Part shown: positions 1 through 64,000 of the stretch, in pieces
Numbering within the stretch: position 1 is the stretch's first letter
Layout of the letters: every line of letters starts with the position of its first letter
DNA from: Collinsella intestinalis DSM 13280
Lineage (GTDB): Bacteria; Actinomycetota; Coriobacteriia; Coriobacteriales; Coriobacteriaceae
DNA: 64,000 nucleotides
NCBI RefSeq assembly: GCF_000156175.1
Contig: NZ_GG692710.1
Location: forward strand, 750,086 to 814,085
Direction of reading: 5' to 3'
The notes under the pieces: model-generated
The model's database searches: none
Seen by the model: only the letters and a program-made list of their open reading frames with translations
What the model was told of the DNA's origin: nothing
Position numbers and translations under genes: made by a program

Positions 1-137
1 GCGGCGAACACCGCGTTCGCACGGGCGCCCGCGGCATGCTCGAGCGCCTCGAGCGCAATATAGGTCACGAACAGGAACGGCACGAGCGCAAGGGTATCCT
101 CGAGCGCATGCTCTATGAAATGCAGCAGCAGATCCAC
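1..137 (-). CDS. Putative manganese/arsenite-type permease, N-terminal fragment
   Basis: Only the first 45 codons lie in the window; the gene runs off its left edge. The start is GTG at 137, with GAGGAG seven to eight bases upstream on the minus strand. The peptide begins MDLLLHFIEHALEDTLALVPF and continues into a second hydrophobic stretch (FLFVTYIALEALEHAAGARA). This opening, with an acidic/His-rich start followed by LxPFLFxTYxxxExLEH, resembles the putative manganese transporter / ArsP_2 (DUF2899) family of ten-helix permeases. The family call rests on recollection of that N-terminal pattern and no transport residue can be checked. A minus-strand terminator-like hairpin at 303-339 lies upstream and would isolate this gene from anything further right. 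Confidence 0.6.
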   Translation of the reverse strand, partial: MDLLLHFIEHALEDTLALVPFLFVTYIALEALEHAAGARANAVFA

Positions 138-583
138 GGCCAACTCTCCTCAACGGGAACATTCAACGGGGCCCAGGGCCCCGAGGCGTAGCTGTTTACA
201 TACCCCGCGCACCACTTGGCAAACGCACGATATGCGAGTGAACCAGTATACTAAAAGTTGCCTTTGGATAACTCGTGACAGACAGCAGTCCTTCCAGACA
301 ACAAAAAGCCGCCCGACCGCGGTCTTCCGCAGTCGGGCGACACATATGCAGATCTGGATCCGCCGCTCGGCGATCGGGAACTAGTTCGTTCCGATGGATA
401 TCGTCTCGGCCACGTTGGCCGCATCCGAATTGTCACTAAATAAGTTTCACACCTCAAACACTTCAGCCCCGCCGAGACCCTCTATACTCGTGTTCGAACG
501 ATCTTCGACCGCGCACGGGCCCGCCAAAGTACCCCGACGAGCACCGCCGCGCGGCCGCATTCTTAACGATAGGAGCTCTTCCC
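138..583. other. Intergenic region with candidate promoter for the exonuclease gene
   Basis: A 446-bp stretch without a convincing gene. It holds the minus-strand terminator at 303-339 and a TATACT box at 483-488 that could be the -10 of the downstream exonuclease gene; no good -35 is visible 16-18 bases upstream. A minus-strand reading frame ending at 381 has codon use like a real C-terminus (22 codons) but is preceded by an in-frame TGA and no start, so it is at most a gene remnant. Confidence 0.4.
303..339 (-). terminator. Rho-independent terminator (minus strand)
   Basis: Stem CGCCCGAC (310-317) pairs with GTCGGGCG (332-339). On the minus strand it is followed by a U-tract (the AAAAA at 303-307 of the plus strand). 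No convincing minus-strand gene ends just upstream, so it may be the relic of a lost gene. Confidence 0.7.
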
Positions 584-1549
584 ATGAACGCACAGCAGGC
601 ACTCGAATACTCGATGCAGCCCTTCATCCCCATGTTCATCTACGGCGACTACGACGCCATGGAATCCGAGCGCCAGCGCGGCGAGGAGGCCATGAAGGCA
701 CTGCTCGACGAATGGCGCACAAACGAGGAGCCCGGCTTCGATTTCGGCGTCATCCTCACGCTGGCCGATCAGAACCGTGAGCTGTGCGATCAGATCGGCG
801 AGGCGCGCCTGCGCAACCTCTCGAGCCCGCTGCTCGCGCGCAACCTAACGGACGCCGACCTGTGCGCCGGCATCGGCAAGATGCAGGGCCGTGCCGCCAG
901 CGCCGTCGCTCGCGAGGTCCGCGGCGACCGCGACGCCTACTCCGTCGCCTACGTGCGCAAGCCCATCAAGGGCACGGTGCTCGGCATCGACATCGAGACC
1001 ACCGGGCGTGCACCCGAGCGCGGCTACATCATCAACGTGGGCTGGGAGATCATGGAGCTCACCAGCGACGCCGTGCCGCACGACCCGCAGGCGTTCTACT
1101 GCGGCATCCCCGATATGTACCGCGAGACGGGTGTGCCGCTGGCCGACATCCACCATATCCAGTGGTCCGACCTCGACGGCAAGACGCCCTTCCGCGAGGA
1201 CGTGAAGCTGCAAAAGGAGCTGCTCAAGCTCATGAAGCGCTACCCCATCATGGCGCACAACGCAGCCTTCGAGGACAGCTGGTTCATGCTGCACCTGCCC
1301 GGTTACGCCGAGGCGCGCCGCGCGGGCAAGATCATCGTCATCGACTCACGCCACATTTGCCGCTCCGTCGACGGCGAGGTCCGCACCCTCCCGCGTGAGA
1401 GCGCGCCCGCCAGCCTGCAGAACTGGGCGCGCCGCCGCGGAACGCTTGCCGCCGACGAGAACGAGCTGCACCTGGGCCTCGACGACACGGACCTCATGCT
1501 GCGCACCGTGCAGGCGGAGTTTAACCTCAAGAACATGTTCCTCAAGTAG
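584..1549 (+). CDS. DEDDh-type 3'-5' exonuclease (DnaQ/RNase T superfamily)
   Basis: A 321-residue protein; ATG start with AGGAG nine bases upstream. The C-terminal two thirds form a DnaQ-like exonuclease fold. Exo I is GIDIETTG (D136, E138), Exo II is HNAAFEDSW (225-233), and the Exo III region HLGLDDTDLM (296-305) supplies the DEDDh histidine and final aspartate. These residues bind two metal ions for 3'-5' hydrolysis of DNA or RNA. The N-terminal ~125 residues are helical, charged and not recognised; they may bind partner or substrate. It is larger than the polymerase III epsilon core (~180-240 residues) and stands alone, so a repair or RNA-processing role is as likely as proofreading. It is followed by the 127-bp repeat element. 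Confidence 0.8.
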   Translation: MNAQQALEYSMQPFIPMFIYGDYDAMESERQRGEEAMKALLDEWRTNEEPGFDFGVILTLADQNRELCDQIGEARLRNLSSPLLARNLTDADLCAGIGKMQGRAASAVAREVRGDRDAYSVAYVRKPIKGTVLGIDIETTGRAPERGYIINVGWEIMELTSDAVPHDPQAFYCGIPDMYRETGVPLADIHHIQWSDLDGKTPFREDVKLQKELLKLMKRYPIMAHNAAFEDSWFMLHLPGYAEARRAGKIIVIDSRHICRSVDGEVRTLPRESAPASLQNWARRRGTLAADENELHLGLDDTDLMLRTVQAEFNLKNMFLK

Positions 1550-1588
1550 GGTCGTGCTGCGCCGGGGCGGTGACCCCGCTGAAAGGTC

Positions 1589-1715
1589 GAGCTTTTTCGT
1601 ACTGTTTTCCCGATTTGCCGAGTACATACTCCTTGCGCCTTGACGCAACCTGCGGTTTTGTCGCTCTCAAGACCTCTCATACTCCGGGTTTCTCAAAATC
1701 AGTACGAAAAAGCTC
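1589..1715 (+). repeat. 127-bp inverted-repeat element, copy 1
   Basis: Ends are perfect 16-base inverted arms: GAGCTTTTTCGTACTG at 1589-1604 and its complement at 1700-1715. Aligned without gaps to copy 2 (6481-6607) it shares CGATTTGC at offset 22, CCTGC at offset 60 and CATACTC at offset 89, as well as the 13-base ends. Copy 3 (7977-8104, opposite orientation) shares the ends and CCTGCGGTTTT at the same offset. It sits between the exonuclease and deacetylase genes and encodes no protein. Confidence 0.85.
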
Positions 1716-1756
1716 CGCCACCAACGACTGCGTGACAATTTAATAAGATGACTCGC

Positions 1757-1785
1757 AAAAAACGCTCCTATTCTCGGAGCGTTTT
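1757..1785. terminator. Bidirectional terminator-like hairpin
   Basis: AACGCTCC (1761-1768) pairs with GGAGCGTT (1776-1783), flanked by A-run and T-run, so it could act in both directions. It lies just before the deacetylase gene and closes the exonuclease unit. Confidence 0.65.
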
Positions 1786-1832
1786 CGCGTTACACTCGAC
1801 GCCATGACGCCCATCGTCCGCAGGAGGCCGAC

Positions 1833-3179
1833 GTGAACCCCAGCGATCGCAACCGACACGCACCCCGCCCTCAGGGCGCGCGCCATCCGCAGCAACCCGC
1901 TCGTCAACAGGGCGTGGCTCGCCCCCAGGTCACACATCATCCGCAGGCCCCTGCCAAACCGCACATGCGCCGAGCACCGCGCCCCAATCGAGCGACAGGC
2001 TCCCGTCAAGCCCCGCGCCTCGGTCAGGCCCCGCGCTACGACCAGACCTCGCGCTCCAGCCAGGTCCCGCGCTCCAGCCGGACCCCGCGCAATTCGCGCA
2101 CGCGCATCGCAGGAATCGCCGCGGCGCTCGTCCTCATCGCGCTTGTCGGCATGGGAGGAACGGCCCTCTTCCGAGCCATGTCCAAAGGCGGCAACCCCTC
2201 GCAGGATAAGCCCGGCAGCGCGCCCATCATAGAAGACAGCACGGCCGACGGCGGCGCCGGCGAGATCGTCATCGGCCTCAACGGATCCAAAGACACCTAT
2301 GTGCTCAAGGGAGAGGAATACCTCGAGGCGGGTGCCCATGCCGCCGAGCCCGCCGACGGCTTGCTCAACGCCAAGATTAAAACCTCGGGCAAGGTCGACA
2401 CCTCCAAACCCGGCACGTACAAAGTGACCTATCGCGTGTCGGACTCGTCCGGTCATACCGCAAAGGCAGTGCGCACCGTGCATGTTGTCGAGTCGATGGA
2501 AACCATGCAGGGCGGCGTGCCCATCCTCATGTACCACTACGTATACGACCCCGCAAACCCACCGGCGGACCTCAACGGCAACTTCATCGCCAGCACCGCG
2601 TTTGAGCAGCAGCTCTCTTACCTCAAGGAAAACGATTTCTACTTCCCGTCGTATCCCGAGGTGAAGGCCTTCATCGAGGGGAAGCACAGCCTTCCGGCAA
2701 AGAGCGTCGTCCTCACGTTCGATGACGGCGAGATGGGCTTCCTAAACGTCGGTGTGCCCCTGCTCGAAAAGTATCAAGTGCCCGCGACTTCGTTCGTCAT
2801 CGCCAGCGACGCCGACGCCGCCCAAAAGGTCATCGACCACCGCAGCCCTTACGTCGCCTTCGAGTCCCATTCCTTTGGGATGCACAAACCCGGCGGCAAC
2901 GTGGGGCACGGCGGCATCATCAGCGCCATGAGCCGCGATGAGATCACGGCAGATCTCAAGCACGCGCAGGAGATCGTGGGCGGGACCCAGGCCTTCGCCT
3001 ATCCCTTTGGCGACGTCACCGACGACGGCCGCGCGGCTGTGCGAGACGCCGGCATCCTCTGCGCCTTCACCACGCAAAACTCGTGGGCGCATGTGGGCGA
3101 CGACGTCACCGCCCTCCCGCGCGTGCGCATCTCCGGAGAGTATTCGCTCGATTCGTTTATCGCCCTGGTGAACGGATAG
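1833..3179 (+). CDS. Membrane-anchored polysaccharide deacetylase with Ig-like domain
   Basis: A 448-residue protein; GTG start chosen for AGGAGG at 1822-1827. Residues 1-90 are a basic, Pro/Arg/Gln-rich cytoplasmic tail that includes six-residue repeats. One membrane helix follows (about 91-112, IAGIAAALVLIALVGMGGTA), giving an N-in/C-out signal anchor. Residues ~140-225 form a DUF5011/HYR-like Ig fold (KVDTSKPGTYKVTYRVSDSSG). The catalytic NodB domain carries TFDDG, then HSFGMH (metal histidines) and AYPFGD. The family removes N- or O-acetyl groups from peptidoglycan or surface glycans. Substrate cannot be told from sequence. The gene stands alone between a terminator and a convergent regulator. 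Confidence 0.85.
   Translation: MNPSDRNRHAPRPQGARHPQQPARQQGVARPQVTHHPQAPAKPHMRRAPRPNRATGSRQAPRLGQAPRYDQTSRSSQVPRSSRTPRNSRTRIAGIAAALVLIALVGMGGTALFRAMSKGGNPSQDKPGSAPIIEDSTADGGAGEIVIGLNGSKDTYVLKGEEYLEAGAHAAEPADGLLNAKIKTSGKVDTSKPGTYKVTYRVSDSSGHTAKAVRTVHVVESMETMQGGVPILMYHYVYDPANPPADLNGNFIASTAFEQQLSYLKENDFYFPSYPEVKAFIEGKHSLPAKSVVLTFDDGEMGFLNVGVPLLEKYQVPATSFVIASDADAAQKVIDHRSPYVAFESHSFGMHKPGGNVGHGGIISAMSRDEITADLKHAQEIVGGTQAFAYPFGDVTDDGRAAVRDAGILCAFTTQNSWAHVGDDVTALPRVRISGEYSLDSFIALVNG
2000..2089 (+). repeat. 18-bp tandem repeat x5 inside the deacetylase gene
   Basis: Five degenerate 18-bp units, each ending (C)CCGCG, encode six-residue units of the form x-x-Q/R-x-P/S-R in the cytoplasmic tail of the deacetylase. 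Unit length is a multiple of three, so copy-number change would not shift the frame. Confidence 0.75.
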
Positions 3180-3269
3180 GACGCGCCGGCGACAGCCAGC
3201 AGAAATGAATTCGCCCTCGCGCGTGCCGACTCGCGGGCGCCCGGCGAGCCCATGCTCACCCGACCTGGG

Positions 3270-3938
3270 TCAGTCCATCACATAGCGCTCCAGCATGGAC
3301 GCGTCGTGGATGACGATGCGGCCATCGTGCCCGCTCGTCGAAATGACGCCCTGCTCTCTGAAACCGCGTAGGATGCGGTTCACGCTCGTGCGCGACGAGG
3401 TCCCGCAGAACTGCGCGATGTCCTCGTTTGTGACATCGAGGGCGATCACGCTCCCCTCGTCGCACGGCACGCCGAAGCGCTCGTTCAGGTCGTACAAGAA
3501 CCCTCCCACGGCGCCGACCTTCCCGTTCATCGTCAGGTAACGCATGCGATAGAGGCTCTCCTCCAGGCTCGCGCGGTAATAGTCCTTCACATAGCCCAGC
3601 AGGCGAGAATCCTCATTCACGAACTCCCAGAACCTCACGCGGGGAACCGCCATGTAGATCGCCTCGGGAGATTCCACGCGCACGCTGTAGGGGGATTTCG
3701 CACGGCTGCTCACCTCGTCGCGGAGAAGCGAGACGGGGCTCGGACCCTTGATGTAGGAGATGTTGAACCGGGTGCCCTCGCGCAGCGTGACACTCGCCTT
3801 GACCACGCCCTCCACAAGAACGAACACGTACTCCTGATCGAAGCCGTAGTACGAGAGATACTCATGGCGAGCTTTGCGCATCTCGTGAAATCCCCGCTCG
3901 CGCAAAAAGTCGACGAGATAGTCAGATCTCTCGATCAC
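3270..3938 (-). CDS. Crp/Fnr-family transcriptional regulator (candidate LarR)
   Basis: A 222-residue protein with an N-terminal cyclic-nucleotide-binding-like beta-roll (about residues 15-120), a dimerisation helix, and a C-terminal winged helix (VTNEDIAQFCGTSSRTSVNRILRGF, helix-turn-helix). The GTG at 3938 has GGAGG seven bases upstream; the GTG at 3944 overlaps the Shine-Dalgarno and is less likely. Cysteines for an Fnr iron-sulfur cluster are lacking, so the ligand is probably a small molecule. It is divergent from larA, the arrangement known for the Crp/Fnr activator LarR of Lactiplantibacillus plantarum. Control of larA by this protein is an inference from position. Stop codon is TGA. 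Confidence 0.8.
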   Translation of the reverse strand: MIERSDYLVDFLRERGFHEMRKARHEYLSYYGFDQEYVFVLVEGVVKASVTLREGTRFNISYIKGPSPVSLLRDEVSSRAKSPYSVRVESPEAIYMAVPRVRFWEFVNEDSRLLGYVKDYYRASLEESLYRMRYLTMNGKVGAVGGFLYDLNERFGVPCDEGSVIALDVTNEDIAQFCGTSSRTSVNRILRGFREQGVISTSGHDGRIVIHDASMLERYVMD

Positions 3939-4010
3939 GCGCACCCCTCCCCTACCTGACCTCTGGAAAGCGCAACTCTATCGGACTGTGAAGCCGAAGC
4001 TGCACCAAAT

Positions 4011-4060
4011 GGTAACAACAAAGGTCAGACCGCCCCGATGCCATCACAACCATAGTTACC
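4011..4060. promoter_or_regulatory. Candidate operator in the regulator/larA divergent region
   Basis: GGTAAC (4011-4016) and GTTACC (4055-4060) form an inverted pair within the 160-bp divergent region. Crp/Fnr proteins usually bind tighter palindromes, so this is only a candidate for the regulator's site; no strong -35/-10 pair is obvious nearby. Confidence 0.25.
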
Positions 4061-4099
4061 CCTCGTCCGTACCGGCAATCAACCAAGAGAGGGGCACAC

Positions 4100-5374
4100 A
4101 TGTTTGATATAGATTTGCCATATGACCGAGGACGGATGCATCTGAGCCTGCCGGATGAAAGCGTCGTCGGCGTGCTCGCGGGCAAACAGGGAGACTTCAC
4201 GCCCGACGCTGGGCAGGAGGAGCTCGTCGAGCGGGCGCTCGACACCCCTTACGATTCGCCCACACTCGAGCAGCTCTGCCAGGGCAAACGTGACATCGTG
4301 ATCATCAGCTCCGATCACACGCGCCCGGTTCCCTCACGCGTGACGATGCCCATCCTGCTGCGTCGCATCCACGCGGCGGCACCCGAGGCGCGCGTGCGTA
4401 TCCTCGTGGCGACCGGCATGCACCGTGCGTCCACACATGAGGAGCTCGTGGACAAGTATGGCGAACGCATCGTCGCCGAAGAGGAGATCGTGATGCACGT
4501 CGCCACCGACGACGAGGCGATGGTCGAAATCGGGACCCTGCCCTCCGGCGGCAAGTGCATCATCAACCGTATCGCCGCCGAAGCCGACCTGCTGCTCGCC
4601 GAGGGCTTCATCGAGCCGCATTTCTTCGCCGGCTTCTCGGGGTCTCGCAAGTCGGTGCTGCCGGGCGTGGCCTCCTACAAGACCATCATGTACAACCACA
4701 ACGGGCAGTTCGTGCACGACCCGCGGTCGCGAGCGGGCATCATCGAGGGCAACCGCGTGCACGACGACATGATGGCCGCCGCCGAAATGGCGGGCCTCGC
4801 TTTCATTTTGAACGTCGTGCTGGACGGAGAGCACCATGTCATCGGGGCGTTCGCGGGCGACATCCATGCGGCGCACGAGGCGGGCTGCGATTTTGTGCGC
4901 GGGCTCGCCGGCGTGAGCGCCGTGGACTGCGACGTTGCCATCACCACCAACGGCGGCTACCCGCTCGACCAGAACATCTACCAGGCCGTCAAGGGCATGA
5001 CCGCCGCTGAAGCAACACTCGACGAAGGCGGCGTCATCATCGCGGTCGCGGGATGCGCCGACGGCCACGGCGGAGAGGGCTTCTTCAAGAACATCGCGGA
5101 AAATGACCCCGCCGCGTTCGAACGCTCCTGCATCGACCGTCCCAAGGACCAGACGCTGCCCGACCAGTGGACCGCCCAAATCTTCGCGCGCATCCTCGCC
5201 CATCATCCGGTCATCCTCGTGAGCGACCTGTGCGACCACGACATGATCCGAGCCATGCACATGACACCCGCAAGCACCGTCGACGAGGCCGTGCAGCTGG
5301 CGCGTGAGCTCAAGGGGCCGAACGCGCGCTTCGCCGTCATCCCCGATGGGCTCGGCGTCGTCGTTCAGCGCTAA
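4100..5374 (+). CDS. larA: Nickel-pincer lactate racemase family protein (LarA)
   Basis: A 424-residue protein, the usual LarA length; ATG with GAGAGGGG upstream. Known LarA active-site residues occur at the same numbers as in the L. plantarum enzyme: D72 and R75 in SSDHTRPVPS, H108 in TGMHR, H174 in IEPHFFAGFSG, K184 (covalent attachment of the nickel-pincer nucleotide) in SRKSVLPG, and H200. It interconverts D- and L-lactate or a related 2-hydroxyacid through a hydride-transfer mechanism. The cofactor makers LarB, LarC and LarE are not in this window and must be encoded elsewhere if the enzyme is active. The next gene is a MIP channel, as in the lar operon. A LarA homologue acting on another 2-hydroxyacid is possible. 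Confidence 0.88.
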   Translation: MFDIDLPYDRGRMHLSLPDESVVGVLAGKQGDFTPDAGQEELVERALDTPYDSPTLEQLCQGKRDIVIISSDHTRPVPSRVTMPILLRRIHAAAPEARVRILVATGMHRASTHEELVDKYGERIVAEEEIVMHVATDDEAMVEIGTLPSGGKCIINRIAAEADLLLAEGFIEPHFFAGFSGSRKSVLPGVASYKTIMYNHNGQFVHDPRSRAGIIEGNRVHDDMMAAAEMAGLAFILNVVLDGEHHVIGAFAGDIHAAHEAGCDFVRGLAGVSAVDCDVAITTNGGYPLDQNIYQAVKGMTAAEATLDEGGVIIAVAGCADGHGGEGFFKNIAENDPAAFERSCIDRPKDQTLPDQWTAQIFARILAHHPVILVSDLCDHDMIRAMHMTPASTVDEAVQLARELKGPNARFAVIPDGLGVVVQR

Positions 5375-5473
5375 CGACTCGGCCCGCCAAATAAGATCGC
5401 CGCCGCCGACAGACCAGCACGACACACCGCGGCAACGATCGCCTCAGACGAAACGACCATCGAAAGGAACCTC

Positions 5474-6205
5474 ATGATCAACCACATCTTCGCCGAATTC
5501 GCCTCGACCGCCCTCATGATCGTCTTCGGCGTCGGCGTGCACTGCGATATCACGCTCAAGGGCAGCAAGTACCGCGGCTCCGGCCACATGTTCGCGATCA
5601 CCACCTGGTCGTTTGGCATCAGCGTGTGTCTGTTCATCTTCGGCGGCGTGTGCATGAACCCCGCCATGGCCCTTTGCCAGGCGATCGTTGGCCTCATCCC
5701 CTGGAGCAGCGTGGTGCCCTTTGCCATCGCCGAGATGCTGGGCGGCGTTGCGGGCGCATGCATCGCATGGCTCATCTACGCAGATGATTTCCGCGCCTCC
5801 GAAGGCGAGGTCGACGGCGTCGCCATCCGCAACATCTTCTCGACCAACCCCACGCCCGAGTCCTACAACCTGGTCCGCAACTTCTGCATCGAGGCGTTCG
5901 ACACCTTCGTGTTCCTCACCGGCATCCTCGCGATCGCGGCGCAGGCGGGCGATAACCTGCTCGCGCTGGGGATCGGCGTGGGGCTGCTCGTCTGGGCCGT
6001 GGGCATGGGCCTGGGCGGCGTGACCGGCTTCGCCATGAACCAGGCGCGCGACCTCGGCCCCCGCATCGCCTACCAGCTGCTGCCCATTCGCAACAAGGTG
6101 GACAACAACTGGCTCTACGGCCTGGTGGTGCCCGGCATCGCCCCGTTCGTAGGCGCCATCGCTGCCGCGCTGTTCACCACTTCCGTTCTGGGCATCGTGT
6201 TCTAG
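5474..6205 (+). CDS. MIP-family channel, probable lactate/glycerol facilitator (LarD-like)
   Basis: A 243-residue protein with six hydrophobic segments and two half-helix loops, starting 99 bases after larA with AAAGGA at the right distance. The first pore motif is canonical (CMNPAMAL). The second reads MNQARDLGPRI: the usual NPA is NQA, but the conserved Arg of the selectivity filter and the DLGPR block are kept. In L. plantarum the lar operon carries a lactic-acid-permeable aquaglyceroporin, LarD; position next to larA suggests the same role here (uptake or export of lactic acid for racemisation). Transport specificity is inferred. Confidence 0.8.
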   Translation: MINHIFAEFASTALMIVFGVGVHCDITLKGSKYRGSGHMFAITTWSFGISVCLFIFGGVCMNPAMALCQAIVGLIPWSSVVPFAIAEMLGGVAGACIAWLIYADDFRASEGEVDGVAIRNIFSTNPTPESYNLVRNFCIEAFDTFVFLTGILAIAAQAGDNLLALGIGVGLLVWAVGMGLGGVTGFAMNQARDLGPRIAYQLLPIRNKVDNNWLYGLVVPGIAPFVGAIAAALFTTSVLGIVF

Positions 6206-6463
6206 CGGAAGCGTTGCCGCATCCCTAAGACGTGGACCGGGGCCGATGGCCTCATCCTCGCGATTGTGCTCCTGGGGATCACGTGCACCCCATCCGCGAT
6301 AGCCGGCGTCGCGACCGACCTCATCCTCATGGCGTTCGGCCACGCCCAAAACGCCTCGATGCCGAGCATTTTTCTCTGTCCCATCGTGGGGCTGCTGCTC
6401 ACGCCCGTCGCCGCAAAGCGCTCGATTTCCCTGCCACCGGAGATCGGCGGCACCCAGATATAA
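6206..6463 (+). pseudogene. Possible membrane-protein remnant or small membrane ORF in frame after larD-like gene
   Basis: Immediately after the TAG of the channel gene the same frame stays open for 85 codons and ends at 6463. It encodes a hydrophobic sequence (GLILAIVLLGITCTPSAIAG ... SIFLCPIVGLLLTPVAAK) with codon use like the neighbours. There is no start with a Shine-Dalgarno; GTG at 6266 is the best candidate. It may be a decayed C-terminus of a transporter, an ORF reached only by readthrough, or a small membrane protein. No family is recognised. Confidence 0.35.
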
Positions 6464-6480
6464 GGCCGCAGCCCCTCGTG

Positions 6481-6607
6481 GAGCTTTTTCGTATCGATTT
6501 GACGATTTGCGTTATAGAGCCCTGGCGTATGTAAGCTTTTCCTGCAAATACACGCACCAAAACATGCCCCATACTCGACCAACCTCCAAATTAGTACGAA
6601 AAAGCTC
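6481..6607 (+). repeat. 127-bp inverted-repeat element, copy 2
   Basis: Same length and orientation as copy 1. Arms GAGCTTTTTCGTA (6481-6493) and TACGAAAAAGCTC (6595-6607). Pairing extends outward: CCTCG before the left arm pairs with CGAGG after the right arm. It lies upstream of the DUF559-like gene; copy 3 lies downstream in inverted orientation. Confidence 0.85.
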
Positions 6608-6878
6608 CGCGAGGCTAGGGCACGCCATCCCCTGGCCGCAGCTCGAGCCCAAGTCGCTCGCACCTCATGCGAAATTCGTCAATCGCCCGGCAGACAACCG
6701 CCCCATGCCGTGCATCTGCCCTCAATCTGACGGGCCGCCTGACGTCATCCAACGTGGACCCGTCGTATTTCTGACAATTATTTGTATTGAACATACAGGT
6801 AGAACCGCTAATTTGCCATTGGCTACCGTTCGGGGGAATCCATTGCCCCACGGGCAGACGTCCCTTATCCTGTCCGCC

Positions 6879-7958
6879 ATGACAAAGGTTCTCTGCGACA
6901 TATCCGCACTGCGGTACTACAGGACACCGCCCCGCTACCTTTATGCCCTTCCCCCGATCCCCGACTTCGATACCCCCTATGGACGAGCCCGACTCCGTCA
7001 AAGCCCAGTCGCGACAGGCATCATACACATCCCGATCCATGCACTGAGCTTCGGGCGCGACCGCCTGACCTCAACGCTTGTGAAACAGCATCTGTGGACC
7101 AAAGACATGCCCGCGGAGGCGATTGTCGACACGCCGTTCGACGTCTCCGTCACATCTCCTCTCCTTACGTTGTTGATGCTCTCAACTCATCTCGACCCCA
7201 TCAGCACGGCCTTGCTGATATACGAATTCACCGGTTCGTTTTCGTTCTATTCCCCCAACATTAAAATGGACGACGCCATCTATCAGTCGGTAATACAAAG
7301 CGAATTCAAGAGACTCGATTCCTGGCAATGCATAACCGATACCCAGGGGAAGCCTTCAGATTTGTGGACCAGGCCGCCCCTTCTCGAATTCGACGATATC
7401 CGCTACATCCTCAACGCTGGGAAGGGGATGCGCGGACGGAACCAACTTGCAAAGGCGATGCGATACGTCACCGGGAAAGTCGCCTCCCCCTTCGAGGCGA
7501 AAGCCTCCATCCTAATCGGGTCGCCTCAACGGTTAGGAGGTCTTGGGCTCGGCGGGCTTAAAAACAACCTTGAAATCAAGCTCGATGACAGCGCCCGGCG
7601 CATTTGCGGACTGAAAAAGGCGTACGGTGACATCGTGTGGGAGGAGACACCCGATCACCCTATGGTCATCGTGGAATGCCAAGGTGAAATGGTGCACGAC
7701 AGCCGCGGGAGAGCGCAAGCCGATGACGACCGGGCGCTCGCATTGGAAAGCATGGGCATCGAGGTAATCCGCATCTCCTATAAGCAGATTTCGGACCGTG
7801 CGCGTTTCGAGCTGCTCGCACAACGCCTCTCCAACACCCTGAATACAAAGCTGCCAAGTCCCACACCGAGATTGGCCCGAAAGCAATCCGAGATGCGTGA
7901 CGCGCTTTTCCGCGCTTGGCCCTACCACGAAAACCGTCCATCGGGAACAAATCGCTGA
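6879..7958 (+). CDS. DUF559/Vsr-like endonuclease-domain protein (solitary accessory gene)
   Basis: A 359-residue protein from ATG 6879; the open frame extends further upstream but reads like non-coding sequence. No clear Shine-Dalgarno is seen. Residues ~1-220 look like the substrate-recognition part of Coriobacteriia DUF559 proteins (SALRYYRTPP near the start; VTSPLLTLL, then LIYEFTGSF in the middle). The C-terminal ~100 residues resemble a PD-(D/E)XK fold of the DUF559/very-short-patch-repair type: D in GDIVWEE, then VIVECQGEMVHDSRGR, then DDDRALALESMGIEVIRIS. Base composition is clearly lower in GC and codon bias weaker than in the neighbours, suggesting acquisition. The gene sits alone between two 127-bp elements. 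Nuclease activity is inferred; an AbiEi-like antitoxin role is an alternative. Confidence 0.65.
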   Translation: MTKVLCDISALRYYRTPPRYLYALPPIPDFDTPYGRARLRQSPVATGIIHIPIHALSFGRDRLTSTLVKQHLWTKDMPAEAIVDTPFDVSVTSPLLTLLMLSTHLDPISTALLIYEFTGSFSFYSPNIKMDDAIYQSVIQSEFKRLDSWQCITDTQGKPSDLWTRPPLLEFDDIRYILNAGKGMRGRNQLAKAMRYVTGKVASPFEAKASILIGSPQRLGGLGLGGLKNNLEIKLDDSARRICGLKKAYGDIVWEETPDHPMVIVECQGEMVHDSRGRAQADDDRALALESMGIEVIRISYKQISDRARFELLAQRLSNTLNTKLPSPTPRLARKQSEMRDALFRAWPYHENRPSGTNR

Positions 7959-7976
7959 GCCCATCTCAGGCTCAGT

Positions 7977-8104
7977 GAGCTTTTTCGTATCGATTCCTGA
8001 ATCCGCCTGATATATAACGCTTCGCCCTCCTTAAAACCGCAGGATTCACTCGAGCAATGCGCTCCAGCTACTTTGTGATTCCTCAAATCGATACGAAAAA
8101 GCTC
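7977..8104 (-). repeat. 128-bp inverted-repeat element, copy 3 (inverted)
   Basis: Ends GAGCTTTTTCGTA and TACGAAAAAGCTC with arms continuing TCGATT/AATCGA. Read on the minus strand it aligns with copies 1 and 2: the first 22 bases equal copy 2, and CCTGCGGTTTT is at the same offset as in copy 1. It directly follows the stop of the DUF559-like gene. Confidence 0.85.
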
Positions 8105-8195
8105 ATCCAGTTCAAGCAGTTGATCCGGAATGCAGGGCAAATCGGTCGATATGAGGTTGGCGTCGGCCGATTTCCGAAGATTCACCATAGTCTCC

Positions 8196-8223
8196 TTGAC
8201 ATATGAGCATACGTTCATATAAT
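8196..8223 (+). promoter_or_regulatory. Consensus sigma-70 promoter of the metal-resistance operon
   Basis: TTGACA (8196-8201) and TATAAT (8218-8223) with 16-base spacing: a perfect -35 and -10, overlapped by the first operator. Confidence 0.9.
8201..8220. promoter_or_regulatory. ArsR/SmtB operator O1 (spacer/-10)
   Basis: ATATGAGCATACGTTCATAT is an imperfect 20-bp palindrome of the ATATGAAC-type half-sites bound by ArsR/SmtB repressors. It covers the spacer and part of the -10, so binding would block polymerase. Confidence 0.75.
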
Positions 8224-8237
8224 CATTTGTAGTAGAT

Positions 8238-8257
8238 ATATGATTATGTGTTCATAT
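8238..8257. promoter_or_regulatory. ArsR/SmtB operator O2 (leader)
   Basis: A second 20-bp palindrome with outer half-sites ATATGA/TCATAT, 37 bp centre-to-centre from O1 and ending just before the repressor gene's Shine-Dalgarno. Two sites suggest cooperative dimer binding. Confidence 0.65.
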
Positions 8258-8270
8258 GAAAGGAGGTACT

Positions 8271-8630
8271 ATGGATACCCATGAGAACCAGTGCGGCCTG
8301 AACGCCGACACGCCGGAGCGCGCTCTGGACGACGCCGCGGAGTCCCTCCCCGAGGAGGAGCTGCTCTACGACCTGGCCGACCTCTTCAAGGTCTTCAGCG
8401 ACACCACGCGCATCAAGATCCTCTACGCCCTCATGAACGATGAAAAGAGCGTCAACGAGATCGCCGAGAACCTCGGCGCCTCGCAATCCGCAGTCTCCCA
8501 CCAGCTGCGCATCCTCAAGCAGGCGCATCTGGTCAAATTCCGTCGCGACGGCCGCAACATCCACTACTCGCTCGCCGACGACCACGTCCTGACCATCCTC
8601 GACCAGGGCCTTACCCACATCTGCGAGTAA
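8271..8630 (+). CDS. ArsR/SmtB-family metal-sensing repressor
   Basis: A 119-residue protein; ATG 8271 chosen for AGGAGG at 8261-8266. The winged helix is SVNEIAENLGASQSAVSHQLRILKQAHLVKFRRDGRNIHYSL. The last helix shows the alpha-5 metal site of CzrA/SmtB: D-x-H in ADDHV, H eleven residues on, and E three residues later, suiting Zn, Cd or Co. No alpha-3 Cys pair (CxC) is present, so it is not an arsenic/CadC-type sensor. It should repress its own operon through O1 and O2 until metal binds. The HMA chaperone and P-type ATPase follow on the same strand. Confidence 0.92.
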   Translation: MDTHENQCGLNADTPERALDDAAESLPEEELLYDLADLFKVFSDTTRIKILYALMNDEKSVNEIAENLGASQSAVSHQLRILKQAHLVKFRRDGRNIHYSLADDHVLTILDQGLTHICE

Positions 8631-8636
8631 CCCCCA

Positions 8637-8667
8637 CCTCAATGTAGGGACTGTCCCTACATTGAGG
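8637..8667. repeat. 31-bp perfect palindrome, copy 1
   Basis: CCTCAATGTAGGGAC, one central T, then the exact complement. It lies in the operon gap between the repressor and HMA genes and would form a strong 15-bp hairpin in the mRNA. A second, slightly diverged copy is at 25587-25617. Confidence 0.85.
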
Positions 8668-8733
8668 AACCGCGAGCAAGCGTCCACCCGGACGGTCTCG
8701 ATAGTCTTCCCAACCAACCGAAAGGACCCCATC

Positions 8734-8952
8734 ATGCGTAAGGTTTTCAAGCTCGACGAGATCGACTGCGCCGTCTGCGCCGGCAAGCTCGAAGACGCCA
8801 TCAAGAAGCTCGACGGCGTGCAGGACGCCAAGATCAACTTCCTCACCCAGAAGCTCACCCTCGAGGCCGCCGACGAGGACTTCGACGCCGTGCTCGACGC
8901 CGTGGTCAAGCTCACCGCCGAGGTCGAGCCCGACTGCGAGATCCTGCGCTAA
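8734..8952 (+). CDS. Free-standing heavy-metal-associated (HMA) domain protein
   Basis: A 72-residue ferredoxin-like HMA domain; ATG 8734 with AAAGGA at 8720-8725. The metal-binding loop is IDCAVCAGKLE (CxxC), followed by the usual LDGVQDAKINFLTQKLTLEA. Many Zn/Cd/Cu ATPases carry this domain at their N-terminus. The ATPase encoded 127 bases downstream has none, so this protein probably acts in trans as its metal chaperone or regulatory domain. Confidence 0.9.
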   Translation: MRKVFKLDEIDCAVCAGKLEDAIKKLDGVQDAKINFLTQKLTLEAADEDFDAVLDAVVKLTAEVEPDCEILR

Positions 8953-9079
8953 GACGCACGCGCTGCCCGACGCCCGCCGACGGCGCTGAGCGAACTGCGC
9001 GGTCACCGACCGCCCGCCCAGCCCGCACAGATACCTGTGATTCGCCGACGACCGGCGAGCCCCATCGATTGGACCATTC

Positions 9080-11008
<1,929 letters not shown>

Positions 11009-11040
11009 CGACGCGAGAACACGCCCGCATCACCCATATG

Positions 11041-11070
11041 ACGCCCCGTCGATCCCGACGGGGCGTTTTG
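11041..11070 (+). terminator. Rho-independent terminator of the metal operon
   Basis: GCCCCGTCG / CGACGGGGC with a four-base loop, followed by TTTT, 32 bases after the ATPase stop codon. Confidence 0.9.
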
Positions 11071-11214
11071 CATCGTGGGAGGCCGAGTCAGGCCGGCAAA
11101 CCGCTTTTCGCGAGCACGGCGCCCCTCGTCGAGGGCGCTCGCCCGCCGGCTCCCAGCCATGGCATAATGGTCAATTTGAACACCGATGACGCCCAAATCA
11201 CGATGGGAGCACCC

Positions 11215-12450
11215 GTGACACCGAGTACTCGCACCGACACCCCGGTCGCACCCGCCGCGCCTCAGGACACCGTCCACCTCACCCCGTACGCGCTGCTGTG
11301 CATCGGCCTGCTCATCGCGCTCGGGTTCTCACTCGGCTGCTCCGAGTTCATCGTGATCGGCATCCAACCCGAGATCGCGCGTGATTTCGGCGTTCCACTT
11401 TCCCAAGCGGGTATGCTCATGAGCGCGTTCTCCATCACCTACGCCATCGCAACGCCCGTGTTGGCCCTCAGCACCGGCCGCATCCCCCACCGCACGCTGT
11501 TGATCGGCTACTCCGTCCTATTTTGCGCTGGCAACAGCGCCGCGGTGCTCGCCACGAGCTTCGAGATGCTGCTTGCGGCCCGCGTGCTCATCGGCCTGGT
11601 CTCGGGCGCCCTACTCGCCATCGGCGCGACCTACATCCCCGAGCTCGCCGGCATGAAGCGCATCTCGATCTGCATCTCGCTCGTATACGCCGCGTTCTCC
11701 ATCGCCATGGTCATCTCCACCTCGGCGGGCAAGTTCATCGCCGCCACCTGGGAGTGGCACTACGCCGTCATCGGCACGCTCGTCATGTCCCTCGTCGTGT
11801 GTGCGGCGCTCATCCTCGTGCTGCCCCGCACCGGCGCGACCGATATCCCGGCCACCGCACGCGAGCAGATGCCGCTCCTGCGCGACCCGCGCATCATCGC
11901 CGGAACCGCCATCTTCATGTTCGGCGTGGGCTCCATCTACGTGTTCTACGGCTACGTAACGCCCTACCTCGAGAACATCCTCGGCATGGGAACCCTCGAG
12001 GCGAGCGGCGCGCTCATGGCGTACGGCGGCATGTGCTTCGCCTCCAACCTGCTCAGCGGCTGGTGCGACGCGCGCTTCGGCGTGAAGACCATGCTCGTGA
12101 GCTTTCCGATCCAGGCAGTCTTGCTCTTCGGCCTCTGGGCGGTCGGCCCCGCCATGCCCTGGGCCCTCGCGATCATCCTCGGCATCGCCCTCACCATGTA
12201 CGTGGTGAGCACGCCGTGCATCTCGCTGTTCATGACCACCGCCGCCGAGGAGTACCCGCAGGCACTCACGCTGGCAAGCTCGCTGGAGCCCACGGCGTTC
12301 AACGTGGGCATCGCCTTCGGCACCGCCGTGGGCGGCGCGGTCATCTCCGGGCCCGGCATGCCGTACGTGGGCCTGGTGGGCGCTGCGTTCTCGCTCGTCG
12401 CATGGGCGCTCGCGGCGCTCACCGTGCGCCTCGCCACCAAACGGCGGTAA
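11215..12450 (+). CDS. MFS transporter, DHA1 (AraJ/sugar-efflux-like) family
   Basis: A 411-residue, 12-helix major facilitator. GTG 11215 is preferred because GGGAG lies seven bases upstream; an in-frame ATG at 11167 lies within what looks like a -10 (CATAAT, 11163-11168). N-terminal half: GCSEFIVIGIQPEIARDFGVPLSQAGMLMSAF and GRIPHRTLL; the loop after helix 5 carries PELAGMKR, features of the arabinose/drug efflux subgroup of DHA1. These proteins export sugars, amino-acid-like compounds or drugs with proton exchange; the substrate is not predictable. The gene is a single unit between a terminator and a tandem-repeat region, convergent with glyA. Confidence 0.85.
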   Translation: MTPSTRTDTPVAPAAPQDTVHLTPYALLCIGLLIALGFSLGCSEFIVIGIQPEIARDFGVPLSQAGMLMSAFSITYAIATPVLALSTGRIPHRTLLIGYSVLFCAGNSAAVLATSFEMLLAARVLIGLVSGALLAIGATYIPELAGMKRISICISLVYAAFSIAMVISTSAGKFIAATWEWHYAVIGTLVMSLVVCAALILVLPRTGATDIPATAREQMPLLRDPRIIAGTAIFMFGVGSIYVFYGYVTPYLENILGMGTLEASGALMAYGGMCFASNLLSGWCDARFGVKTMLVSFPIQAVLLFGLWAVGPAMPWALAIILGIALTMYVVSTPCISLFMTTAAEEYPQALTLASSLEPTAFNVGIAFGTAVGGAVISGPGMPYVGLVGAAFSLVAWALAALTVRLATKRR

Positions 12451-12461
12451 GAGCCTAGGCT

Positions 12462-12599
12462 GCAGAGACGTCCGCGGCGGCGGCAGGGACCTCGGCGGCG
12501 GCGGACGTCCCGACAGCGGCAGGGACCTCGGCTGTCGAGACGTCCCAGTAGCGGTGGACGTCCCAACAGCAGCGGAGACCTCGACAGCAGCGAAGACCC
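12462..12599. repeat. Intergenic ~18-bp tandem repeat (about 8 degenerate units)
   Basis: Between the convergent MFS and glyA genes. Units of about 18 bp vary around GCGGMGACGTCCCGACAGC (M = A/C). No gene is seen in it. Some units form GACGTC palindromes, so it may also act as a termination region for both genes. Confidence 0.7.
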
Positions 12600-12601
12600 G
12601 G

Positions 12602-13864
12602 CTACGCCATCCCCGGATACAGCGGATGCGCCTCGAGCAGGGTTTCCACGCGCTTGCGCACGCACATGCGCTCCCTCGCGTCTTGCGGAGCAAACACCAC
12701 GCGCGCGATAAGGCCGCCGATCTCATGAAACTCCTCGGCCGTGAAGCCACGCGTAGTGGCCGCGGCAGACCCCACGCGGATGCCGCTCGTCACAAACGGG
12801 GAACGCGTCTCACCGGGAATCGAGTTCTTGTTGACGGTGAGCCCCACCGCATCGAGCAGCGTCTCGGCATCCTTGCCCGAGATGCCCGCGGCCGTGAGAT
12901 CGACCAGACACAGGTGGTTATCGGTCCCACCGGACACGAGTCGCAGGCCGCCTGCCGCCATCCCCTCGCCAAGTGCCGCGGCGTTCTCGACCACATGGTC
13001 GATATACGCCTTGAACTCGGGGCGCAGGGCCTCGCCGAATGCCACCGCCTTACCCGCGATCACATGCATGAGCGGGCCGCCCTGCGTGCCCGGAAACACC
13101 GCCTTGTCGATGGCGCGAGCCAGGTCGTCGTCATTGGTGAGGATAAAGCCGCCGCGCGGACCGCGCAAGGTCTTGTGGCTCGTCGAGGTAACGACATCGG
13201 CATGCGGAAAGGGCGAGGGATGCGCGCCCGTCGCAACCAAGCCGGCGATATGCGCCATGTCCACCATGAGACAGGCGCCCACGCCATGCGCGATGGCTGC
13301 GATGCGCTCAAAATCGATAGTGCGCGCGTAGGCGGAGGCGCCAGCCACGATCAGCGCCGGGTGCTCGGCCTCGGCCAGGCGCTCGAGCTCGTCATAGTCG
13401 ATGATCTCAGTCTCGAGAGACAGGCCGTAGGGAACGAAGTTATACAGCTTGCCCGAGAAGTTCACCGGGCTGCCGTGGGTGAGATGGCCGCCATGGTCGA
13501 GGCTCATGCCGAGGATCGTGTCGCCAGGCTTCACAAGGGCCGCGTAGGCCGCCAGATTGGCGTTTGCGCCGCAGTAGGGCTGCACATTGGCATGCTTGCA
13601 CCCGAACAGCCTGCAAGCGCGCTCGCGGGCCAGATCCTCCACCACGTCGACCTGCTCGCATCCGCCGTAGTAACGATGCGCGGGGTAGCCTTCGGCATAC
13701 TTGTTGGTGAGCACGCTGCCCACTGCCTCGAGCACGGCCGGACTGGTGAAATTCTCGGAGGCGATGAGTTCGATGCTTCGACGCTCGCGGGTGAGCTCCC
13801 CCTGGATCGCCTGCGCGATGGCGGGGTCGCGGTCGAAAAGCACGCGGGACGGGGATTCAAACAT
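12602..13864 (-). CDS. glyA: Serine hydroxymethyltransferase
   Basis: A 420-residue PLP enzyme converting serine and tetrahydrofolate to glycine and 5,10-methylene-THF, the main one-carbon source. ATG 13864 with ACGGAG upstream is preferred over a longer open frame. The PLP lysine is in [14 protein letters not shown]; family blocks include [47 protein letters not shown] and [11 protein letters not shown]. Length is normal. It is a monocistronic unit, convergent with the MFS gene. The ~120-base leader is GC-rich and can fold, but no known riboswitch was recognised. Confidence 0.97.
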
Positions 13865-14113
13865 GTGGGTCTCCGTTCTTGTGATGTTCACGGCCGCCGG
13901 CCGGATTCGCCGCACATGGCAGACGGCTCGCGGCAGCCGTAATGTCATATCCTGAGTAACGTTTTGCTTCTGCCCAAAAGACTATGCTTGTAAACGTCGT
14001 GGGCGGCCAAAGGCACTCGCGCATCGGGAAATGCTCGACCAGCCCGGACAAGGACATGCACGGAAAACAAAATGCCCGAGCCACGACGGCCATAAGCACG
14101 ACCGGAAAACAAA
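13865..14113. other. glyA leader and decayed terminator duplication
   Basis: A 249-bp stretch without genes. It holds the glyA leader on the minus strand. CGGAAAACAAAATGCCCGAG(CC) occurs at 14061-14082 and again at 14103-14124 inside the FKBP-gene terminator, so half of a terminator has been tandemly copied 42 bp away. Confidence 0.5.
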
Positions 14114-14140
14114 ATGCCCGAGCCTCAAGGGCCCGGGCAT
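14114..14140 (-). terminator. Terminator of the FKBP gene
   Basis: ATGCCCGAGCC (14114-14124) pairs with GGCCCGGGCAT (14130-14140); on the minus strand the stem is followed by TTTTG. Confidence 0.8.
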
Positions 14141-14166
14141 CCCATTTCATCTGTGCGAGAGCGGCG

Positions 14167-14595
14167 TTACTCCACGACCTCGACGAGCTCGATATCGAAG
14201 TTGAGGTCGCAGCCGGCCAGCTCGTGGTTGGCGTCGAGCTTGACGCCCTCGGGCGAGACCTCGACGACCGTCACGGGCACGGGCATACCGCCAGGCCCCT
14301 GCAGGAAGAGCTTCATGCCGACCTCGATCTTCTCGAAATCCGGCACCTGGTCGGCCGGGAAGAAGAGGATCATATCCTCGGAGCGCTCGCCATAAGCCTC
14401 GGCAGCCGGGATGTGGACGGTCTTCTTCTCGCCCACCTCCATGTCGAGCACGGCGGCGTCGAAGCCCTTGATCATCTGGCCGGCGCCGGCCACGAACTCG
14501 ATGGGCTCGCCGCGATCGTAGCTGGAATCGAACTGGGTGCCGTCGTCGAGCGTGCCGCGGTAGTGGGCCTTGACCGTCTTACCCTGGTTGGACAT
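14167..14595 (-). CDS. FKBP-type peptidyl-prolyl isomerase, SlyD-like
   Basis: A 142-residue cytoplasmic isomerase that catalyses cis-trans proline isomerisation and chaperones folding. The second ATG (14595) is chosen because GAGG lies six bases upstream; the ATG two codons earlier abuts it. FKBP core: VKAHYRGTLDDGTQFDSS, then GQMIKGFDAAVLDMEVGEKKTV. An insert-in-flap region follows (AEAYGERSEDMILFFPADQV), as in SlyD. The His/Cys-rich metal-binding tail of E. coli SlyD is absent. It is followed by its own terminator. Confidence 0.9.
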   Translation of the reverse strand: MSNQGKTVKAHYRGTLDDGTQFDSSYDRGEPIEFVAGAGQMIKGFDAAVLDMEVGEKKTVHIPAAEAYGERSEDMILFFPADQVPDFEKIEVGMKLFLQGPGGMPVPVTVVEVSPEGVKLDANHELAGCDLNFDIELVEVVE

Positions 14596-14717
14596 GTGCA
14601 TCCTCTTTCTATCGTTGTGGCCCCGCCTGGATGGAGGCGGAAAGCTTCTGAGATTGCCGAAACGAGCGCGTTCTGCCCGCCGGCACGTGGAACCACTATA
14701 CCCGAGCGCGTGGAAGC

Positions 14718-15992
14718 TTAAGCCCTCGCCTCGCCCTTCTTCTCCTGCGGGAGCACCAGGTTCAAGATGATGCCCACGAGCGTGGAGGTCGCCATGCCGG
14801 GCAGGGTGTAGTCGCCCAGCGGGATGGCGATGCCGGAGGTCTCCATGCCCACACCCAGGATGATCACGACGGAGGCTATCATGAGGTTGCGGTTGACGTC
14901 GAAGTCGACGCCGTTTGACACGAGCATGCGCAGGCCGTTGGAGGCGATGAGGCCGAACAGCAGCAGGCACACGCCGCCCATGACCGGGCTGGGGATGGAG
15001 TTGATGAGCGCGGCGAGCTTGGGGCACAGGCCGCCGACGATGAGCGCGAATCCACCGGCATACCAGAAGATCTGGGTCGAATACACGCGCGTGACGCTCA
15101 TGACGCCGATGTTCTCGGCATACGTGGTGGTGGGAGGACCGCCGAGGAAGCCCGAGATCATGGTGGACAGACCGTCGCCGGCGAGCGAACGCGGCAACAA
15201 CGGGCGATAATCCTTGTCGACGATCTCGCCCACGGCGAGCAGGTGACCGATGTGCTCGATGACCGTCACAACGGCGACCGGCGCAATCAGCGCAATAGCG
15301 CCCATGTCGAACTTGGGAAAGCTCACGTTGGGCAGACCGACCCATGCGGCCTCGGCGATGGGCGCGAAATCGACCATGCCAAAGGCGATGGCGACCGCGT
15401 ACCCCACGACGATGGCAAGCAGGACCGGCACCGTGCCGACGATGCCGCCACGGCCGGAGAAAATCACGGCCGCGAGCAGGGTGATGGCGGCCACGATGGC
15501 GCCCTGCGGGTTGAAAACCGATGCTCCCGCAGCGTCGGTGCCCATGAAGGCCATGTTTGCGGCGGTGGCCGAGAGCCCCACGCCAATGACCACCATGACC
15601 GAGGCGACGAGCACGGGCGGCAGCAGGCGGTCGAGCCAGCCGGTGCCGACGAACTTGATGATGCCAGCCACCACCAGGAACACCGCACCGGCGACAATCA
15701 CGCCGGACATGGCCGCATCGAGCCCCTGTGTGGCGCCGACCGCGATGATGGGGCTGATGAAGGCGAATGAACTGCCCAAGTAGCTGGGGATCTTATTACC
15801 GGTGACGAGCAGGTAGCAGATGGTGCCGATGCCCGAGCACATGATGGCGACATTGGGGTCGAGGCCGGTCAGCACGGGCACGAGCACCGTAGAGCCGAAC
15901 ATGCTCATCATGTGCTGGATGCCCAGCGGGATGGCGCGGGCGGGCGAGACTCGGTCATCGACGCCGATGACCTCGCGCTCATGGTGACTCAT
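14718..15992 (-). CDS. uraA: Uracil permease (NCS2 family)
   Basis: A 424-residue inner-membrane uracil:proton symporter of 14 helices. ATG 15992 with GAAAGGAG upstream. Diagnostic blocks: IPLGIQHMMSMFGSTVLVPVLTGL at helix 1, and GGPPTTTYAENIGVMSVTRV, which carries the NCS2 signature and substrate glutamate. It allows pyrimidine salvage; no other pyrimidine gene is adjacent. Xanthine permeases have a different signature motif, so uracil is the likely substrate. Confidence 0.93.
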   Translation of the reverse strand: MSHHEREVIGVDDRVSPARAIPLGIQHMMSMFGSTVLVPVLTGLDPNVAIMCSGIGTICYLLVTGNKIPSYLGSSFAFISPIIAVGATQGLDAAMSGVIVAGAVFLVVAGIIKFVGTGWLDRLLPPVLVASVMVVIGVGLSATAANMAFMGTDAAGASVFNPQGAIVAAITLLAAVIFSGRGGIVGTVPVLLAIVVGYAVAIAFGMVDFAPIAEAAWVGLPNVSFPKFDMGAIALIAPVAVVTVIEHIGHLLAVGEIVDKDYRPLLPRSLAGDGLSTMISGFLGGPPTTTYAENIGVMSVTRVYSTQIFWYAGGFALIVGGLCPKLAALINSIPSPVMGGVCLLLFGLIASNGLRMLVSNGVDFDVNRNLMIASVVIILGVGMETSGIAIPLGDYTLPGMATSTLVGIILNLVLPQEKKGEARA

Positions 15993-16141
15993 GGGCGCTC
16001 CTTTCGATTGGTGACATTCGGTCTATGGTACCGTGTTGGACGCCCCATGGGCGAACAATTCCCCACGGGAGCACATCTTGGTCGGCAGGTCTTTACGAAC
16101 GGGACCGCAGTGTCGCAGATCAGCGAAAGGAGTCCGCAACG

Positions 16142-16906
16142 ATGGGCGCAGGCATCATCCTCAACGTTGACGGACTCGAGATTCCCGTGAGCGTCGTCCG
16201 CAAACGCGTGAAAAACCTCAACTTGCGCGTTCGCGCGGACGGGACCGTCACGCTCAGCATCCCGCAGCATCTACCGCTCGCCCGCGCACAAGAGTTCCTC
16301 GAACGCAAGGGCAACTGGATCGCCGAGCGCGTCCGCCACAACATCGAGCGCAGGCCCTCGCCGGACTTTGCCGGCGAGCTGCCCAACCGCATACCGCTCT
16401 GGGGAAAGCTCGTCCCACGCGACTCCATTCACGCGAACTCAGGTCAGGCCGTCGGCGGGCAGGGTGCCGGCGGTCGGGCGATCCCCGGTCAGGCCGCTTC
16501 TGGCCGGGACGCTGGCGATCAGGGCGCCCCTGGTCAAACCACCATAGATCAAGCCGCCCTCGACGAGCTCTACCGCACCGAAGTGCTGCGCGCGCTGCCC
16601 GATGTGGTCGAGCGCATGGAGGCCCGCATCGGCGTCCATGCGACGCGTTGGAGCGTTCGCGTGATGAAAACACGCTGGGGTTCGTGCACGCCGAAAACCG
16701 GCGCAATCCGCATCAACGCCCGACTGGCCGCCTATCCGCCCGAGTGCCTGGAGTTCGTGGTGGCGCACGAGCTCGTGCACCTTCTGGAGCCGAGCCACAA
16801 CGCCCGCTTCCACACCCTGCTCGATGAATTCTGCCCGGACAATCGGGGCATTGCTCGACGGCTCAAACAACAGCCCATCTCGAGCGAACGTGATGCAATC
16901 GAGTGA
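16142..16906 (+). CDS. YgjP/DUF45-family zinc metalloprotein with tandem-repeat insert
   Basis: A 254-residue protein; ATG 16142 chosen for AAAGGAG. The C-terminal SprT/M48-like fold has MKTRWGSCTPKTGAIRINARL, then the HExxH zinc motif AHELVHLLEPSHNARFH (H209, E210, H213, third ligand probably H219). The family has been annotated as predicted metal-dependent hydrolase; E. coli YgjP was linked to UTP pyrophosphatase activity. The N-terminal domain (1-95) is typical. Residues 101-140 are replaced by eight G-(Q/R)-x-x-x pentapeptides of low complexity that are not part of the family and are probably a flexible linker. Stop codon is TGA. Confidence 0.8.
   Translation: MGAGIILNVDGLEIPVSVVRKRVKNLNLRVRADGTVTLSIPQHLPLARAQEFLERKGNWIAERVRHNIERRPSPDFAGELPNRIPLWGKLVPRDSIHANSGQAVGGQGAGGRAIPGQAASGRDAGDQGAPGQTTIDQAALDELYRTEVLRALPDVVERMEARIGVHATRWSVRVMKTRWGSCTPKTGAIRINARLAAYPPECLEFVVAHELVHLLEPSHNARFHTLLDEFCPDNRGIARRLKQQPISSERDAIE
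16442..16561 (+). repeat. 15-bp tandem repeat x8 in the DUF45 gene
   Basis: Eight in-frame 15-bp units, consensus GGTCAGGCCGCCGGC, encode pentapeptides GQAVG, GQGAG, GRAIP, GQAAS, GRDAG, DQGAP, GQTTI, DQAAL. Divergence increases toward the 3' end, suggesting older units there. Confidence 0.85.
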
Positions 16907-17147
16907 CAACGACACCGGTCGGCTGATCCCCGTGTAAAAGGTCGATACCAAGAAACGCTCCGATCCGCCTTGCATTGCCAGGCAAAAGCATGCGCAATTC
17001 CTCCGAAGAAAATGGTGAATGCATGCATTATGGAGGAGCTCCATCTCGATACCAGTACGGTCAGTTTTTTGACAGGTGGACAACGACACCATCAGAACGC
17101 GTTTTCGGTATGGTCACCGTGGGACCCCACTGAAACGGAGATGAGGC
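16907..17147. other. Intergenic leader of the AbiEi-like gene
   Basis: A 241-bp stretch of lower GC without genes. TTGACA occurs within TTTTTTGACAGGTGG just after 17070 and could be a -35, but no good -10 lies at the right distance. Confidence 0.35.
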
Positions 17148-18137
17148 GTGAACTCTGGAAATACGACAGAACGCAGGCTCGAATTAGCCATACGACACGG
17201 ATATCTATTGATTCCGAAAGACCCAAATGAGAAGAGAAGACTCGACTATCGCCTGGCAAGGGGGATTGTCTGCATGCCGTTTCCAGGAGCCTATGCGCTC
17301 GTCGAGTCATTCAACAAGCTCGATCCGCGGGTGCAAGCTCGCATGACGCTCAAAGCCGCCCATACGCTTCATCCCGGCTGGACGTTTTGCTTGTTTTCGG
17401 CGGCAGCGGCACACGGCCTTCAAGTTCCGCAAGAACTGCTTTCCCGGATGCACGTCGCGATATCGCCCAGCGAAAGCCGCCGCAAGCATCCCGGCCAAGT
17501 CGCCTGTCACATTGATAAAGGGGGTGGGCACGTACTCGCGGATAACATCCCTTGCACCACCCTCATGCAAACGACGTTAGATTGCCTTTGCGCCTCCACT
17601 TTTCGCCAAGGCCTCGCGATTGTCGACTCCGTCCTCCATCATCGTCTCGCGACGAAAGAGCAGTTGATCGAATACTTCGCCGCGCATGGCAAGGGCCGAC
17701 GTGGAATCAGGCAAGCGCGAGAAACACTTAAATACGCCGATGGGCGAAGCGAAAACGGTGGGGAATCTATTGTCCGGGCAGTCATCATAGAGCTCGGATT
17801 TGAAACACCGGAGCTTCAAATCGAAATTGAGGATCCGATGATGCCCGGAGTGTCGAAGCGAGCAGATTTAGGCTGGAAACTATCGGATGGCAGATACATT
17901 CTTGCCGAGCTCGATGGATTTGCAAAATATCTCACCAAGGGCGCACGCCATTCCAAAGTCGAGAAAACCGAGTTGGCCGTCCAGTCCATGCGAGCCGAAA
18001 GGCTACGCGAATCGCACCTCAACTTGACAGGAGCGGTCATCCTCCGATTCTCATTTGCCCAGGCTCTCGACACGTCTTATTTCTTTCAGCTACTGGCCAC
18101 CGCCGGCGTACCGCTTGCCGGAGAGAGAACATTGTAG
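17148..18137 (+). CDS. AbiEi-like protein with DUF559-type C-terminal domain (solitary)
   Basis: A 329-residue protein; GTG 17148 with GGAG and GAGG upstream. The layout matches proteins annotated as type IV toxin-antitoxin AbiEi family: an N-terminal segment ending GIVCMPFPGAYALVE, then FCLFSAAAAHGLQVPQ, LMQTTLDCLC (the TLDL-like block), a helical segment, and a C-terminal PD-(D/E)XK-like region. There RADLGWKLSDGRYILAELDGFAKY supplies D and E-x-D, and GAVILRFSF closes the fold. No AbiEii nucleotidyltransferase toxin is adjacent, so it is an orphan. Codon use is less biased and less GC-rich than neighbours. It is related in design to the DUF559-like gene at 6879. Function as antitoxin, nuclease or defence component is open. 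Confidence 0.65.
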   Translation: MNSGNTTERRLELAIRHGYLLIPKDPNEKRRLDYRLARGIVCMPFPGAYALVESFNKLDPRVQARMTLKAAHTLHPGWTFCLFSAAAAHGLQVPQELLSRMHVAISPSESRRKHPGQVACHIDKGGGHVLADNIPCTTLMQTTLDCLCASTFRQGLAIVDSVLHHRLATKEQLIEYFAAHGKGRRGIRQARETLKYADGRSENGGESIVRAVIIELGFETPELQIEIEDPMMPGVSKRADLGWKLSDGRYILAELDGFAKYLTKGARHSKVEKTELAVQSMRAERLRESHLNLTGAVILRFSFAQALDTSYFFQLLATAGVPLAGERTL

Positions 18138-18220
18138 GTTTCAGACGATTCCGGGCTGGCAACCGATCCTGGGGTCCCGGACAGGCCTTCGATTCCAGGA
18201 TGACCCTCGTCACCGAACAC

Positions 18221-18341
18221 ATCTTCGGTGCAGTTCGGCAAACGTCGGTGCACTTTGGAATCTTCGGTGCACTTACAGGCCAATTTCCACGGCAATTTTC
18301 GTCGACAGGTGCACCGAAGATTAAAAAGCGCACTGAAGATC
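18221..18341. repeat. Structured inverted-repeat element with CTTCGGTGCAC motifs
   Basis: Downstream of the AbiEi-like gene. AATCTTCGGTGCAC (18259-18272) is perfectly inverted at 18309-18322; an outer copy ATCTTCGGTGCA (18221-18232) faces a diverged inverse at 18328-18341; one more half-copy is near 18244. The nested layout spans ~120 bp and encodes no protein. Confidence 0.75.
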
Positions 18342-18358
18342 AGGATCCCCCCATAGGA

Positions 18359-18430
18359 GCCCGCCGTCGCGGCGGACCAATTGCCCGCAATCGCGGTGGG
18401 CCAAGTGCCCGCCATCGCGGCGGGCCAAGA
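18359..18430. repeat. 24-bp tandem repeat x3
   Basis: Three adjacent 24-bp units, GCCCGC(C/A)(G/A)TCGCGG(C/T)GG(A/G)CCAA plus two bases. Units 1 and 3 each form a seven-base hairpin around TCGC-type loops. Between the nested inverted-repeat element and the rubredoxin terminator; no gene. Confidence 0.85.
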
Positions 18431-18453
18431 CCCCGCCCCTTCACCAGACACAC

Positions 18454-18482
18454 AAAAAGGGACGTCTCCGAAGAGACGTCCC
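18454..18482 (-). terminator. Terminator of the rubredoxin gene
   Basis: GGGACGTCTC (18459-18468) pairs with GAGACGTCCC (18473-18482); the AAAAA at 18454-18458 gives a U-tract on the minus strand. Confidence 0.9.
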
Positions 18483-18519
18483 CTTGATGATCCAGTTACC
18501 TGGCAGTGGCGGATGTGAG

Positions 18520-18657
18520 TTACTCCTCGACGGCCTCGAACTCATCCGGGCCAACGCCGCACACGGGGCAGACGTAGTCCTCGGGCAGCTCGGGGGTGTC
18601 GACCTCGACCTCGAAGCCGCAAACAACGCAAACGAACTTGTAAGTCTTGTCAGCCAT
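18520..18657 (-). CDS. Rubredoxin
   Basis: A 45-residue iron protein; ATG 18657 with GAAAGGAG upstream. Two Cys knuckles, CVVCGF and CPVCGVG, hold one Fe. It is slightly shorter than classical rubredoxins (~52 residues). It carries electrons, in anaerobes typically to flavodiiron proteins, rubrerythrin or superoxide reductase. The adjacent upstream gene on the same strand is a flavin reductase-like protein; the two match the two halves of high-molecular-weight rubredoxin. A TATACT -10-like box at 18693-18698 (minus strand) suggests it can be transcribed alone. Confidence 0.93.
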   Translation of the reverse strand: MADKTYKFVCVVCGFEVEVDTPELPEDYVCPVCGVGPDEFEAVEE

Positions 18658-18792
18658 GATGGCTCCTTTCACAGGCGAATGAACGTAAGCAGAGTATACC
18701 CAAGTTCCAAATGCCACACACAGGCGGAATGAACCTCGGAACCTCTCGTTGCCAATATGTTACTGGAATTGTTTCCTATTAGCAAGAGCTTT

Positions 18793-19305
18793 TTACTCGG
18801 CCTGATACGAACTCGCCTTGGGAGGCGTCTTGCCCTTGAGCGTGCTGTGATAGTACGCATACGTGAGCGGGGGTTCATCCGAAAGGCGCTCGGCCTGCTC
18901 CACCTCGCCGACAAACAAGTAATGCGTACCCACGTCGACCGTGTCGATCAAGCGACAGCCGTACACGGCGCATGCATGCTCGGGACAATACGGACTCCCC
19001 ACCTCGGAGACCGCAGTCTCGTATTTGGCGAACTTGTCATACGTGTCGCTAGTACGGAAGCCGAAGTTACCGATATAGGGCATGTCGGCCGTCTGATCGA
19101 TCGCGGTAATCGTGAACGCGCCCGCGCTTTTGATGACGCCGGCGGTCACGTTGTCCTTGTGGACCGCCACGCTCATGCGAATCGGGTCCGCCGTGACCTG
19201 CACCGCGGTGTTCACGACGCATCCCGCCTTGAGGCCGTCGGCCTCGGCGGACACCACGTACAACCCGTAACTCATAGCGAACATCGCAGTTGAATCGATT
19301 GCCAT
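18793..19305 (-). CDS. Flavin reductase-like FMN protein (Hrb-type)
   Basis: A 170-residue protein; ATG 19305 with AAGGGGAG upstream. The flavin-reductase fold begins DSTAMFAMSYGLYVVSAEADG, continues CVVNTAVQVTADP and SVAVHKDNVT, then AGAFTITAID, the pattern of the NAD(P)H:rubredoxin oxidoreductase half of Hrb proteins. It probably passes reducing equivalents from NAD(P)H through FMN to the rubredoxin encoded next, serving oxygen or NO detoxification. The terminal flavodiiron protein is not in the window. Role inferred from family and adjacency. Confidence 0.82.
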   Translation of the reverse strand: MAIDSTAMFAMSYGLYVVSAEADGLKAGCVVNTAVQVTADPIRMSVAVHKDNVTAGVIKSAGAFTITAIDQTADMPYIGNFGFRTSDTYDKFAKYETAVSEVGSPYCPEHACAVYGCRLIDTVDVGTHYLFVGEVEQAERLSDEPPLTYAYYHSTLKGKTPPKASSYQAE

Positions 19306-19399
19306 GGCACTCCCCTTTCTGAAGGCGCTTGCCTCCAGTATAGGACTTGGCGCGGACGGCCGAAATAGGCGCAGACGGACACTCGACAATCCCGGCCAA

Positions 19400-19888
19400 C
19401 TATCGGCTTCGCTGCTTGAGGGCGCGGTCGATCTCACGCTGCATGTCGCGCTTTGCCATGTCCTCGCGCTTGTCGTAGAGCTTCTTGCCGCGACCGAGGC
19501 CAAGCAACAGCTTCACACGGCCGTCCTCGTTGAAGTAGAGCTCAAGCGGGACGAGCGCAACACCGCGCATGCGCAACTTGCCGTCGAGGTAGTCGATCTG
19601 CTTGCGATGCAACAGCAACTTGCGGCGACGATCGGGGTCGCGATTGAAGATCGAGCCGTTGGAGTACGGGTGGATATGCACGTTGTGCAGCCAGCATTCG
19701 CCGTTGCGAATGAGGGCGAAGGAGTCGGTGATCTGACACGCGCGCTCACGCAAGCTGCGAACCTCGGTGCCGGCGAGCTCAAGACCGCACTCAAACGTCT
19801 CATCGATGAAATACTCATGATGCGCGGAGCGATTCTTGGCGATCAGCTTCTTCTCCCGGCGCGGCTTGCGGGCGAATCCATCGGCCAT
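19400..19888 (-). CDS. smpB: SsrA-binding protein
   Basis: A 162-residue partner of tmRNA in rescue of stalled ribosomes. Blocks: AKNRSAHHEYFIDETFECGLELAGTEVRSLR, IHPYSNGSIFNRDPDRRRKLLLH, LGLGRGKKLYDKRE and the basic tail. Length normal. It starts two bases after the TPR gene's stop, so the two are co-transcribed. The tmRNA gene itself was not found in the window. Confidence 0.97.
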   Translation of the reverse strand: MADGFARKPRREKKLIAKNRSAHHEYFIDETFECGLELAGTEVRSLRERACQITDSFALIRNGECWLHNVHIHPYSNGSIFNRDPDRRRKLLLHRKQIDYLDGKLRMRGVALVPLELYFNEDGRVKLLLGLGRGKKLYDKREDMAKRDMQREIDRALKQRSR

Positions 19889-19890
19889 GG

Positions 19891-20865
19891 CTACTCACCG
19901 TCCTTGAAGTCGACGGAATCCGAAGACGCGGAGCCGGCTGGCGCGGCGGGTGCGGCATCGGTCGCCTCGCCGTCGTCGGACTCTGCGGACGCGGCTCCCT
20001 GGCCAGCGGCCGCTTCCTCACGCTCGCGGGCGAGCTCGGCGTCGGACTCGCGAATCAGGCGGATGAGCGCCTCGCATGCGGGGGCGCCCACCAAGTCACG
20101 TGCGAGCAGGGTCAAGCGGGTCGCCTCGTTGCGATCGCCCTCGGAAGCGGCATCTGTCGCGCACATGAGAAGGCAAACGGCGATCTCGGCGTTCGCACCG
20201 GTGCCAATGCCATGCTCCTCGAGCTGCTTGTTCACAACCTCGTCCGAAAGCTCGCCGAGCTCGGGATGTTCCTTATCGAGCTGCGCGGCGAGAGCGGTTG
20301 CAGCGGCATCGGCATCGCAGGCGCGAATCGCGGCACGACGGCAGCCCTCAGCAGCGGCCAGGTTCTCGCCCGCAAGGAAATACTGACCAAGGTTGGCGAA
20401 AGCACGAGCAAGGGCCTGCGGCGTGGTCGCGCGGTCAAGCACGGAAGCGGAAAGCGCGGCCCACTCCTGTGTGTCGCCCAGAGCTCGAAACACCTCGGCA
20501 AGGTTCAGACGATGCGCGCAGTTCATCGGGTTCCAGCGCACAGCCTGCTTGAGGGCGTCGCGCGCGGACTCGTACTCATGACGCTGGATGTAGATGTAGG
20601 CCAGGTCGGCATACAGGCGATCGAAAGGCGCCTCGACCTGTGAGAGCTCGCGAGGATCGCGCTCGACACGGCGATAGGCAAGATACTCGAACGGGCTCGA
20701 GAAGCTGAACCACTGGCGGGCGTCCGTGGCGATGCACGCGGTGTCGGCATACTCCCCCGCCTCAGACGCGAGCTCCTCCAACAACACGGCCGCTGTCTCA
20801 AGCTCACCCTCGGCGAGCAGATTCTCGGCATAGTCGATGTCATGCGCCGCAATGGGCATTTCCAT
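19891..20865 (-). CDS. TPR-repeat protein, function unknown
   Basis: A 324-residue soluble protein; ATG 20865 with AAGGAGG upstream. Helical repeats of the tetratricopeptide type run over residues ~10-260 (LADLYADLAYIYIQRHEYESARDALKQAVRWNPMNCAHRLNLAEVFRALGD is the clearest region). The C-terminal 45 residues are acidic and Ala/Ser-rich, probably disordered. TPRs mediate protein contacts; no partner is indicated except the genetic neighbours rnr and smpB, which act in RNA decay and ribosome rescue. Confidence 0.75.
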   Translation of the reverse strand: MEMPIAAHDIDYAENLLAEGELETAAVLLEELASEAGEYADTACIATDARQWFSFSSPFEYLAYRRVERDPRELSQVEAPFDRLYADLAYIYIQRHEYESARDALKQAVRWNPMNCAHRLNLAEVFRALGDTQEWAALSASVLDRATTPQALARAFANLGQYFLAGENLAAAEGCRRAAIRACDADAAATALAAQLDKEHPELGELSDEVVNKQLEEHGIGTGANAEIAVCLLMCATDAASEGDRNEATRLTLLARDLVGAPACEALIRLIRESDAELAREREEAAAGQGAASAESDDGEATDAAPAAPAGSASSDSVDFKDGE

Positions 20866-20949
20866 AGTGTCCTCCTTGATAGAGTCGAAATCTCAGTGTA
20901 GCGCACGGAGCGGACGGGCGCGACGCCCCACCGCTTAAGCCAAAGTCAA

Positions 20950-23052
20950 CTACGACGCCGACCCGCTCACGTGAAGCAGCTTGAGGTCAAGGTGTCCGCG
21001 CAGGACGTTCACGCTCGCAACCTCCACCACCACACGGCAGCCGAGGCCGACCCTCGTCCCCGTCGACTCGCCCGTGAGTGTGAGGCGCACATCGTCGAAA
21101 TCCCACCACTCGGCACCCAGGGCGTTCATGCGGATCAGCCCCTCCGCACCTGTCGCATCGAGACGAACGAATGCACCGAGGTCGGAGATCCAAGAGACGG
21201 TTCCCGTGTCCCGCTCTCCAATACGACCGGCGTACAACTGCGCAACCTTCACCTTCTGCGAGGCGTTCGCAGCCGCATCGGCCGCTCGCTCGTTGTCACT
21301 CGCCTGTCGGCAGAGCTGCGGGCAAATCGCCCCGAGCGCCTGCGGACCCTTGCCCGTGAGTCGCGGAGCACGAGCAGCCGCCTCCTTCTTCCCAAGCTCA
21401 TGCTTGGCGAGGGCGACCTTGAGAACGCGATGCGCAATCAGATCGGGGTATCGGCGAATCGGACTGGTGAAATGGCAGTACGCCCGAGCACCGAGGGCGT
21501 AGTGACCCTCGTTATGAGATTTGTACACGGCTCGCTGCTGAGCGCGCAGGAGCAGCGCATTGACCTGTGGGGCAAACGCCGTGCCCGCCGCATCCTCGAC
21601 CGCCGCGTTAATAGCGCGAGGGTCGCCGAGCATGATGCCCGCAGCGAGCCCACCCTCCACGGCCCCGAGTTCCGTGAGCGTTTTGGCCGCCGAGGCCAAG
21701 CTGTCGGGAGAGGGGTCCTCATGAACGCGATAGGCAGAAACCAGATCGCGATCGGCCAGGAACTCGGCGACGCATTCGTTGGCGAGCAGCATGGCCTCCT
21801 CGACCAGGCTCGTCGCGGCCGTGCGCTCGCGCGTGACGATATCGACGGGCATGCCCGCCTCATCGAGCAGGACGTGGACCTCCGGCGTGTCGAAGTCGAT
21901 CGAGCCCCGCTTGTGGCGGATCTCACGGCGTGCACGGGCCAGTGCATCGGCGTTGCGAAGGAATGCGCGCAGGTCCACGCCGTTGTCGCGAGCGGCTTCC
22001 ACGGCAAGCTCGGCGCGTCCACGTGCCGCGGCGTCGAGTGCGGCGCCATCCGGCTCGCCCTCCCGCAGCAGCGCGTCGGCCGCACCGTAATCCATGCGCA
22101 CGCGAGAGCGAATCACGCTCGGATAGGGCTCGTACGTCCGCACGCGACCCTGGGCGTCGAGCTCGATGTCGACCGTGAAGGCAAGACGGTCCTCATCGGG
22201 CCGCAAAGAGCATAGGTCGTTGCACAGACGCTCAGGCAACATGGGCAGCACGCGATCGGCCAGGTACACCGAGGTCGAGCGGCGGCGCGCCTCGAGGTCT
22301 ATGGCGCTCTCCCAGTCGACGTAGTGCGAGACGTCCGCGATGTGCACACCGAGCATCCATCCGCCGCGAACCGTGCGCGCGACGGAAATGGCATCGTCGA
22401 AATCGCGCGCATCCACCGGGTCGATGGTTATAGCGAAGCGGTCACGGATATCACGACGCAGTGGATCGGCCAGGGCGCCTTCGACATCGACCGCAAGCGA
22501 CGCAGCCTCGTCGACCGCTGCCTGCGGATAGCCGTCCACGAGCCCATAACGGGCCATGACGCACTCGATGCCCAGACTCGGCTCGTTGGCATCGCCGATG
22601 CGCCGCTCGAGCGTCACCACGCCGGACTCCGTGCGCGACGGATAGTCCACGATGCGCGCGGACACGATGTCGCCCGGCTCCACACCCAAACGCCGCGGGG
22701 AATCGTCGGCTGGCAGCACGAAGAAATCCTGCTTGATGCGCGCGTCAAGCGGGCGCACGGCGCCCAACGGCCCCGCAGGCTCGAACACGCCCACAATCGC
22801 CGCGACGGCACGATCGATCACGTGCTCCACAACGGCACGACGGGCTCCGCCCTTGCCGCGATGCAAACTCACATATACGCGATCTCCCGGCATGGCCTCG
22901 CGCATGGAGCGCGATCCCAGGCGATACACGCCCTCGGCCGTCTCCACCTCAGCGCGAGCGTCATACACCCGCACCGTTCCCGTCAGTCCCGGAAGCCTCC
23001 GCGACCGAGCGGGCCCACGCCGTCCGTTCTTCGAATGTCTACCTCTACCCAT
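20950..23052 (-). CDS. rnr: Ribonuclease R (RNB family 3'-5' exoribonuclease)
   Basis: A 700-residue exoribonuclease; ATG 23052 with AAAGGA upstream. N-terminal basic segment, OB/cold-shock-like region, the RNB catalytic domain with IDPVDARDFDDAISV (metal aspartates), HIADVSHYV and a C-terminal S1-like domain (DTGTVSWISDLGAFVRLD). It degrades structured RNA and works with tmRNA/SmpB on faulty mRNAs, consistent with smpB two genes downstream. The Lys-rich C-terminal tail of E. coli RNase R is missing. Confidence 0.93.
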   Translation of the reverse strand: MGRGRHSKNGRRGPARSRRLPGLTGTVRVYDARAEVETAEGVYRLGSRSMREAMPGDRVYVSLHRGKGGARRAVVEHVIDRAVAAIVGVFEPAGPLGAVRPLDARIKQDFFVLPADDSPRRLGVEPGDIVSARIVDYPSRTESGVVTLERRIGDANEPSLGIECVMARYGLVDGYPQAAVDEAASLAVDVEGALADPLRRDIRDRFAITIDPVDARDFDDAISVARTVRGGWMLGVHIADVSHYVDWESAIDLEARRRSTSVYLADRVLPMLPERLCNDLCSLRPDEDRLAFTVDIELDAQGRVRTYEPYPSVIRSRVRMDYGAADALLREGEPDGAALDAAARGRAELAVEAARDNGVDLRAFLRNADALARARREIRHKRGSIDFDTPEVHVLLDEAGMPVDIVTRERTAATSLVEEAMLLANECVAEFLADRDLVSAYRVHEDPSPDSLASAAKTLTELGAVEGGLAAGIMLGDPRAINAAVEDAAGTAFAPQVNALLLRAQQRAVYKSHNEGHYALGARAYCHFTSPIRRYPDLIAHRVLKVALAKHELGKKEAAARAPRLTGKGPQALGAICPQLCRQASDNERAADAAANASQKVKVAQLYAGRIGERDTGTVSWISDLGAFVRLDATGAEGLIRMNALGAEWWDFDDVRLTLTGESTGTRVGLGCRVVVEVASVNVLRGHLDLKLLHVSGSAS

Positions 23053-23220
23053 GCATTCCTTTCAATCACAGGGTGAAATCTAAGCTACCGCCCCTTTTAC
23101 CCAACCCAACAAGCCCCTGCCCGGTCCGCACCAAAAGCCAAGCCGCCGAAGCCAAGGCATCACCAGGGCCAACATCACCCCCACGACCATGCCCAACACG
23201 CGCGCAGCATCGTGAGAGCA

Positions 23221-23318
23221 GGAGACCCCCTGGGACATCCCTAAGTAAACATTCCGCAGACCGACGAGCATAGCTCGCCGGTCAAGGACGTTTACGTGGG
23301 ATATCCCAGGGGGTCTCC
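23221..23318. repeat. 98-bp near-perfect palindromic element
   Basis: Between rnr and ftsX. Outer arms of 21 bases, starting GGAGACCCCCTGGGA, match with one mismatch (G-U on the minus-strand RNA). GTAAAC (23245-23250) pairs with GTTTAC (23290-23295), and GACCGACGAG/CTCGCCGGTC form the inner stem (23259-23283). No U-tract follows, so it is not an ordinary terminator. Confidence 0.85.
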
Positions 23319-23343
23319 GATGGGATCGAACAATGTTCGCGCG

Positions 23344-24291
23344 CTACACCTTGAGGTAGCGCCTCATGGCGATAGCCGAGCCGAACAGGCCGATGATCAC
23401 GCCGAGCAGCACAAGCGAGCCGTACGTTGCGAAGTAGATGTTCATCGGCACGGCGAAGCTCATCCAACTGATGCTCTCAGCAACCTTGGGGATGACGAGG
23501 TTGCGGAACAGCTCAAGCACGCCGATGGAGAACAGGGCGCCGAGCAGGGCCTGCAGCACACCCTCGGTGATAAAGGGCCCGCGGATGAAGCCGTTGGAGG
23601 CGCCGACGAGACGCATGATGGCGATCTCGCGACGACGGGCGGTGATGGACAGACGGATGGTGTTGTTGATGAAGATGAACGCCACGAAGGTGAGCAGGGC
23701 AACCAACACCACAGCGGCCACGCGAATGTAGCCAGTCAGCTGGAAGAGGCGACCGACCTCCTCCTGACCATAACGAACGTTCTCAGCCACATCGGCGTCT
23801 TTGTCGTCGACCTCGGGATCGGCGTCATCGACGATCTTGCGGAAGCCCGAATCGTCCTTGATCTTCTCGGCCATGGCCTCGACCTGGGACGGGTCCTCCA
23901 TCTCGATGCGGAAGGAGCGCGGCAGGGGGTTCTGACCGTCCAGAGCGGAAAGCGTCGCGTCGGCGTTGCCGGAGATGGTGGAGCTGTACTCCTCCAGCGC
24001 GTCCTCCTTGCTCACGAACTCGACGTTCTTGACGTTGTCCATGCGCTCGAGCTCATCCTGGTAATCCTCGACATCCTCATCGGAAGCGCTGTCGGAGATG
24101 TAAGCCTGGATGGTCACCTGGTCCTCGACGTTGCCGATCGCGGAGTTCACCAGCACGGAGCCGATGATGAACAGGCCGATGATGAACAGCGACAGGAAGA
24201 TAGTGATGACGGCGCCGAAGGACGTCGTCCAGTTGCGGAAGAAGTGGCGGAAAGCCTCTTTGATGGAATAGCCGAAATTAGAAGGCGCCAT
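23344..24291 (-). CDS. ftsX: Cell-division ABC transporter permease FtsX
   Basis: A 315-residue four-helix membrane protein. N-terminal YSIKEAFRHFFRNWTTSFGAVITIFLSLFIIGLF is the cytoplasmic helix and TM1; an extracellular domain (~55-180) follows; three C-terminal helices contain TARRREIAIMRLVGASNGFI. With FtsE it couples ATP hydrolysis to activation of cell-wall hydrolases at the septum. It overlaps ftsE by 14 bases. Confidence 0.96.
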   Translation of the reverse strand: MAPSNFGYSIKEAFRHFFRNWTTSFGAVITIFLSLFIIGLFIIGSVLVNSAIGNVEDQVTIQAYISDSASDEDVEDYQDELERMDNVKNVEFVSKEDALEEYSSTISGNADATLSALDGQNPLPRSFRIEMEDPSQVEAMAEKIKDDSGFRKIVDDADPEVDDKDADVAENVRYGQEEVGRLFQLTGYIRVAAVVLVALLTFVAFIFINNTIRLSITARRREIAIMRLVGASNGFIRGPFITEGVLQALLGALFSIGVLELFRNLVIPKVAESISWMSFAVPMNIYFATYGSLVLLGVIIGLFGSAIAMRRYLKV

Positions 24292-25492
24292 AGTTGCCGT
24301 AGCCTCCCCTCTCCTGGTCGCGGATCACGCGGCCGCCCTCGAGGGCGATGACGCGGCGCTGCATGGAGTCGACCATCGCGCGGTCATGCGTGGCCACGAT
24401 CACGGTCGTGCCGGTGCGGTTGATGCGCTCGAGGAGCTTCATGATGCCCAGCGAGATCGCAGGGTCGAGATTGCCCGTGGGCTCGTCGCAGATGAGCAGC
24501 GGCGGGCGGTTGACCATGGCGCGGGCAACGGAGACGCGCTGCTGCTCGCCACCGGAGAGCTGATCGGGCAGGGAGTCCATCTGCTCGGCCAGGCCGACCA
24601 GGCGCAGCACCTCGGGAACCTGGGCCTTGATGACGGCCTTGGGCTTGCCGATGCACTGCAGGGCGAACGCCACGTTCTCGTAAGCCGTGCGATTGGGCAG
24701 GAGCTTGTAGTCCTGGAACACGGCGCCGATCTGACGGCGGAGGAACGGGATCTTGCGGTTCTTGATCTTCATGAGGTCCTGGCCCGCGACGATCACGCGG
24801 CCGCTCGTGGGCTTGACGTTGCGAAGCATCGTGTTGAGCAGCGTGGTCTTGCCGGAACCGGAGTGACCGACGAGAAAGACGAACTCACCGGGATAGATCT
24901 CGAGGTTCACGTCGTCCAGCGCGGGCTTGTTGGGCTGCGCGGGGTAGACCTTGGTGACGTGCTCCATGAGGATCACGGGCTCGACACCAGCCTCGCGGGC
25001 CTGGCGGGCACGGGAATCCTCGACCGGGGCGAACACCGTGGTGAAGTCGGGGTTGTTAGCGAGCGCCGCGTCCAGGGATGCGACCTCATCTGCCTGATCG
25101 GCGGTGATGACGCCGGAGGCGGGACCGGCCTGCGTCATGAAGACACCGGGCTGGGCGGTCTCCTGGGGCGCCGGCACAGCGGGATCCATCGGCGAGGGGA
25201 TGTTCGGGCGCGAGGCCGGGACATCCTCGGGCGAGGGAACGCTGAACAGGGGATTGGCGGCAGCCTGAGGCGCCGCGGCCGCCTCGCGCTGGTGCAAGGG
25301 CGCAAAGCCCTCAGCCGAGGCAATGTCGGCGGCAGGTGCGGAGGCATCGAATACGGAATGCTGGACAGGCTGCTCAAACAGGCGGTCCTGCGCGGAGGAC
25401 GAAGGCTCGGCGTGCGACGGCGCGGGCGTGCCGACCTGCGGCACCTGCGGCGTCACCGGCTCTTCGCTCGGCGTACGGAAGTGGTTACCCAC
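24278..25492 (-). CDS. ftsE: Cell-division ATP-binding protein FtsE with long N-terminal extension
   Basis: A 404-residue protein, against ~225 for ordinary FtsE. The ATPase begins near residue 174 (ILMEHVTKVY), with Walker A GHSGSGKTT (209-217), LSGGEQQR, and Walker B LLICDEPTGNLD. Residues 1-170 are Pro/Ala/Ser/Gln-rich, predicted disordered. The long start, GTG 25492, has AAGGAG seven bases upstream and the extension keeps normal codon bias, so it is probably translated. An internal ATG at the usual start (MEHVTK) could give a short form. The extension may bind division or envelope regulators. Overlaps ftsX; prfB and yitT lie upstream. Confidence 0.93.
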   Translation of the reverse strand: MGNHFRTPSEEPVTPQVPQVGTPAPSHAEPSSSAQDRLFEQPVQHSVFDASAPAADIASAEGFAPLHQREAAAAPQAAANPLFSVPSPEDVPASRPNIPSPMDPAVPAPQETAQPGVFMTQAGPASGVITADQADEVASLDAALANNPDFTTVFAPVEDSRARQAREAGVEPVILMEHVTKVYPAQPNKPALDDVNLEIYPGEFVFLVGHSGSGKTTLLNTMLRNVKPTSGRVIVAGQDLMKIKNRKIPFLRRQIGAVFQDYKLLPNRTAYENVAFALQCIGKPKAVIKAQVPEVLRLVGLAEQMDSLPDQLSGGEQQRVSVARAMVNRPPLLICDEPTGNLDPAISLGIMKLLERINRTGTTVIVATHDRAMVDSMQRRVIALEGGRVIRDQERGGYGNYGAF

Positions 25493-25586
25493 TAGAGCTC
25501 CTTAGAGTCGTGCGTTTGAACTACAGACTTGAATATTTTAGCAAGATGGGGCCGCTACCATCAAAGCAACACGGCAGACGCGCCCG

Positions 25587-25617
25587 CCTCAATTTAGGGA
25601 CTATCCCTACATTGAGG
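25587..25617. repeat. 31-bp palindrome, copy 2
   Basis: CCTCAATTTAGGGAC T ATCCCTACATTGAGG: the same palindrome as at 8637-8667 with changes in the left arm and next to the centre. It lies in the gap between yitT and ftsE. Confidence 0.85.
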
Positions 25618-25630
25618 TCCGTGGCGCGCG

Positions 25631-26518
25631 CTAGCCGACGGACTTGAAGCCGTAGCCGATGGCCTCGTTCACGTCGGTGATGATGAGCATCGCGTCGGCA
25701 TCGTGCTCGTAAACGATGGTCTTGATGATCGAGATCTCGCGACGGGAAAGCACGAAGAACAGGACCGGACGGTCCTTCTTGGTCCAGGAACCCTGAGCCA
25801 TCAGGCGCGTGCATCCGCGGTCCATGGCATGCAGGATGTCGTGCTCGATATCCTCGAAATGGTCGGAGATGATGAATGCGGCGCGCTGGGTGTTGCCGCC
25901 GTCGACGACCATATCCACTACATAGCCCATGAGCACCATGGACAGGGCTGCGTACAATGCGTTGGCAACCGAGAACACCGGCGCCGACGCCGCACACACC
26001 GCCACGTCGATCGCCATGACCGTGGCGCCCACGGGCAGGGAGCTCTTGCGAGCGATGATCTGGCCGATGGTATCCGACCCACCCGTGTTGGCGCCGCAGC
26101 GGAACACCAGGCCGTAACCGATGCCCGACACGATGCCGCCCCACAGCGCCGAAAGCATGATGTCCTCATGCTGCAGGTGCAGGACGAACGGGGCGAACAG
26201 GTCGGTGAAGAAGCCGAAGAGCACAAAACCGGTGACGGTCTGCACGACGTACTTGAGGCCACCGGAGCGCACCACCACAAGCAGCAGCAGCGCGTTCATG
26301 ACGATGGTCTGTATACCGACGGGCAGGCTGATGCCGGCCCTACGGCCGAGCTCGGCGATGATGGTTGCAAGACCGGTGAGCCCGCCTGCCGCGAGACCGT
26401 TGGGAATCATGAACACGTCCGTGGCGAACGCAGCGATGGCGCAACCGAGCATGATGGCCGGCAGGTCACGCATGAATTGAGATTGAATGATGCGGTTGAT
26501 GTCGATACGCCGTGCCAT
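25631..26518 (-). CDS. YitT-family membrane protein (DUF161 + DUF2179)
   Basis: A 295-residue protein; ATG 26518 with GCGGAG upstream, just after the prfB stop. Five or six helices in the first ~200 residues (FMIPNGLAAGGLTGLATII, FRCGANTGGSDTIGQII) belong to the YitT/DUF161 permease-like family. The C-terminal ~90 residues are the cytoplasmic DUF2179 domain (DRGCTRLMAQGSWTKKDRPVLFFVLSRREI). Function is unknown in most species. Gene order places it inside the prfB-ftsE unit. Confidence 0.88.
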   Translation of the reverse strand: MARRIDINRIIQSQFMRDLPAIMLGCAIAAFATDVFMIPNGLAAGGLTGLATIIAELGRRAGISLPVGIQTIVMNALLLLVVVRSGGLKYVVQTVTGFVLFGFFTDLFAPFVLHLQHEDIMLSALWGGIVSGIGYGLVFRCGANTGGSDTIGQIIARKSSLPVGATVMAIDVAVCAASAPVFSVANALYAALSMVLMGYVVDMVVDGGNTQRAAFIISDHFEDIEHDILHAMDRGCTRLMAQGSWTKKDRPVLFFVLSRREISIIKTIVYEHDADAMLIITDVNEAIGYGFKSVG

Positions 26519-26523
26519 GTGCC

Positions 26524-27656
26524 CTACTCCGCCTGCTCGGTTGCCCAACGGTGATACCCGATGATGAACGGGTCCAGGTCGCCATCCTCCAGCACGCCGT
26601 CGACGTTACTCGTCTCCACGCCGCAGCGCAGGTCCTTCACCATCTGATACGGATACAGGACGTAGCTGCGAATCTGGTTGCCAAAGCCGATCTCAGTCTT
26701 GGGACCTCGAATCTCGTCGAGCGTGTCCTCGCGCTTCTGCAGTTCGAGCTCGTAGAGGCGAGCCTTCAGGATCTGCATGCACGCGGCCTTGTTCTGAATC
26801 TGGCTGCGCTCGTTTTGACAGGTGACCACGATGCCCGTGGGGATGTGCGTCACGCGGACCGCGGAGTCGGTGGTGTTGACGCCCTGGCCACCGGGGCCAC
26901 TCGCATGGTAGACGTCCACACGAATATCGTCGGGCGCAACCTCGATCTGGATGTCATCGGGAAGAACGGGAATGACCTCGACGCCGGCGAAGGTGGTCTG
27001 GCGGCGCTTCTTGGCATCCGTGGGGCTGATGCGCACCAGGCGGTGCACACCGGCCTCAGCGCGAAGCATGCCGAACGCGTCCTTGCCCTCGACCGTGATG
27101 GTGGCTCGGTCGATACCGATGACTTCGGCGGCGGGGCAATCGTTGACCGTGACCTTCCAACCGCGGCGGGCGCAGTACTTCATGTACATCTTGAACAGCA
27201 TGAAGGTCCAATCCTGGGCCTCCAGGCCACCCTGCCCGGGCTTGATGGACAGAATCGCGCTGCCATGGTCGAATTCACCGGTGAACCAGCTGGAGAGCTC
27301 CATCTCATCGATGGAGTGCGTGAGTTCGGCAGCGGCCTCGGTGGCCTCGGCGACGAATTCAGCGCCGCCCTCCTCCCCCATCTCCTCGGCGAGCTCGAGG
27401 GCGGCGCGGGCGTCGGACAGGCGCTCACGCGCGCCATCCACAAGCGCCACGTCACCCTTCACCTGGGCGAGCTCGGCCATGTGCGCGCGAGCCGCATCGG
27501 CATCGTCCCAAAAACCGGGGGCGGCGCTCGCCTGCTCCAATTCGCCCACGCGGCCGCGGGCCTCATCGATGTGCAGATATGCCTCGACCTCGGTAAGGCG
27601 CGCCTCGAGGGCGTCCAGATCGGCGGGGGTCACAACGCTGCGGCTCTCATCGGCCA

Positions 27657-27657
<1 letters not shown>
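26524..27657 (-). CDS. prfB: Peptide chain release factor 2 with SPT recognition tripeptide
   Basis: A 377-residue class I release factor. The catalytic GGQ is at 256-258 (SGPGGQGVNTTDSAVR). At the stop-codon recognition site, where RF2 normally has SPF, it reads VRISPTDAKKRRQTTF: Ser211-Pro-Thr213, with codons AGC-CCC-ACG (27019-27027). RF1 normally has PxT. The surrounding sequence, length and lack of a separate RF1-type motif keep it in RF2. There is no programmed +1 frameshift: the frame is open from ATG. Its ATG overlaps the secA stop by one base (TAATG). Confidence 0.93.
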
Positions 27658-30641
<2,984 letters not shown>

Positions 30642-30848
30642 TTGGTTTCCTCTTCACGATGACCCATACACACGCACACGGAGCATCCGCATGCTGCTAT
30701 GCATGGGGCATAGACACAATTAAGGAAACTTTAGCCAAATGGAACGCATACTATGCGCAAGATATACGTCCTCACAGGGAAACTATCTCCGTAGCGCTTA
30801 TGGCCCCTCGAACGCCCGCGTCGTAGCACATGTCTCGCGCACATATAT

Positions 30849-30888
30849 GCATAAAGCCCCGCACCCAAACGGGCACGGGGCTTTATGC
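30849..30888. terminator. Terminator hairpin after rpmE
   Basis: GCATAAAGCCCCG (30849-30861) pairs with CGGGGCTTTATGC (30876-30888); CUUU lies within the descending stem, as in many compact bidirectional terminators. The remaining 200 bases before secA hold its promoter region and no gene. Confidence 0.75.
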
Positions 30889-30909
30889 GTACGTCATGCC
30901 AGACGAAAG

Positions 30910-31341
30910 CTACTCGGCAGCAGCCTCGGTCTCGACCTCGGCCTCAGCGGCGGTCTCCTCGACAGGAGCCTCCTCGGCCTTCTTGGCGGCCTCAGCGGCA
31001 GCCTTCTTCTCGTACTCAGCGGCACGCTTGGCCTTCTCGGCAAGCTTGGCCTCGCGCTCGGCAGCCTTCTTGGCAGCGGCCTCCTCGGCAGCGGCCTGCT
31101 TGGCGGCCTTCTTGGCGGCCTCGCGCTCGAGGGCGGCCTGAGCGGCGCCACCGAACTTGTCGGCGAAGCGCTGGACGCGTCCACCGGTGTCGACGAACTT
31201 CTGCTGGCCGGTGTAGAACGGGTGGCACTCGTTGCAGAGCTCGACCTGGATCTCGGACTTGGTGGAATGGGTCTTGAAGGTGTTGCCGCAGCTGCAGCGC
31301 ACCGTGCACTCCACATACTCGGGATGGATGCCAGACTTCAT
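30910..31341 (-). CDS. rpmE: 50S ribosomal protein L31 with long charged C-terminal tail
   Basis: A 143-residue protein, twice the normal ~70. Residues 1-68 are standard zinc-type L31: [22 protein letters not shown], then [24 protein letters not shown], with four cysteines. Residues ~69-143 are an Ala/Lys/Glu heptad-like stretch ([20 protein letters not shown]) ending in an acidic run; it probably forms a single alpha-helix. A monocistronic unit with its own terminator and a leader with two hairpins. Confidence 0.95.
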
Positions 31342-31364
31342 GGCAGGGCTCCTCTTCTGGTCGC

Positions 31365-31414
31365 GTCCTGGTTACCGACCAGGACAAAGGGGTGACTTGG
31401 TTTCCGACCAAGTC
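31365..31414 (-). promoter_or_regulatory. Tandem matched hairpins in the rpmE leader
   Basis: Two 21-base hairpins, 8 bases apart: GTCCTGGT-loop-ACCAGGAC (31365-31385) and GACTTGGT-loop-ACCAAGTC (31394-31414). On the rpmE strand both present (C/T)TGGTCGG(A/T)AACCA(A/G) with five-base loops CGGAA and CGGTA. The proximal one lies ~20 bases upstream of the start codon. TTGACA near 31426 on the minus strand may be the -35. Candidate protein-binding leader. Confidence 0.6.
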
Positions 31415-31451
31415 AAAATATCTTGTCAATGCTACCACACCGACAAGGAAA

Positions 31452-31482
31452 GGGGACGGGTGCACAAAAGCACCACGTCCCC
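31452..31482 (-). terminator. Terminator hairpin after gltA
   Basis: GGGGACG (31452-31458) pairs with CGTCCCC (31476-31482), and GGTGC with GCACC inside it; TTTCCTT follows on the minus strand. GGGGACGGGTGCA recurs at 36522-36534. Confidence 0.65.
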
Positions 31483-31503
31483 AATTCGGCAGACGACGCG
31501 TCC

Positions 31504-32952
31504 CTATCCCGCGATACAGCCGCGGTACTTGGCGCGCTTGTCCAGCGGAATGTACTCACCGGACTCGAGCACCGAGCGATATGCCGGACGGATGATGCGG
31601 TGAGCGCAAATGAGCTCCTCCATGCGGTGGGCAGCCCAGCCCGCGGTACGGGCGACGGCGAACAGCGGCGTGAACATGGCCTCGGGAATTCCAAGCATCT
31701 TGTAGATGAAACCGGTGTACAAGTCGATGTTCGCGCAGATGGGCTTGGTGGTGCCGCGGACATCGACCATCACCTGGGGCGCGAGCTTCTCGATGCGCTC
31801 AATGAGCTCGAACTCCGCCCCCATGCCCTTGGCGTTCGCAAGGCCGCGGGCGTAGCGCTTGCACAGCACCGCACGCGGGTCGGAAAGCGTGTAGACCGCG
31901 TGTCCCATGCCGTAGATGAGGCCGCTGCCGTCGAACGCCTGGCGGCGCAGGATCTTTTCGAGATAGGCAGCCAGCTCGTCTTCGTTCTCCCAGTCACCAA
32001 CGTTGGCGCGGATGTCCTCGTGCATCGCCATGACCTTGGCGTTGGCGCCGCCATGGCGCGGGCCCTTGAGCGAGCCGATCGCCGCGGCATAAGCGGAATA
32101 GGCATCCGTTCCGGAACTCGAAAGCACGCGGCAGGCGAAGGTGGAGTTGTTGCCACCGCCATGCTCCGCGTGAAGCATGAGCATGACGTCGAGAAGCATG
32201 GCATCTTCACGCGTGTAACCGTCCTCGCCGCGCAGGATCTGCAAGATCGCCTCGGCGGTCGAAAAACCCGCCTCGGGAATGGGGACAGACGCGCGTTTGC
32301 CGCTCACCTGGGCGCTATGGAAGGTCTGCGCGAACGCAGCCAGACGCGGCAAACGGGACAGCAGCGAGATCGCGACGTCGACCTCATGTTCGGGCGTGAT
32401 GTTGTCGGGGTCTGCATCAAACGCGTACAGCAACAGAACGGCGCGCTGGAGCGCATTCATGATCGAGGGACTCACTGTGGTGATCGGGAACTGACGAACG
32501 AATTCGCTCGACAGGTGACGATAGGCACCGAGGCGGCCGTTGAAATCATCGAGTTCCTCGGCAGTCGGAAGCTCGCCGGTGATGAGTAGGTAGGCGACCT
32601 CCTCGTAGCCAAAGCGGCCCTCGGCCTGCGCATTGGTGATGAGATCCTCGATGTCGTAGCCGCGCAGGATCAGATGACCCTCATCGGGCACGACTTTCCC
32701 ATCGACGCGCTTGTAGCCATGGACATCGGAGATGCGCGTGAGACCGGCAACGACGCCGGACCCGTCGACATTTCGCAGGCCGCGCTTGACGTCGTAGGCG
32801 TGGAAGATATCCTCACCGTATTCCTCCGAGGGAATGTCGTGATACAGGCGCTCGGACGCCCCGTCCACACGACGGCTCGCCTCGTAGTCGAGGACGAGGC
32901 GACTCAAGTGATCGTCAAAGCGATAGTAGATGTTATGCGCGTCGTAGGACAT
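31504..32952 (-). CDS. gltA: Citrate synthase
   Basis: A 482-residue citrate/2-methylcitrate synthase; ATG 32952 with AAGAAGGAGC upstream. Catalytic blocks: MLHAEHGGGNNSTF and YGMGHAVYTLSDPRA (active-site histidines) and the C-terminal KYRGCI. Condenses acetyl-CoA with oxaloacetate. It has the longer N-terminal form (~480 residues) seen in some anaerobes. No other TCA gene is adjacent; in a coriobacterium it probably feeds 2-oxoglutarate and glutamate synthesis. Confidence 0.93.
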   Translation of the reverse strand: MSYDAHNIYYRFDDHLSRLVLDYEASRRVDGASERLYHDIPSEEYGEDIFHAYDVKRGLRNVDGSGVVAGLTRISDVHGYKRVDGKVVPDEGHLILRGYDIEDLITNAQAEGRFGYEEVAYLLITGELPTAEELDDFNGRLGAYRHLSSEFVRQFPITTVSPSIMNALQRAVLLLYAFDADPDNITPEHEVDVAISLLSRLPRLAAFAQTFHSAQVSGKRASVPIPEAGFSTAEAILQILRGEDGYTREDAMLLDVMLMLHAEHGGGNNSTFACRVLSSSGTDAYSAYAAAIGSLKGPRHGGANAKVMAMHEDIRANVGDWENEDELAAYLEKILRRQAFDGSGLIYGMGHAVYTLSDPRAVLCKRYARGLANAKGMGAEFELIERIEKLAPQVMVDVRGTTKPICANIDLYTGFIYKMLGIPEAMFTPLFAVARTAGWAAHRMEELICAHRIIRPAYRSVLESGEYIPLDKRAKYRGCIAG

Positions 32953-33059
32953 GGGGCTCCTTCTTTGACGAGCGCCCCGGCACGCGGCCGGGGCGGGCTG
33001 AACGAGTCTGGCGCAGCGAGCCGACGGATGGAGCAATGCCCATCCCGCGGCACATGCCG

Positions 33060-33347
33060 CTACAGGCGGTACATGAATTGGAAGACGTCCTCGCGCTGCA
33101 TCTCGACCGTCACGCCGAGTGTCTCACCGGCGGAAACAAGCTCCTCCTGGAGCTGCGTGAAATCGAGCGTCGCGCTGGAAACGTCCGCGAGAAGCGTCAT
33201 GGTGAAGATATCCTCGATGATGCTCTGGGTGATATCGCGAATATCCACGTTCGCCTCGGAGAGGATGCTCGTCACACCGGCGACGATCCCAGGGCGGTTC
33301 TTGCCAAGGACGGTGATGACCACGCGGCTGGAAGGTGTCTCTGTCAT
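33060..33347 (-). CDS. ACT-domain protein (UPF0237 family)
   Basis: A 95-residue single ACT domain; ATG 33347 with AAAGGACC upstream. Sequence VVITVLGKNRPGIVAGVTSILSEANVDIRDITQSIIEDIFTM is diagnostic. ACT domains bind amino acids as regulators. In many bacteria the next gene is the UPF0210 partner; here it is absent and citrate synthase follows 107 bases downstream. Confidence 0.92.
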   Translation of the reverse strand: MTETPSSRVVITVLGKNRPGIVAGVTSILSEANVDIRDITQSIIEDIFTMTLLADVSSATLDFTQLQEELVSAGETLGVTVEMQREDVFQFMYRL

Positions 33348-33491
33348 GAGGGGGTCCTTTCGAACGATGTGAGGCGGCGCAATCGACCTTGTGGTGAAGC
33401 GCACTCCATTGCGATGCAGTGCTCCTAGTCTATCCGATTTCGCCTCCGACCACGTACAATCCACGGTCGAGGGGGCGAAGGCTCTCGCCCG

Positions 33492-34292
33492 TTACAGAGA
33501 TTCGAGAACGCGTCGCATCTCGGACTGCACCGCATGCTCGACATTGCTGCCGATCACGCGATCTGCCACGGCACGCAAGGCGGGTCTTCCGTTCGCCATC
33601 GCACAGCCCGTCCCCACAAAGCGGATGATCTCATAGTCGTTCATCGCGTCGCCGAACGCCATGACCTCGGACGCATCGATACCGTGATACTCCATGACCT
33701 GGGCGATGCCCGATGCCTTCGATATGCCTGGCTGCATGGCGTCGATGTAGGAACTACCCGAGGGGGCGAACGTGAAAAGGCCACCGAGCTCGCGCTGGAG
33801 CACGTAGGCGTTGTCCATCACGTTGCCGTCATCGCAGAAGATACTCGCTTTGATGATGCTCACCTGCGGCGAGGGCAGCTCGTAGATACGCTCGACATTG
33901 GGCAGGTCCTTATCGACTTCGCGCACGAACTTGTCCTCATCGTCGAGAAGATAGGACTTGGTCCGGTCGAACAGCGCCAGGTGCATGTTGGGGAACATGG
34001 CGACCGTCTTGGCGAGCCGACGAATCGCAAGGTGCGAATAGACCTCGCGATCGATCTGTACGCCATCGGCAAAGACCTGGGCGCCGTTGGACGCGACAAA
34101 ATCCATACGGTCCTTCACCGGAGAGAAAAAATCGCAGAGGCGATCGTACCGGCGCCCGGAGCTCGCGACGAAACGCACGCCGCGCCCCCTCAGGGCGAGG
34201 ATGAGGTCGAACGTCTCCGGCGGCACTTGGCCGTTTTCGTCGAGGAGCGTGCCATCCATATCGGAGGCGATGAGTTTTATCTTGCTGGCCAT
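33492..34292 (-). CDS. HAD-superfamily (Cof-type) phosphatase
   Basis: A 266-residue cytoplasmic hydrolase; ATG 34292 with GGGAGG eight bases upstream. Motif I SDMDGTLLDENG, motif II FVASSGRR, a conserved Lys in ISKASGIAQV, and GDAMNDYEI as motif IV. The IIB cap marks the Cof/YbiV type, which dephosphorylates sugar phosphates, PLP or FMN. Substrate is not predictable. Confidence 0.9.
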   Translation of the reverse strand: MASKIKLIASDMDGTLLDENGQVPPETFDLILALRGRGVRFVASSGRRYDRLCDFFSPVKDRMDFVASNGAQVFADGVQIDREVYSHLAIRRLAKTVAMFPNMHLALFDRTKSYLLDDEDKFVREVDKDLPNVERIYELPSPQVSIIKASIFCDDGNVMDNAYVLQRELGGLFTFAPSGSSYIDAMQPGISKASGIAQVMEYHGIDASEVMAFGDAMNDYEIIRFVGTGCAMANGRPALRAVADRVIGSNVEHAVQSEMRRVLESL

Positions 34293-34461
34293 ACGTGTGA
34301 CCTCCCAAAATATCGGCAGGTCCGCGCGTCGGCAGACGCAATCGCACGGATCCTGCGGCTTCACCTTAGGGTACCCAGTCGGCCACGTCGCAAGCAGCCC
34401 CCATCAAAGGAGCTTCAAACCGAGGGCAGCTCAGGACGCTCGCTCAGGGCGCTTCAATCCC

Positions 34462-36303
34462 CTATGCGTACTGGAACCTGGTCACGTCGAACATGCCCTC
34501 GGGCCTGATGCGCAGGGTGGGAATGACGGGCAGCGGCAGGAAGATCATGCCCATGATCGGGTCGAGTGGAGGCTCGATGCCCATCGCGCGGGCCGCCCCC
34601 ATGAAGGAATCGTGCTCGCGGGCGACTTCTTCCGCCGTCTTATCGCTCATGAGGCCGCCGAGCGGCAGGTCGATCTTGGCGACGACCTCGCCGTCCCGCA
34701 CGAGAACGAAGCCGCCTTGCCCCACGGCCTCGACAGCCGCGAGCATGTCCGCCGGGTTGTCTCCCACCACGCAGACATTATGCGAATCGTGTCCGATGGT
34801 GCTCGCGATGGCCCCGCCCGTGATGGTAAAACCGCGCACCCAACCTTGGCCGATGTGCTTTCCCGCCAGCCCCGCGCCCGCAGGCCCGCCGCCGTCCACG
34901 CCGGCCCCTTGTGCCGCGACGCCGCGGCCATGACGCTCAATGAGCATGATGCGGCGTAGACCCTCATCCGTTTCCGGATGCGCCGTGCCGGTGACGGCGT
35001 TGCCGGGAAGCACGTCGATGACGGCCTCGCCGGGGCGGAATTCATAGGAAAAGACGTCGAGCGAGAGCTTGGGCAGATGGACGGTATCGCGCAGGCGGCC
35101 CTCCAGCTCAAGCAGGCCGCAGCGCGAGTCAACCGGGGCGACGCGTCCCACAAAGGCGCCGTCCTCGGCGACGAGCTCACCCGCACTGTACACGCGATGC
35201 GGCGGCTCGGTGAACGAGAGGTCGTCGAGCAGCAGGATGTCGGCGCGCTTGCCCGGGGCGATCGAGCCGCGGCGGACCTGCGCGCACAGCGTGCCGTGGT
35301 CGAGGCCGAAGACGTCCGCCGTGGAGAGCGTCGCCATGGAGATGGCGATCACCGGGTCGATCCCCTCCTCGACCGCCACGCGGCAAGCGTTATCAATCAT
35401 GCCGATATTGAGCGCGTCCGAGGGGGCGCGATCGTCCGTCGCAAAACAGCAGCGACGCGCGAGCGCGGGGTTCTCGAGGATGATCGGAGCGAGGCTGGCG
35501 AGGTCGTGGCTGCAGGTGCCCTCGCGAAGCATCACGTACATGCCGCGGGAGAGCTCGTCGAGCGCCTCCTCCACCCCCGTGTTCTCGTGGTCGGCGATGA
35601 CACCGGCCGCGACATAGGCGTTGAGGTCGTTGCCCGCCGTCATGGGCGCGTGACCGTCCACCTGGCCGGAGACGGTCTGCGCGCCGACCGCGATGCGGCG
35701 GCACGTCTCCTCGTCGGCGCCAAAGACCCCGGGGAGGTTCATCATCTCGCCCAGGCCGAAGATCGCGCCGCGATGTTCGTCCGTGAAGGCCCGCATATCC
35801 GCCGCAGTAATGACCGCACCCGCCTGCTCGTCGGGAAGGGCGGGGACACAGGAGGGCATCATGAACTTAATGTCGAGCGGCGCGCGCGAGGCGTCCTCAA
35901 TCATGAACGCAAGGCCGTCGAGGCCGCACACGTTGGCGATCTCGTGGCTGTCGGCGATGGCGGTGGTGGTGCCGCGGGCGAGGGCCATGCGGGCATACTC
36001 AGCCGGGCGGATATTCGAGCTCTCGATATGCAGGTGGCCATCGATGAAGCCAGGGGCGAGGTAACGGCCCTGGCAGTCGACGACGCGCATCGCCTCCCAT
36101 GCGGGAACGGAGGCGTCCTCGCAATCGCGACCCTCGAACAGCACGCCCGCGATGCAACCGGACTTCACCGCAACCTGTCCGCGCGCCACGCGCAAGCGAT
36201 ACACATCGACGATGCGCGCATTCACGAACACAAGGTCCGCCGGCGCACGGCCCTCGGCCACATCGATCAAAGCCTGCATGAGTTTGACCAGATCGGGTTC
36301 CAT
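34462..36303 (-). CDS. ade: Adenine deaminase (AdeC type)
   Basis: A 613-residue amidohydrolase converting adenine to hypoxanthine in purine salvage. Metal motif GFIDGHLHIESSN, then DSHEIANVCG, DGHAP, EGTCSHDL and DDRAPSD, ending with the domain containing GHDSHNVCVVGDN, all in AdeC order. Compared with the family there is a Gly/Ala-rich insert (VAAQGAGVDGGGPAGAGLAG) near residue 480. Metal is probably Fe or Mn. Monocistronic, between the HAD and tyrS genes. Confidence 0.94.
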   Translation of the reverse strand: MEPDLVKLMQALIDVAEGRAPADLVFVNARIVDVYRLRVARGQVAVKSGCIAGVLFEGRDCEDASVPAWEAMRVVDCQGRYLAPGFIDGHLHIESSNIRPAEYARMALARGTTTAIADSHEIANVCGLDGLAFMIEDASRAPLDIKFMMPSCVPALPDEQAGAVITAADMRAFTDEHRGAIFGLGEMMNLPGVFGADEETCRRIAVGAQTVSGQVDGHAPMTAGNDLNAYVAAGVIADHENTGVEEALDELSRGMYVMLREGTCSHDLASLAPIILENPALARRCCFATDDRAPSDALNIGMIDNACRVAVEEGIDPVIAISMATLSTADVFGLDHGTLCAQVRRGSIAPGKRADILLLDDLSFTEPPHRVYSAGELVAEDGAFVGRVAPVDSRCGLLELEGRLRDTVHLPKLSLDVFSYEFRPGEAVIDVLPGNAVTGTAHPETDEGLRRIMLIERHGRGVAAQGAGVDGGGPAGAGLAGKHIGQGWVRGFTITGGAIASTIGHDSHNVCVVGDNPADMLAAVEAVGQGGFVLVRDGEVVAKIDLPLGGLMSDKTAEEVAREHDSFMGAARAMGIEPPLDPIMGMIFLPLPVIPTLRIRPEGMFDVTRFQYA

Positions 36304-36552
36304 ATCACGGCACCTGCCCTTCGCGCGCGTTCACATTTCACCCATGGTACCCACGCGCGCCCAATCGAAACGCACAAGAGGACCCGGCCAGCCGATTACC
36401 GGCCAGATCCCGTCACCGGCCCGCCATTGGCTCCCGCCCGTCATCGGAACCGAAGACGAATGGCCGCATTTCACAGAAAAAGGCCGGCCGGGAAACCGAT
36501 CGACCTTTTGAATGTGCAATTTGCACCCGTCCCCTTTTACACAGGGCGGAGC
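36304..36552. other. Intergenic region between ade and tyrS
   Basis: A 249-bp stretch without a gene. TGCACCCGTCCCC at 36522-36534 is the inverse of the 13-base start of the gltA terminator. No riboswitch recognised. Confidence 0.4.
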
Positions 36553-37767
36553 TTAGACCAGGCGGGCGAACTTGCGCTTGCCGACCTGCAGGACCGTGCC
36601 GGGTTTGAGGGTCGCGGGGTCCACGTTGTAGGTCTTGGGCGCGATGGCCTCACCGTCGAGCTTGACGCCGCCGCCGTCGATGTCGCGACGAGCCTGACCG
36701 GCGCTCGGGACCAGACCGGCAGCCTGCAACACGGCGGGCAGGTACACGAGACCCTCGTCATTGACGGAGATCTCGACGGAAACCTCGGCAATGTCGGTGG
36801 GCAGGTCGTGATTCTTGTGAACGCGATCGAACTCGGCCTCGGCCGCCACGGCGTCCTCGGCGGAGTGATAGGTGGTCACCAAATCACGGCCAAGAGCGCG
36901 CTTGAGCTCGTAGGGGTTGGCGGAGCCGTCGGCCAGCGCGGCATCGATGGCGTCGACCTCGGCGGGCGCGAGCGAGCTTGCCAGGCGATAGTACTTGCCG
37001 ATCATCTCGTCCGGAATCGACATGGTCTTACCGAACATATCGGCCGGCGCATCGGTGAGGCCGATGTAGTTGCCGTAGGACTTGGACATCTTGCGGGTGC
37101 CATCGGTGCCCTCGAGCAGCGGCATGGTAAGCGCGATCTGCGGCTCCATGCCCATCTTCTCCATGAGCTCACGGCCGGCGAGGAGGTTGAAAAGCTGGTC
37201 GCTGCCGCCCATCTCGACGTCGGCCTCGATCTTGACCGAGTCGTACGCCTGCATGATGGGGTACAGGAACTCGTGCAGCGCGATGGGCGTCTGGGACTGA
37301 TAGCGCTTGGTAAAGTCATCGCGCTCGAGAATGCGGGCGACGGTGAACTTGGAGGCGATAGAGAGGAGCTCCTTGAGGTCCATGGGGAACATCCAGTCAC
37401 CGTTGTGGACGATGGTCGTCTTCTCGGGGTCGAGGATCTTCATGGCCTGGGAGACGTAAGTCGCGGCGTTGGCCTCGACCTCCTCCTGGGTGAGCTGCGG
37501 GCGCGTGGAGTTCTTGCCGGACGGGTCGCCGATGGTGGCGGTGCCGTTGCCGATGATGAGGGTCACACGGTGGCCGAGGTCCTGGAACTGGCGCATCTTG
37601 CGCAGCGGGACGGCATGGCCGAGGTGAAGGTCCGGGCTCGTGGGGTCGACGCCCAGCTTGATGTTGAGCGGCACGCCGCGCTCGAGCTTCTTCTTGAGGT
37701 CGGCCTCGGGCACGATCTTGGAAGCGCCAGAGGTGATGATGCGCATTTGCTCGTCTACGGGCAACAT
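36553..37767 (-). CDS. tyrS: Tyrosyl-tRNA synthetase
   Basis: A 404-residue class I synthetase. ATG 37767 preferred (AAAGG eight bases upstream) over GTG 37776. HIGH motif PDLHLGHAVPL, tyrosine pocket VEMGGSDQLFNLLAGRE, KMSKS loop GTRKMSKSYGN, and a C-terminal S4-like RNA-binding domain (DIDGGGVKLDG). No T-box leader was found in the 200 bases upstream. Confidence 0.96.
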   Translation of the reverse strand: MLPVDEQMRIITSGASKIVPEADLKKKLERGVPLNIKLGVDPTSPDLHLGHAVPLRKMRQFQDLGHRVTLIIGNGTATIGDPSGKNSTRPQLTQEEVEANAATYVSQAMKILDPEKTTIVHNGDWMFPMDLKELLSIASKFTVARILERDDFTKRYQSQTPIALHEFLYPIMQAYDSVKIEADVEMGGSDQLFNLLAGRELMEKMGMEPQIALTMPLLEGTDGTRKMSKSYGNYIGLTDAPADMFGKTMSIPDEMIGKYYRLASSLAPAEVDAIDAALADGSANPYELKRALGRDLVTTYHSAEDAVAAEAEFDRVHKNHDLPTDIAEVSVEISVNDEGLVYLPAVLQAAGLVPSAGQARRDIDGGGVKLDGEAIAPKTYNVDPATLKPGTVLQVGKRKFARLV

Positions 37768-37966
37768 GAGATGCACCTTTCCTGGAGGGTCATAGCACCC
37801 TCGCCGCGACCGCGCCCGGATGGCGCGAACGGGCGGTGCTGAGAAACGACAGATTAGTTAAGTTTAGCCGAACTGAACGAGCGTCTGCAATCACCCGTGA
37901 CACGAGCGCCCACGCCTGCGCCGGGCACATCATGCGACGCCGACCCCATCACGGGCGGCACCGTCG

Positions 37967-40165
37967 TCACATGCGATACAGGCGCGTCCTGCCCTTCTCA
38001 TCCACACGCACGGTAAGGCGCGCTCCCGAGCTTTTGCGATCGAGCTCGACGAGGAAGCGATCGCCCGTCCGACTCGCGAGGCGGCGCGGGCAGGTGGGAC
38101 AGTTGTTCGAACATGGGCCCTCGGCAGTAAGCAGGCAGTGCTCTGTGATCATGAGGGGCGCCGAGCCGTCCGCCGCGATGTCGACGATGTCGCCCGGATG
38201 ATGGTGCTCGACGGCGTGAGGGCTCTCCGCAGACTCCGCAGATGAGGCACCCGCCGCCCCGGCACAATGCATCCGAGCCGACGCGAGTTCCTCCGGCACG
38301 GGGTCTCCCGTCGCAGGGTCCCCCAATGCGGGGTCCTCCATCTGAGCCCTAACCGACGCGAGGTCCTTTATTGTGAGCTCCTCGGGGAGCCAAACGCGAC
38401 GCGCACCGAGGCGGACCAGGACGCGAGCAGTCTCGGCGTTCCACACCTGCAGCGGCGACCCTACCTCCCAGGGTACACCGGCAGCACGAACCGTCGGAAT
38501 CTGACCGATGTTGCGAACCACGACGGCGGGGGCTTCTCCGCGAACGACACGCTCACAAGCGGCTCGCACGCCCTCGAGGTCCTCGAGTCGGCAAACTTCG
38601 CCGAGGTCGACAGCGGTATGAGGCGATTTGCAAGCACCGCCCTCGCCCGGTTCGACCGTACCCGGCTCGACCGCGCACGCACCGCCCGCGCCCGGTTCGC
38701 CCACCGCCCCATTTTCTCGGCGACGGCGAACATGGGCAAAGCGAGCGGGTTCGGCAGACGCGCAATCGACGCCCAACTCGCTGGCAGCAATCCCTTCACG
38801 TCCGGCACCGGCTTCCGACGCCTCGAGACACGCCCCGGGCGCCACGCCCTCGGATTCTGCGGCGGCCAGGCGGACCTCCTCTTCGCGCATCTCCCGCACC
38901 GCGGCCTCGACCTCCAAAATCGTGCTCGCCGAGCGGACCACGTGCACGGCGCTGCCCGCCTCGACTTTTCGCTTGCAGGGAATGAGCACTTCCTCCCCCG
39001 AAGCCACATCGCGCGGGCACGGAACGATCGGCCAGCGCTTGGGGACGTCGGCCGGCGCATCGGGGCCGGGGGTCGAGCGAATCTCGAGCATGTCACCGGC
39101 AGCCAGCTCGCAGTCGAACGCCACCAGCGCCCCCTCGTAGCGCGGCTCCACAACATGCCCGACCCGCAGGCCCTGGTTGATAGCGCGCTCGACACTCATG
39201 AGATCGCTGCCGGTGGCAGCATGCCCGCCCTCGAGGTATCCCGAGGTGAAACCGCGGCTGAACGAACGTGCCAGGCACGCCTCCAACCCGTCGAGCTCGA
39301 TATCGCCGAGCGTTCGACCTGCCAAGGCGGCATCGAGCGCCTCGCGATAGCATCGAACCACGTTGTACACATAGTCGGGGCTCTTCATGCGGCCCTCGAT
39401 CTTGAATGCCGAGACACCTGCCTCGAGCATTTCGGCGATATGCCGGATACCAAGGTAATCGCGTGGGCACAGCAGGCGATCGCCATCGGGGCGCATCGCC
39501 TGCTCTTCCGCCGCACGCCCGCGTTCCCAGGCACCACCCGCAAGGACCGCGCCCGAGCCATCCTGCAACTCATAAGCCAGGCGACACGGCTGGGTGCAGT
39601 CGCCTCGATTTGCCGAACGGCCCCGCATCAAAGCTGAATATGAGCAGGCTCCGGAATAGCAGATGCAAATCGCCCCGTGGCAGAACGCCTCGATCTCAAC
39701 GCCCGTGGCGCACAGCTCGGCCAACTCGGCCACCGACAGCTCACGGGCACACGTCACGCGCTCGACCCCGAGCTCGCGCGCGGCAAAGTCCACGGCGGCG
39801 GCGCACTGCGCGCCTGCCTGGGTGGACAGATGCAGCTCGGCATCGGGCAACGCGGCTCGGATACGAGCAATGAGGCCCATATCCGCGACGATTAGGGCGT
39901 CGGCGCCCGCGGCAAGCGCGCTGCCCGCCAGCGCCACGGCATCGCCGAGCTCGTCATCCCGCACGTACACGTTGAGCGTCACGTAGACACGCGCCCCGTG
40001 GGCGTGCGCCAGCACGCACGCCGAAGAGAGCTCCGCAAGCGAGAAGCCCCCGTTGGCCGCACGTGCGTTGAACGATCCGAGCCCCACGTAAACGGCATCG
40101 GCGCCGGCGGCTATCGCCGCCCGCAACGCGTCGGGAGTGCCCGCAGGCGCCAAAAGCTCAACCAT
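37967..40165 (-). CDS. U32-family protein (peptidase U32 / rRNA-tRNA hydroxylation type), copy A
   Basis: A 732-residue protein; ATG 40165 with AAAGGGCG upstream. N-terminal TIM barrel LLAPAGTPDALRAAIAAGADAVYVGL, then the signature EAFCHGAICICYSGACSYSALMRGRSANRGDCTQPCR, KIEGRMKSPDYV, and a C-terminal Cys cluster EHC...CSNNCPTCPRR. Members such as RlhA and TrhP use an iron-sulfur cluster for RNA hydroxylation; older annotations call them collagenase-like peptidases. Residues ~465-545 and ~640-680 are low-complexity inserts (EPGTVEPGEGGAC; DPALGDPATGDPV). A paralogue is at 56761. Divergent from the PBP gene. Confidence 0.85.
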   Translation of the reverse strand: MVELLAPAGTPDALRAAIAAGADAVYVGLGSFNARAANGGFSLAELSSACVLAHAHGARVYVTLNVYVRDDELGDAVALAGSALAAGADALIVADMGLIARIRAALPDAELHLSTQAGAQCAAAVDFAARELGVERVTCARELSVAELAELCATGVEIEAFCHGAICICYSGACSYSALMRGRSANRGDCTQPCRLAYELQDGSGAVLAGGAWERGRAAEEQAMRPDGDRLLCPRDYLGIRHIAEMLEAGVSAFKIEGRMKSPDYVYNVVRCYREALDAALAGRTLGDIELDGLEACLARSFSRGFTSGYLEGGHAATGSDLMSVERAINQGLRVGHVVEPRYEGALVAFDCELAAGDMLEIRSTPGPDAPADVPKRWPIVPCPRDVASGEEVLIPCKRKVEAGSAVHVVRSASTILEVEAAVREMREEEVRLAAAESEGVAPGACLEASEAGAGREGIAASELGVDCASAEPARFAHVRRRRENGAVGEPGAGGACAVEPGTVEPGEGGACKSPHTAVDLGEVCRLEDLEGVRAACERVVRGEAPAVVVRNIGQIPTVRAAGVPWEVGSPLQVWNAETARVLVRLGARRVWLPEELTIKDLASVRAQMEDPALGDPATGDPVPEELASARMHCAGAAGASSAESAESPHAVEHHHPGDIVDIAADGSAPLMITEHCLLTAEGPCSNNCPTCPRRLASRTGDRFLVELDRKSSGARLTVRVDEKGRTRLYRM

Positions 40166-40303
40166 ATTCGCCCTTTCCCAGCATGTAATTTAGCTTAAGG
40201 ACCCGACGCCACGCGGGCGCTGGTCCTCGCATGCGGTATCGTATCAGCTATCTATGTGTACGTGACCGGGCTCCTCGCCCGATTGGATCGCAGGAGGTCA
40301 ACT

Positions 40304-42463
40304 ATGGGTCCTCGCCAGCGTCATGCGCGCTCTCGCGCAAAAACGCACGCCACCCCCGTCGTGCTCTTCTCCGTGCTGGGCTTTCTCCTCGTCGCCGGCA
40401 TCGCGTTCGGCATCGGCATGCTCGGCAACATCAACCGTTGGCTCTCCGATCTCCCCGATTACACGGATGCCGACGAGTACCTCGTGAGCGAGCCCACGCA
40501 TATCCTGGACTCCCAGGGCACCGAGATCGCCACGTTCTTTGTCCAGAATCGCGAGAGCGTCACGGCCGACAAGGTCTCCGAGTGGGTCCTCAAGGGCACC
40601 GTCGACGTCGAGGACGAGCGTTTCTACGAGCACAGCGGCGTCGACATCATCGGCATCGGACGCGCCGTCCTGGCACAGCTCTCCGGCCGATCCGAAGGCG
40701 CCTCGACCATCACCCAGCAGCTCGTGCGCAACACCATCCTGTCCGAAGAGCAGTTTGACCAGACCATCGAGCGCAAGGTGCGCGAGGCTTTCATCGCCAT
40801 GGAGATGGAGAAGATCTTCTCCAAGGACGAAATCCTCATGATGTACCTCAATACCATCTACTACGGACATGGCGCTTACGGCATCCAGGCCGCCTCCAAG
40901 ACGTACCTCTCCAAGAATGCCAGCGAGCTCACGCTCGCCGAGGCCGCGCTGCTCATCGGCCTGCCCAACTCGCCCTCGTACTACGACCCCACCGTCAACC
41001 CCGATGTGGCCGTCGACCGCCGCAACAAGGTTCTCGGCAACATGCTGCGCATCGGGACCATCTCCCAGGATGAGTACGACGCCGCCGTAGCCGAGCCGCT
41101 CGCACTCAACGTCACCGAGACCTCCGACACCGGCATCTCCGTGTACGCGCATCCCTACTTCGTCGACTACGTGAAATCCCTGCTGCAGGAGGAGTTCTCC
41201 ACCGACGTCCTGTTCAAGGGCGGCCTCACCGTGACCACCACCATCGACCCCGCGATCCAGCAGGCCGCCGAGACCGCTGCCGTCGAGAACATCAACAAGT
41301 ACCCTGCCGCAAACGACCTGCAGATCGGCATGAGCGTGGTCGACCCCAAAACCGGTCACATCAAGGCCATGGTCGGCGGCCGCGATTACAATGCCGACCC
41401 CAACCACGTCAACCATGCGACCGCCAAACGCCAGCCCGGGTCCTCCTTCAAGAGTTTCACCCTGGCCACCGCCATCAAGATGGGTGTGAATCCCAACATC
41501 ACCATCAACTGCGAGTCCCCCATGTACTGGGACAATCCCGGTGGCGAGGACATCAAGATCCAGAACATTGGTAATCACAACTACGGGTACCGCTCCCTTG
41601 CCTCCGCGACCGCTGTGTCTTCCAACACCGGCTACGTGCAGCTGGCCGAGACCATCGGCAATCAGAACATCCTGCAGACCTGCAAGAGCCTCGGTCTGGA
41701 CACCTCCTCGATGCACGACGTCCTCTCGATGACGTTGGGCACCGGCGACGTCACGACGCTGCAAATGGCTAACGCTTACGCTTCCTTCGCCAACGGCGGA
41801 GAGCACCGCGCACCCGTTGCCATCACCGAGATCAAGTCGCGCACCGGCGAGGTCGTGTACACGCACAAGGACGAGAAGACCCAGGCCCTCACCGCCGGCG
41901 ATGCCGCGGCCGTGACCGAGGTCCTCGAAACCGTCATGGAGCGTGGCGGCACCGGCGTTACCGGCAACCCCTGGATCAAGCAGCCCATCGCCGGCAAGAC
42001 GGGAACCGCCGGTACTGCCTCCGACACCACGGACCTGTGGTTCTGCGGCTACACCCCCCAGCTCTCCGTCTCGATCTGGGTCGGCCACTCCGGCACGAAC
42101 ACGCCCATCAAGAACGTCAACAACAGCACGATGACCCTGCCCGTCTTCAAGGCCTTCATGAAGGCCGTCCTGGCCGACACGCCCCGAGAGGAATTCCCCG
42201 AGGGTCCGACGCCCGAGTACAAGCCCAACAGCGAGTGGAAGTTCTCCCACACCAAGTCCTCCGGGGAGCTCGCCGCACAGCAGCAGGCCGAGGAAGAAGC
42301 TCAGCAAGAGGAGGAGTCTGGAGATGACGAGGCTCAGGAGGAGCAGCCTCAGACCCCCACGACCCCGCAGCCTCCCGTGACCCCGCAGCCTCCCGTGACC
42401 CCGCAGCCTCCCGTGACTCCTGCCCCCGAGACCGGCGGAACAACCCCCACGACGCCCCAATAG
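40304..42463 (+). CDS. Class A penicillin-binding protein (GT51 transglycosylase/transpeptidase)
   Basis: A 719-residue bifunctional peptidoglycan synthase; ATG 40304 with AGGAGG at 40292-40297. One N-terminal helix (~18-40) anchors it. GT51 domain: VEDERFYEHSGVD (catalytic Glu at 103-105), GASTITQQLVRN. Transpeptidase: SSFK (380-383), SSN (439-441), KTGT (565-568). The tail after ~640 is Gln/Glu-rich, then Pro/Thr repeats (PQPPVTP), typical of wall-spanning linkers in Gram-positives. A terminator follows. Confidence 0.95.
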   Translation: MGPRQRHARSRAKTHATPVVLFSVLGFLLVAGIAFGIGMLGNINRWLSDLPDYTDADEYLVSEPTHILDSQGTEIATFFVQNRESVTADKVSEWVLKGTVDVEDERFYEHSGVDIIGIGRAVLAQLSGRSEGASTITQQLVRNTILSEEQFDQTIERKVREAFIAMEMEKIFSKDEILMMYLNTIYYGHGAYGIQAASKTYLSKNASELTLAEAALLIGLPNSPSYYDPTVNPDVAVDRRNKVLGNMLRIGTISQDEYDAAVAEPLALNVTETSDTGISVYAHPYFVDYVKSLLQEEFSTDVLFKGGLTVTTTIDPAIQQAAETAAVENINKYPAANDLQIGMSVVDPKTGHIKAMVGGRDYNADPNHVNHATAKRQPGSSFKSFTLATAIKMGVNPNITINCESPMYWDNPGGEDIKIQNIGNHNYGYRSLASATAVSSNTGYVQLAETIGNQNILQTCKSLGLDTSSMHDVLSMTLGTGDVTTLQMANAYASFANGGEHRAPVAITEIKSRTGEVVYTHKDEKTQALTAGDAAAVTEVLETVMERGGTGVTGNPWIKQPIAGKTGTAGTASDTTDLWFCGYTPQLSVSIWVGHSGTNTPIKNVNNSTMTLPVFKAFMKAVLADTPREEFPEGPTPEYKPNSEWKFSHTKSSGELAAQQQAEEEAQQEEESGDDEAQEEQPQTPTTPQPPVTPQPPVTPQPPVTPAPETGGTTPTTPQ
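42362..42415 (+). repeat. 18-bp tandem repeat x3 in the PBP tail
   Basis: Three identical units ACCCCGCAGCCTCCCGTG encode TPQPPV repeats. Perfect identity indicates recent expansion or slippage. Confidence 0.9.
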
Positions 42464-42487
42464 CACGCACCCTGCACAGGTACACGC

Positions 42488-42519
42488 AAATCGCCCCCGC
42501 CATGCGACGGGGGCGATTT
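42488..42519 (+). terminator. Terminator of the PBP gene
   Basis: AAATCGCCCCC (42488-42498) pairs with GGGGGCGATTT (42509-42519), 24 bases after the stop codon; A-run and T-run make it usable in both directions. Confidence 0.85.
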
Positions 42520-42650
42520 CATATCAATCCATATTGCAGCTCCAGGGCCGTCATGGGCACGCGGCAGGAAACGAGCCGGCAGCGTGACAGGCGCACCGGG
42601 CACCTAAGACCCGCACGTGCGCTACGCCAACCGACCGTTCATCACGCGAC

Positions 42651-42743
42651 CTACCTCGAACGGCGCCAATAGGATACGAGCAGCGCGATAAGGGCGATGG
42701 GAAGGACCACAAGCAAAGTGAACAGCACGGTGTGCACGATCAT
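42651..42743 (-). CDS. Small hydrophobic membrane protein downstream of argR
   Basis: A 30-residue ORF starting five bases after the argR stop codon: MIVHTVLFTLLVVLPIALIA, then LLVSYWRRSR. One clear membrane helix with a positively charged end, giving N-out/C-in topology by the positive-inside rule. Spacing suggests translational coupling to argR; there is no strong Shine-Dalgarno of its own. Family unknown. It could regulate a transporter or be a chance ORF; the clean helix plus basic tail favours a real product. Confidence 0.5.
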   Translation of the reverse strand: MIVHTVLFTLLVVLPIALIALLVSYWRRSR

Positions 42744-42748
42744 GGGGC

Positions 42749-43186
42749 TCACTTGCGCACACTCCTCAACTTGCCGATCATGAGCTCGAACTGCTCGCCG
42801 TCGGAGGCAGTCCGCGTAATGACAAGGATGGTGTCGTTGCCGGCAAGCGAACCGAGGACATCGGGCAGCTCGGCCGCATCGATGGCCGCGGCGATGCCGA
42901 GAGCCGTACCGGGCTGAGCCTTGATGATCACGAGATTCTCAGTGCGCTGCACGCCGATCACCAGCTCGGAGACCATGCGCTGCAGATGCAGGTCCTCCGC
43001 CAAGACGTACATGCCCTCAGGAAGCTTGTGCAGGCCCATGTCGGCAATATCGCGCGACACGGTCGCCTGGGTGCAGTCGAAACCGCACGCCTTGAGCTCA
43101 TCGACGAGCATCCGTTGCGTGCGAACATCCGCAGTGCGCACGATCTCGCGGATAGCGTCTTGACGACCGTTGCGTTTCTTAGCCAT
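42749..43186 (-). CDS. argR: Arginine repressor
   Basis: A 145-residue ArgR/AhrC protein; ATG 43186 preferred to the upstream ATG at 43204, which has no Shine-Dalgarno. The winged helix is TQATVSRDIADMGLHKLPEG; the C-terminal hexamerisation/arginine-binding domain has GTALGIAAAIDAAELPDVLGSLAGNDTILVITR. It represses arginine synthesis and activates catabolism. No arg genes are adjacent. Confidence 0.93.
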   Translation of the reverse strand: MAKKRNGRQDAIREIVRTADVRTQRMLVDELKACGFDCTQATVSRDIADMGLHKLPEGMYVLAEDLHLQRMVSELVIGVQRTENLVIIKAQPGTALGIAAAIDAAELPDVLGSLAGNDTILVITRTASDGEQFELMIGKLRSVRK

Positions 43187-43284
43187 GGAAATCACCGTCC
43201 CCATTGCGGGCGCGCCGCTTGCAGCGGAACACGCCCGTAACTCAGGCCCTCTCGAACCTCTTCTTACTTATGCTTGAACCATTC

Positions 43285-43301
43285 TTGCATAGAATGCTCA
43301 A
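43285..43301. promoter_or_regulatory. Candidate ArgR box upstream of argR
   Basis: TTGCATAGAATGCTCAA is an imperfect palindrome in the AT-rich 5' region of argR, near ARG-box spacing. Autoregulation is usual for ArgR, but the match is loose. Confidence 0.3.
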
Positions 43302-43350
43302 TTGATAAGCACAAGGTGAATAATGTTGCAAAATTTACGATTCCAAGGGC

Positions 43351-44205
43351 CTACGGGCACGATGTCAGAGCACCCTCGTCATAGGCGACGTCCATGAAAC
43401 ACAGGCCGCGTGCAGGCGCCGTCGGGCCCGCGGCCCGGCGGTCGCAGGCGGCCAGGGCGTCGGAAAGCCAGCGCTCGTCCCTTCGACCCGCCCCGACCTC
43501 GACCAGGCTGCCCACGATCGTCCGCACCATCGAATGCAGAAAGGCATTGCCGGTGATAGTAAAGGCGATGTGCTCCTCCCCCAATGCCGATGCCCGCTCA
43601 AACGAGACGGCGATGACATTGCGGCACGTGGGCTTGTCGATAGCGGAGGATGTCTTGCAGAAGCTCTTGAAATCATGCTCTCCCACCAGGCACGCCGCGG
43701 CACGCTCCATGGCATCCATATCGAGCGGCAGTCGATGCCACCACGTGACGGATCGCGTGAGCAGCGGACGCGCATCCCCCGTGACGATGCGATACGTGTA
43801 GGTACGCGAGCGAGCGTCAAAACGGGCGGAGAACCCCGGGCGCGCATGATATACGGCGTTCAAGGCGATATCGGAGGGCAGCAAGGCCGCCATGGCGCGC
43901 ATCCAACGGGCATGCGTGATGGCAAGCTCATCGGCATGCGCGGGAATGCTCACATACTGCGATACGGCGTGAACACCGGCATCCGTACGACCGGCGCACG
44001 TCAAATCGACAGGTCGGCGCAAGATCGTCTCGAGCGCCCTTCGAACCTCGCCCGCCACGGTCCTCAGGCCCTCGGGCTGCTCGGCAAATCCGCTGAAGGC
44101 GGCACCGTCATAACCCAGGCGGAATACGAGCGTCCCATCGAGCTCATCGACAGCTGGATAGGCCCCGGACACGGACAAGGCGTCAACGGTGGCGGTCTTG
44201 GTCAT
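43351..44205 (-). CDS. truA: tRNA pseudouridine synthase A
   Basis: A 284-residue enzyme modifying U38-40 of the tRNA anticodon stem. ATG 44205 with AAAGGGGA four bases upstream is preferred over upstream in-frame starts. Catalytic Asp in CAGRTDAGVHA; YTYRI and FLHSMVRTIVGSLVEVG are standard blocks. It follows the ECF gene closely (its start is 20 bases downstream), the same neighbourhood as in Firmicutes. Confidence 0.95.
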   Translation of the reverse strand: MTKTATVDALSVSGAYPAVDELDGTLVFRLGYDGAAFSGFAEQPEGLRTVAGEVRRALETILRRPVDLTCAGRTDAGVHAVSQYVSIPAHADELAITHARWMRAMAALLPSDIALNAVYHARPGFSARFDARSRTYTYRIVTGDARPLLTRSVTWWHRLPLDMDAMERAAACLVGEHDFKSFCKTSSAIDKPTCRNVIAVSFERASALGEEHIAFTITGNAFLHSMVRTIVGSLVEVGAGRRDERWLSDALAACDRRAAGPTAPARGLCFMDVAYDEGALTSCP

Positions 44206-44225
44206 GGAATCCCCTTTCATCGGGC

Positions 44226-46478
44226 TCATCCTATCAAAGAAACGGCGATCACTGCCGCCATGGACGTCAGAGAGACCACAAGCAACGCTCGGTCACGGCG
44301 GCCGAGCGGTCGCGGTACGGGCAGCCGCCCTTCGGAAGACGCATCGTAGCAACGGGCCGACATGGCCTCGGCGAGACGGTCGGCACGACGGAACAGGCCC
44401 ACCACGAGCGGTGTGAGCACCGACCCCCATATGCGAATGCGCTCGACAAGACCGCCCTCATCGAAGCGGGCCCCGCGGGCGCGCTGCGCCAGACGGATAC
44501 GGCCGAGCTCTTCGCTCACCAAGGGTATAAATCGCAAAGCCAGCGACAGCACCGTTCCGAGGGCGGCCACGGGCATGCCGAAATGCGCAAGGGGACGAAG
44601 CAGGCGCACGACCGCATCGCTGATCTGTGTGGCGGTGGTTGAAGACGAAACCGCGAGGGAAAATCCCACAAGAATCAAAATGCGCACTACGGCGGTGACG
44701 CCCCTCATCCCGCCGGCAGGATCGAGACGTGCGGGACCCGCAAGCGGCACCGCTCCATGTCCGTCGCATGAGACGAGATTGGCCACAAGCGTAAACATCA
44801 AGATGATGGCGACGGGCCGCATGCCGCGCAAAACATCGCGAGCGCCCATGCGCGCACTGAACACCGTGACCGCAAGCGCGGCGAACCAGAAGCACCACTC
44901 CCACGCATCGGCAGCGGTAAAGACGCCCAGCGTGGCGACAAGGAGCACCGCGATCTTAACGCGCGCATCGACATGGGCGAGCAGGGTACCCGCCACATAA
45001 CCGCCAAATGGCCCCATAGGAGCCTGAGAACGCGCAGAAGGCCTCTTGAGGGCCGATGGCTCGTCGGCATGGGCAGCACGGGCCTGAGTGCCCTCAAGAT
45101 GATCTGGGCGAAGCACACCGCCCTCCAGCACGAGCACACGGTCGGCAAGACGCTCCCACTCCGGCAGATCGTGCGTGACAACGAGCACCGCGCGTCCCTC
45201 ATTGACGAGTTCACAGGCGAGTCGATGGATGAATGAACGGCCCTCCGCGTCAAGAGCAGCGCTCGGCTCATCGAAGATGTAAGCCGGCGCATCCAAAGCA
45301 ATGACCGAGGCGATTGCCACGCGGCGCGCCTGGCCACCCGAAAGCTCAAACGGAGAGCGTTCAAGAACTTCCACAGGAAGCCCGACCGCCCCGATGGACC
45401 GCTCCACAAGCACGCGGACCTCTCCCTCGTCAAAGCCGGCGTTGCGCGGGGCAAAGGCCACCTCATCGAAGACGGTATCGTGAAAGAACTGCGCCTCCGG
45501 CTGCTGAAACGCCACTCCCACCATCCCCGGCGTCGCGGCATGCCCGCATACACGCACAGTGCCTGCATCGGGCTCGAGCAGACCGGCAGCGAGGGAGGAG
45601 AGCGTAGATTTTCCAGCGCCGGACGCGCCGGCGAGTATCACAAGCTCACCGGCGTGCAGATCAAGGTCCACGCCGTCGAGAACCGTTCGACCGCCGCGAG
45701 AGGATACAACGCCATCGAGCGACACTACGGTCTCTCTTGCAGCTCCGCCAGTGACTCGTCGTCCAACGTCGACTCGTAAGCCAGCTTCGATGCGGGTCTC
45801 GGCGCCAGAATGAGCCTCACCACAGGCCGAACCGCGAGCAACGGATCCGTCACACACGATGACCCTATCAGCCAGCGCTATCTCGTCGTCATCATGGGTT
45901 ATGAGGACGAGGCCCAACCCGCGTTCATGGGAGAGCGCGGTGAACAGGCCGCGCATAAGCTCACGGGAGCGAGGGTCAAGTTGGGAGGTAGGCTCGTCGA
46001 GCACCAGATAGCGCGGGCGCATTGCCAGCACACCGGCGAGTGCAAGACGTTGCTGCTCACCACCGGAGAGTTCTGTTGTTACCCGCTGGTCAAATCCGTG
46101 AAGCAATGACAATTCCAGGGCCTCGTCGACGCGACGGGCAACCTCGTCTTCATCGATGCCGAGGTTCCGAGGTCCAAACGCAACCTCATCGAAAACGAGC
46201 GACGAGACGATTTGATCGAGCGGATCCTGTCGGACGTAGCCAACCAGCTCGCGCACGCGCAAGCGTTCCAGCTCACTGGCGGAAGGGTCGTGACCGTCAA
46301 CAACCACGGCACCTCCGTCAACGAGCTGAGCTGCACATATGGCGCGCCCAAGCGTGGACTTGCCACATCCGTTCTCCCCCACCAGGGCAACAATCTCTCC
46401 AGGAGCGATGTTGAAGGACATTCCGTTAATCACGGCGGTGCCGTCGTAGGCAATAGACACCCCATGCAGGTCGATCAT
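44226..46478 (-). CDS. ECF transporter energising module: EcfA-EcfA-EcfT fusion
   Basis: A 750-residue polypeptide; ATG 46478 with GAGGGGAG upstream. Domain 1 (1-220): ABC ATPase with GENGCGKST (34-42), LSGGEQQR, DEPTSQLD. Domain 2 (250-465): ATPase with AGASGAGKST, LSGGQARR and DEPSAALD. Domain 3 (~486-750): EcfT membrane protein with several helices and coupling motifs QRARGARF and MSARCYD. In most bacteria these are three genes, ecfA1-ecfA2-ecfT, between rplQ and truA; here the same place holds one fused gene. It powers vitamin or metal uptake with separate S-components, none of which is adjacent. The second coupling motif is ARC rather than the usual ARG. Confidence 0.92.
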   Translation of the reverse strand: MIDLHGVSIAYDGTAVINGMSFNIAPGEIVALVGENGCGKSTLGRAICAAQLVDGGAVVVDGHDPSASELERLRVRELVGYVRQDPLDQIVSSLVFDEVAFGPRNLGIDEDEVARRVDEALELSLLHGFDQRVTTELSGGEQQRLALAGVLAMRPRYLVLDEPTSQLDPRSRELMRGLFTALSHERGLGLVLITHDDDEIALADRVIVCDGSVARGSACGEAHSGAETRIEAGLRVDVGRRVTGGAARETVVSLDGVVSSRGGRTVLDGVDLDLHAGELVILAGASGAGKSTLSSLAAGLLEPDAGTVRVCGHAATPGMVGVAFQQPEAQFFHDTVFDEVAFAPRNAGFDEGEVRVLVERSIGAVGLPVEVLERSPFELSGGQARRVAIASVIALDAPAYIFDEPSAALDAEGRSFIHRLACELVNEGRAVLVVTHDLPEWERLADRVLVLEGGVLRPDHLEGTQARAAHADEPSALKRPSARSQAPMGPFGGYVAGTLLAHVDARVKIAVLLVATLGVFTAADAWEWCFWFAALAVTVFSARMGARDVLRGMRPVAIILMFTLVANLVSCDGHGAVPLAGPARLDPAGGMRGVTAVVRILILVGFSLAVSSSTTATQISDAVVRLLRPLAHFGMPVAALGTVLSLALRFIPLVSEELGRIRLAQRARGARFDEGGLVERIRIWGSVLTPLVVGLFRRADRLAEAMSARCYDASSEGRLPVPRPLGRRDRALLVVSLTSMAAVIAVSLIG

Positions 46479-46514
46479 GTCACTCCCCTCAAATCTAAAC
46501 CAATGCAGGATACG

Positions 46515-46542
46515 AAAAAGGGCGGTTCCGAAGAACCGCCCT
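46515..46542 (-). terminator. Terminator after rplQ
   Basis: AGGGCGGTTC (46519-46528) pairs with GAACCGCCCT (46533-46542); AAAAA at 46515-46519 gives a U-tract on the minus strand. It separates the alpha operon from the ECF gene. Confidence 0.9.
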
Positions 46543-46569
46543 CGTATGCAGCTAGCAAAGTAGCATGAG

Positions 46570-47064
46570 CTACTCAGCGGACTCCTCAGCCGGAGCCTCG
46601 GCAGCCTCGGTCTCGACGACCTCGGCAGCCTCCTCAGCCTCAACGACCTTGGGAGCAGCGGCCTTCTTGGCCGGTGCAGCCTTCTTGGCCTTGGGGGTGC
46701 AGGGCTCGGAGACGATCTCGATGATGACCATCTCGGCGCAGTCGCCCTTGCGCGGGCCGAGCTTCATGATGCGGGTGTAACCGCCGTTGCGGTCGGCCCA
46801 CATGCCCTGAGCGGCCTTGTCGAAGATCTCGGCGACGAGGTTCTTGTCGCCGAGCTTGGCGATGGCGAGACGACGAGAGTGCAGGTCGCCCTTCTTGGCC
46901 CAGGTGATGATGGGCTCGGCGTAGCTGCGCAGCGCCTTGGCGCGGGTCTCGGTGGTCTTGATGCGATCGTTCTCGAAGAGCGCCTTGGTAAGGCTCTTCT
47001 TCATGGCCTTGGTGTGGCTGGCATCGGTGCCGAGCTTCAGGCCCTTCTTCTTGTTGTGACGCAT
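46570..47064 (-). CDS. rplQ: 50S ribosomal protein L17 with acidic C-terminal extension
   Basis: A 164-residue protein, against ~120 for typical L17. Core: MRHNKKKGLKLGTDASHTKAMKKSLTKALFENDRIKTTETRAK ... GYTRIMKLGPRKGDCAEMVIIEIV. The last ~40 residues are Lys/Ala then Glu/Ala-rich (AKKAAPAKKAAAPKVVEAEE), similar in style to the L31 tail. Last gene of the alpha operon. Confidence 0.97.
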   Translation of the reverse strand: MRHNKKKGLKLGTDASHTKAMKKSLTKALFENDRIKTTETRAKALRSYAEPIITWAKKGDLHSRRLAIAKLGDKNLVAEIFDKAAQGMWADRNGGYTRIMKLGPRKGDCAEMVIIEIVSEPCTPKAKKAAPAKKAAAPKVVEAEEAAEVVETEAAEAPAEESAE

Positions 47065-47090
47065 GGTCTGGTTCTCCTCTAATACCTGGG

Positions 47091-48032
47091 TTAAGCCTTG
47101 AGGCTGAGACCCATGGACTCAAGTTTGTCCTTGACTTCCTCAATCGACTTCACGCCGAAGTTGCGGATGTTCAGCAGGTCGTTCTCGGAGAACTCGACCA
47201 GCTGACGCACGGAGTGAATGCCAGCGCGCTTGAGGCAGTTGTAGGAGCGGACGGAAAGGTCCAGATCCTCGATCTGCTTATCAAGCTCGGCATTGTCGCT
47301 CGTAACCTCGGGGGCGAAGATGGAGACTTCCTCCTCCGCCTCGGGCTCGTCGGCCAGGGTCATGAACGCAGCCATGTGCTGGTTGATGATGTTGGCAGCG
47401 GAGACGACGGCGTCACGCGGGGAAATCGCGCCATTGGTCTCGATCTCGAGGACCAGACGATCGTAGTCGGTGTGCTGACCAACGCGGCAGGCCTCGACGA
47501 GCTTGGCGCAGCGCTTGACCGGCGAGAAGAGCGAGTCGACATGGATGATGCCGATCGGGTCGTTGTCACGCTTGTTCTGCTCATAGGACACGTAACCGCG
47601 ACCATACCCGATGCGCATGCTCATGGTCAGGTGACCGCCCTCGGTGAGGGTAGCGATGTGCTGATCGGGGTTGACGAGCTCGAACTCGGACGGGATGAAG
47701 AAGTCAGCGCCGGTAACCTCGCAAGGACCGTCGACCGAGATGGTCGCAGTGCCCTCGTCCGTGGTACCGAGCGTGCGGAACACGAGACCCTTCACGTTCA
47801 GGACGATGTCGGTGACATCCTCGACCATGTTGGGAATCGTGGTGAACTCGTGCTGGGCGCCATCGATCTGGATGGCCTCGACGGCTGCACCCTCGAGCGA
47901 GGACAGCAGCACACGGCGCAGGGAGTTACCCAGCGTGTCGCCGTATCCACGCTCCAGAGGCTCGACGGAGACGCGAGCAGCGGTGTCGCTGATCTCCTCG
48001 ACGTGAACCTGGGGCCTGATGAATTCTGACAT
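47091..48032 (-). CDS. rpoA: RNA polymerase alpha subunit
   Basis: A 313-residue subunit. N-terminal dimerisation domain VEPLERGYGDTLGNSLRRVLLSSLEGAAV; a linker rich in acidic residues (~225-250); C-terminal DNA-binding domain DLDLSVRSYNCLKRAGIHSVRQL. Normal length. Confidence 0.98.
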   Translation of the reverse strand: MSEFIRPQVHVEEISDTAARVSVEPLERGYGDTLGNSLRRVLLSSLEGAAVEAIQIDGAQHEFTTIPNMVEDVTDIVLNVKGLVFRTLGTTDEGTATISVDGPCEVTGADFFIPSEFELVNPDQHIATLTEGGHLTMSMRIGYGRGYVSYEQNKRDNDPIGIIHVDSLFSPVKRCAKLVEACRVGQHTDYDRLVLEIETNGAISPRDAVVSAANIINQHMAAFMTLADEPEAEEEVSIFAPEVTSDNAELDKQIEDLDLSVRSYNCLKRAGIHSVRQLVEFSENDLLNIRNFGVKSIEEVKDKLESMGLSLKA

Positions 48033-48061
48033 GTAATACCTCCAGCGTAGCGCGCGAACGA

Positions 48062-48658
48062 TTACTTCGAGTAAAGCTCGACGATGAGCTGCTCGTTGAT
48101 ATCGCCGCTGATCTGGTCACGAGAGGGCAGCGAGATGACGTTGCCGGAAAGCTTCTCGATGTCGACCTCGAGCCAGCCGGGAACCTCAAAGCGCTCGGAG
48201 GAGATGAGGGCCTCCTTGATGGGGAGCAGGTCGCGGAACTTCTCGCCAACGGCGATGACGTCGCCGGCCTTCACGCGGTAGGACGGGATGTCGACGCGCT
48301 TGCCGTTCACGGTGAAGTGGCCGTGACGGACGGTCTGACGAGCCTCCTTGCGGGTGCGAGCGAAGCCGAGACGGAACACAACGTTGTCGAGACGGGTCTC
48401 GAGGATGGTCATGAGGTTCTCACCGGTGACGCCGTCCATGCGGAGAGCGTGCTCGTAGTAGTGGTGGAACTGCTTCTCAAGAACACCGTAGATGAACTTG
48501 ACCTTCTGCTTCTCGCGCAGCTGCATGCCGTACTCAGATTCCTTGCGACGGCGCTTGGGCTGGCGGATAGATTCCTTCTTGCTGCTGTAACCCAGCTCAA
48601 CGGGATCGATCCCGAGCTGGCGGCAGCGCTTGAGAACCGGAGTCCTGTCGATTGCCAT
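48062..48658 (-). CDS. rpsD: 30S ribosomal protein S4
   Basis: A 198-residue primary 16S-binding protein and, in several species, translational regulator of the alpha operon. No zinc cysteines at the N-terminus (C- form). S4 domain: RLDNVVFRLGFARTRKEARQTVRHGHFTVNGKRVDIPSY. Confidence 0.97.
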   Translation of the reverse strand: MAIDRTPVLKRCRQLGIDPVELGYSSKKESIRQPKRRRKESEYGMQLREKQKVKFIYGVLEKQFHHYYEHALRMDGVTGENLMTILETRLDNVVFRLGFARTRKEARQTVRHGHFTVNGKRVDIPSYRVKAGDVIAVGEKFRDLLPIKEALISSERFEVPGWLEVDIEKLSGNVISLPSRDQISGDINEQLIVELYSK

Positions 48659-48677
48659 AGTAAATCGATCCTTTCAG

Positions 48678-49085
48678 TTACACGCGGCGACGCTTCTTGG
48701 GGCGGCAGCCGTTGTGCGGGATGGGGGTCTTATCCTGGATGCTGGCGACCTCGAGGCCGGCGGCCTGGAGGGAGCGGATCGCGGTCTCGCGGCCCGAGCC
48801 GGGGCCCTTAACGAAGACGGCGACCTTGTGCATGCCGTGCTCCATAGCGGCCTTGGCGCAAGCCTCGGCGGCCATCTGAGCGGCAAACGGGGTCGACTTA
48901 CGGGAGCCCTTGAAGCCCACCGTGCCGGCCGACTGCCAGGCGATGACGTTACCCGCGGGATCGGTGATGGAAACGATGGTGTTGTTGAACGTAGAACGGA
49001 TGTGAGCCTGGCCCACGGAAATGTTCTTACGGTCGGCGCGCTTGATACGGGTGGCGGCGCCGCGCTTGTTCTTTGCAGTAGCCAT
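48678..49085 (-). CDS. rpsK: 30S ribosomal protein S11
   Basis: A 135-residue protein of the 30S platform. Core [42 protein letters not shown] and C-terminal [18 protein letters not shown]. Normal length. Confidence 0.97.
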
Positions 49086-49101
49086 TATGCGTCAGTCTCC
49101 C

Positions 49102-49476
49102 TTATTTCTTCTTCTTGGCACCGATCTGACGCTTCGGACCCTTGCGGGTACGAGCGTTGGTGTGGGTGCGCTGGCCGCGAACAGGGAGGCCCTTGCGGTG
49201 ACGGAGGCCACGGTTGCAGCCGATGTCCATGAGGCGCTTGACGTTCTGGGAGCGCTCACGACGGAGGTCACCCTCGACCATCAGGCCGTTCTGATCAATG
49301 TAATCGCGGATCGCCGAGATCTGCTCCTCGGTGAGGTCCTTGATGCGAGTGCCGTCGACAATGTTGAGATCGGCGCACATCTTCGCTGCGGTGGTGCGGC
49401 CGATGCCGTAGATGTAGGTCAGACCAATCTCCGCACGCTTCTCGTTCGGAAGGTCGACACCGTTAATACGGGCCAC
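49102..49476 (-). CDS. rpsM: 30S ribosomal protein S13
   Basis: A 124-residue 30S head protein that contacts P-site t[33 protein letters not shown] and [26 protein letters not shown] with a basic tail. Confidence 0.97.
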
Positions 49477-49491
49477 TGTGGATCTCCTCTC

Positions 49492-49605
49492 TTAGCCCTG
49501 GCGCTGCTTGTGGCGCGGGTTCTCGCAGATCACGAGGACCTTGCCATGGCGGCGGATGATTTTGCACTTATCGCACATCTTCTTGACGGAAGGGCGTACC
49601 TTCAT
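49492..49605 (-). CDS. rpmJ: 50S ribosomal protein L36
   Basis: A 37-residue zinc-type L36: [20 protein letters not shown], then [17 protein letters not shown], with the C-C-C-H zinc ligands. Start 49605, stop TAA at 49492-49494; between infA and rpsM as usual. About 150 bases separate it from infA, wider than elsewhere in the cluster, with no gene in the gap. Confidence 0.96.
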
Positions 49606-49754
49606 CGTTCTTCCTTTCGGTAGTGCTCAAGCTACAAGGTGGAATGTTATCTACTCGCCCAGCCGCAGGCGTTTACAACGAATGGCTGGATGCACGGCGC
49701 GGGTATCGGGGGCAGAGCACTCCCCTTCCTCCTGTGCCGGCACAAAGACTGTCG

Positions 49755-49982
49755 CTACTTATAGCGATAGGTGATGCGACCGCGGGTGAGGTCGTACGGA
49801 GACAGCTGCACCGTGACCTTGTCGCCCGGGAGAATGCGGATGTAGTTCATACGAATCTTGCCGGAGATCGAGCAGAGAACGGACACACCGTTCTCCAGCT
49901 CAACGCGAAACATGGCGTTGGGCAGCGGCTCAGTGACCGTACCTTCAAGTTCGATGGCGTCTTCCTTCTTCAAGGCAATCAT
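49755..49982 (-). CDS. infA: Translation initiation factor IF-1
   Basis: A 75-residue S1/OB protein; ATG 49982 ([51 protein letters not shown]). Three residues longer than E. coli IF-1. It occupies the ribosomal A-site during initiation. Two hairpins lie in its leader. Confidence 0.95.
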
Positions 49983-50009
49983 CTTTCTCTTGAAAACGAC
50001 AGCAGCATT

Positions 50010-50055
50010 GCATGTTACTACATGCCAAAGACGCGATCGGGAAATTCCCAATCGC
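50010..50055 (-). promoter_or_regulatory. Two hairpins between map and infA
   Basis: GCATGT/ACATGC with a four-base loop (50010-50025), and an 11-bp stem around one base, GCGATCGGGAA/TTCCCAATCGC (50033-50055, one G-U). No U-tract, so they may be processing or leader structures rather than terminators. Confidence 0.45.
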
Positions 50056-50092
50056 TACATAATTTTTTCCTGACCCGTCATGATGGATCAGC

Positions 50093-50881
50093 TTACATGA
50101 CACCGCCGGACATCGAGCACCATGGACCCTTGGCATCCTGGGTGAGAATAACGGGGCCATCCTCGGTGATGGCAACCGTGTTCTCGTAGTGAGCCGCGGG
50201 CAGGCCATCATTGGTACTGACGAGCCAACCGTCCGCGCCGGTGTGAACGCGGTTGGATCCGAGCGTGATCATCGGCTCAATTGCGATGACCATGCCGGCC
50301 TCGAGCTTCACACCGCGACCCTTCTTGCCGTAGTTCGGCACATTGGGATCCTCGTGCATGGCGCGGCCGATACCGTGACCAACGTAGTCGCGCAGCACAC
50401 CGTAGCCATTGGCCTCAGCGAGAGACTGCACCGCGTGGCCGATATCACCGATATGGTTACCGGGAACGGCCTGCTCGATGGCAGCCTTCAGGCAGTCGAG
50501 CGTGCACTCACACAGACCCTTGACCTCAACAGAGGGGGTGCCGACGTAAAACGTCCAGGCATTATCCCCCACCCAACCATCCACGATGGCGCCGGTGTCG
50601 ATGGAAATCACGTCGCCGTCGCGCAGAATGACATCAGGGTTGGGGATGCCGTGCACGACGGCATCGTTCAAGGATGCACAGATGGAGCCGGGGAAGCCGC
50701 CGTAACCCTTGAAGGCCGGGGTTCCACCATGCATGCGGATGATCTGCTCGGCGAGTTGGTCGAGCTCGAAGGTGGACACGCCGGGACGAATCATCGCCCC
50801 GACGTGACGGAGCGCCATCTTAGACAGCGCTCCGGCCTTCTTCATCTGCTCAATTTCGGTGGCAGACTTGAACTTGATCAT
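50093..50881 (-). CDS. map: Methionine aminopeptidase, type I
   Basis: A 262-residue metalloenzyme that removes initiator methionine. Metal ligands in DVISIDTGAIVDGWVGDNAW (two Asp), YVGHGIGRAMHEDP (His), and AIEPM, with a final Glu in the C-terminal segment. It overlaps adk by four bases (ATGA). Confidence 0.97.
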   Translation of the reverse strand: MIKFKSATEIEQMKKAGALSKMALRHVGAMIRPGVSTFELDQLAEQIIRMHGGTPAFKGYGGFPGSICASLNDAVVHGIPNPDVILRDGDVISIDTGAIVDGWVGDNAWTFYVGTPSVEVKGLCECTLDCLKAAIEQAVPGNHIGDIGHAVQSLAEANGYGVLRDYVGHGIGRAMHEDPNVPNYGKKGRGVKLEAGMVIAIEPMITLGSNRVHTGADGWLVSTNDGLPAAHYENTVAITEDGPVILTQDAKGPWCSMSGGVM

Positions 50882-51504
50882 AGACCGAGCTCAGCCTTCA
50901 CGTCGGTGTACACCAGGTCGATGTCGCGGTTGCCGTCGACGACCTTGAGGATGCCCTGACCGCGATAGTACTCGACCAGCGGGCTGGTGTTCTTCTCGTA
51001 CACATCGAGGCGGTTCTTGATGGTCTCGGGCTTGTCATCGTCGCGCTGATACATCTCACCGGCGCAAGACGGGCACACGGTGGTGTCCGGACCGGCGGTG
51101 TAGCCGCAGTCACGGCAGGTGCGACGAGAGGACAGGCGGTCGATGATGACCTCTGCCGGGACGTCGACCAGCAGGGCGCCGTCGAGCTCGCGACCCATGG
51201 CGGCAAGCTCGGTGTCGAGCGTGACAGCCTGGGTGGTGTTACGCGGGAAGCCGTCGAGGATGAAGCCCTTCTGGGCGTCATCGGCGGCAAGGCGCTCCTT
51301 GACGAGATCGATCACAAGCTGGTCGGGGACGAGCTCGCCTGCATCCATGTACTTCTTTGCGGCGACGCCGAGCTCGGACTGAGCCTTGACGGCAGCGCGA
51401 AGCAGGTCGCCGGTGGAGATGTGGGCCACGCCGTAGTCGGCGACGAGGCGCTGGGCCTGGGTGCCCTTACCGGCGCCGGGGGCGCCCAACAACACGATGT
51501 TCAT
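50878..51504 (-). CDS. adk: Adenylate kinase (zinc-lid type)
   Basis: A 208-residue kinase, AMP + ATP to 2 ADP. P-loop LLGAPGAGKGTQ, HISTGDLLR, and DGFPRN. The lid holds four cysteines (CRDCGY ... CPSCAG) for structural zinc. Standard position between secY and map. Confidence 0.97.
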   Translation of the reverse strand: MNIVLLGAPGAGKGTQAQRLVADYGVAHISTGDLLRAAVKAQSELGVAAKKYMDAGELVPDQLVIDLVKERLAADDAQKGFILDGFPRNTTQAVTLDTELAAMGRELDGALLVDVPAEVIIDRLSSRRTCRDCGYTAGPDTTVCPSCAGEMYQRDDDKPETIKNRLDVYEKNTSPLVEYYRGQGILKVVDGNRDIDLVYTDVKAELGL

Positions 51505-51522
51505 GAGAGACTCCTTTGAGAC

Positions 51523-52809
51523 CTACTTGAAGAAACCGTCGTAGTCGTACATCTTGAGCTGGCTCTCGACCTTGTCGATGGTGTCCATGACAACACCGAC
51601 CATGATCAGAACCGAAGTGCCCCCAAAGGCCTGGATGAGCGCGTTGTTCGTAAAGGAGAACACGATCGAGGGGACGATGGCGATGCATGCGAGGAAGATT
51701 GCGCTCGGGAGCGTAATCTTGTTCAGCGCATTCTTGATGTAATGAGCCGTCTGCTTACCGGGACGAACGCCGGGGATGAAGCCGCCCTGCTTCTTGAGAT
51801 TCTCAGCCGTCTCGTCCGGGTTGAAGACCATGGACGTATAGAAGTAGGCAAAGAACACGATGAGGACGACGTTCAGGATCCAGTTGATCCAGCCGCTGGA
51901 CAGTGCTCCGGCAAAGGCCTGCATCCAACCGACGTTGGGGAAGAAGACCGCAAGCTGAGCCGGGAAGTACAGCAGGGCGCTCGCGAAGATGATCGGAATG
52001 ACGCCGGCGGTGTTCACCTTGATCGGCAGATACGTGGACTGACCACCCATGATGCGACGACCGACGACGCGCTTGGCGTACTGTACCGGGATACGACGCT
52101 GACCGCGCTCGAGGTACACGATGAACGGAATGACGCACAGGATCACGACGAGGATGACGAGCGTGGTGATGACGCCCATGTTGCCGCCCTCGATGGACTG
52201 GAAGATAGCCTGAGGCAGACCGGCCATGATGTTGGCGAAGATGATCAGGCTCATGCCGTTGCCGATACCGCGCTGGGTGATGAGCTCACCGATCCACATG
52301 ATGAGCATGGCGCCCGCGGTGAGCGTACCCACGATCATAATGTCGAAGATGATCTCGGGGGCGCCCGCACCGTTGAACTGGATACCGAAGCTCTTGAAGA
52401 GGAAGAGGTAACCAACGGAGTTCAGCAGGGCGAGGCCGAGCGTGAGGTAACGAGAGTACTGGGTGATCTTGGTCTGGCCAACCTCACCCTCACGGGCCAG
52501 CTCATGCAGGCTGGGCACAACAGCCTGGAGCATCTGCATGATGATGGAGCTCGTGATGTAGGGCATGATGCCCAGGGAGAAGACGGACACGTAAGAGAGC
52601 GCACCGCCCGAGAAAAGATTCAGCAGGGCCATCGCACCGCTGGCGAAGGTATCGCCAGCGGATTGGAAAAGGCCCGACATCGCCTGGAAGGGGATGCCGG
52701 GCACGGGAACGTGCGCACCGATACGGTACACAACGAGCATCGCGATGGTAAAAAGAATCTTTCCGCGGAGTTCTTTGATGCGGAAGGTGTTCTTCAAACC
52801 AGTTAGCAC
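51523..52809 (-). CDS. secY: Protein translocase channel SecY
   Basis: A 428-residue ten-helix channel. GTG 52809 overlaps the last codons of rplO by seven bases. Blocks: RIGAHVPVPGIPF, GIMPYITSSIIMQ, NGMSLIIFANI, and VVGRRIMGGQSTYLPIKVN. Confidence 0.97.
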   Translation of the reverse strand: MLTGLKNTFRIKELRGKILFTIAMLVVYRIGAHVPVPGIPFQAMSGLFQSAGDTFASGAMALLNLFSGGALSYVSVFSLGIMPYITSSIIMQMLQAVVPSLHELAREGEVGQTKITQYSRYLTLGLALLNSVGYLFLFKSFGIQFNGAGAPEIIFDIMIVGTLTAGAMLIMWIGELITQRGIGNGMSLIIFANIMAGLPQAIFQSIEGGNMGVITTLVILVVILCVIPFIVYLERGQRRIPVQYAKRVVGRRIMGGQSTYLPIKVNTAGVIPIIFASALLYFPAQLAVFFPNVGWMQAFAGALSSGWINWILNVVLIVFFAYFYTSMVFNPDETAENLKKQGGFIPGVRPGKQTAHYIKNALNKITLPSAIFLACIAIVPSIVFSFTNNALIQAFGGTSVLIMVGVVMDTIDKVESQLKMYDYDGFFK

Positions 52810-53252
52810 GGAAGCTCGACCTTTCCGCCAGCGGCCTCGATCTTGGCCTTCGCGGAAGCGGAGACCTTGTCGACCTTGACCGTGAGCTTACGGGAGAGCT
52901 CGCCGTCGCCGAGCACCTTGACGGGCTCGAACTCGGACTTGGTGATGCCAGCGGCCTTGAGGGAGGCACCGTCGACAACGGCACCGTCCTCGAACTTGAC
53001 CTCGAGCGTAGAGACGTTCACAGCGGTGAACTCGATACGACGGGGATTCTTGAAGCCGGGGAGCTTGGGGAGACGCATCGCGAGCGGGGTCTGGCCGCCC
53101 TCGAAACCGGCGCCCTTGGTGCCGCCGGAGCGGGAGCCCTGGCCGTTCAGGCCGCGACCGGCGTAGGTGCCGCCCTTGCCGGAGTTACCGCGACCGACGC
53201 GCTTGCGGCTGTGGGTGGAACCCTGAGCCGGAGTAAGGTCATGAAGCTGCAT
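52803..53252 (-). CDS. rplO: 50S ribosomal protein L15
   Basis: A 149-residue protein with the glycine-rich N-terminus RKRVGRGNSGKGGTYAGRGLNGQGSRSGG and a globular C-terminus. Overlaps secY and follows rpmD closely. Confidence 0.97.
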   Translation of the reverse strand: MQLHDLTPAQGSTHSRKRVGRGNSGKGGTYAGRGLNGQGSRSGGTKGAGFEGGQTPLAMRLPKLPGFKNPRRIEFTAVNVSTLEVKFEDGAVVDGASLKAAGITKSEFEPVKVLGDGELSRKLTVKVDKVSASAKAKIEAAGGKVELPC

Positions 53253-53254
53253 TG

Positions 53255-53434
53255 TTACTCCTCCACAATCTCAACGAGATGCTTGACCTTGAAGATCATG
53301 CCACGCACGCCCTCATTGTCGGTGATCTCGCGGGTGTCGTTGATGCGATGCAGGCCGAGGGCGCGGACGGTGCGGCGCTGATCCTCCTTGCAGCCGTTGA
53401 TGCTGCGGACCTGCTTGATCTTGATGGTAGCCAT
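53255..53434 (-). CDS. rpmD: 50S ribosomal protein L30
   Basis: A 59-residue protein, ATIKIKQVRSINGCKEDQRR ... TVRALGLHRINDTREITDN. Start 53434, stop TAA at 53255-53257. Between rpsE and rplO as expected. Confidence 0.96.
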   Translation of the reverse strand: MATIKIKQVRSINGCKEDQRRTVRALGLHRINDTREITDNEGVRGMIFKVKHLVEIVEE

Positions 53435-53436
53435 GC

Positions 53437-53967
53437 CTAGTTCTCCTTCTTGCCAACAAACATCTCGGAGACGGTGAGGCCGCGGCGGGCAGCGACATCC
53501 TCAGGGGTGGAGAGCTGCTTGAGACCCTCGGCAGCGGCCTTGATGATGTTCAGGCCGTTGTCGGAACCGAGCGACTTGGACAGAATGTTCTTGATGCCGG
53601 CCAGCTCGAAGAGCGGACGGACGGCACCGCCAGCGATGACGCCGGTACCCTCGACAGCGGGGCGCATGATGATGCTAGCAGCACCGAACTCACCCTGAAC
53701 GTCGTGGGGAATGGTACCCTCGGCGGTCACGGGAACGTGGAACATGTGCTTCTTAGCGTCGATGGAGGCCTTGGAGATAGCCAGCGGCACCTCCGCGGAC
53801 TTGCCCATGCCCAGACCGACGTTGCCCTTGCCGTCGCCCACGACCACGAGGGCCACGAGGCTCATGCGACGACCGCCCTTGACGGTCTTGGCGACGCGGT
53901 TGATGAAAACGACGCGCTCCTCGAACTCGGAGGCCTCGCGCTGCTGCTTCTGCTGATTACGAGCCAT
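53437..53967 (-). CDS. rpsE: 30S ribosomal protein S5
   Basis: A 176-residue protein. Double-stranded-RNA-binding fold [31 protein letters not shown] and C-terminal [13 protein letters not shown]. Translation-fidelity protein. Confidence 0.97.
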
Positions 53968-53978
53968 GCTCTTACCTC

Positions 53979-54341
53979 CTAGAATTCGAGACCGGCGGCG
54001 CGAGCACCGTCGGCGAGGGCCTTGACGCGACCATGGTAGACGCGGCCACCGCGGTCGAAGGAAACGGTCTTGATGCCGGCCTCGAGGGCGCGCTCGCCCA
54101 CGAGCTTACCGACCTTCTCGGCAGCCTCCTTGTTGCTGGTGGTCGTGCCCTTGAACTCGGCCTCGAGGGTGGAGGCGGAGACGAGGGTGTGACCCTTGGT
54201 GTCGTCGACGATCATGGCGTAGATGTTGGCGTTGGAACGCACGACGCGCAGACGCGGGCGAGCCGGGGTGCCAAAGATCTTGCCGCGGACACGGCGCTGA
54301 CGACGCTTGAGGCCGGCGCGCTTTGCCTGTTGCTTGTTCAT
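53979..54341 (-). CDS. rplR: 50S ribosomal protein L18
   Basis: A 120-residue 5S rRNA-binding protein; ATG 54341 with AAGGAG upstream. Core [32 protein letters not shown] and [20 protein letters not shown]. Confidence 0.97.
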
Positions 54342-54409
54342 GTGAAACTCCTTATGAAGTCCTGCCAGCACCTGACGGGGTGCTGGTCTTACGACGTGGA
54401 AGCGCTCTA

Positions 54410-54946
54410 CTACTTAGCGGCCTTGCCGAGCTTGCGGCGGATGTGCTCGCCCAGGTAGTGGATGCCCTTGCCCTTGTAAGGCTCCGGCGGACGCTTGGCA
54501 CGGATCTCGGCGGCAACCTGGCCGACCTGCTGCTTGTCGATGCCCTTGACGTGGATGTGGGTGTTGTCCGGGCACTCGAAGGTGATGCCCTCGGGGGCGG
54601 TGTAGATCACCGGGTGAGAGTAACCAAGGGACAGATCCAGGTCCTTGCCCTTGAGCTGAACACGGTAGCCAACGCCGGCGAGCTCGAGGACCTTGGTGTA
54701 GCCCTCGGAGACGCCGATGACCATGTTCTGGATCAGGGCGCGGGTGAGGCCGTGGCGGGCACGGGTCTCACGCTCGTCGTCGGGGCGGGAGACGGTCAGC
54801 ACGCCGTCGGCGACCTCGATGGTGAGCTTCTCATAGAAATCGGCCTCAAGGGTGCCCTTGGAGCCCTTCACGGACACGTGAGTGCCGTCAACTGCCACTT
54901 CGACTCCGGCGGGAATCTGGACAGGCTTCTTACCGATACGAGACAC
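54410..54946 (-). CDS. rplF: 50S ribosomal protein L6
   Basis: A 178-residue protein. GTG 54946 with GAAAGGAG eight bases upstream is the true start ([17 protein letters not shown]). C-terminal [25 protein letters not shown] contacts 23S rRNA. Confidence 0.97.
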
Positions 54947-54980
54947 GGTGTTCTCCTTTCCTTCTACTCGCCTAAGCGAA

Positions 54981-55379
54981 TTACCAGATGAGGGCGATGA
55001 CCTCGCCGCCGATGCCCTTCTTGCGAGCATCGCGGTCGGCCATGACACCCTGGCTGGTGGAAACAATGGCGGTACCGAGGCCGCCGCGGACGCGGGGGAG
55101 GTCCTTCACGCCGGCGTACTTGCGCAGACCAGGCTTGGAGTAGCGCTTGATGCCGTTGATGACCTTGGCCTTCTTGGGACCGTACTTGAGGGTGATGTGA
55201 AGGGTCTTGGCGGGGGCGGTGTCCTCAACGGTGTAGCCCTCGATGTAGCCCTCCTCGTAGATGACTCGAGCGATCTCGACGAGCTTCTTGGAGCTCGGCA
55301 TCGAGACCTCGGCCTTGTTCGCAGCATTGCCGTTGCGGATGCGCGTGAGCATGTCTGCGATCGGGTCGGTGAGATTCAT
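54981..55379 (-). CDS. rpsH: 30S ribosomal protein S8
   Basis: A 132-residue protein; ATG 55379 with GAAGGAG upstream. [20 protein letters not shown] and [26 protein letters not shown] are standard. S8 commonly represses the spc operon by binding its mRNA near rplE. Confidence 0.97.
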
Positions 55380-55505
55380 GTGGATTCTCCTTCGTTCTTG
55401 ATGAGTCCGTGCCCTCGGTACTCCCCCACCCTTAGCGGGGAAGCCTGTAAGGCACGTCTTCCGTACGCTCCACCTCATAGATGAGATGGGCGCGCTGGCA
55501 GTGAC

Positions 55506-55691
55506 TTACCAGCTGGCCTTCTTGATGCCGGGAAGCTCGCCCTTGAGCGCCAGCTCGCGGAAGCAGACACGGCACAGGCCGAACTTGCGGTACACAGAGT
55601 GCGGACGGCCGCAGCGCTGGCAGCGCGTGTACTCGCGGGTCGAGAACTTCTGCTTGCGATTGCACTTGACGATCATCGATGTCTTAGCCAC
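55506..55691 (-). CDS. rpsN: 30S ribosomal protein S14, zinc type
   Basis: A 61-residue short S14 with CQRCGR ... CRVCFR as zinc ligands; the form used under zinc sufficiency in Gram-positives. Confidence 0.97.
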
Positions 55692-55781
55692 TTATTTCCT
55701 CCTCACATACGTATATATGCGCCTCGGACAGGCGGCACGTGCTCTTCGCGCACCGCCTGTGGAACCCGGGGCTTTAAGAAC

Positions 55782-56339
55782 CTATTTCTTGAACGGGAAG
55801 CCGAAGGCGTCGAGAAGGGCCTTGGCCTCTTCGTCGGTCTTCGCGGTGGTGACGATGGTGATGTCCATACCACGGGTGTGGTCGACGGAGTCGAAGTCAA
55901 CCTCGGGGAAGATAAGCTGCTCGGTGACGCCCATCGAGAAGTTGCCACGGCCGTCGAAGGACTTGGCGGAGATGCCGCGGAAGTCGCGGATACGGGGGAT
56001 GGCGACGGAGGTCAGACGATCGAAAAACTCCCACATGCGGTCGCCGCGCAGGGTGACCTTGGCGCCGATGGGCATGCCAGCGCGCAGCTTGAAGGAGGCG
56101 ATGGACTTGCGGGCGCGGGTGACCATGGGCTGCTGGCCGGTGATGACGCGCAGGTCGCGAACAGCGCCGTCGATAGCCTTGGAATCGGTGGCGGCCTCGC
56201 CGACACCCATGTTCACGACGATCTTCTCGAACTTGGGGATCATCATGACGTTCTCATACTGGAACTTGTCCTGCATGAGCTGCTTGACCTCGTCGTTGTA
56301 CTTGGTCTTGAGACGGGGAATGTACTTCTCCTCAGCCAT
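55782..56339 (-). CDS. rplE: 50S ribosomal protein L5
   Basis: A 185-residue 5S rRNA-binding protein; ATG 56339 with AAGGAG five bases upstream. [44 protein letters not shown], and [17 protein letters not shown]. In nearly all bacteria rplX precedes it; here it heads its own unit, because rplX lies 4.6 kb away. Confidence 0.97.
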
Positions 56340-56473
56340 TTTCACTCCTTACTGGGGTTTTAAGCACGGGGTTGGCCTCGTGGGTTAGCCTCGTGCCTCC
56401 TGACGTGCGCCATACCCGCGATGGCTGTCTTGGGCATGACGAATTGACGGCAGGAGCCGACAAAACAGTCGTT

Positions 56474-56502
56474 ACTATACGCTTATGCGGCGACGATTGC
56501 CA
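56474..56502 (-). promoter_or_regulatory. Candidate promoter for the split-off rplE operon
   Basis: On the minus strand TGGCAA (56497-56502) and TATAGT (56474-56479) are 17 bases apart. The leader after it contains a tandem CACGAGGC(T/C)AACC repeat (near 56362-56390) that can fold back on GGGG/CCCC partners, a possible site for S8-type feedback. Confidence 0.5.
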
Positions 56503-56565
56503 CCGCAACTTCATGTGTGCAGGTAAATCCATAAATCGGGAAACGACATCCCCTTCGTGCGAGTC

Positions 56566-56680
56566 GGGGCTGGGAGGACCGGGGGATTTTTTCTCGGTCA
56601 GGTCCTGCGCAAGACGAAGCGTCCACTGGACGCTTCTTTGCGTGCGGAATCTACAAAAATCCCCCGGCCCTCCCAGCCCC
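56566..56680. repeat. 115-bp palindromic element near rplE
   Basis: Outer arms GGGGCTGGGAGG-A-CCGGGGG + ATTTTT (56566-56592) and the inverse at 56655-56680 differ at one base over ~26. Inside, GAAGCGTCC/GGACGCTTC (56616-56636) form a perfect nine-base stem, extended by GCGCAA/TTGCGT. Two-part stem, as in the 23221-23318 element, but unrelated in sequence. Confidence 0.85.
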
Positions 56681-56760
56681 CGGCCACGCAAAGCGTTCAC
56701 ATCGTTGAATCCCCGCCACTCTATACTTGTTGCGAATCAACCGCTACTCCGGAGGTTTTC

Positions 56761-59235
56761 ATGCCTTCTTCTCCTTCGACACGTTTTTCCAAACCAGAAC
56801 TCCTCGCGCCTGCCGGCGGACCGGAGCCGTTTTACGCGGCGCTCGCGGCCGGCGCGGATGCCATCTACTGCGGCATGGGGTCGTTCAACGCCCGACGCAA
56901 GGCCGATAACTTCACTGACGAGTCTTTCGAGGCAGCCTGCCGTGCGGCGCATCTCGCTGGGTCGCGTGTCTATGTGACCGTCAACATCGTTATTAAAGAC
57001 GAGGAGATGTCCGAGGCGCTCTCTCTTGTCGACCGTTGCTGGAGGCTCGGTGCCGATGCCTTCATCATCCAGGACTGGGGCCTGTTTTTTGAGATTCGCC
57101 GCCTCATGCCCGAGGTGGAGACCCATATATCGACACAGGCGAATATTCACGACGCCCGGGGTACCGCCTGGTGCAAAGAAGCCGGTGCAGATCGCGTCAC
57201 GCTTTCTCGCGAGCTCTCCATCGACGAGGTTGCCATCATCCACGACGCCGTGGATATAGAGCTCGAAGTGTTTTCACACGGCGCCATCTGTTTTTGCTAC
57301 TCGGGCGTTTGCCTGCTTTCCAGCTTCACCTCCCGGGGGCGCTCGGCTAATCGCGGCATGTGCGCACAGCCCTGTCGCCTGCCTTACGAGCTGATTGACG
57401 AAACGGGACGCTCCTGGTCGAAGCCCGGTCGCGAGCGCGCCCTATGCCCGCGCGACACCTGCACCGCCGATAAGCTTCCCCGTCTGCTGGATGCCGGCGC
57501 TCACGCACTGAAACTCGAAGGGCGCATGAAGGCCCCCGACTACGTGCACTCCATCGTGAGCGCCTACCGTGCGCAGCTCGATGACATCCTCGCCGGCCGC
57601 GAAATCTCAGACGAGACCGCGCAGGCCCGTTACCGCCAACTCAAGCGCTGCTTCAATCGCGATTTCACCTCCGAGTATCAGGAGGGTCGTTCGGGCGATG
57701 AGATGATGAGCTACGAGCGCTCGAACAACCGAGGCCAAATCGTGGGCGAGGTGCTCGGTAGCAAGCCACTCGGCAACACAAAGGGCCTGAAACCCGACGA
57801 CAAGCGCCGTCGCGCCGCCTGGACGAAGCTGCGCCTTTCCGAGCCCGTGAGCAAGGGCGACCTACTCGAGCTGCGCCACGACGATGAGTTCGATCAGTTC
57901 CTCACCGCAATTGCCCCCGAGGATGCCCGGGCAGGCGATAGCATCGAGTGCCGCACCGCCCGCCCCATGCCCGCAGGCGCCCTTGTACGCCTTATCCGCA
58001 GCCAGGCCGCGCTCGACGCTGCAGAGGCTGCGCTCAAGCGCCCTGTCGCCCGCAAGCGCGCCGTGGATGTGCGCGTTGTGGCCCACCTGGGGCAGCCGTT
58101 TGCCGTTGAACTGACCTGCATCGACGATCCAGCGCTTTCCGGACGCGCGGAGGGCTTCACGGTGGAGTCCGCCAAGACCCGCGCCGTATCAGCGGAAGAC
58201 CTGGTCGAGCACGTGGGCCGCATGGGCTCGTCGCCATTTGAGGCGGTAAGCTTCGACATCCAACTTGACGAGGGCTGCGGTATGGGATTTTCTGCGGTCC
58301 ACAAGGTGCGCGCCGCTGCATGCGAAGCGCTGGAACGATCCATCCTCGCGCCGTACGCTGAGCGCCTAAACCATTTGATGGTGCAGAGCGACCCTGTGTG
58401 CCCGGCGGACTTGAACGACCTCGGGGAGGTCTGTGCGCTCGTCACCTCACTCAATGCCGCCGCGGCGGCACGCAAGGCGGGGGCGGCACGCGTGTACATG
58501 ACCGTTGACGACCTGCTCGCTGAAGGGCTCTCCCCTGCCAGCTGCTCCGCCGAGGGCGTCATCCCCGTGCTCGATGAGGTCTCCCGCGAACTCGACCACG
58601 AGCGACTCGACCCGTGGCTCACCCCCGGTGCACCCGCGGCCGTTGGCACCATCTCCGAACTCGCGCTCGGCGCAGAGATCTGTTCCGTTGTGGAGCTTCG
58701 CAGCTGCATCCCCGTGCATAACGTCCCGTGCATGCGTGAGCTCGCCGCCCGTGGTGCGCACGCAGCATGGCTCTCACCCGAGCTCACCCTCGCCGAGATC
58801 GAACGTATCGCCCCGCAGCGCGGCGAAATGACGCTGGGCCTCATGGTGCTCGGCGCTCCCCGCGTCATGACGAGCGAGCATTGCATCCTGCAGGTCGCCG
58901 GCGCCTGCATCCACGATTGCGCGAACTGCCGTCTGCGCGTCCGCGACTTCAAGCTCAAGAACATCGACGGGCGCATGCTGCCCGTCCGAACGGTCCTCAA
59001 CGGCCGTAGCCACCTCTACGACGGCGTTCAGCTCGATGCCACCCCACAGATTCCGCAGCTGCTTCGCGCCGGCGTTACGCGCTTCCTCGTTGACGGCACA
59101 TTGATGAATATCGATATGTTATCGCGCTCTGTTGCACGGACCAATCGCGCCCTGGAAGCCGCTCGATCCGGGCGCACGCCTGACAAACGTCTTCCTGGTA
59201 CAAGCTCTGGTTGCCTGTTCCAAGGCGTTGAATAG
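56761..59235 (+). CDS. U32-family protein, copy B (inside the ribosomal cluster)
   Basis: An 824-residue paralogue of the protein at 37967; ATG 56761 with GGAGG five bases upstream, TATACT at 56722-56727 as probable -10. Barrel ELLAPAGGPEPFYAALAAGADAIYCGMGSFNARR; signature EVFSHGAICFCYSGVCLLSS followed by GRSANRGMCAQPCR; KLEGRMKAPDYVHS; C-terminal cluster EHC...CIHDCANCRLRVRD. Residues from ~390 on hold the extra U32 C-terminal domains, so this is the long RlhA-like type. It is encoded opposite to the ribosomal genes, between rplX and rplE. Iron-sulfur and RNA-hydroxylation roles are inferred from the family. Confidence 0.87.
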   Translation: MPSSPSTRFSKPELLAPAGGPEPFYAALAAGADAIYCGMGSFNARRKADNFTDESFEAACRAAHLAGSRVYVTVNIVIKDEEMSEALSLVDRCWRLGADAFIIQDWGLFFEIRRLMPEVETHISTQANIHDARGTAWCKEAGADRVTLSRELSIDEVAIIHDAVDIELEVFSHGAICFCYSGVCLLSSFTSRGRSANRGMCAQPCRLPYELIDETGRSWSKPGRERALCPRDTCTADKLPRLLDAGAHALKLEGRMKAPDYVHSIVSAYRAQLDDILAGREISDETAQARYRQLKRCFNRDFTSEYQEGRSGDEMMSYERSNNRGQIVGEVLGSKPLGNTKGLKPDDKRRRAAWTKLRLSEPVSKGDLLELRHDDEFDQFLTAIAPEDARAGDSIECRTARPMPAGALVRLIRSQAALDAAEAALKRPVARKRAVDVRVVAHLGQPFAVELTCIDDPALSGRAEGFTVESAKTRAVSAEDLVEHVGRMGSSPFEAVSFDIQLDEGCGMGFSAVHKVRAAACEALERSILAPYAERLNHLMVQSDPVCPADLNDLGEVCALVTSLNAAAAARKAGAARVYMTVDDLLAEGLSPASCSAEGVIPVLDEVSRELDHERLDPWLTPGAPAAVGTISELALGAEICSVVELRSCIPVHNVPCMRELAARGAHAAWLSPELTLAEIERIAPQRGEMTLGLMVLGAPRVMTSEHCILQVAGACIHDCANCRLRVRDFKLKNIDGRMLPVRTVLNGRSHLYDGVQLDATPQIPQLLRAGVTRFLVDGTLMNIDMLSRSVARTNRALEAARSGRTPDKRLPGTSSGCLFQGVE

Positions 59236-59259
59236 GATCGCCTCGAATCGCATGTCAAG

Positions 59260-59295
59260 GGGGAGCGGGACTTCACACCCCGCTCCCCTGTTTTT
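59260..59295 (+). terminator. Terminator of the U32 copy B gene
   Basis: GGGGAGCGGG (59260-59269) pairs with CCCGCTCCCC (59279-59288), followed by TGTTTTT. Confidence 0.92.
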
Positions 59296-59339
59296 GTGGC
59301 TGCCTGTATTTGACCTATATGCAACGTTCGGTTTGGACC

Positions 59340-59363
59340 ACATATCGATACTTGTCGATATGT
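59340..59363. repeat. 24-bp palindrome between convergent genes
   Basis: ACATATCGA-TACTTG-TCGATATGT. Perfect nine-base arms around six bases; no gene starts nearby, so its role is unclear. The rest of 59296-59475 shows nothing. Confidence 0.6.
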
Positions 59364-59475
59364 TCTGATTGCCCTCTGAGTCGTTGTTCGAAGCACGATG
59401 ACGTCCCGCTCGTACGCCCTTCAGCACAAGGCTCAAGCCGTGTGGCAGCCCATGCGAACAGTGCATTCCCCCGCA

Positions 59476-60564
59476 CTACTCCTCCTCGGGGTACACAACG
59501 CCCCAATCACTGCGCAGACGGGTCATCGTCTCCATCACATCCGAAGCGTAATCGATAAGCTTCAGCTTTGACTCATCCCCGGCAACTGCCTTCTCCAGGT
59601 CGGCGATCTCGTAGCACAGCGCATACGCCTCAACACCAGCCGTGACCTCCTCGCGGCGACCGTCGGCCGTCCAAGTGATCGTCGCTCGGTCCGCGCGCGG
59701 GTACGCCATGATCTCAACGTAGCAATCGTCGAAGCACAGGTCAGCGCGCTTGGGCTGCTTGGCGTGCATGGTGAGGGAGAACACGCCGAGCTGTCCCTGC
59801 GCATTGCGCGTGATGAACCCGCTCTCTTCATCCACCCCCGTCTTAAAGAGGTTGGCCAAAGACACGACTTCGTTGGGTTGGCTCTCCATGAACAAGCGCG
59901 CAACCGAGAGCGCGTACACGCCGATATCCAGCATCGCACCGCCGGCAAGCGAACGGTTCCAGAAACGGCTCTGCACGTCCTCATAATCATGGAAACTACC
60001 GAAGTTGACCTGCGCAAGACGAAGTCGGCCAAACTCTCCCTCACGCGCACGACGCATGAGCTCGACATAGAGGGGCATGTGCAGGACCGTCGTTGCGTCC
60101 ATAAGCACAACGTGATGTTCATCGGCAATAGCACGCGCCTCAGCCAGCTCATCAGAATTAAGGGTGATCGCCTTCTCGCAAAGCACGTGCTTTCCAGCCG
60201 ACAAAGCTCCACGCAGGTACTCGATATGTGTGTTGTGAGGCGTGGTGATGTAGATGGCGTCAACCGCTGGATCTGCATATAGATCTTCAACCGAGCGATA
60301 TACACGTTCAACGCCGTACTCAGTAGCGAATGCTTCGGCCTTTTCCAGCGTGCGATTTGCCACGCCGTAAACCTTGCGTCCAGCAAGTGCAAGCGATTGG
60401 GCCATCTGATTGGCAATCACGCCACAACCAATAACCGCCCACCTCAGCTCAGGCGCGGTGAAGATATCATCCGGGAACGGCAATCCATCAACAGCGGCAA
60501 ACGCAGCCTTTGCTGCAGCAGCAGCGTCCAAGGGCGCAGCATTGAGAGTATTCTGTGCATCCAT
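59476..60564 (-). CDS. Gfo/Idh/MocA-family NAD(P)-dependent oxidoreductase
   Basis: A 362-residue dehydrogenase; ATG 60564 (weak GGGG-type ribosome site). A ~38-residue helical leader precedes the Rossmann fold WAVIGCGVIANQMAQSLALAGR; then VDAIYITTPHNTHIEYLRGALSAGKHVLCEKAI (catalytic Lys in EKAI, usually EKP) and GGAMLDIGVYALSVARLF. Close in style to dimeric dihydrodiol/xylose dehydrogenase-like members that oxidise sugars or cyclitols. Substrate unknown. Convergent with U32 copy B; part of the segment interrupting the spc operon. Confidence 0.87.
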   Translation of the reverse strand: MDAQNTLNAAPLDAAAAAKAAFAAVDGLPFPDDIFTAPELRWAVIGCGVIANQMAQSLALAGRKVYGVANRTLEKAEAFATEYGVERVYRSVEDLYADPAVDAIYITTPHNTHIEYLRGALSAGKHVLCEKAITLNSDELAEARAIADEHHVVLMDATTVLHMPLYVELMRRAREGEFGRLRLAQVNFGSFHDYEDVQSRFWNRSLAGGAMLDIGVYALSVARLFMESQPNEVVSLANLFKTGVDEESGFITRNAQGQLGVFSLTMHAKQPKRADLCFDDCYVEIMAYPRADRATITWTADGRREEVTAGVEAYALCYEIADLEKAVAGDESKLKLIDYASDVMETMTRLRSDWGVVYPEEE

Positions 60565-60690
60565 ATGTACCCCATTTCCATGATTGATCACTACGATGCA
60601 ATTGTGGCACAAGGAGCAAGTCTCAACACGGTCCATGTAAGAAGAAACTCTTAGTGAACCCTCTCATAGAAGGTTCGATTCACTTTTTAA

Positions 60691-60828
60691 AAGTGTACGT
60701 TTTGGGGGAGGTTTTACCTGTAAATCAGATATTGGAATCGGATCACTCGATGTTTGCCCAGGATAGGATTTGGCATCGACCCTGATTTCGACCGAACAGC
60801 CCCAAAACTTCCCCCAAAACGTACACTT
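60691..60828. repeat. 138-bp inverted-repeat element near rplX
   Basis: Arms of 25 bases, beginning AAGTGTACGTTTTGGGGG (60691-60715) and inverted at 60804-60828, match at 24 positions. The ~88-base interior is AT-richer and not strongly paired. It lies between the oxidoreductase gene and the rplX terminator. Confidence 0.85.
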
Positions 60829-60853
60829 ATCAATTTCAGGCATAAAAACGAAA

Positions 60854-60888
60854 TACCCCCTGAACTGCGTGAGGCAGTCCAGGGGGTA
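60854..60888 (-). terminator. Terminator after rplX
   Basis: TACCCCCTGAACTGC (60854-60868) pairs with GCAGTCCAGGGGGTA (60874-60888) with one G-U on the minus strand, followed there by TTTCGTTTTT. It ends the S10-side transcript at rplX, where other bacteria read on into rplE. Confidence 0.9.
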
Positions 60889-60912
60889 CGAAGGCGCTCT
60901 AGATGCTAAATC

Positions 60913-61236
60913 TTAGAACTTGTGACCGCACTTCTTGCAAATGCGGAGCTTGGTCTTGTGACCGTCGAGCTCGCCAGCCTCGTGGCCAACACGGGTGCGC
61001 TTGCCGCACTCGGGGCAGATGAGCTGGACGTTGGAGACGTCGATCGGCATCTCCTTGTCGACGATGCCGCCCTGCTGACCGGCAGCGTTGGGCTTGACGG
61101 CCTTCTTGGCGACGGCGACGCCCTCGACGATGACCTTGCCCTCGGAAGGCAGCGCGCGCAGGACGACGCCCTGCTTGCCGCGATCCTTGCCGGAGAGCAC
61201 CTCGACCTTGTCGCCCTTCTTGATGGACATAGACAT
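60913..61236 (-). CDS. rplX: 50S ribosomal protein L24 with C-terminal zinc-ribbon-like cysteines
   Basis: A 107-residue assembly initiator. KOW motif [35 protein letters not shown]. The C-terminus holds [12 protein letters not shown] and CKKCGHKF, a four-Cys knuckle seen in some bacterial L24s. ATG 61236 with GGAGAG upstream. Last gene of this half of the cluster. Confidence 0.97.
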
Positions 61237-61254
61237 AGTGGTCTCTCCCTTACG

Positions 61255-61623
61255 TTATAGGGTCTCGGGTGCGAGCGAGACGATCTTCATGTACTTCTTG
61301 TCACGAAGCTCGCGAGCGACGGGCCCGAAGATACGGGTGCCGACAGGCGAACCATCCTTGTTGATGACGACGGCAGCGTTGTCATCGAAGCGGATGTAGG
61401 AACCGTCCTTACGGCGGACCTCCTTCACGGTGCGCACGATAACGCAGCGAACAACATCCTTCTTCTTGACGTTCGCGCCAGGCGTGGCCTCCTGGACGGC
61501 GGCCATGACGACGTCACCGATGCCGGCGTAACGGCGCTTAGAGCCGCCCAGCACCTTAATGCAACGAACCTTGCGCGCACCGGAGTTGTCGGCAACGTTC
61601 AGCATGGTTTGCATCTGAATCAT
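61255..61623 (-). CDS. rplN: 50S ribosomal protein L14
   Basis: A 122-residue protein: [28 protein letters not shown] and [24 protein letters not shown]. Standard. Confidence 0.98.
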
Positions 61624-61730
61624 GGTTGGAACCTTTCCGAAGCTAGGCCAGTGAGAGGTGCGACCGCCCTTGGTGAATACCCGAGGTATCCGAGCGGGCG
61701 CACATCACCGGAAAACTTACATCGACAAGC

Positions 61731-61997
61731 TTACTTGGCGCGCTCGATGATCTCGACGAGACGCCAACGCTTGGTGGCGGACAGCGGACGGGTCTCCATG
61801 ATACGGACGGTATCGCCGACACCAGCGGTGTTCTCCTCGTCGTGGACGTGGAACTTCTTGGTGCTGGTCATCATCTTGCCGTACTTGGGGTGACGCTTGC
61901 GCTCCGTGGTGGTCACAACAATGCTCTTGTTGCCCATGATGGAGGAAACGATACCCTGGCGGACCTTGCGCGCGTTGCGCTCAGTTGCTTCAGCCAT
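61731..61997 (-). CDS. rpsQ: 30S ribosomal protein S17
   Basis: An 88-residue OB-fold protein: [34 protein letters not shown] and [22 protein letters not shown]. About 107 bases separate it from rplN, wider than the neighbouring gaps, without a gene. Confidence 0.97.
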
Positions 61998-62011
61998 TAT
62001 CTACTCCTGTG

Positions 62012-62226
62012 CTACTCGGTGGCAGCGGACTTCTCCGCTGCGATCTGACGGGCACGCTGCTCGGTGAGGACACGAGCGATGTCCTTCTTCACGGTGGTCA
62101 CGCGAGCGGTGTTGTCCAGCTGGCTGGTGGCCATCTGGAAACGAAGGTTGAAGAGCTCGGCGCGGCAATCCTTCAGCTTCTCAGCCAGGGCCTCGTCGGA
62201 AAGCTCACGAATCTCTGCGGGCTTCA

Positions 62227-62227
<1 letters not shown>
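62012..62227 (-). CDS. rpmC: 50S ribosomal protein L29
   Basis: A 71-residue helical hairpin protein ([37 protein letters not shown]). Its ATG overlaps the last base of the rplP stop. Confidence 0.97.
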
Positions 62228-63362
<1,135 letters not shown>

Positions 63363-63367
63363 GACGC

Positions 63368-63733
63368 TTAAGCCTCCTTTCGAGGAGCAACGATGACGGT
63401 GATGTGGCTCGTGCGCTTCAGGATGCGGGAAGCGGAGCCCTTGGCACGAGGACGGATACGCTTGAGCGTCGGGCCCTCGTCGACATAAGCGGCCTTGACG
63501 ACCAGGTCGTCGGCGCGCATCTGGTTGTTGTGCTCGGCGTTGGCGACGGCGGAGCGCAGGACCTTCTCCACGTCCACGGCGACGGAGCGCGTGCAGAAGT
63601 GGAGGATATCGAAGGCCTGAGCGACGTTCTTGCCGCGGATCAGGTCGATCACGAGGCGAGCCTTGCCGGGGGAAACGCGCACGTACTTAGCCGTGGCGCG
63701 GACCCCGCGGGTCTCGGTGGAAGTAGTAGCCAT
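63368..63733 (-). CDS. rplV: 50S ribosomal protein L22
   Basis: A 121-residue protein lining the exit tunnel: [25 protein letters not shown] and [32 protein letters not shown]. Confidence 0.98.
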
Positions 63734-63746
63734 TTACCTAAACCCC

Positions 63747-64000
63747 CTATTTGGCCTTGTGCGCACGGAAGGTACGGGTGGGCGCGAACTCGCCCAGCTT
63801 GTGACCAACCATGGACTCGGTGACGTACACGGGAACATGCTTGCGGCCGTCGTGAACGGCGATGGTGTGACCGACCATCTCGGGGAAGATGGTGGACGCG
63901 CGGGACCAGGTCTTCACGACGTCCTTCTTGCCAGCCTCGTTCATCGCGATGATACGCGAGAGGAGGCGCGCCTCTACGAACGGGCCCTTTTTGAGACTTC
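63747..64000 (-). CDS. rpsS: 30S ribosomal protein S19, C-terminal part
   Basis: The stop (TAG) is at 63747-63749 and the frame is open to the right edge ([23 protein letters not shown] ... [15 protein letters not shown]). An internal ATG at 63942-63944 is not the start; only a few N-terminal codons are missing beyond the window. rpsS-rplV-rpsC order is canonical. Confidence 0.96.

Follow-up and report, generated by a model that had tools for sequence, protein, structure and literature searches.

The string of ribosomal protein genes in which rplE follows rplX is intact in almost all bacteria. In Collinsella intestinalis DSM 13280, this string is broken. Within the window, the whole stretch of 64,000 nucleotides that was analysed, rplX is the final gene of a first half-operon and rplE is the opening gene of a second one, and the two are separated by 4573 bp that contain a U32 gene on the plus strand and a Gfo/Idh/MocA gene on the minus strand. 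The gene for S8, rpsH, lies 3' of rplE in the same half-operon. The features of the locus, in window coordinates, are as follows.

54981-55379, minus strand: rpsH (S8), identified as an open reading frame and by synteny, with an inferred start
55506-55691, minus strand: rpsZ/rpsN (S14), identified as an open reading frame and by synteny
55782-56339, minus strand: rplE (L5), NCBIfam PRK00010, 301 bits against a cut-off of 186
56340-56458, minus strand: rplE leader RNA, a covarying structure directly upstream of rplE
56474-56503, minus strand: predicted rplE promoter, -35 GTGGCA, N18, -10 TATAGT, sigma-70-like and conserved
56504-56540, minus strand: element of the TATGGATTTACCTGC type upstream of the rplE promoter, from the alignment of Collinsella and Atopobiaceae
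56566-56680, no strand: palindrome 1, arms 56566-56591 and 56655-56680, 96% complementary
56761-59235, plus strand: U32 gene, Peptidase_U32 and DUF3656 domains
59476-60564, minus strand: Gfo/Idh/MocA oxidoreductase gene, Pfam PF01408
60686-60833, no strand: palindrome 2, arms 60686-60715 and 60804-60833, 90% complementary
60853-60889, minus strand: predicted intrinsic terminator directly after rplX, a 16-pair stem followed by a U tract
60913-61236, minus strand: rplX (L24), NCBIfam TIGR01079 rplX_bact, 118 bits against a cut-off of 54

The profile matches and coordinates bear out the physical split that a preliminary description of this DNA had reported, and the terminator, the promoter and both palindromes lie where that description had placed them. 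The U32 gene, given its domain make-up with DUF3656, is presumably RlhA-like. The window contains a second, distant U32 gene (38930-40174, minus strand, about 40% identical) on the downstream side of rplE, and many Collinsella have one at a comparable distance. An assembly error as the cause of the split was considered and excluded: the window sits inside a 1.47 Mb contig of a 1.8 Mb genome in 3 contigs, which argues against an assembly break, and independent assemblies are split as well, one of them that of C. stercoris DSM 13279 (G028, NZ_CP085935), a complete chromosome with a gap of 25.5 kb.

The split is common to the entire genus. In none of the sampled Collinsella (about 40 genomes) are rplX and rplE adjacent. 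The two genes are 4.58, 4.59 and 4.66 kb apart in G000, G014 and G035, respectively, and 13 kb apart in G025; 31-61 kb lie between them in many other genomes, and in G034 and G026, the distance is about 870-880 kb, with the genes on opposite strands; in several draft genomes, the two halves reside on separate contigs, so that no distance can be given. Thus, the 4.6 kb of the window are the smallest among many gap sizes, and the local 4.6-kb insertion originally proposed is not supported. Outside Collinsella, all 22 genomes of the order that have both genes on one contig show them at a distance of about 20-440 nt, those of the sister family Atopobiaceae among them. Collinsella is monophyletic, with support of 1.00 and 100 in two trees (FastTree and a quick second tree). 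A literature search, with most subscription journals outside its reach, returned no published account of this split.

Nearly all of the further named records from outside Collinsella are contiguous as well, with spacers reaching 950 nt in Olsenella. The exception is Atopobium sp. oral taxon 810, in which rplX and rplE are parted by an insert of 6.05 kb that arose independently; the surface protein encoded by this insert (L130:3950-10000) has 1566 aa and an LPQTS-type anchor at its C terminus. The Olsenella spacers of 630-950 nt (L128, L129) are full of short palindromic repeats of the CTCAAATCCGGATTTGAG type, indicating that the junction accumulates repeats in other lineages as well.

The signals that flank the gap can be traced beyond Collinsella. 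Terminator-like matches as such are near chance in the region (6 against 4.4 +/- 2.1 expected); the one after rplX is by far the strongest. Most of the Collinsella rplX loci that were folded have a strong hairpin after the gene, with unrelated stem sequences, and terminator-like hairpins also occur between rplX and rplE in Atopobiaceae with contiguous genes. The promoter pattern alone likewise does not exceed chance (1 found against 1.7 expected), so that its weight derives from conservation rather than from the pattern itself: in each of the 40 Collinsella sequences examined (19 of them clearly distinct), the homologous element, mostly yTGGCA-N18-TAT(A/C)(G/A)T, ranks first among the sigma-70-like sites ahead of rplE, and it is recognisable by alignment in Atopobiaceae with contiguous genes. 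The adjacent TATGGATTTACCTGC-like element is kept throughout Collinsella and partly in Atopobiaceae, and might be a regulator site or a UP-type site. The stretch between rpsQ and rplN yielded no terminator, so that rplN-rplX are probably carried on the S10 transcript. Together, the predicted promoter and terminator point to two transcription units, in keeping with the preliminary description, although weak additional promoters or read-through are possible.

Between the promoter and rplE lies a leader RNA with a conserved predicted structure. It consists of hairpins P1/P1b and P2, followed by UUAAAACCCC and then by the Shine-Dalgarno sequence; P1 is formed by CUCCUG...CAGGAG and encloses an inner helix (P1b), and P2 is formed by GCACGAGG...CCCCGUGC. 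Among 18 Collinsella sequences, 94.7% of the cells in the 24 pairs are paired, and 11 of the 24 pairs display double changes. The values for the real alignment were not attained in any of 500 shuffles, whether for percentage paired, for covarying pairs or for covariation score. Slid controls drop to 30-63% paired, a comparison biased in favour of the structure, since the structure came from this very alignment; neither the shuffles nor the cross-family matches carry this bias in the same form. A covariance model (R1) built from Collinsella only finds matches in Atopobiaceae and in families f3, f4, f7 and f9, always directly 5' of rplE, and all 20 matches at E <= 0.06 in the 635 kb searched are located directly upstream of rplE, whether the genes are contiguous or split. 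The leader is thus present at the junction in most of the Coriobacteriia families tested, including genomes with contiguous genes, and a similar pair of hairpins is discernible by eye at Eggerthellales-like junctions. In C. stercoris (L079:1149-1379, minus strand) and G034 (L083:3145-3375, minus strand), an extra hairpin of about 110 nt is found inside P2. The impression from the raw sequence that these two genomes had lost the leader proved wrong; the full leader is present, with the long extra hairpin within P2.

Conserved structure with compensatory changes 5' of a ribosomal protein gene and recurrence before the same gene in related lineages are both hallmarks of ribosomal protein leaders. 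By this token, the rplE leader is probably an autoregulatory ribosomal protein leader, with S8 or L5 as the likeliest ligands. A comparison of words and minimum-energy folds yielded no convincing motif common to the leader and helix h21 of the 16S rRNA of the same genome. The lack of such an h21-like S8 motif, together with a ligand that is only deduced, would fit an alternative under which the leader stabilises the 5' UTR or acts as an attenuator and is no feedback site for a ribosomal protein. We consider this unlikely, given the class-wide conservation with compensatory changes directly before a ribosomal protein gene, at the very position where S8 acts in E. coli. With the autoregulatory reading, a candidate feedback site would have been kept on the rplE mRNA despite the split; the loss of feedback suspected earlier is not what the retained, covarying leader suggests.

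The hairpin after rplX, the promoter and the leader are all present in Atopobiaceae with contiguous genes, and therefore the boundary is older than the break. The split is an old, genus-wide rearrangement at a pre-existing operon boundary rather than a fresh insertion of two genes. The preliminary description had envisaged an insertion of the Gfo and U32 genes, perhaps mediated by the palindromes and followed by rewiring. A gap with only two genes and a palindrome near each of its edges does have this appearance, and yet a recent, local insertion of such a two-gene cassette is highly improbable. Every sampled Collinsella is split, mostly with larger gaps; U32 and Gfo are found near rplX in most species; the promoter and the leader predate the split, so the order of events would be the reverse of rewiring after insertion. 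The palindromes, too, had to be abandoned as mediators: G014 and G035 share the 4.6 kb gap, but neither carries palindrome 1 in the corresponding spacer, and G035 lacks palindrome 2 as well. Palindrome 2 is a dispersed repeat with the arm AAGTGTACGTTTTGGGG, present as about 10 pairs in the genome, and among the genomes checked, it occupies this place only in G014, the nearest relative. Both palindromes arose later than the split, as far as their distribution among these relatives tells.

The genes within the gap appear to be ordinary residents of the chromosome. U32 is orthologous throughout the genus, usually on the rplX side, and nearly every Collinsella has it close to rplX. Its place in Atopobiaceae and several further families is beside or near lgt, and hence, most likely, it moved within the chromosome; we take it to be a relocated chromosomal gene that lacks the look of a foreign cassette. 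The Gfo/Idh/MocA gene adjoins rplX in many Collinsella. The rplE side is more varied. In the window clade, and likewise in An268 and Candidatus Coprousia avicola, only 0.4-1.2 kb separate U32 from rplE; in the latter two, both U32 and RluA adjoin rplE. In the G033/G020 and G021/G026/G001 clades, rplE adjoins a metNIQ-yebC-lgt region.

Large gaps in two groups have a recurrent content. In the C. aerofaciens group (F) and in clade I, gene order is common on both sides of the 31-61 kb gaps, with RluA-U32-RidA-xanthine permease-ssnA-ygfK on the rplX side and diaminopropionate ammonia-lyase-ygeW-hydantoinase-yqeB-xdhC-rplE on the rplE side (the permease and RluA/RidA names were assigned by sequence inspection). 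The genes ssnA, ygfK, ygeW, ygeX and hyuA belong to the reductive uric-acid pathway (PMC12507026). A set of urate-degradation genes (ssnA, ygfK, ygeW, ygeX-like and hydantoinase), accompanied by yqeB, xdhC and a xanthine permease, is placed between the spc halves of C. aerofaciens-type Collinsella. This cluster is located at L086:9586-15682 and on the rplE side of L087, and it lies between the spc halves in G003, G005, G010, G013, G015, G024 and G036 as well.

These distributions bear on the original state of the gap. A compact order, rplX-Gfo-(RluA)-U32-rplE, could have been ancestral in Collinsella, in which case insertions or separations would have produced the larger gaps afterwards and the window would roughly retain the original form. 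U32 lies within a few kb of rplX in nearly all species and near rplE in two lineages, and G000, G014 and G035 share the compact order while their sister lineages (G034; G021/G026/G001) are fully separated; against these facts stand the two-sided gap order shared by clades F and I and the lack of RluA in the gap of the window, and we hold the compact ancestor to be an evenly balanced proposition. It is also possible, and we would entertain it tentatively, that the ancestral gap was already large, at 30+ kb and with the urate-degradation genes inside, and that the 4.6 kb of the window result from a secondary deletion. The gene order common to F and clade I on both sides of their gaps fits such an ancestor, as do the RluA-U32-RidA-permease order in the 13 kb gap of G025 and the absence of YgfK from the window genome and others closely related to it. 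However, a single clade of F, I and G025 is not rejected (p-AU 0.53), so that the block they have in common may have been inserted as a derived trait, and U32 borders rplE in two lineages (the window clade; An268/Coprousia), an arrangement for which compact ancestry needs no deletion. The Collinsella backbone is unresolved in the trees, and AU tests reject neither the compact nor the large ancestor; the notion that a large gap was certainly ancestral was given up after these tests.

Whichever gap came first, the explanation that we favour, and consider very probable on comparative grounds, is that the boundary came first and the break followed in the Collinsella stem, leaving spc as two units. 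In the common ancestor of Collinsella and Atopobiaceae, the rplX-rplE junction would already have been a transcription boundary, with a terminator after rplX followed by a promoter and a structured leader for rplE-rpsZ-rpsH and the genes beyond. In the Collinsella stem, other chromosomal genes, U32 included, would have settled into this boundary. The break was presumably nearly neutral, since both halves came with a start, a stop and a leader of their own, and for the same reason, the self-sufficiency of both sides, the junction would tolerate insertions. The gap then would have kept changing, to 4.6 kb in the window and, in the C. aerofaciens group, to tens of kb that house purine/urate-degradation genes; in some lineages, an inversion or translocation would have separated the halves completely. 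Under this scenario, unit 1 would comprise rplN-rplX behind the S10 genes, closed by the terminator, and unit 2 would run from rplE onward, from its own promoter and under the probable autoregulatory leader. Feedback would act via the leader on rplE-rpsZ-rpsH, whereas retroregulation of rplN-rplX as in E. coli would have been lost, and rplN-rplX would now depend on the S10 unit.

This locus provides a natural case of a highly conserved bacterial operon coming apart, apparently with the control elements in place first and the physical break later. In C. aerofaciens-type gut species, a urate-degradation cluster came to be placed between the halves of a ribosomal operon. With moderate confidence, we further propose that the rplE leader is a class-wide, previously unlisted autoregulatory site of Coriobacteriia, responding to S8 or L5, and that, along with the internal promoter, it made spc modular, allowing Collinsella to split the operon, in some species housing a urate island, without losing feedback on rplE.

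Among known systems, the closest counterpart is the spc operon of E. coli, in which S8 represses rplE at its start (PMC10931766). The view that S8 normally targets this junction is well founded for gammaproteobacteria, but for other phyla the review describes the control of spc as unknown (PMC10931766), and it is outside Proteobacteria that the leader becomes a candidate RNA for spc regulation. Collinsella resembles E. coli in having a structured mRNA site at the start of rplE, where the leader ends at the Shine-Dalgarno sequence, and in encoding S8 downstream in the rplE unit. In E. coli, however, a single transcript allows retroregulation of rplN/rplX, whereas in the window, and genus-wide, rplN-rplX are not contiguous with rplE; with a terminator and at least 4.6 kb in between, E. 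coli-style retroregulation of rplN-rplX is not expected. The S8 site of E. coli also mimics h21 of the 16S rRNA; in the Collinsella leader, the comparison of words and minimum-energy folds brought out no convincing mimic of this kind.

The 2020 catalogue of ribosomal protein leaders includes a Coriobacteria L31 leader (PMC7247131), which, like the rplE leader, is a short, conserved, structured RNA preceding a ribosomal protein gene within a single bacterial class. In contrast to the catalogued leaders, no rplE/L5 leader is named in the main text of that survey, and the rplE leader has no match in Rfam 15, where the region gives only implausible miRNA matches on palindrome 1, far below gathering scores.

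As for the break itself, insertion followed by full disconnection has been described for other operon junctions (Brandis 2021, PMC8046335). In that sample of Gammaproteobacteria and Bacilli, to which Coriobacteriia do not belong, 65% of the rearrangements fell between operons that stayed intact, whereas the Collinsella break lies inside spc. The course of events appears to be alike in both: ordinary chromosomal genes inserted at a junction, here U32, Gfo and RluA, which are shared across species, and the halves fully disconnected in some descendants, here G034 and G026.
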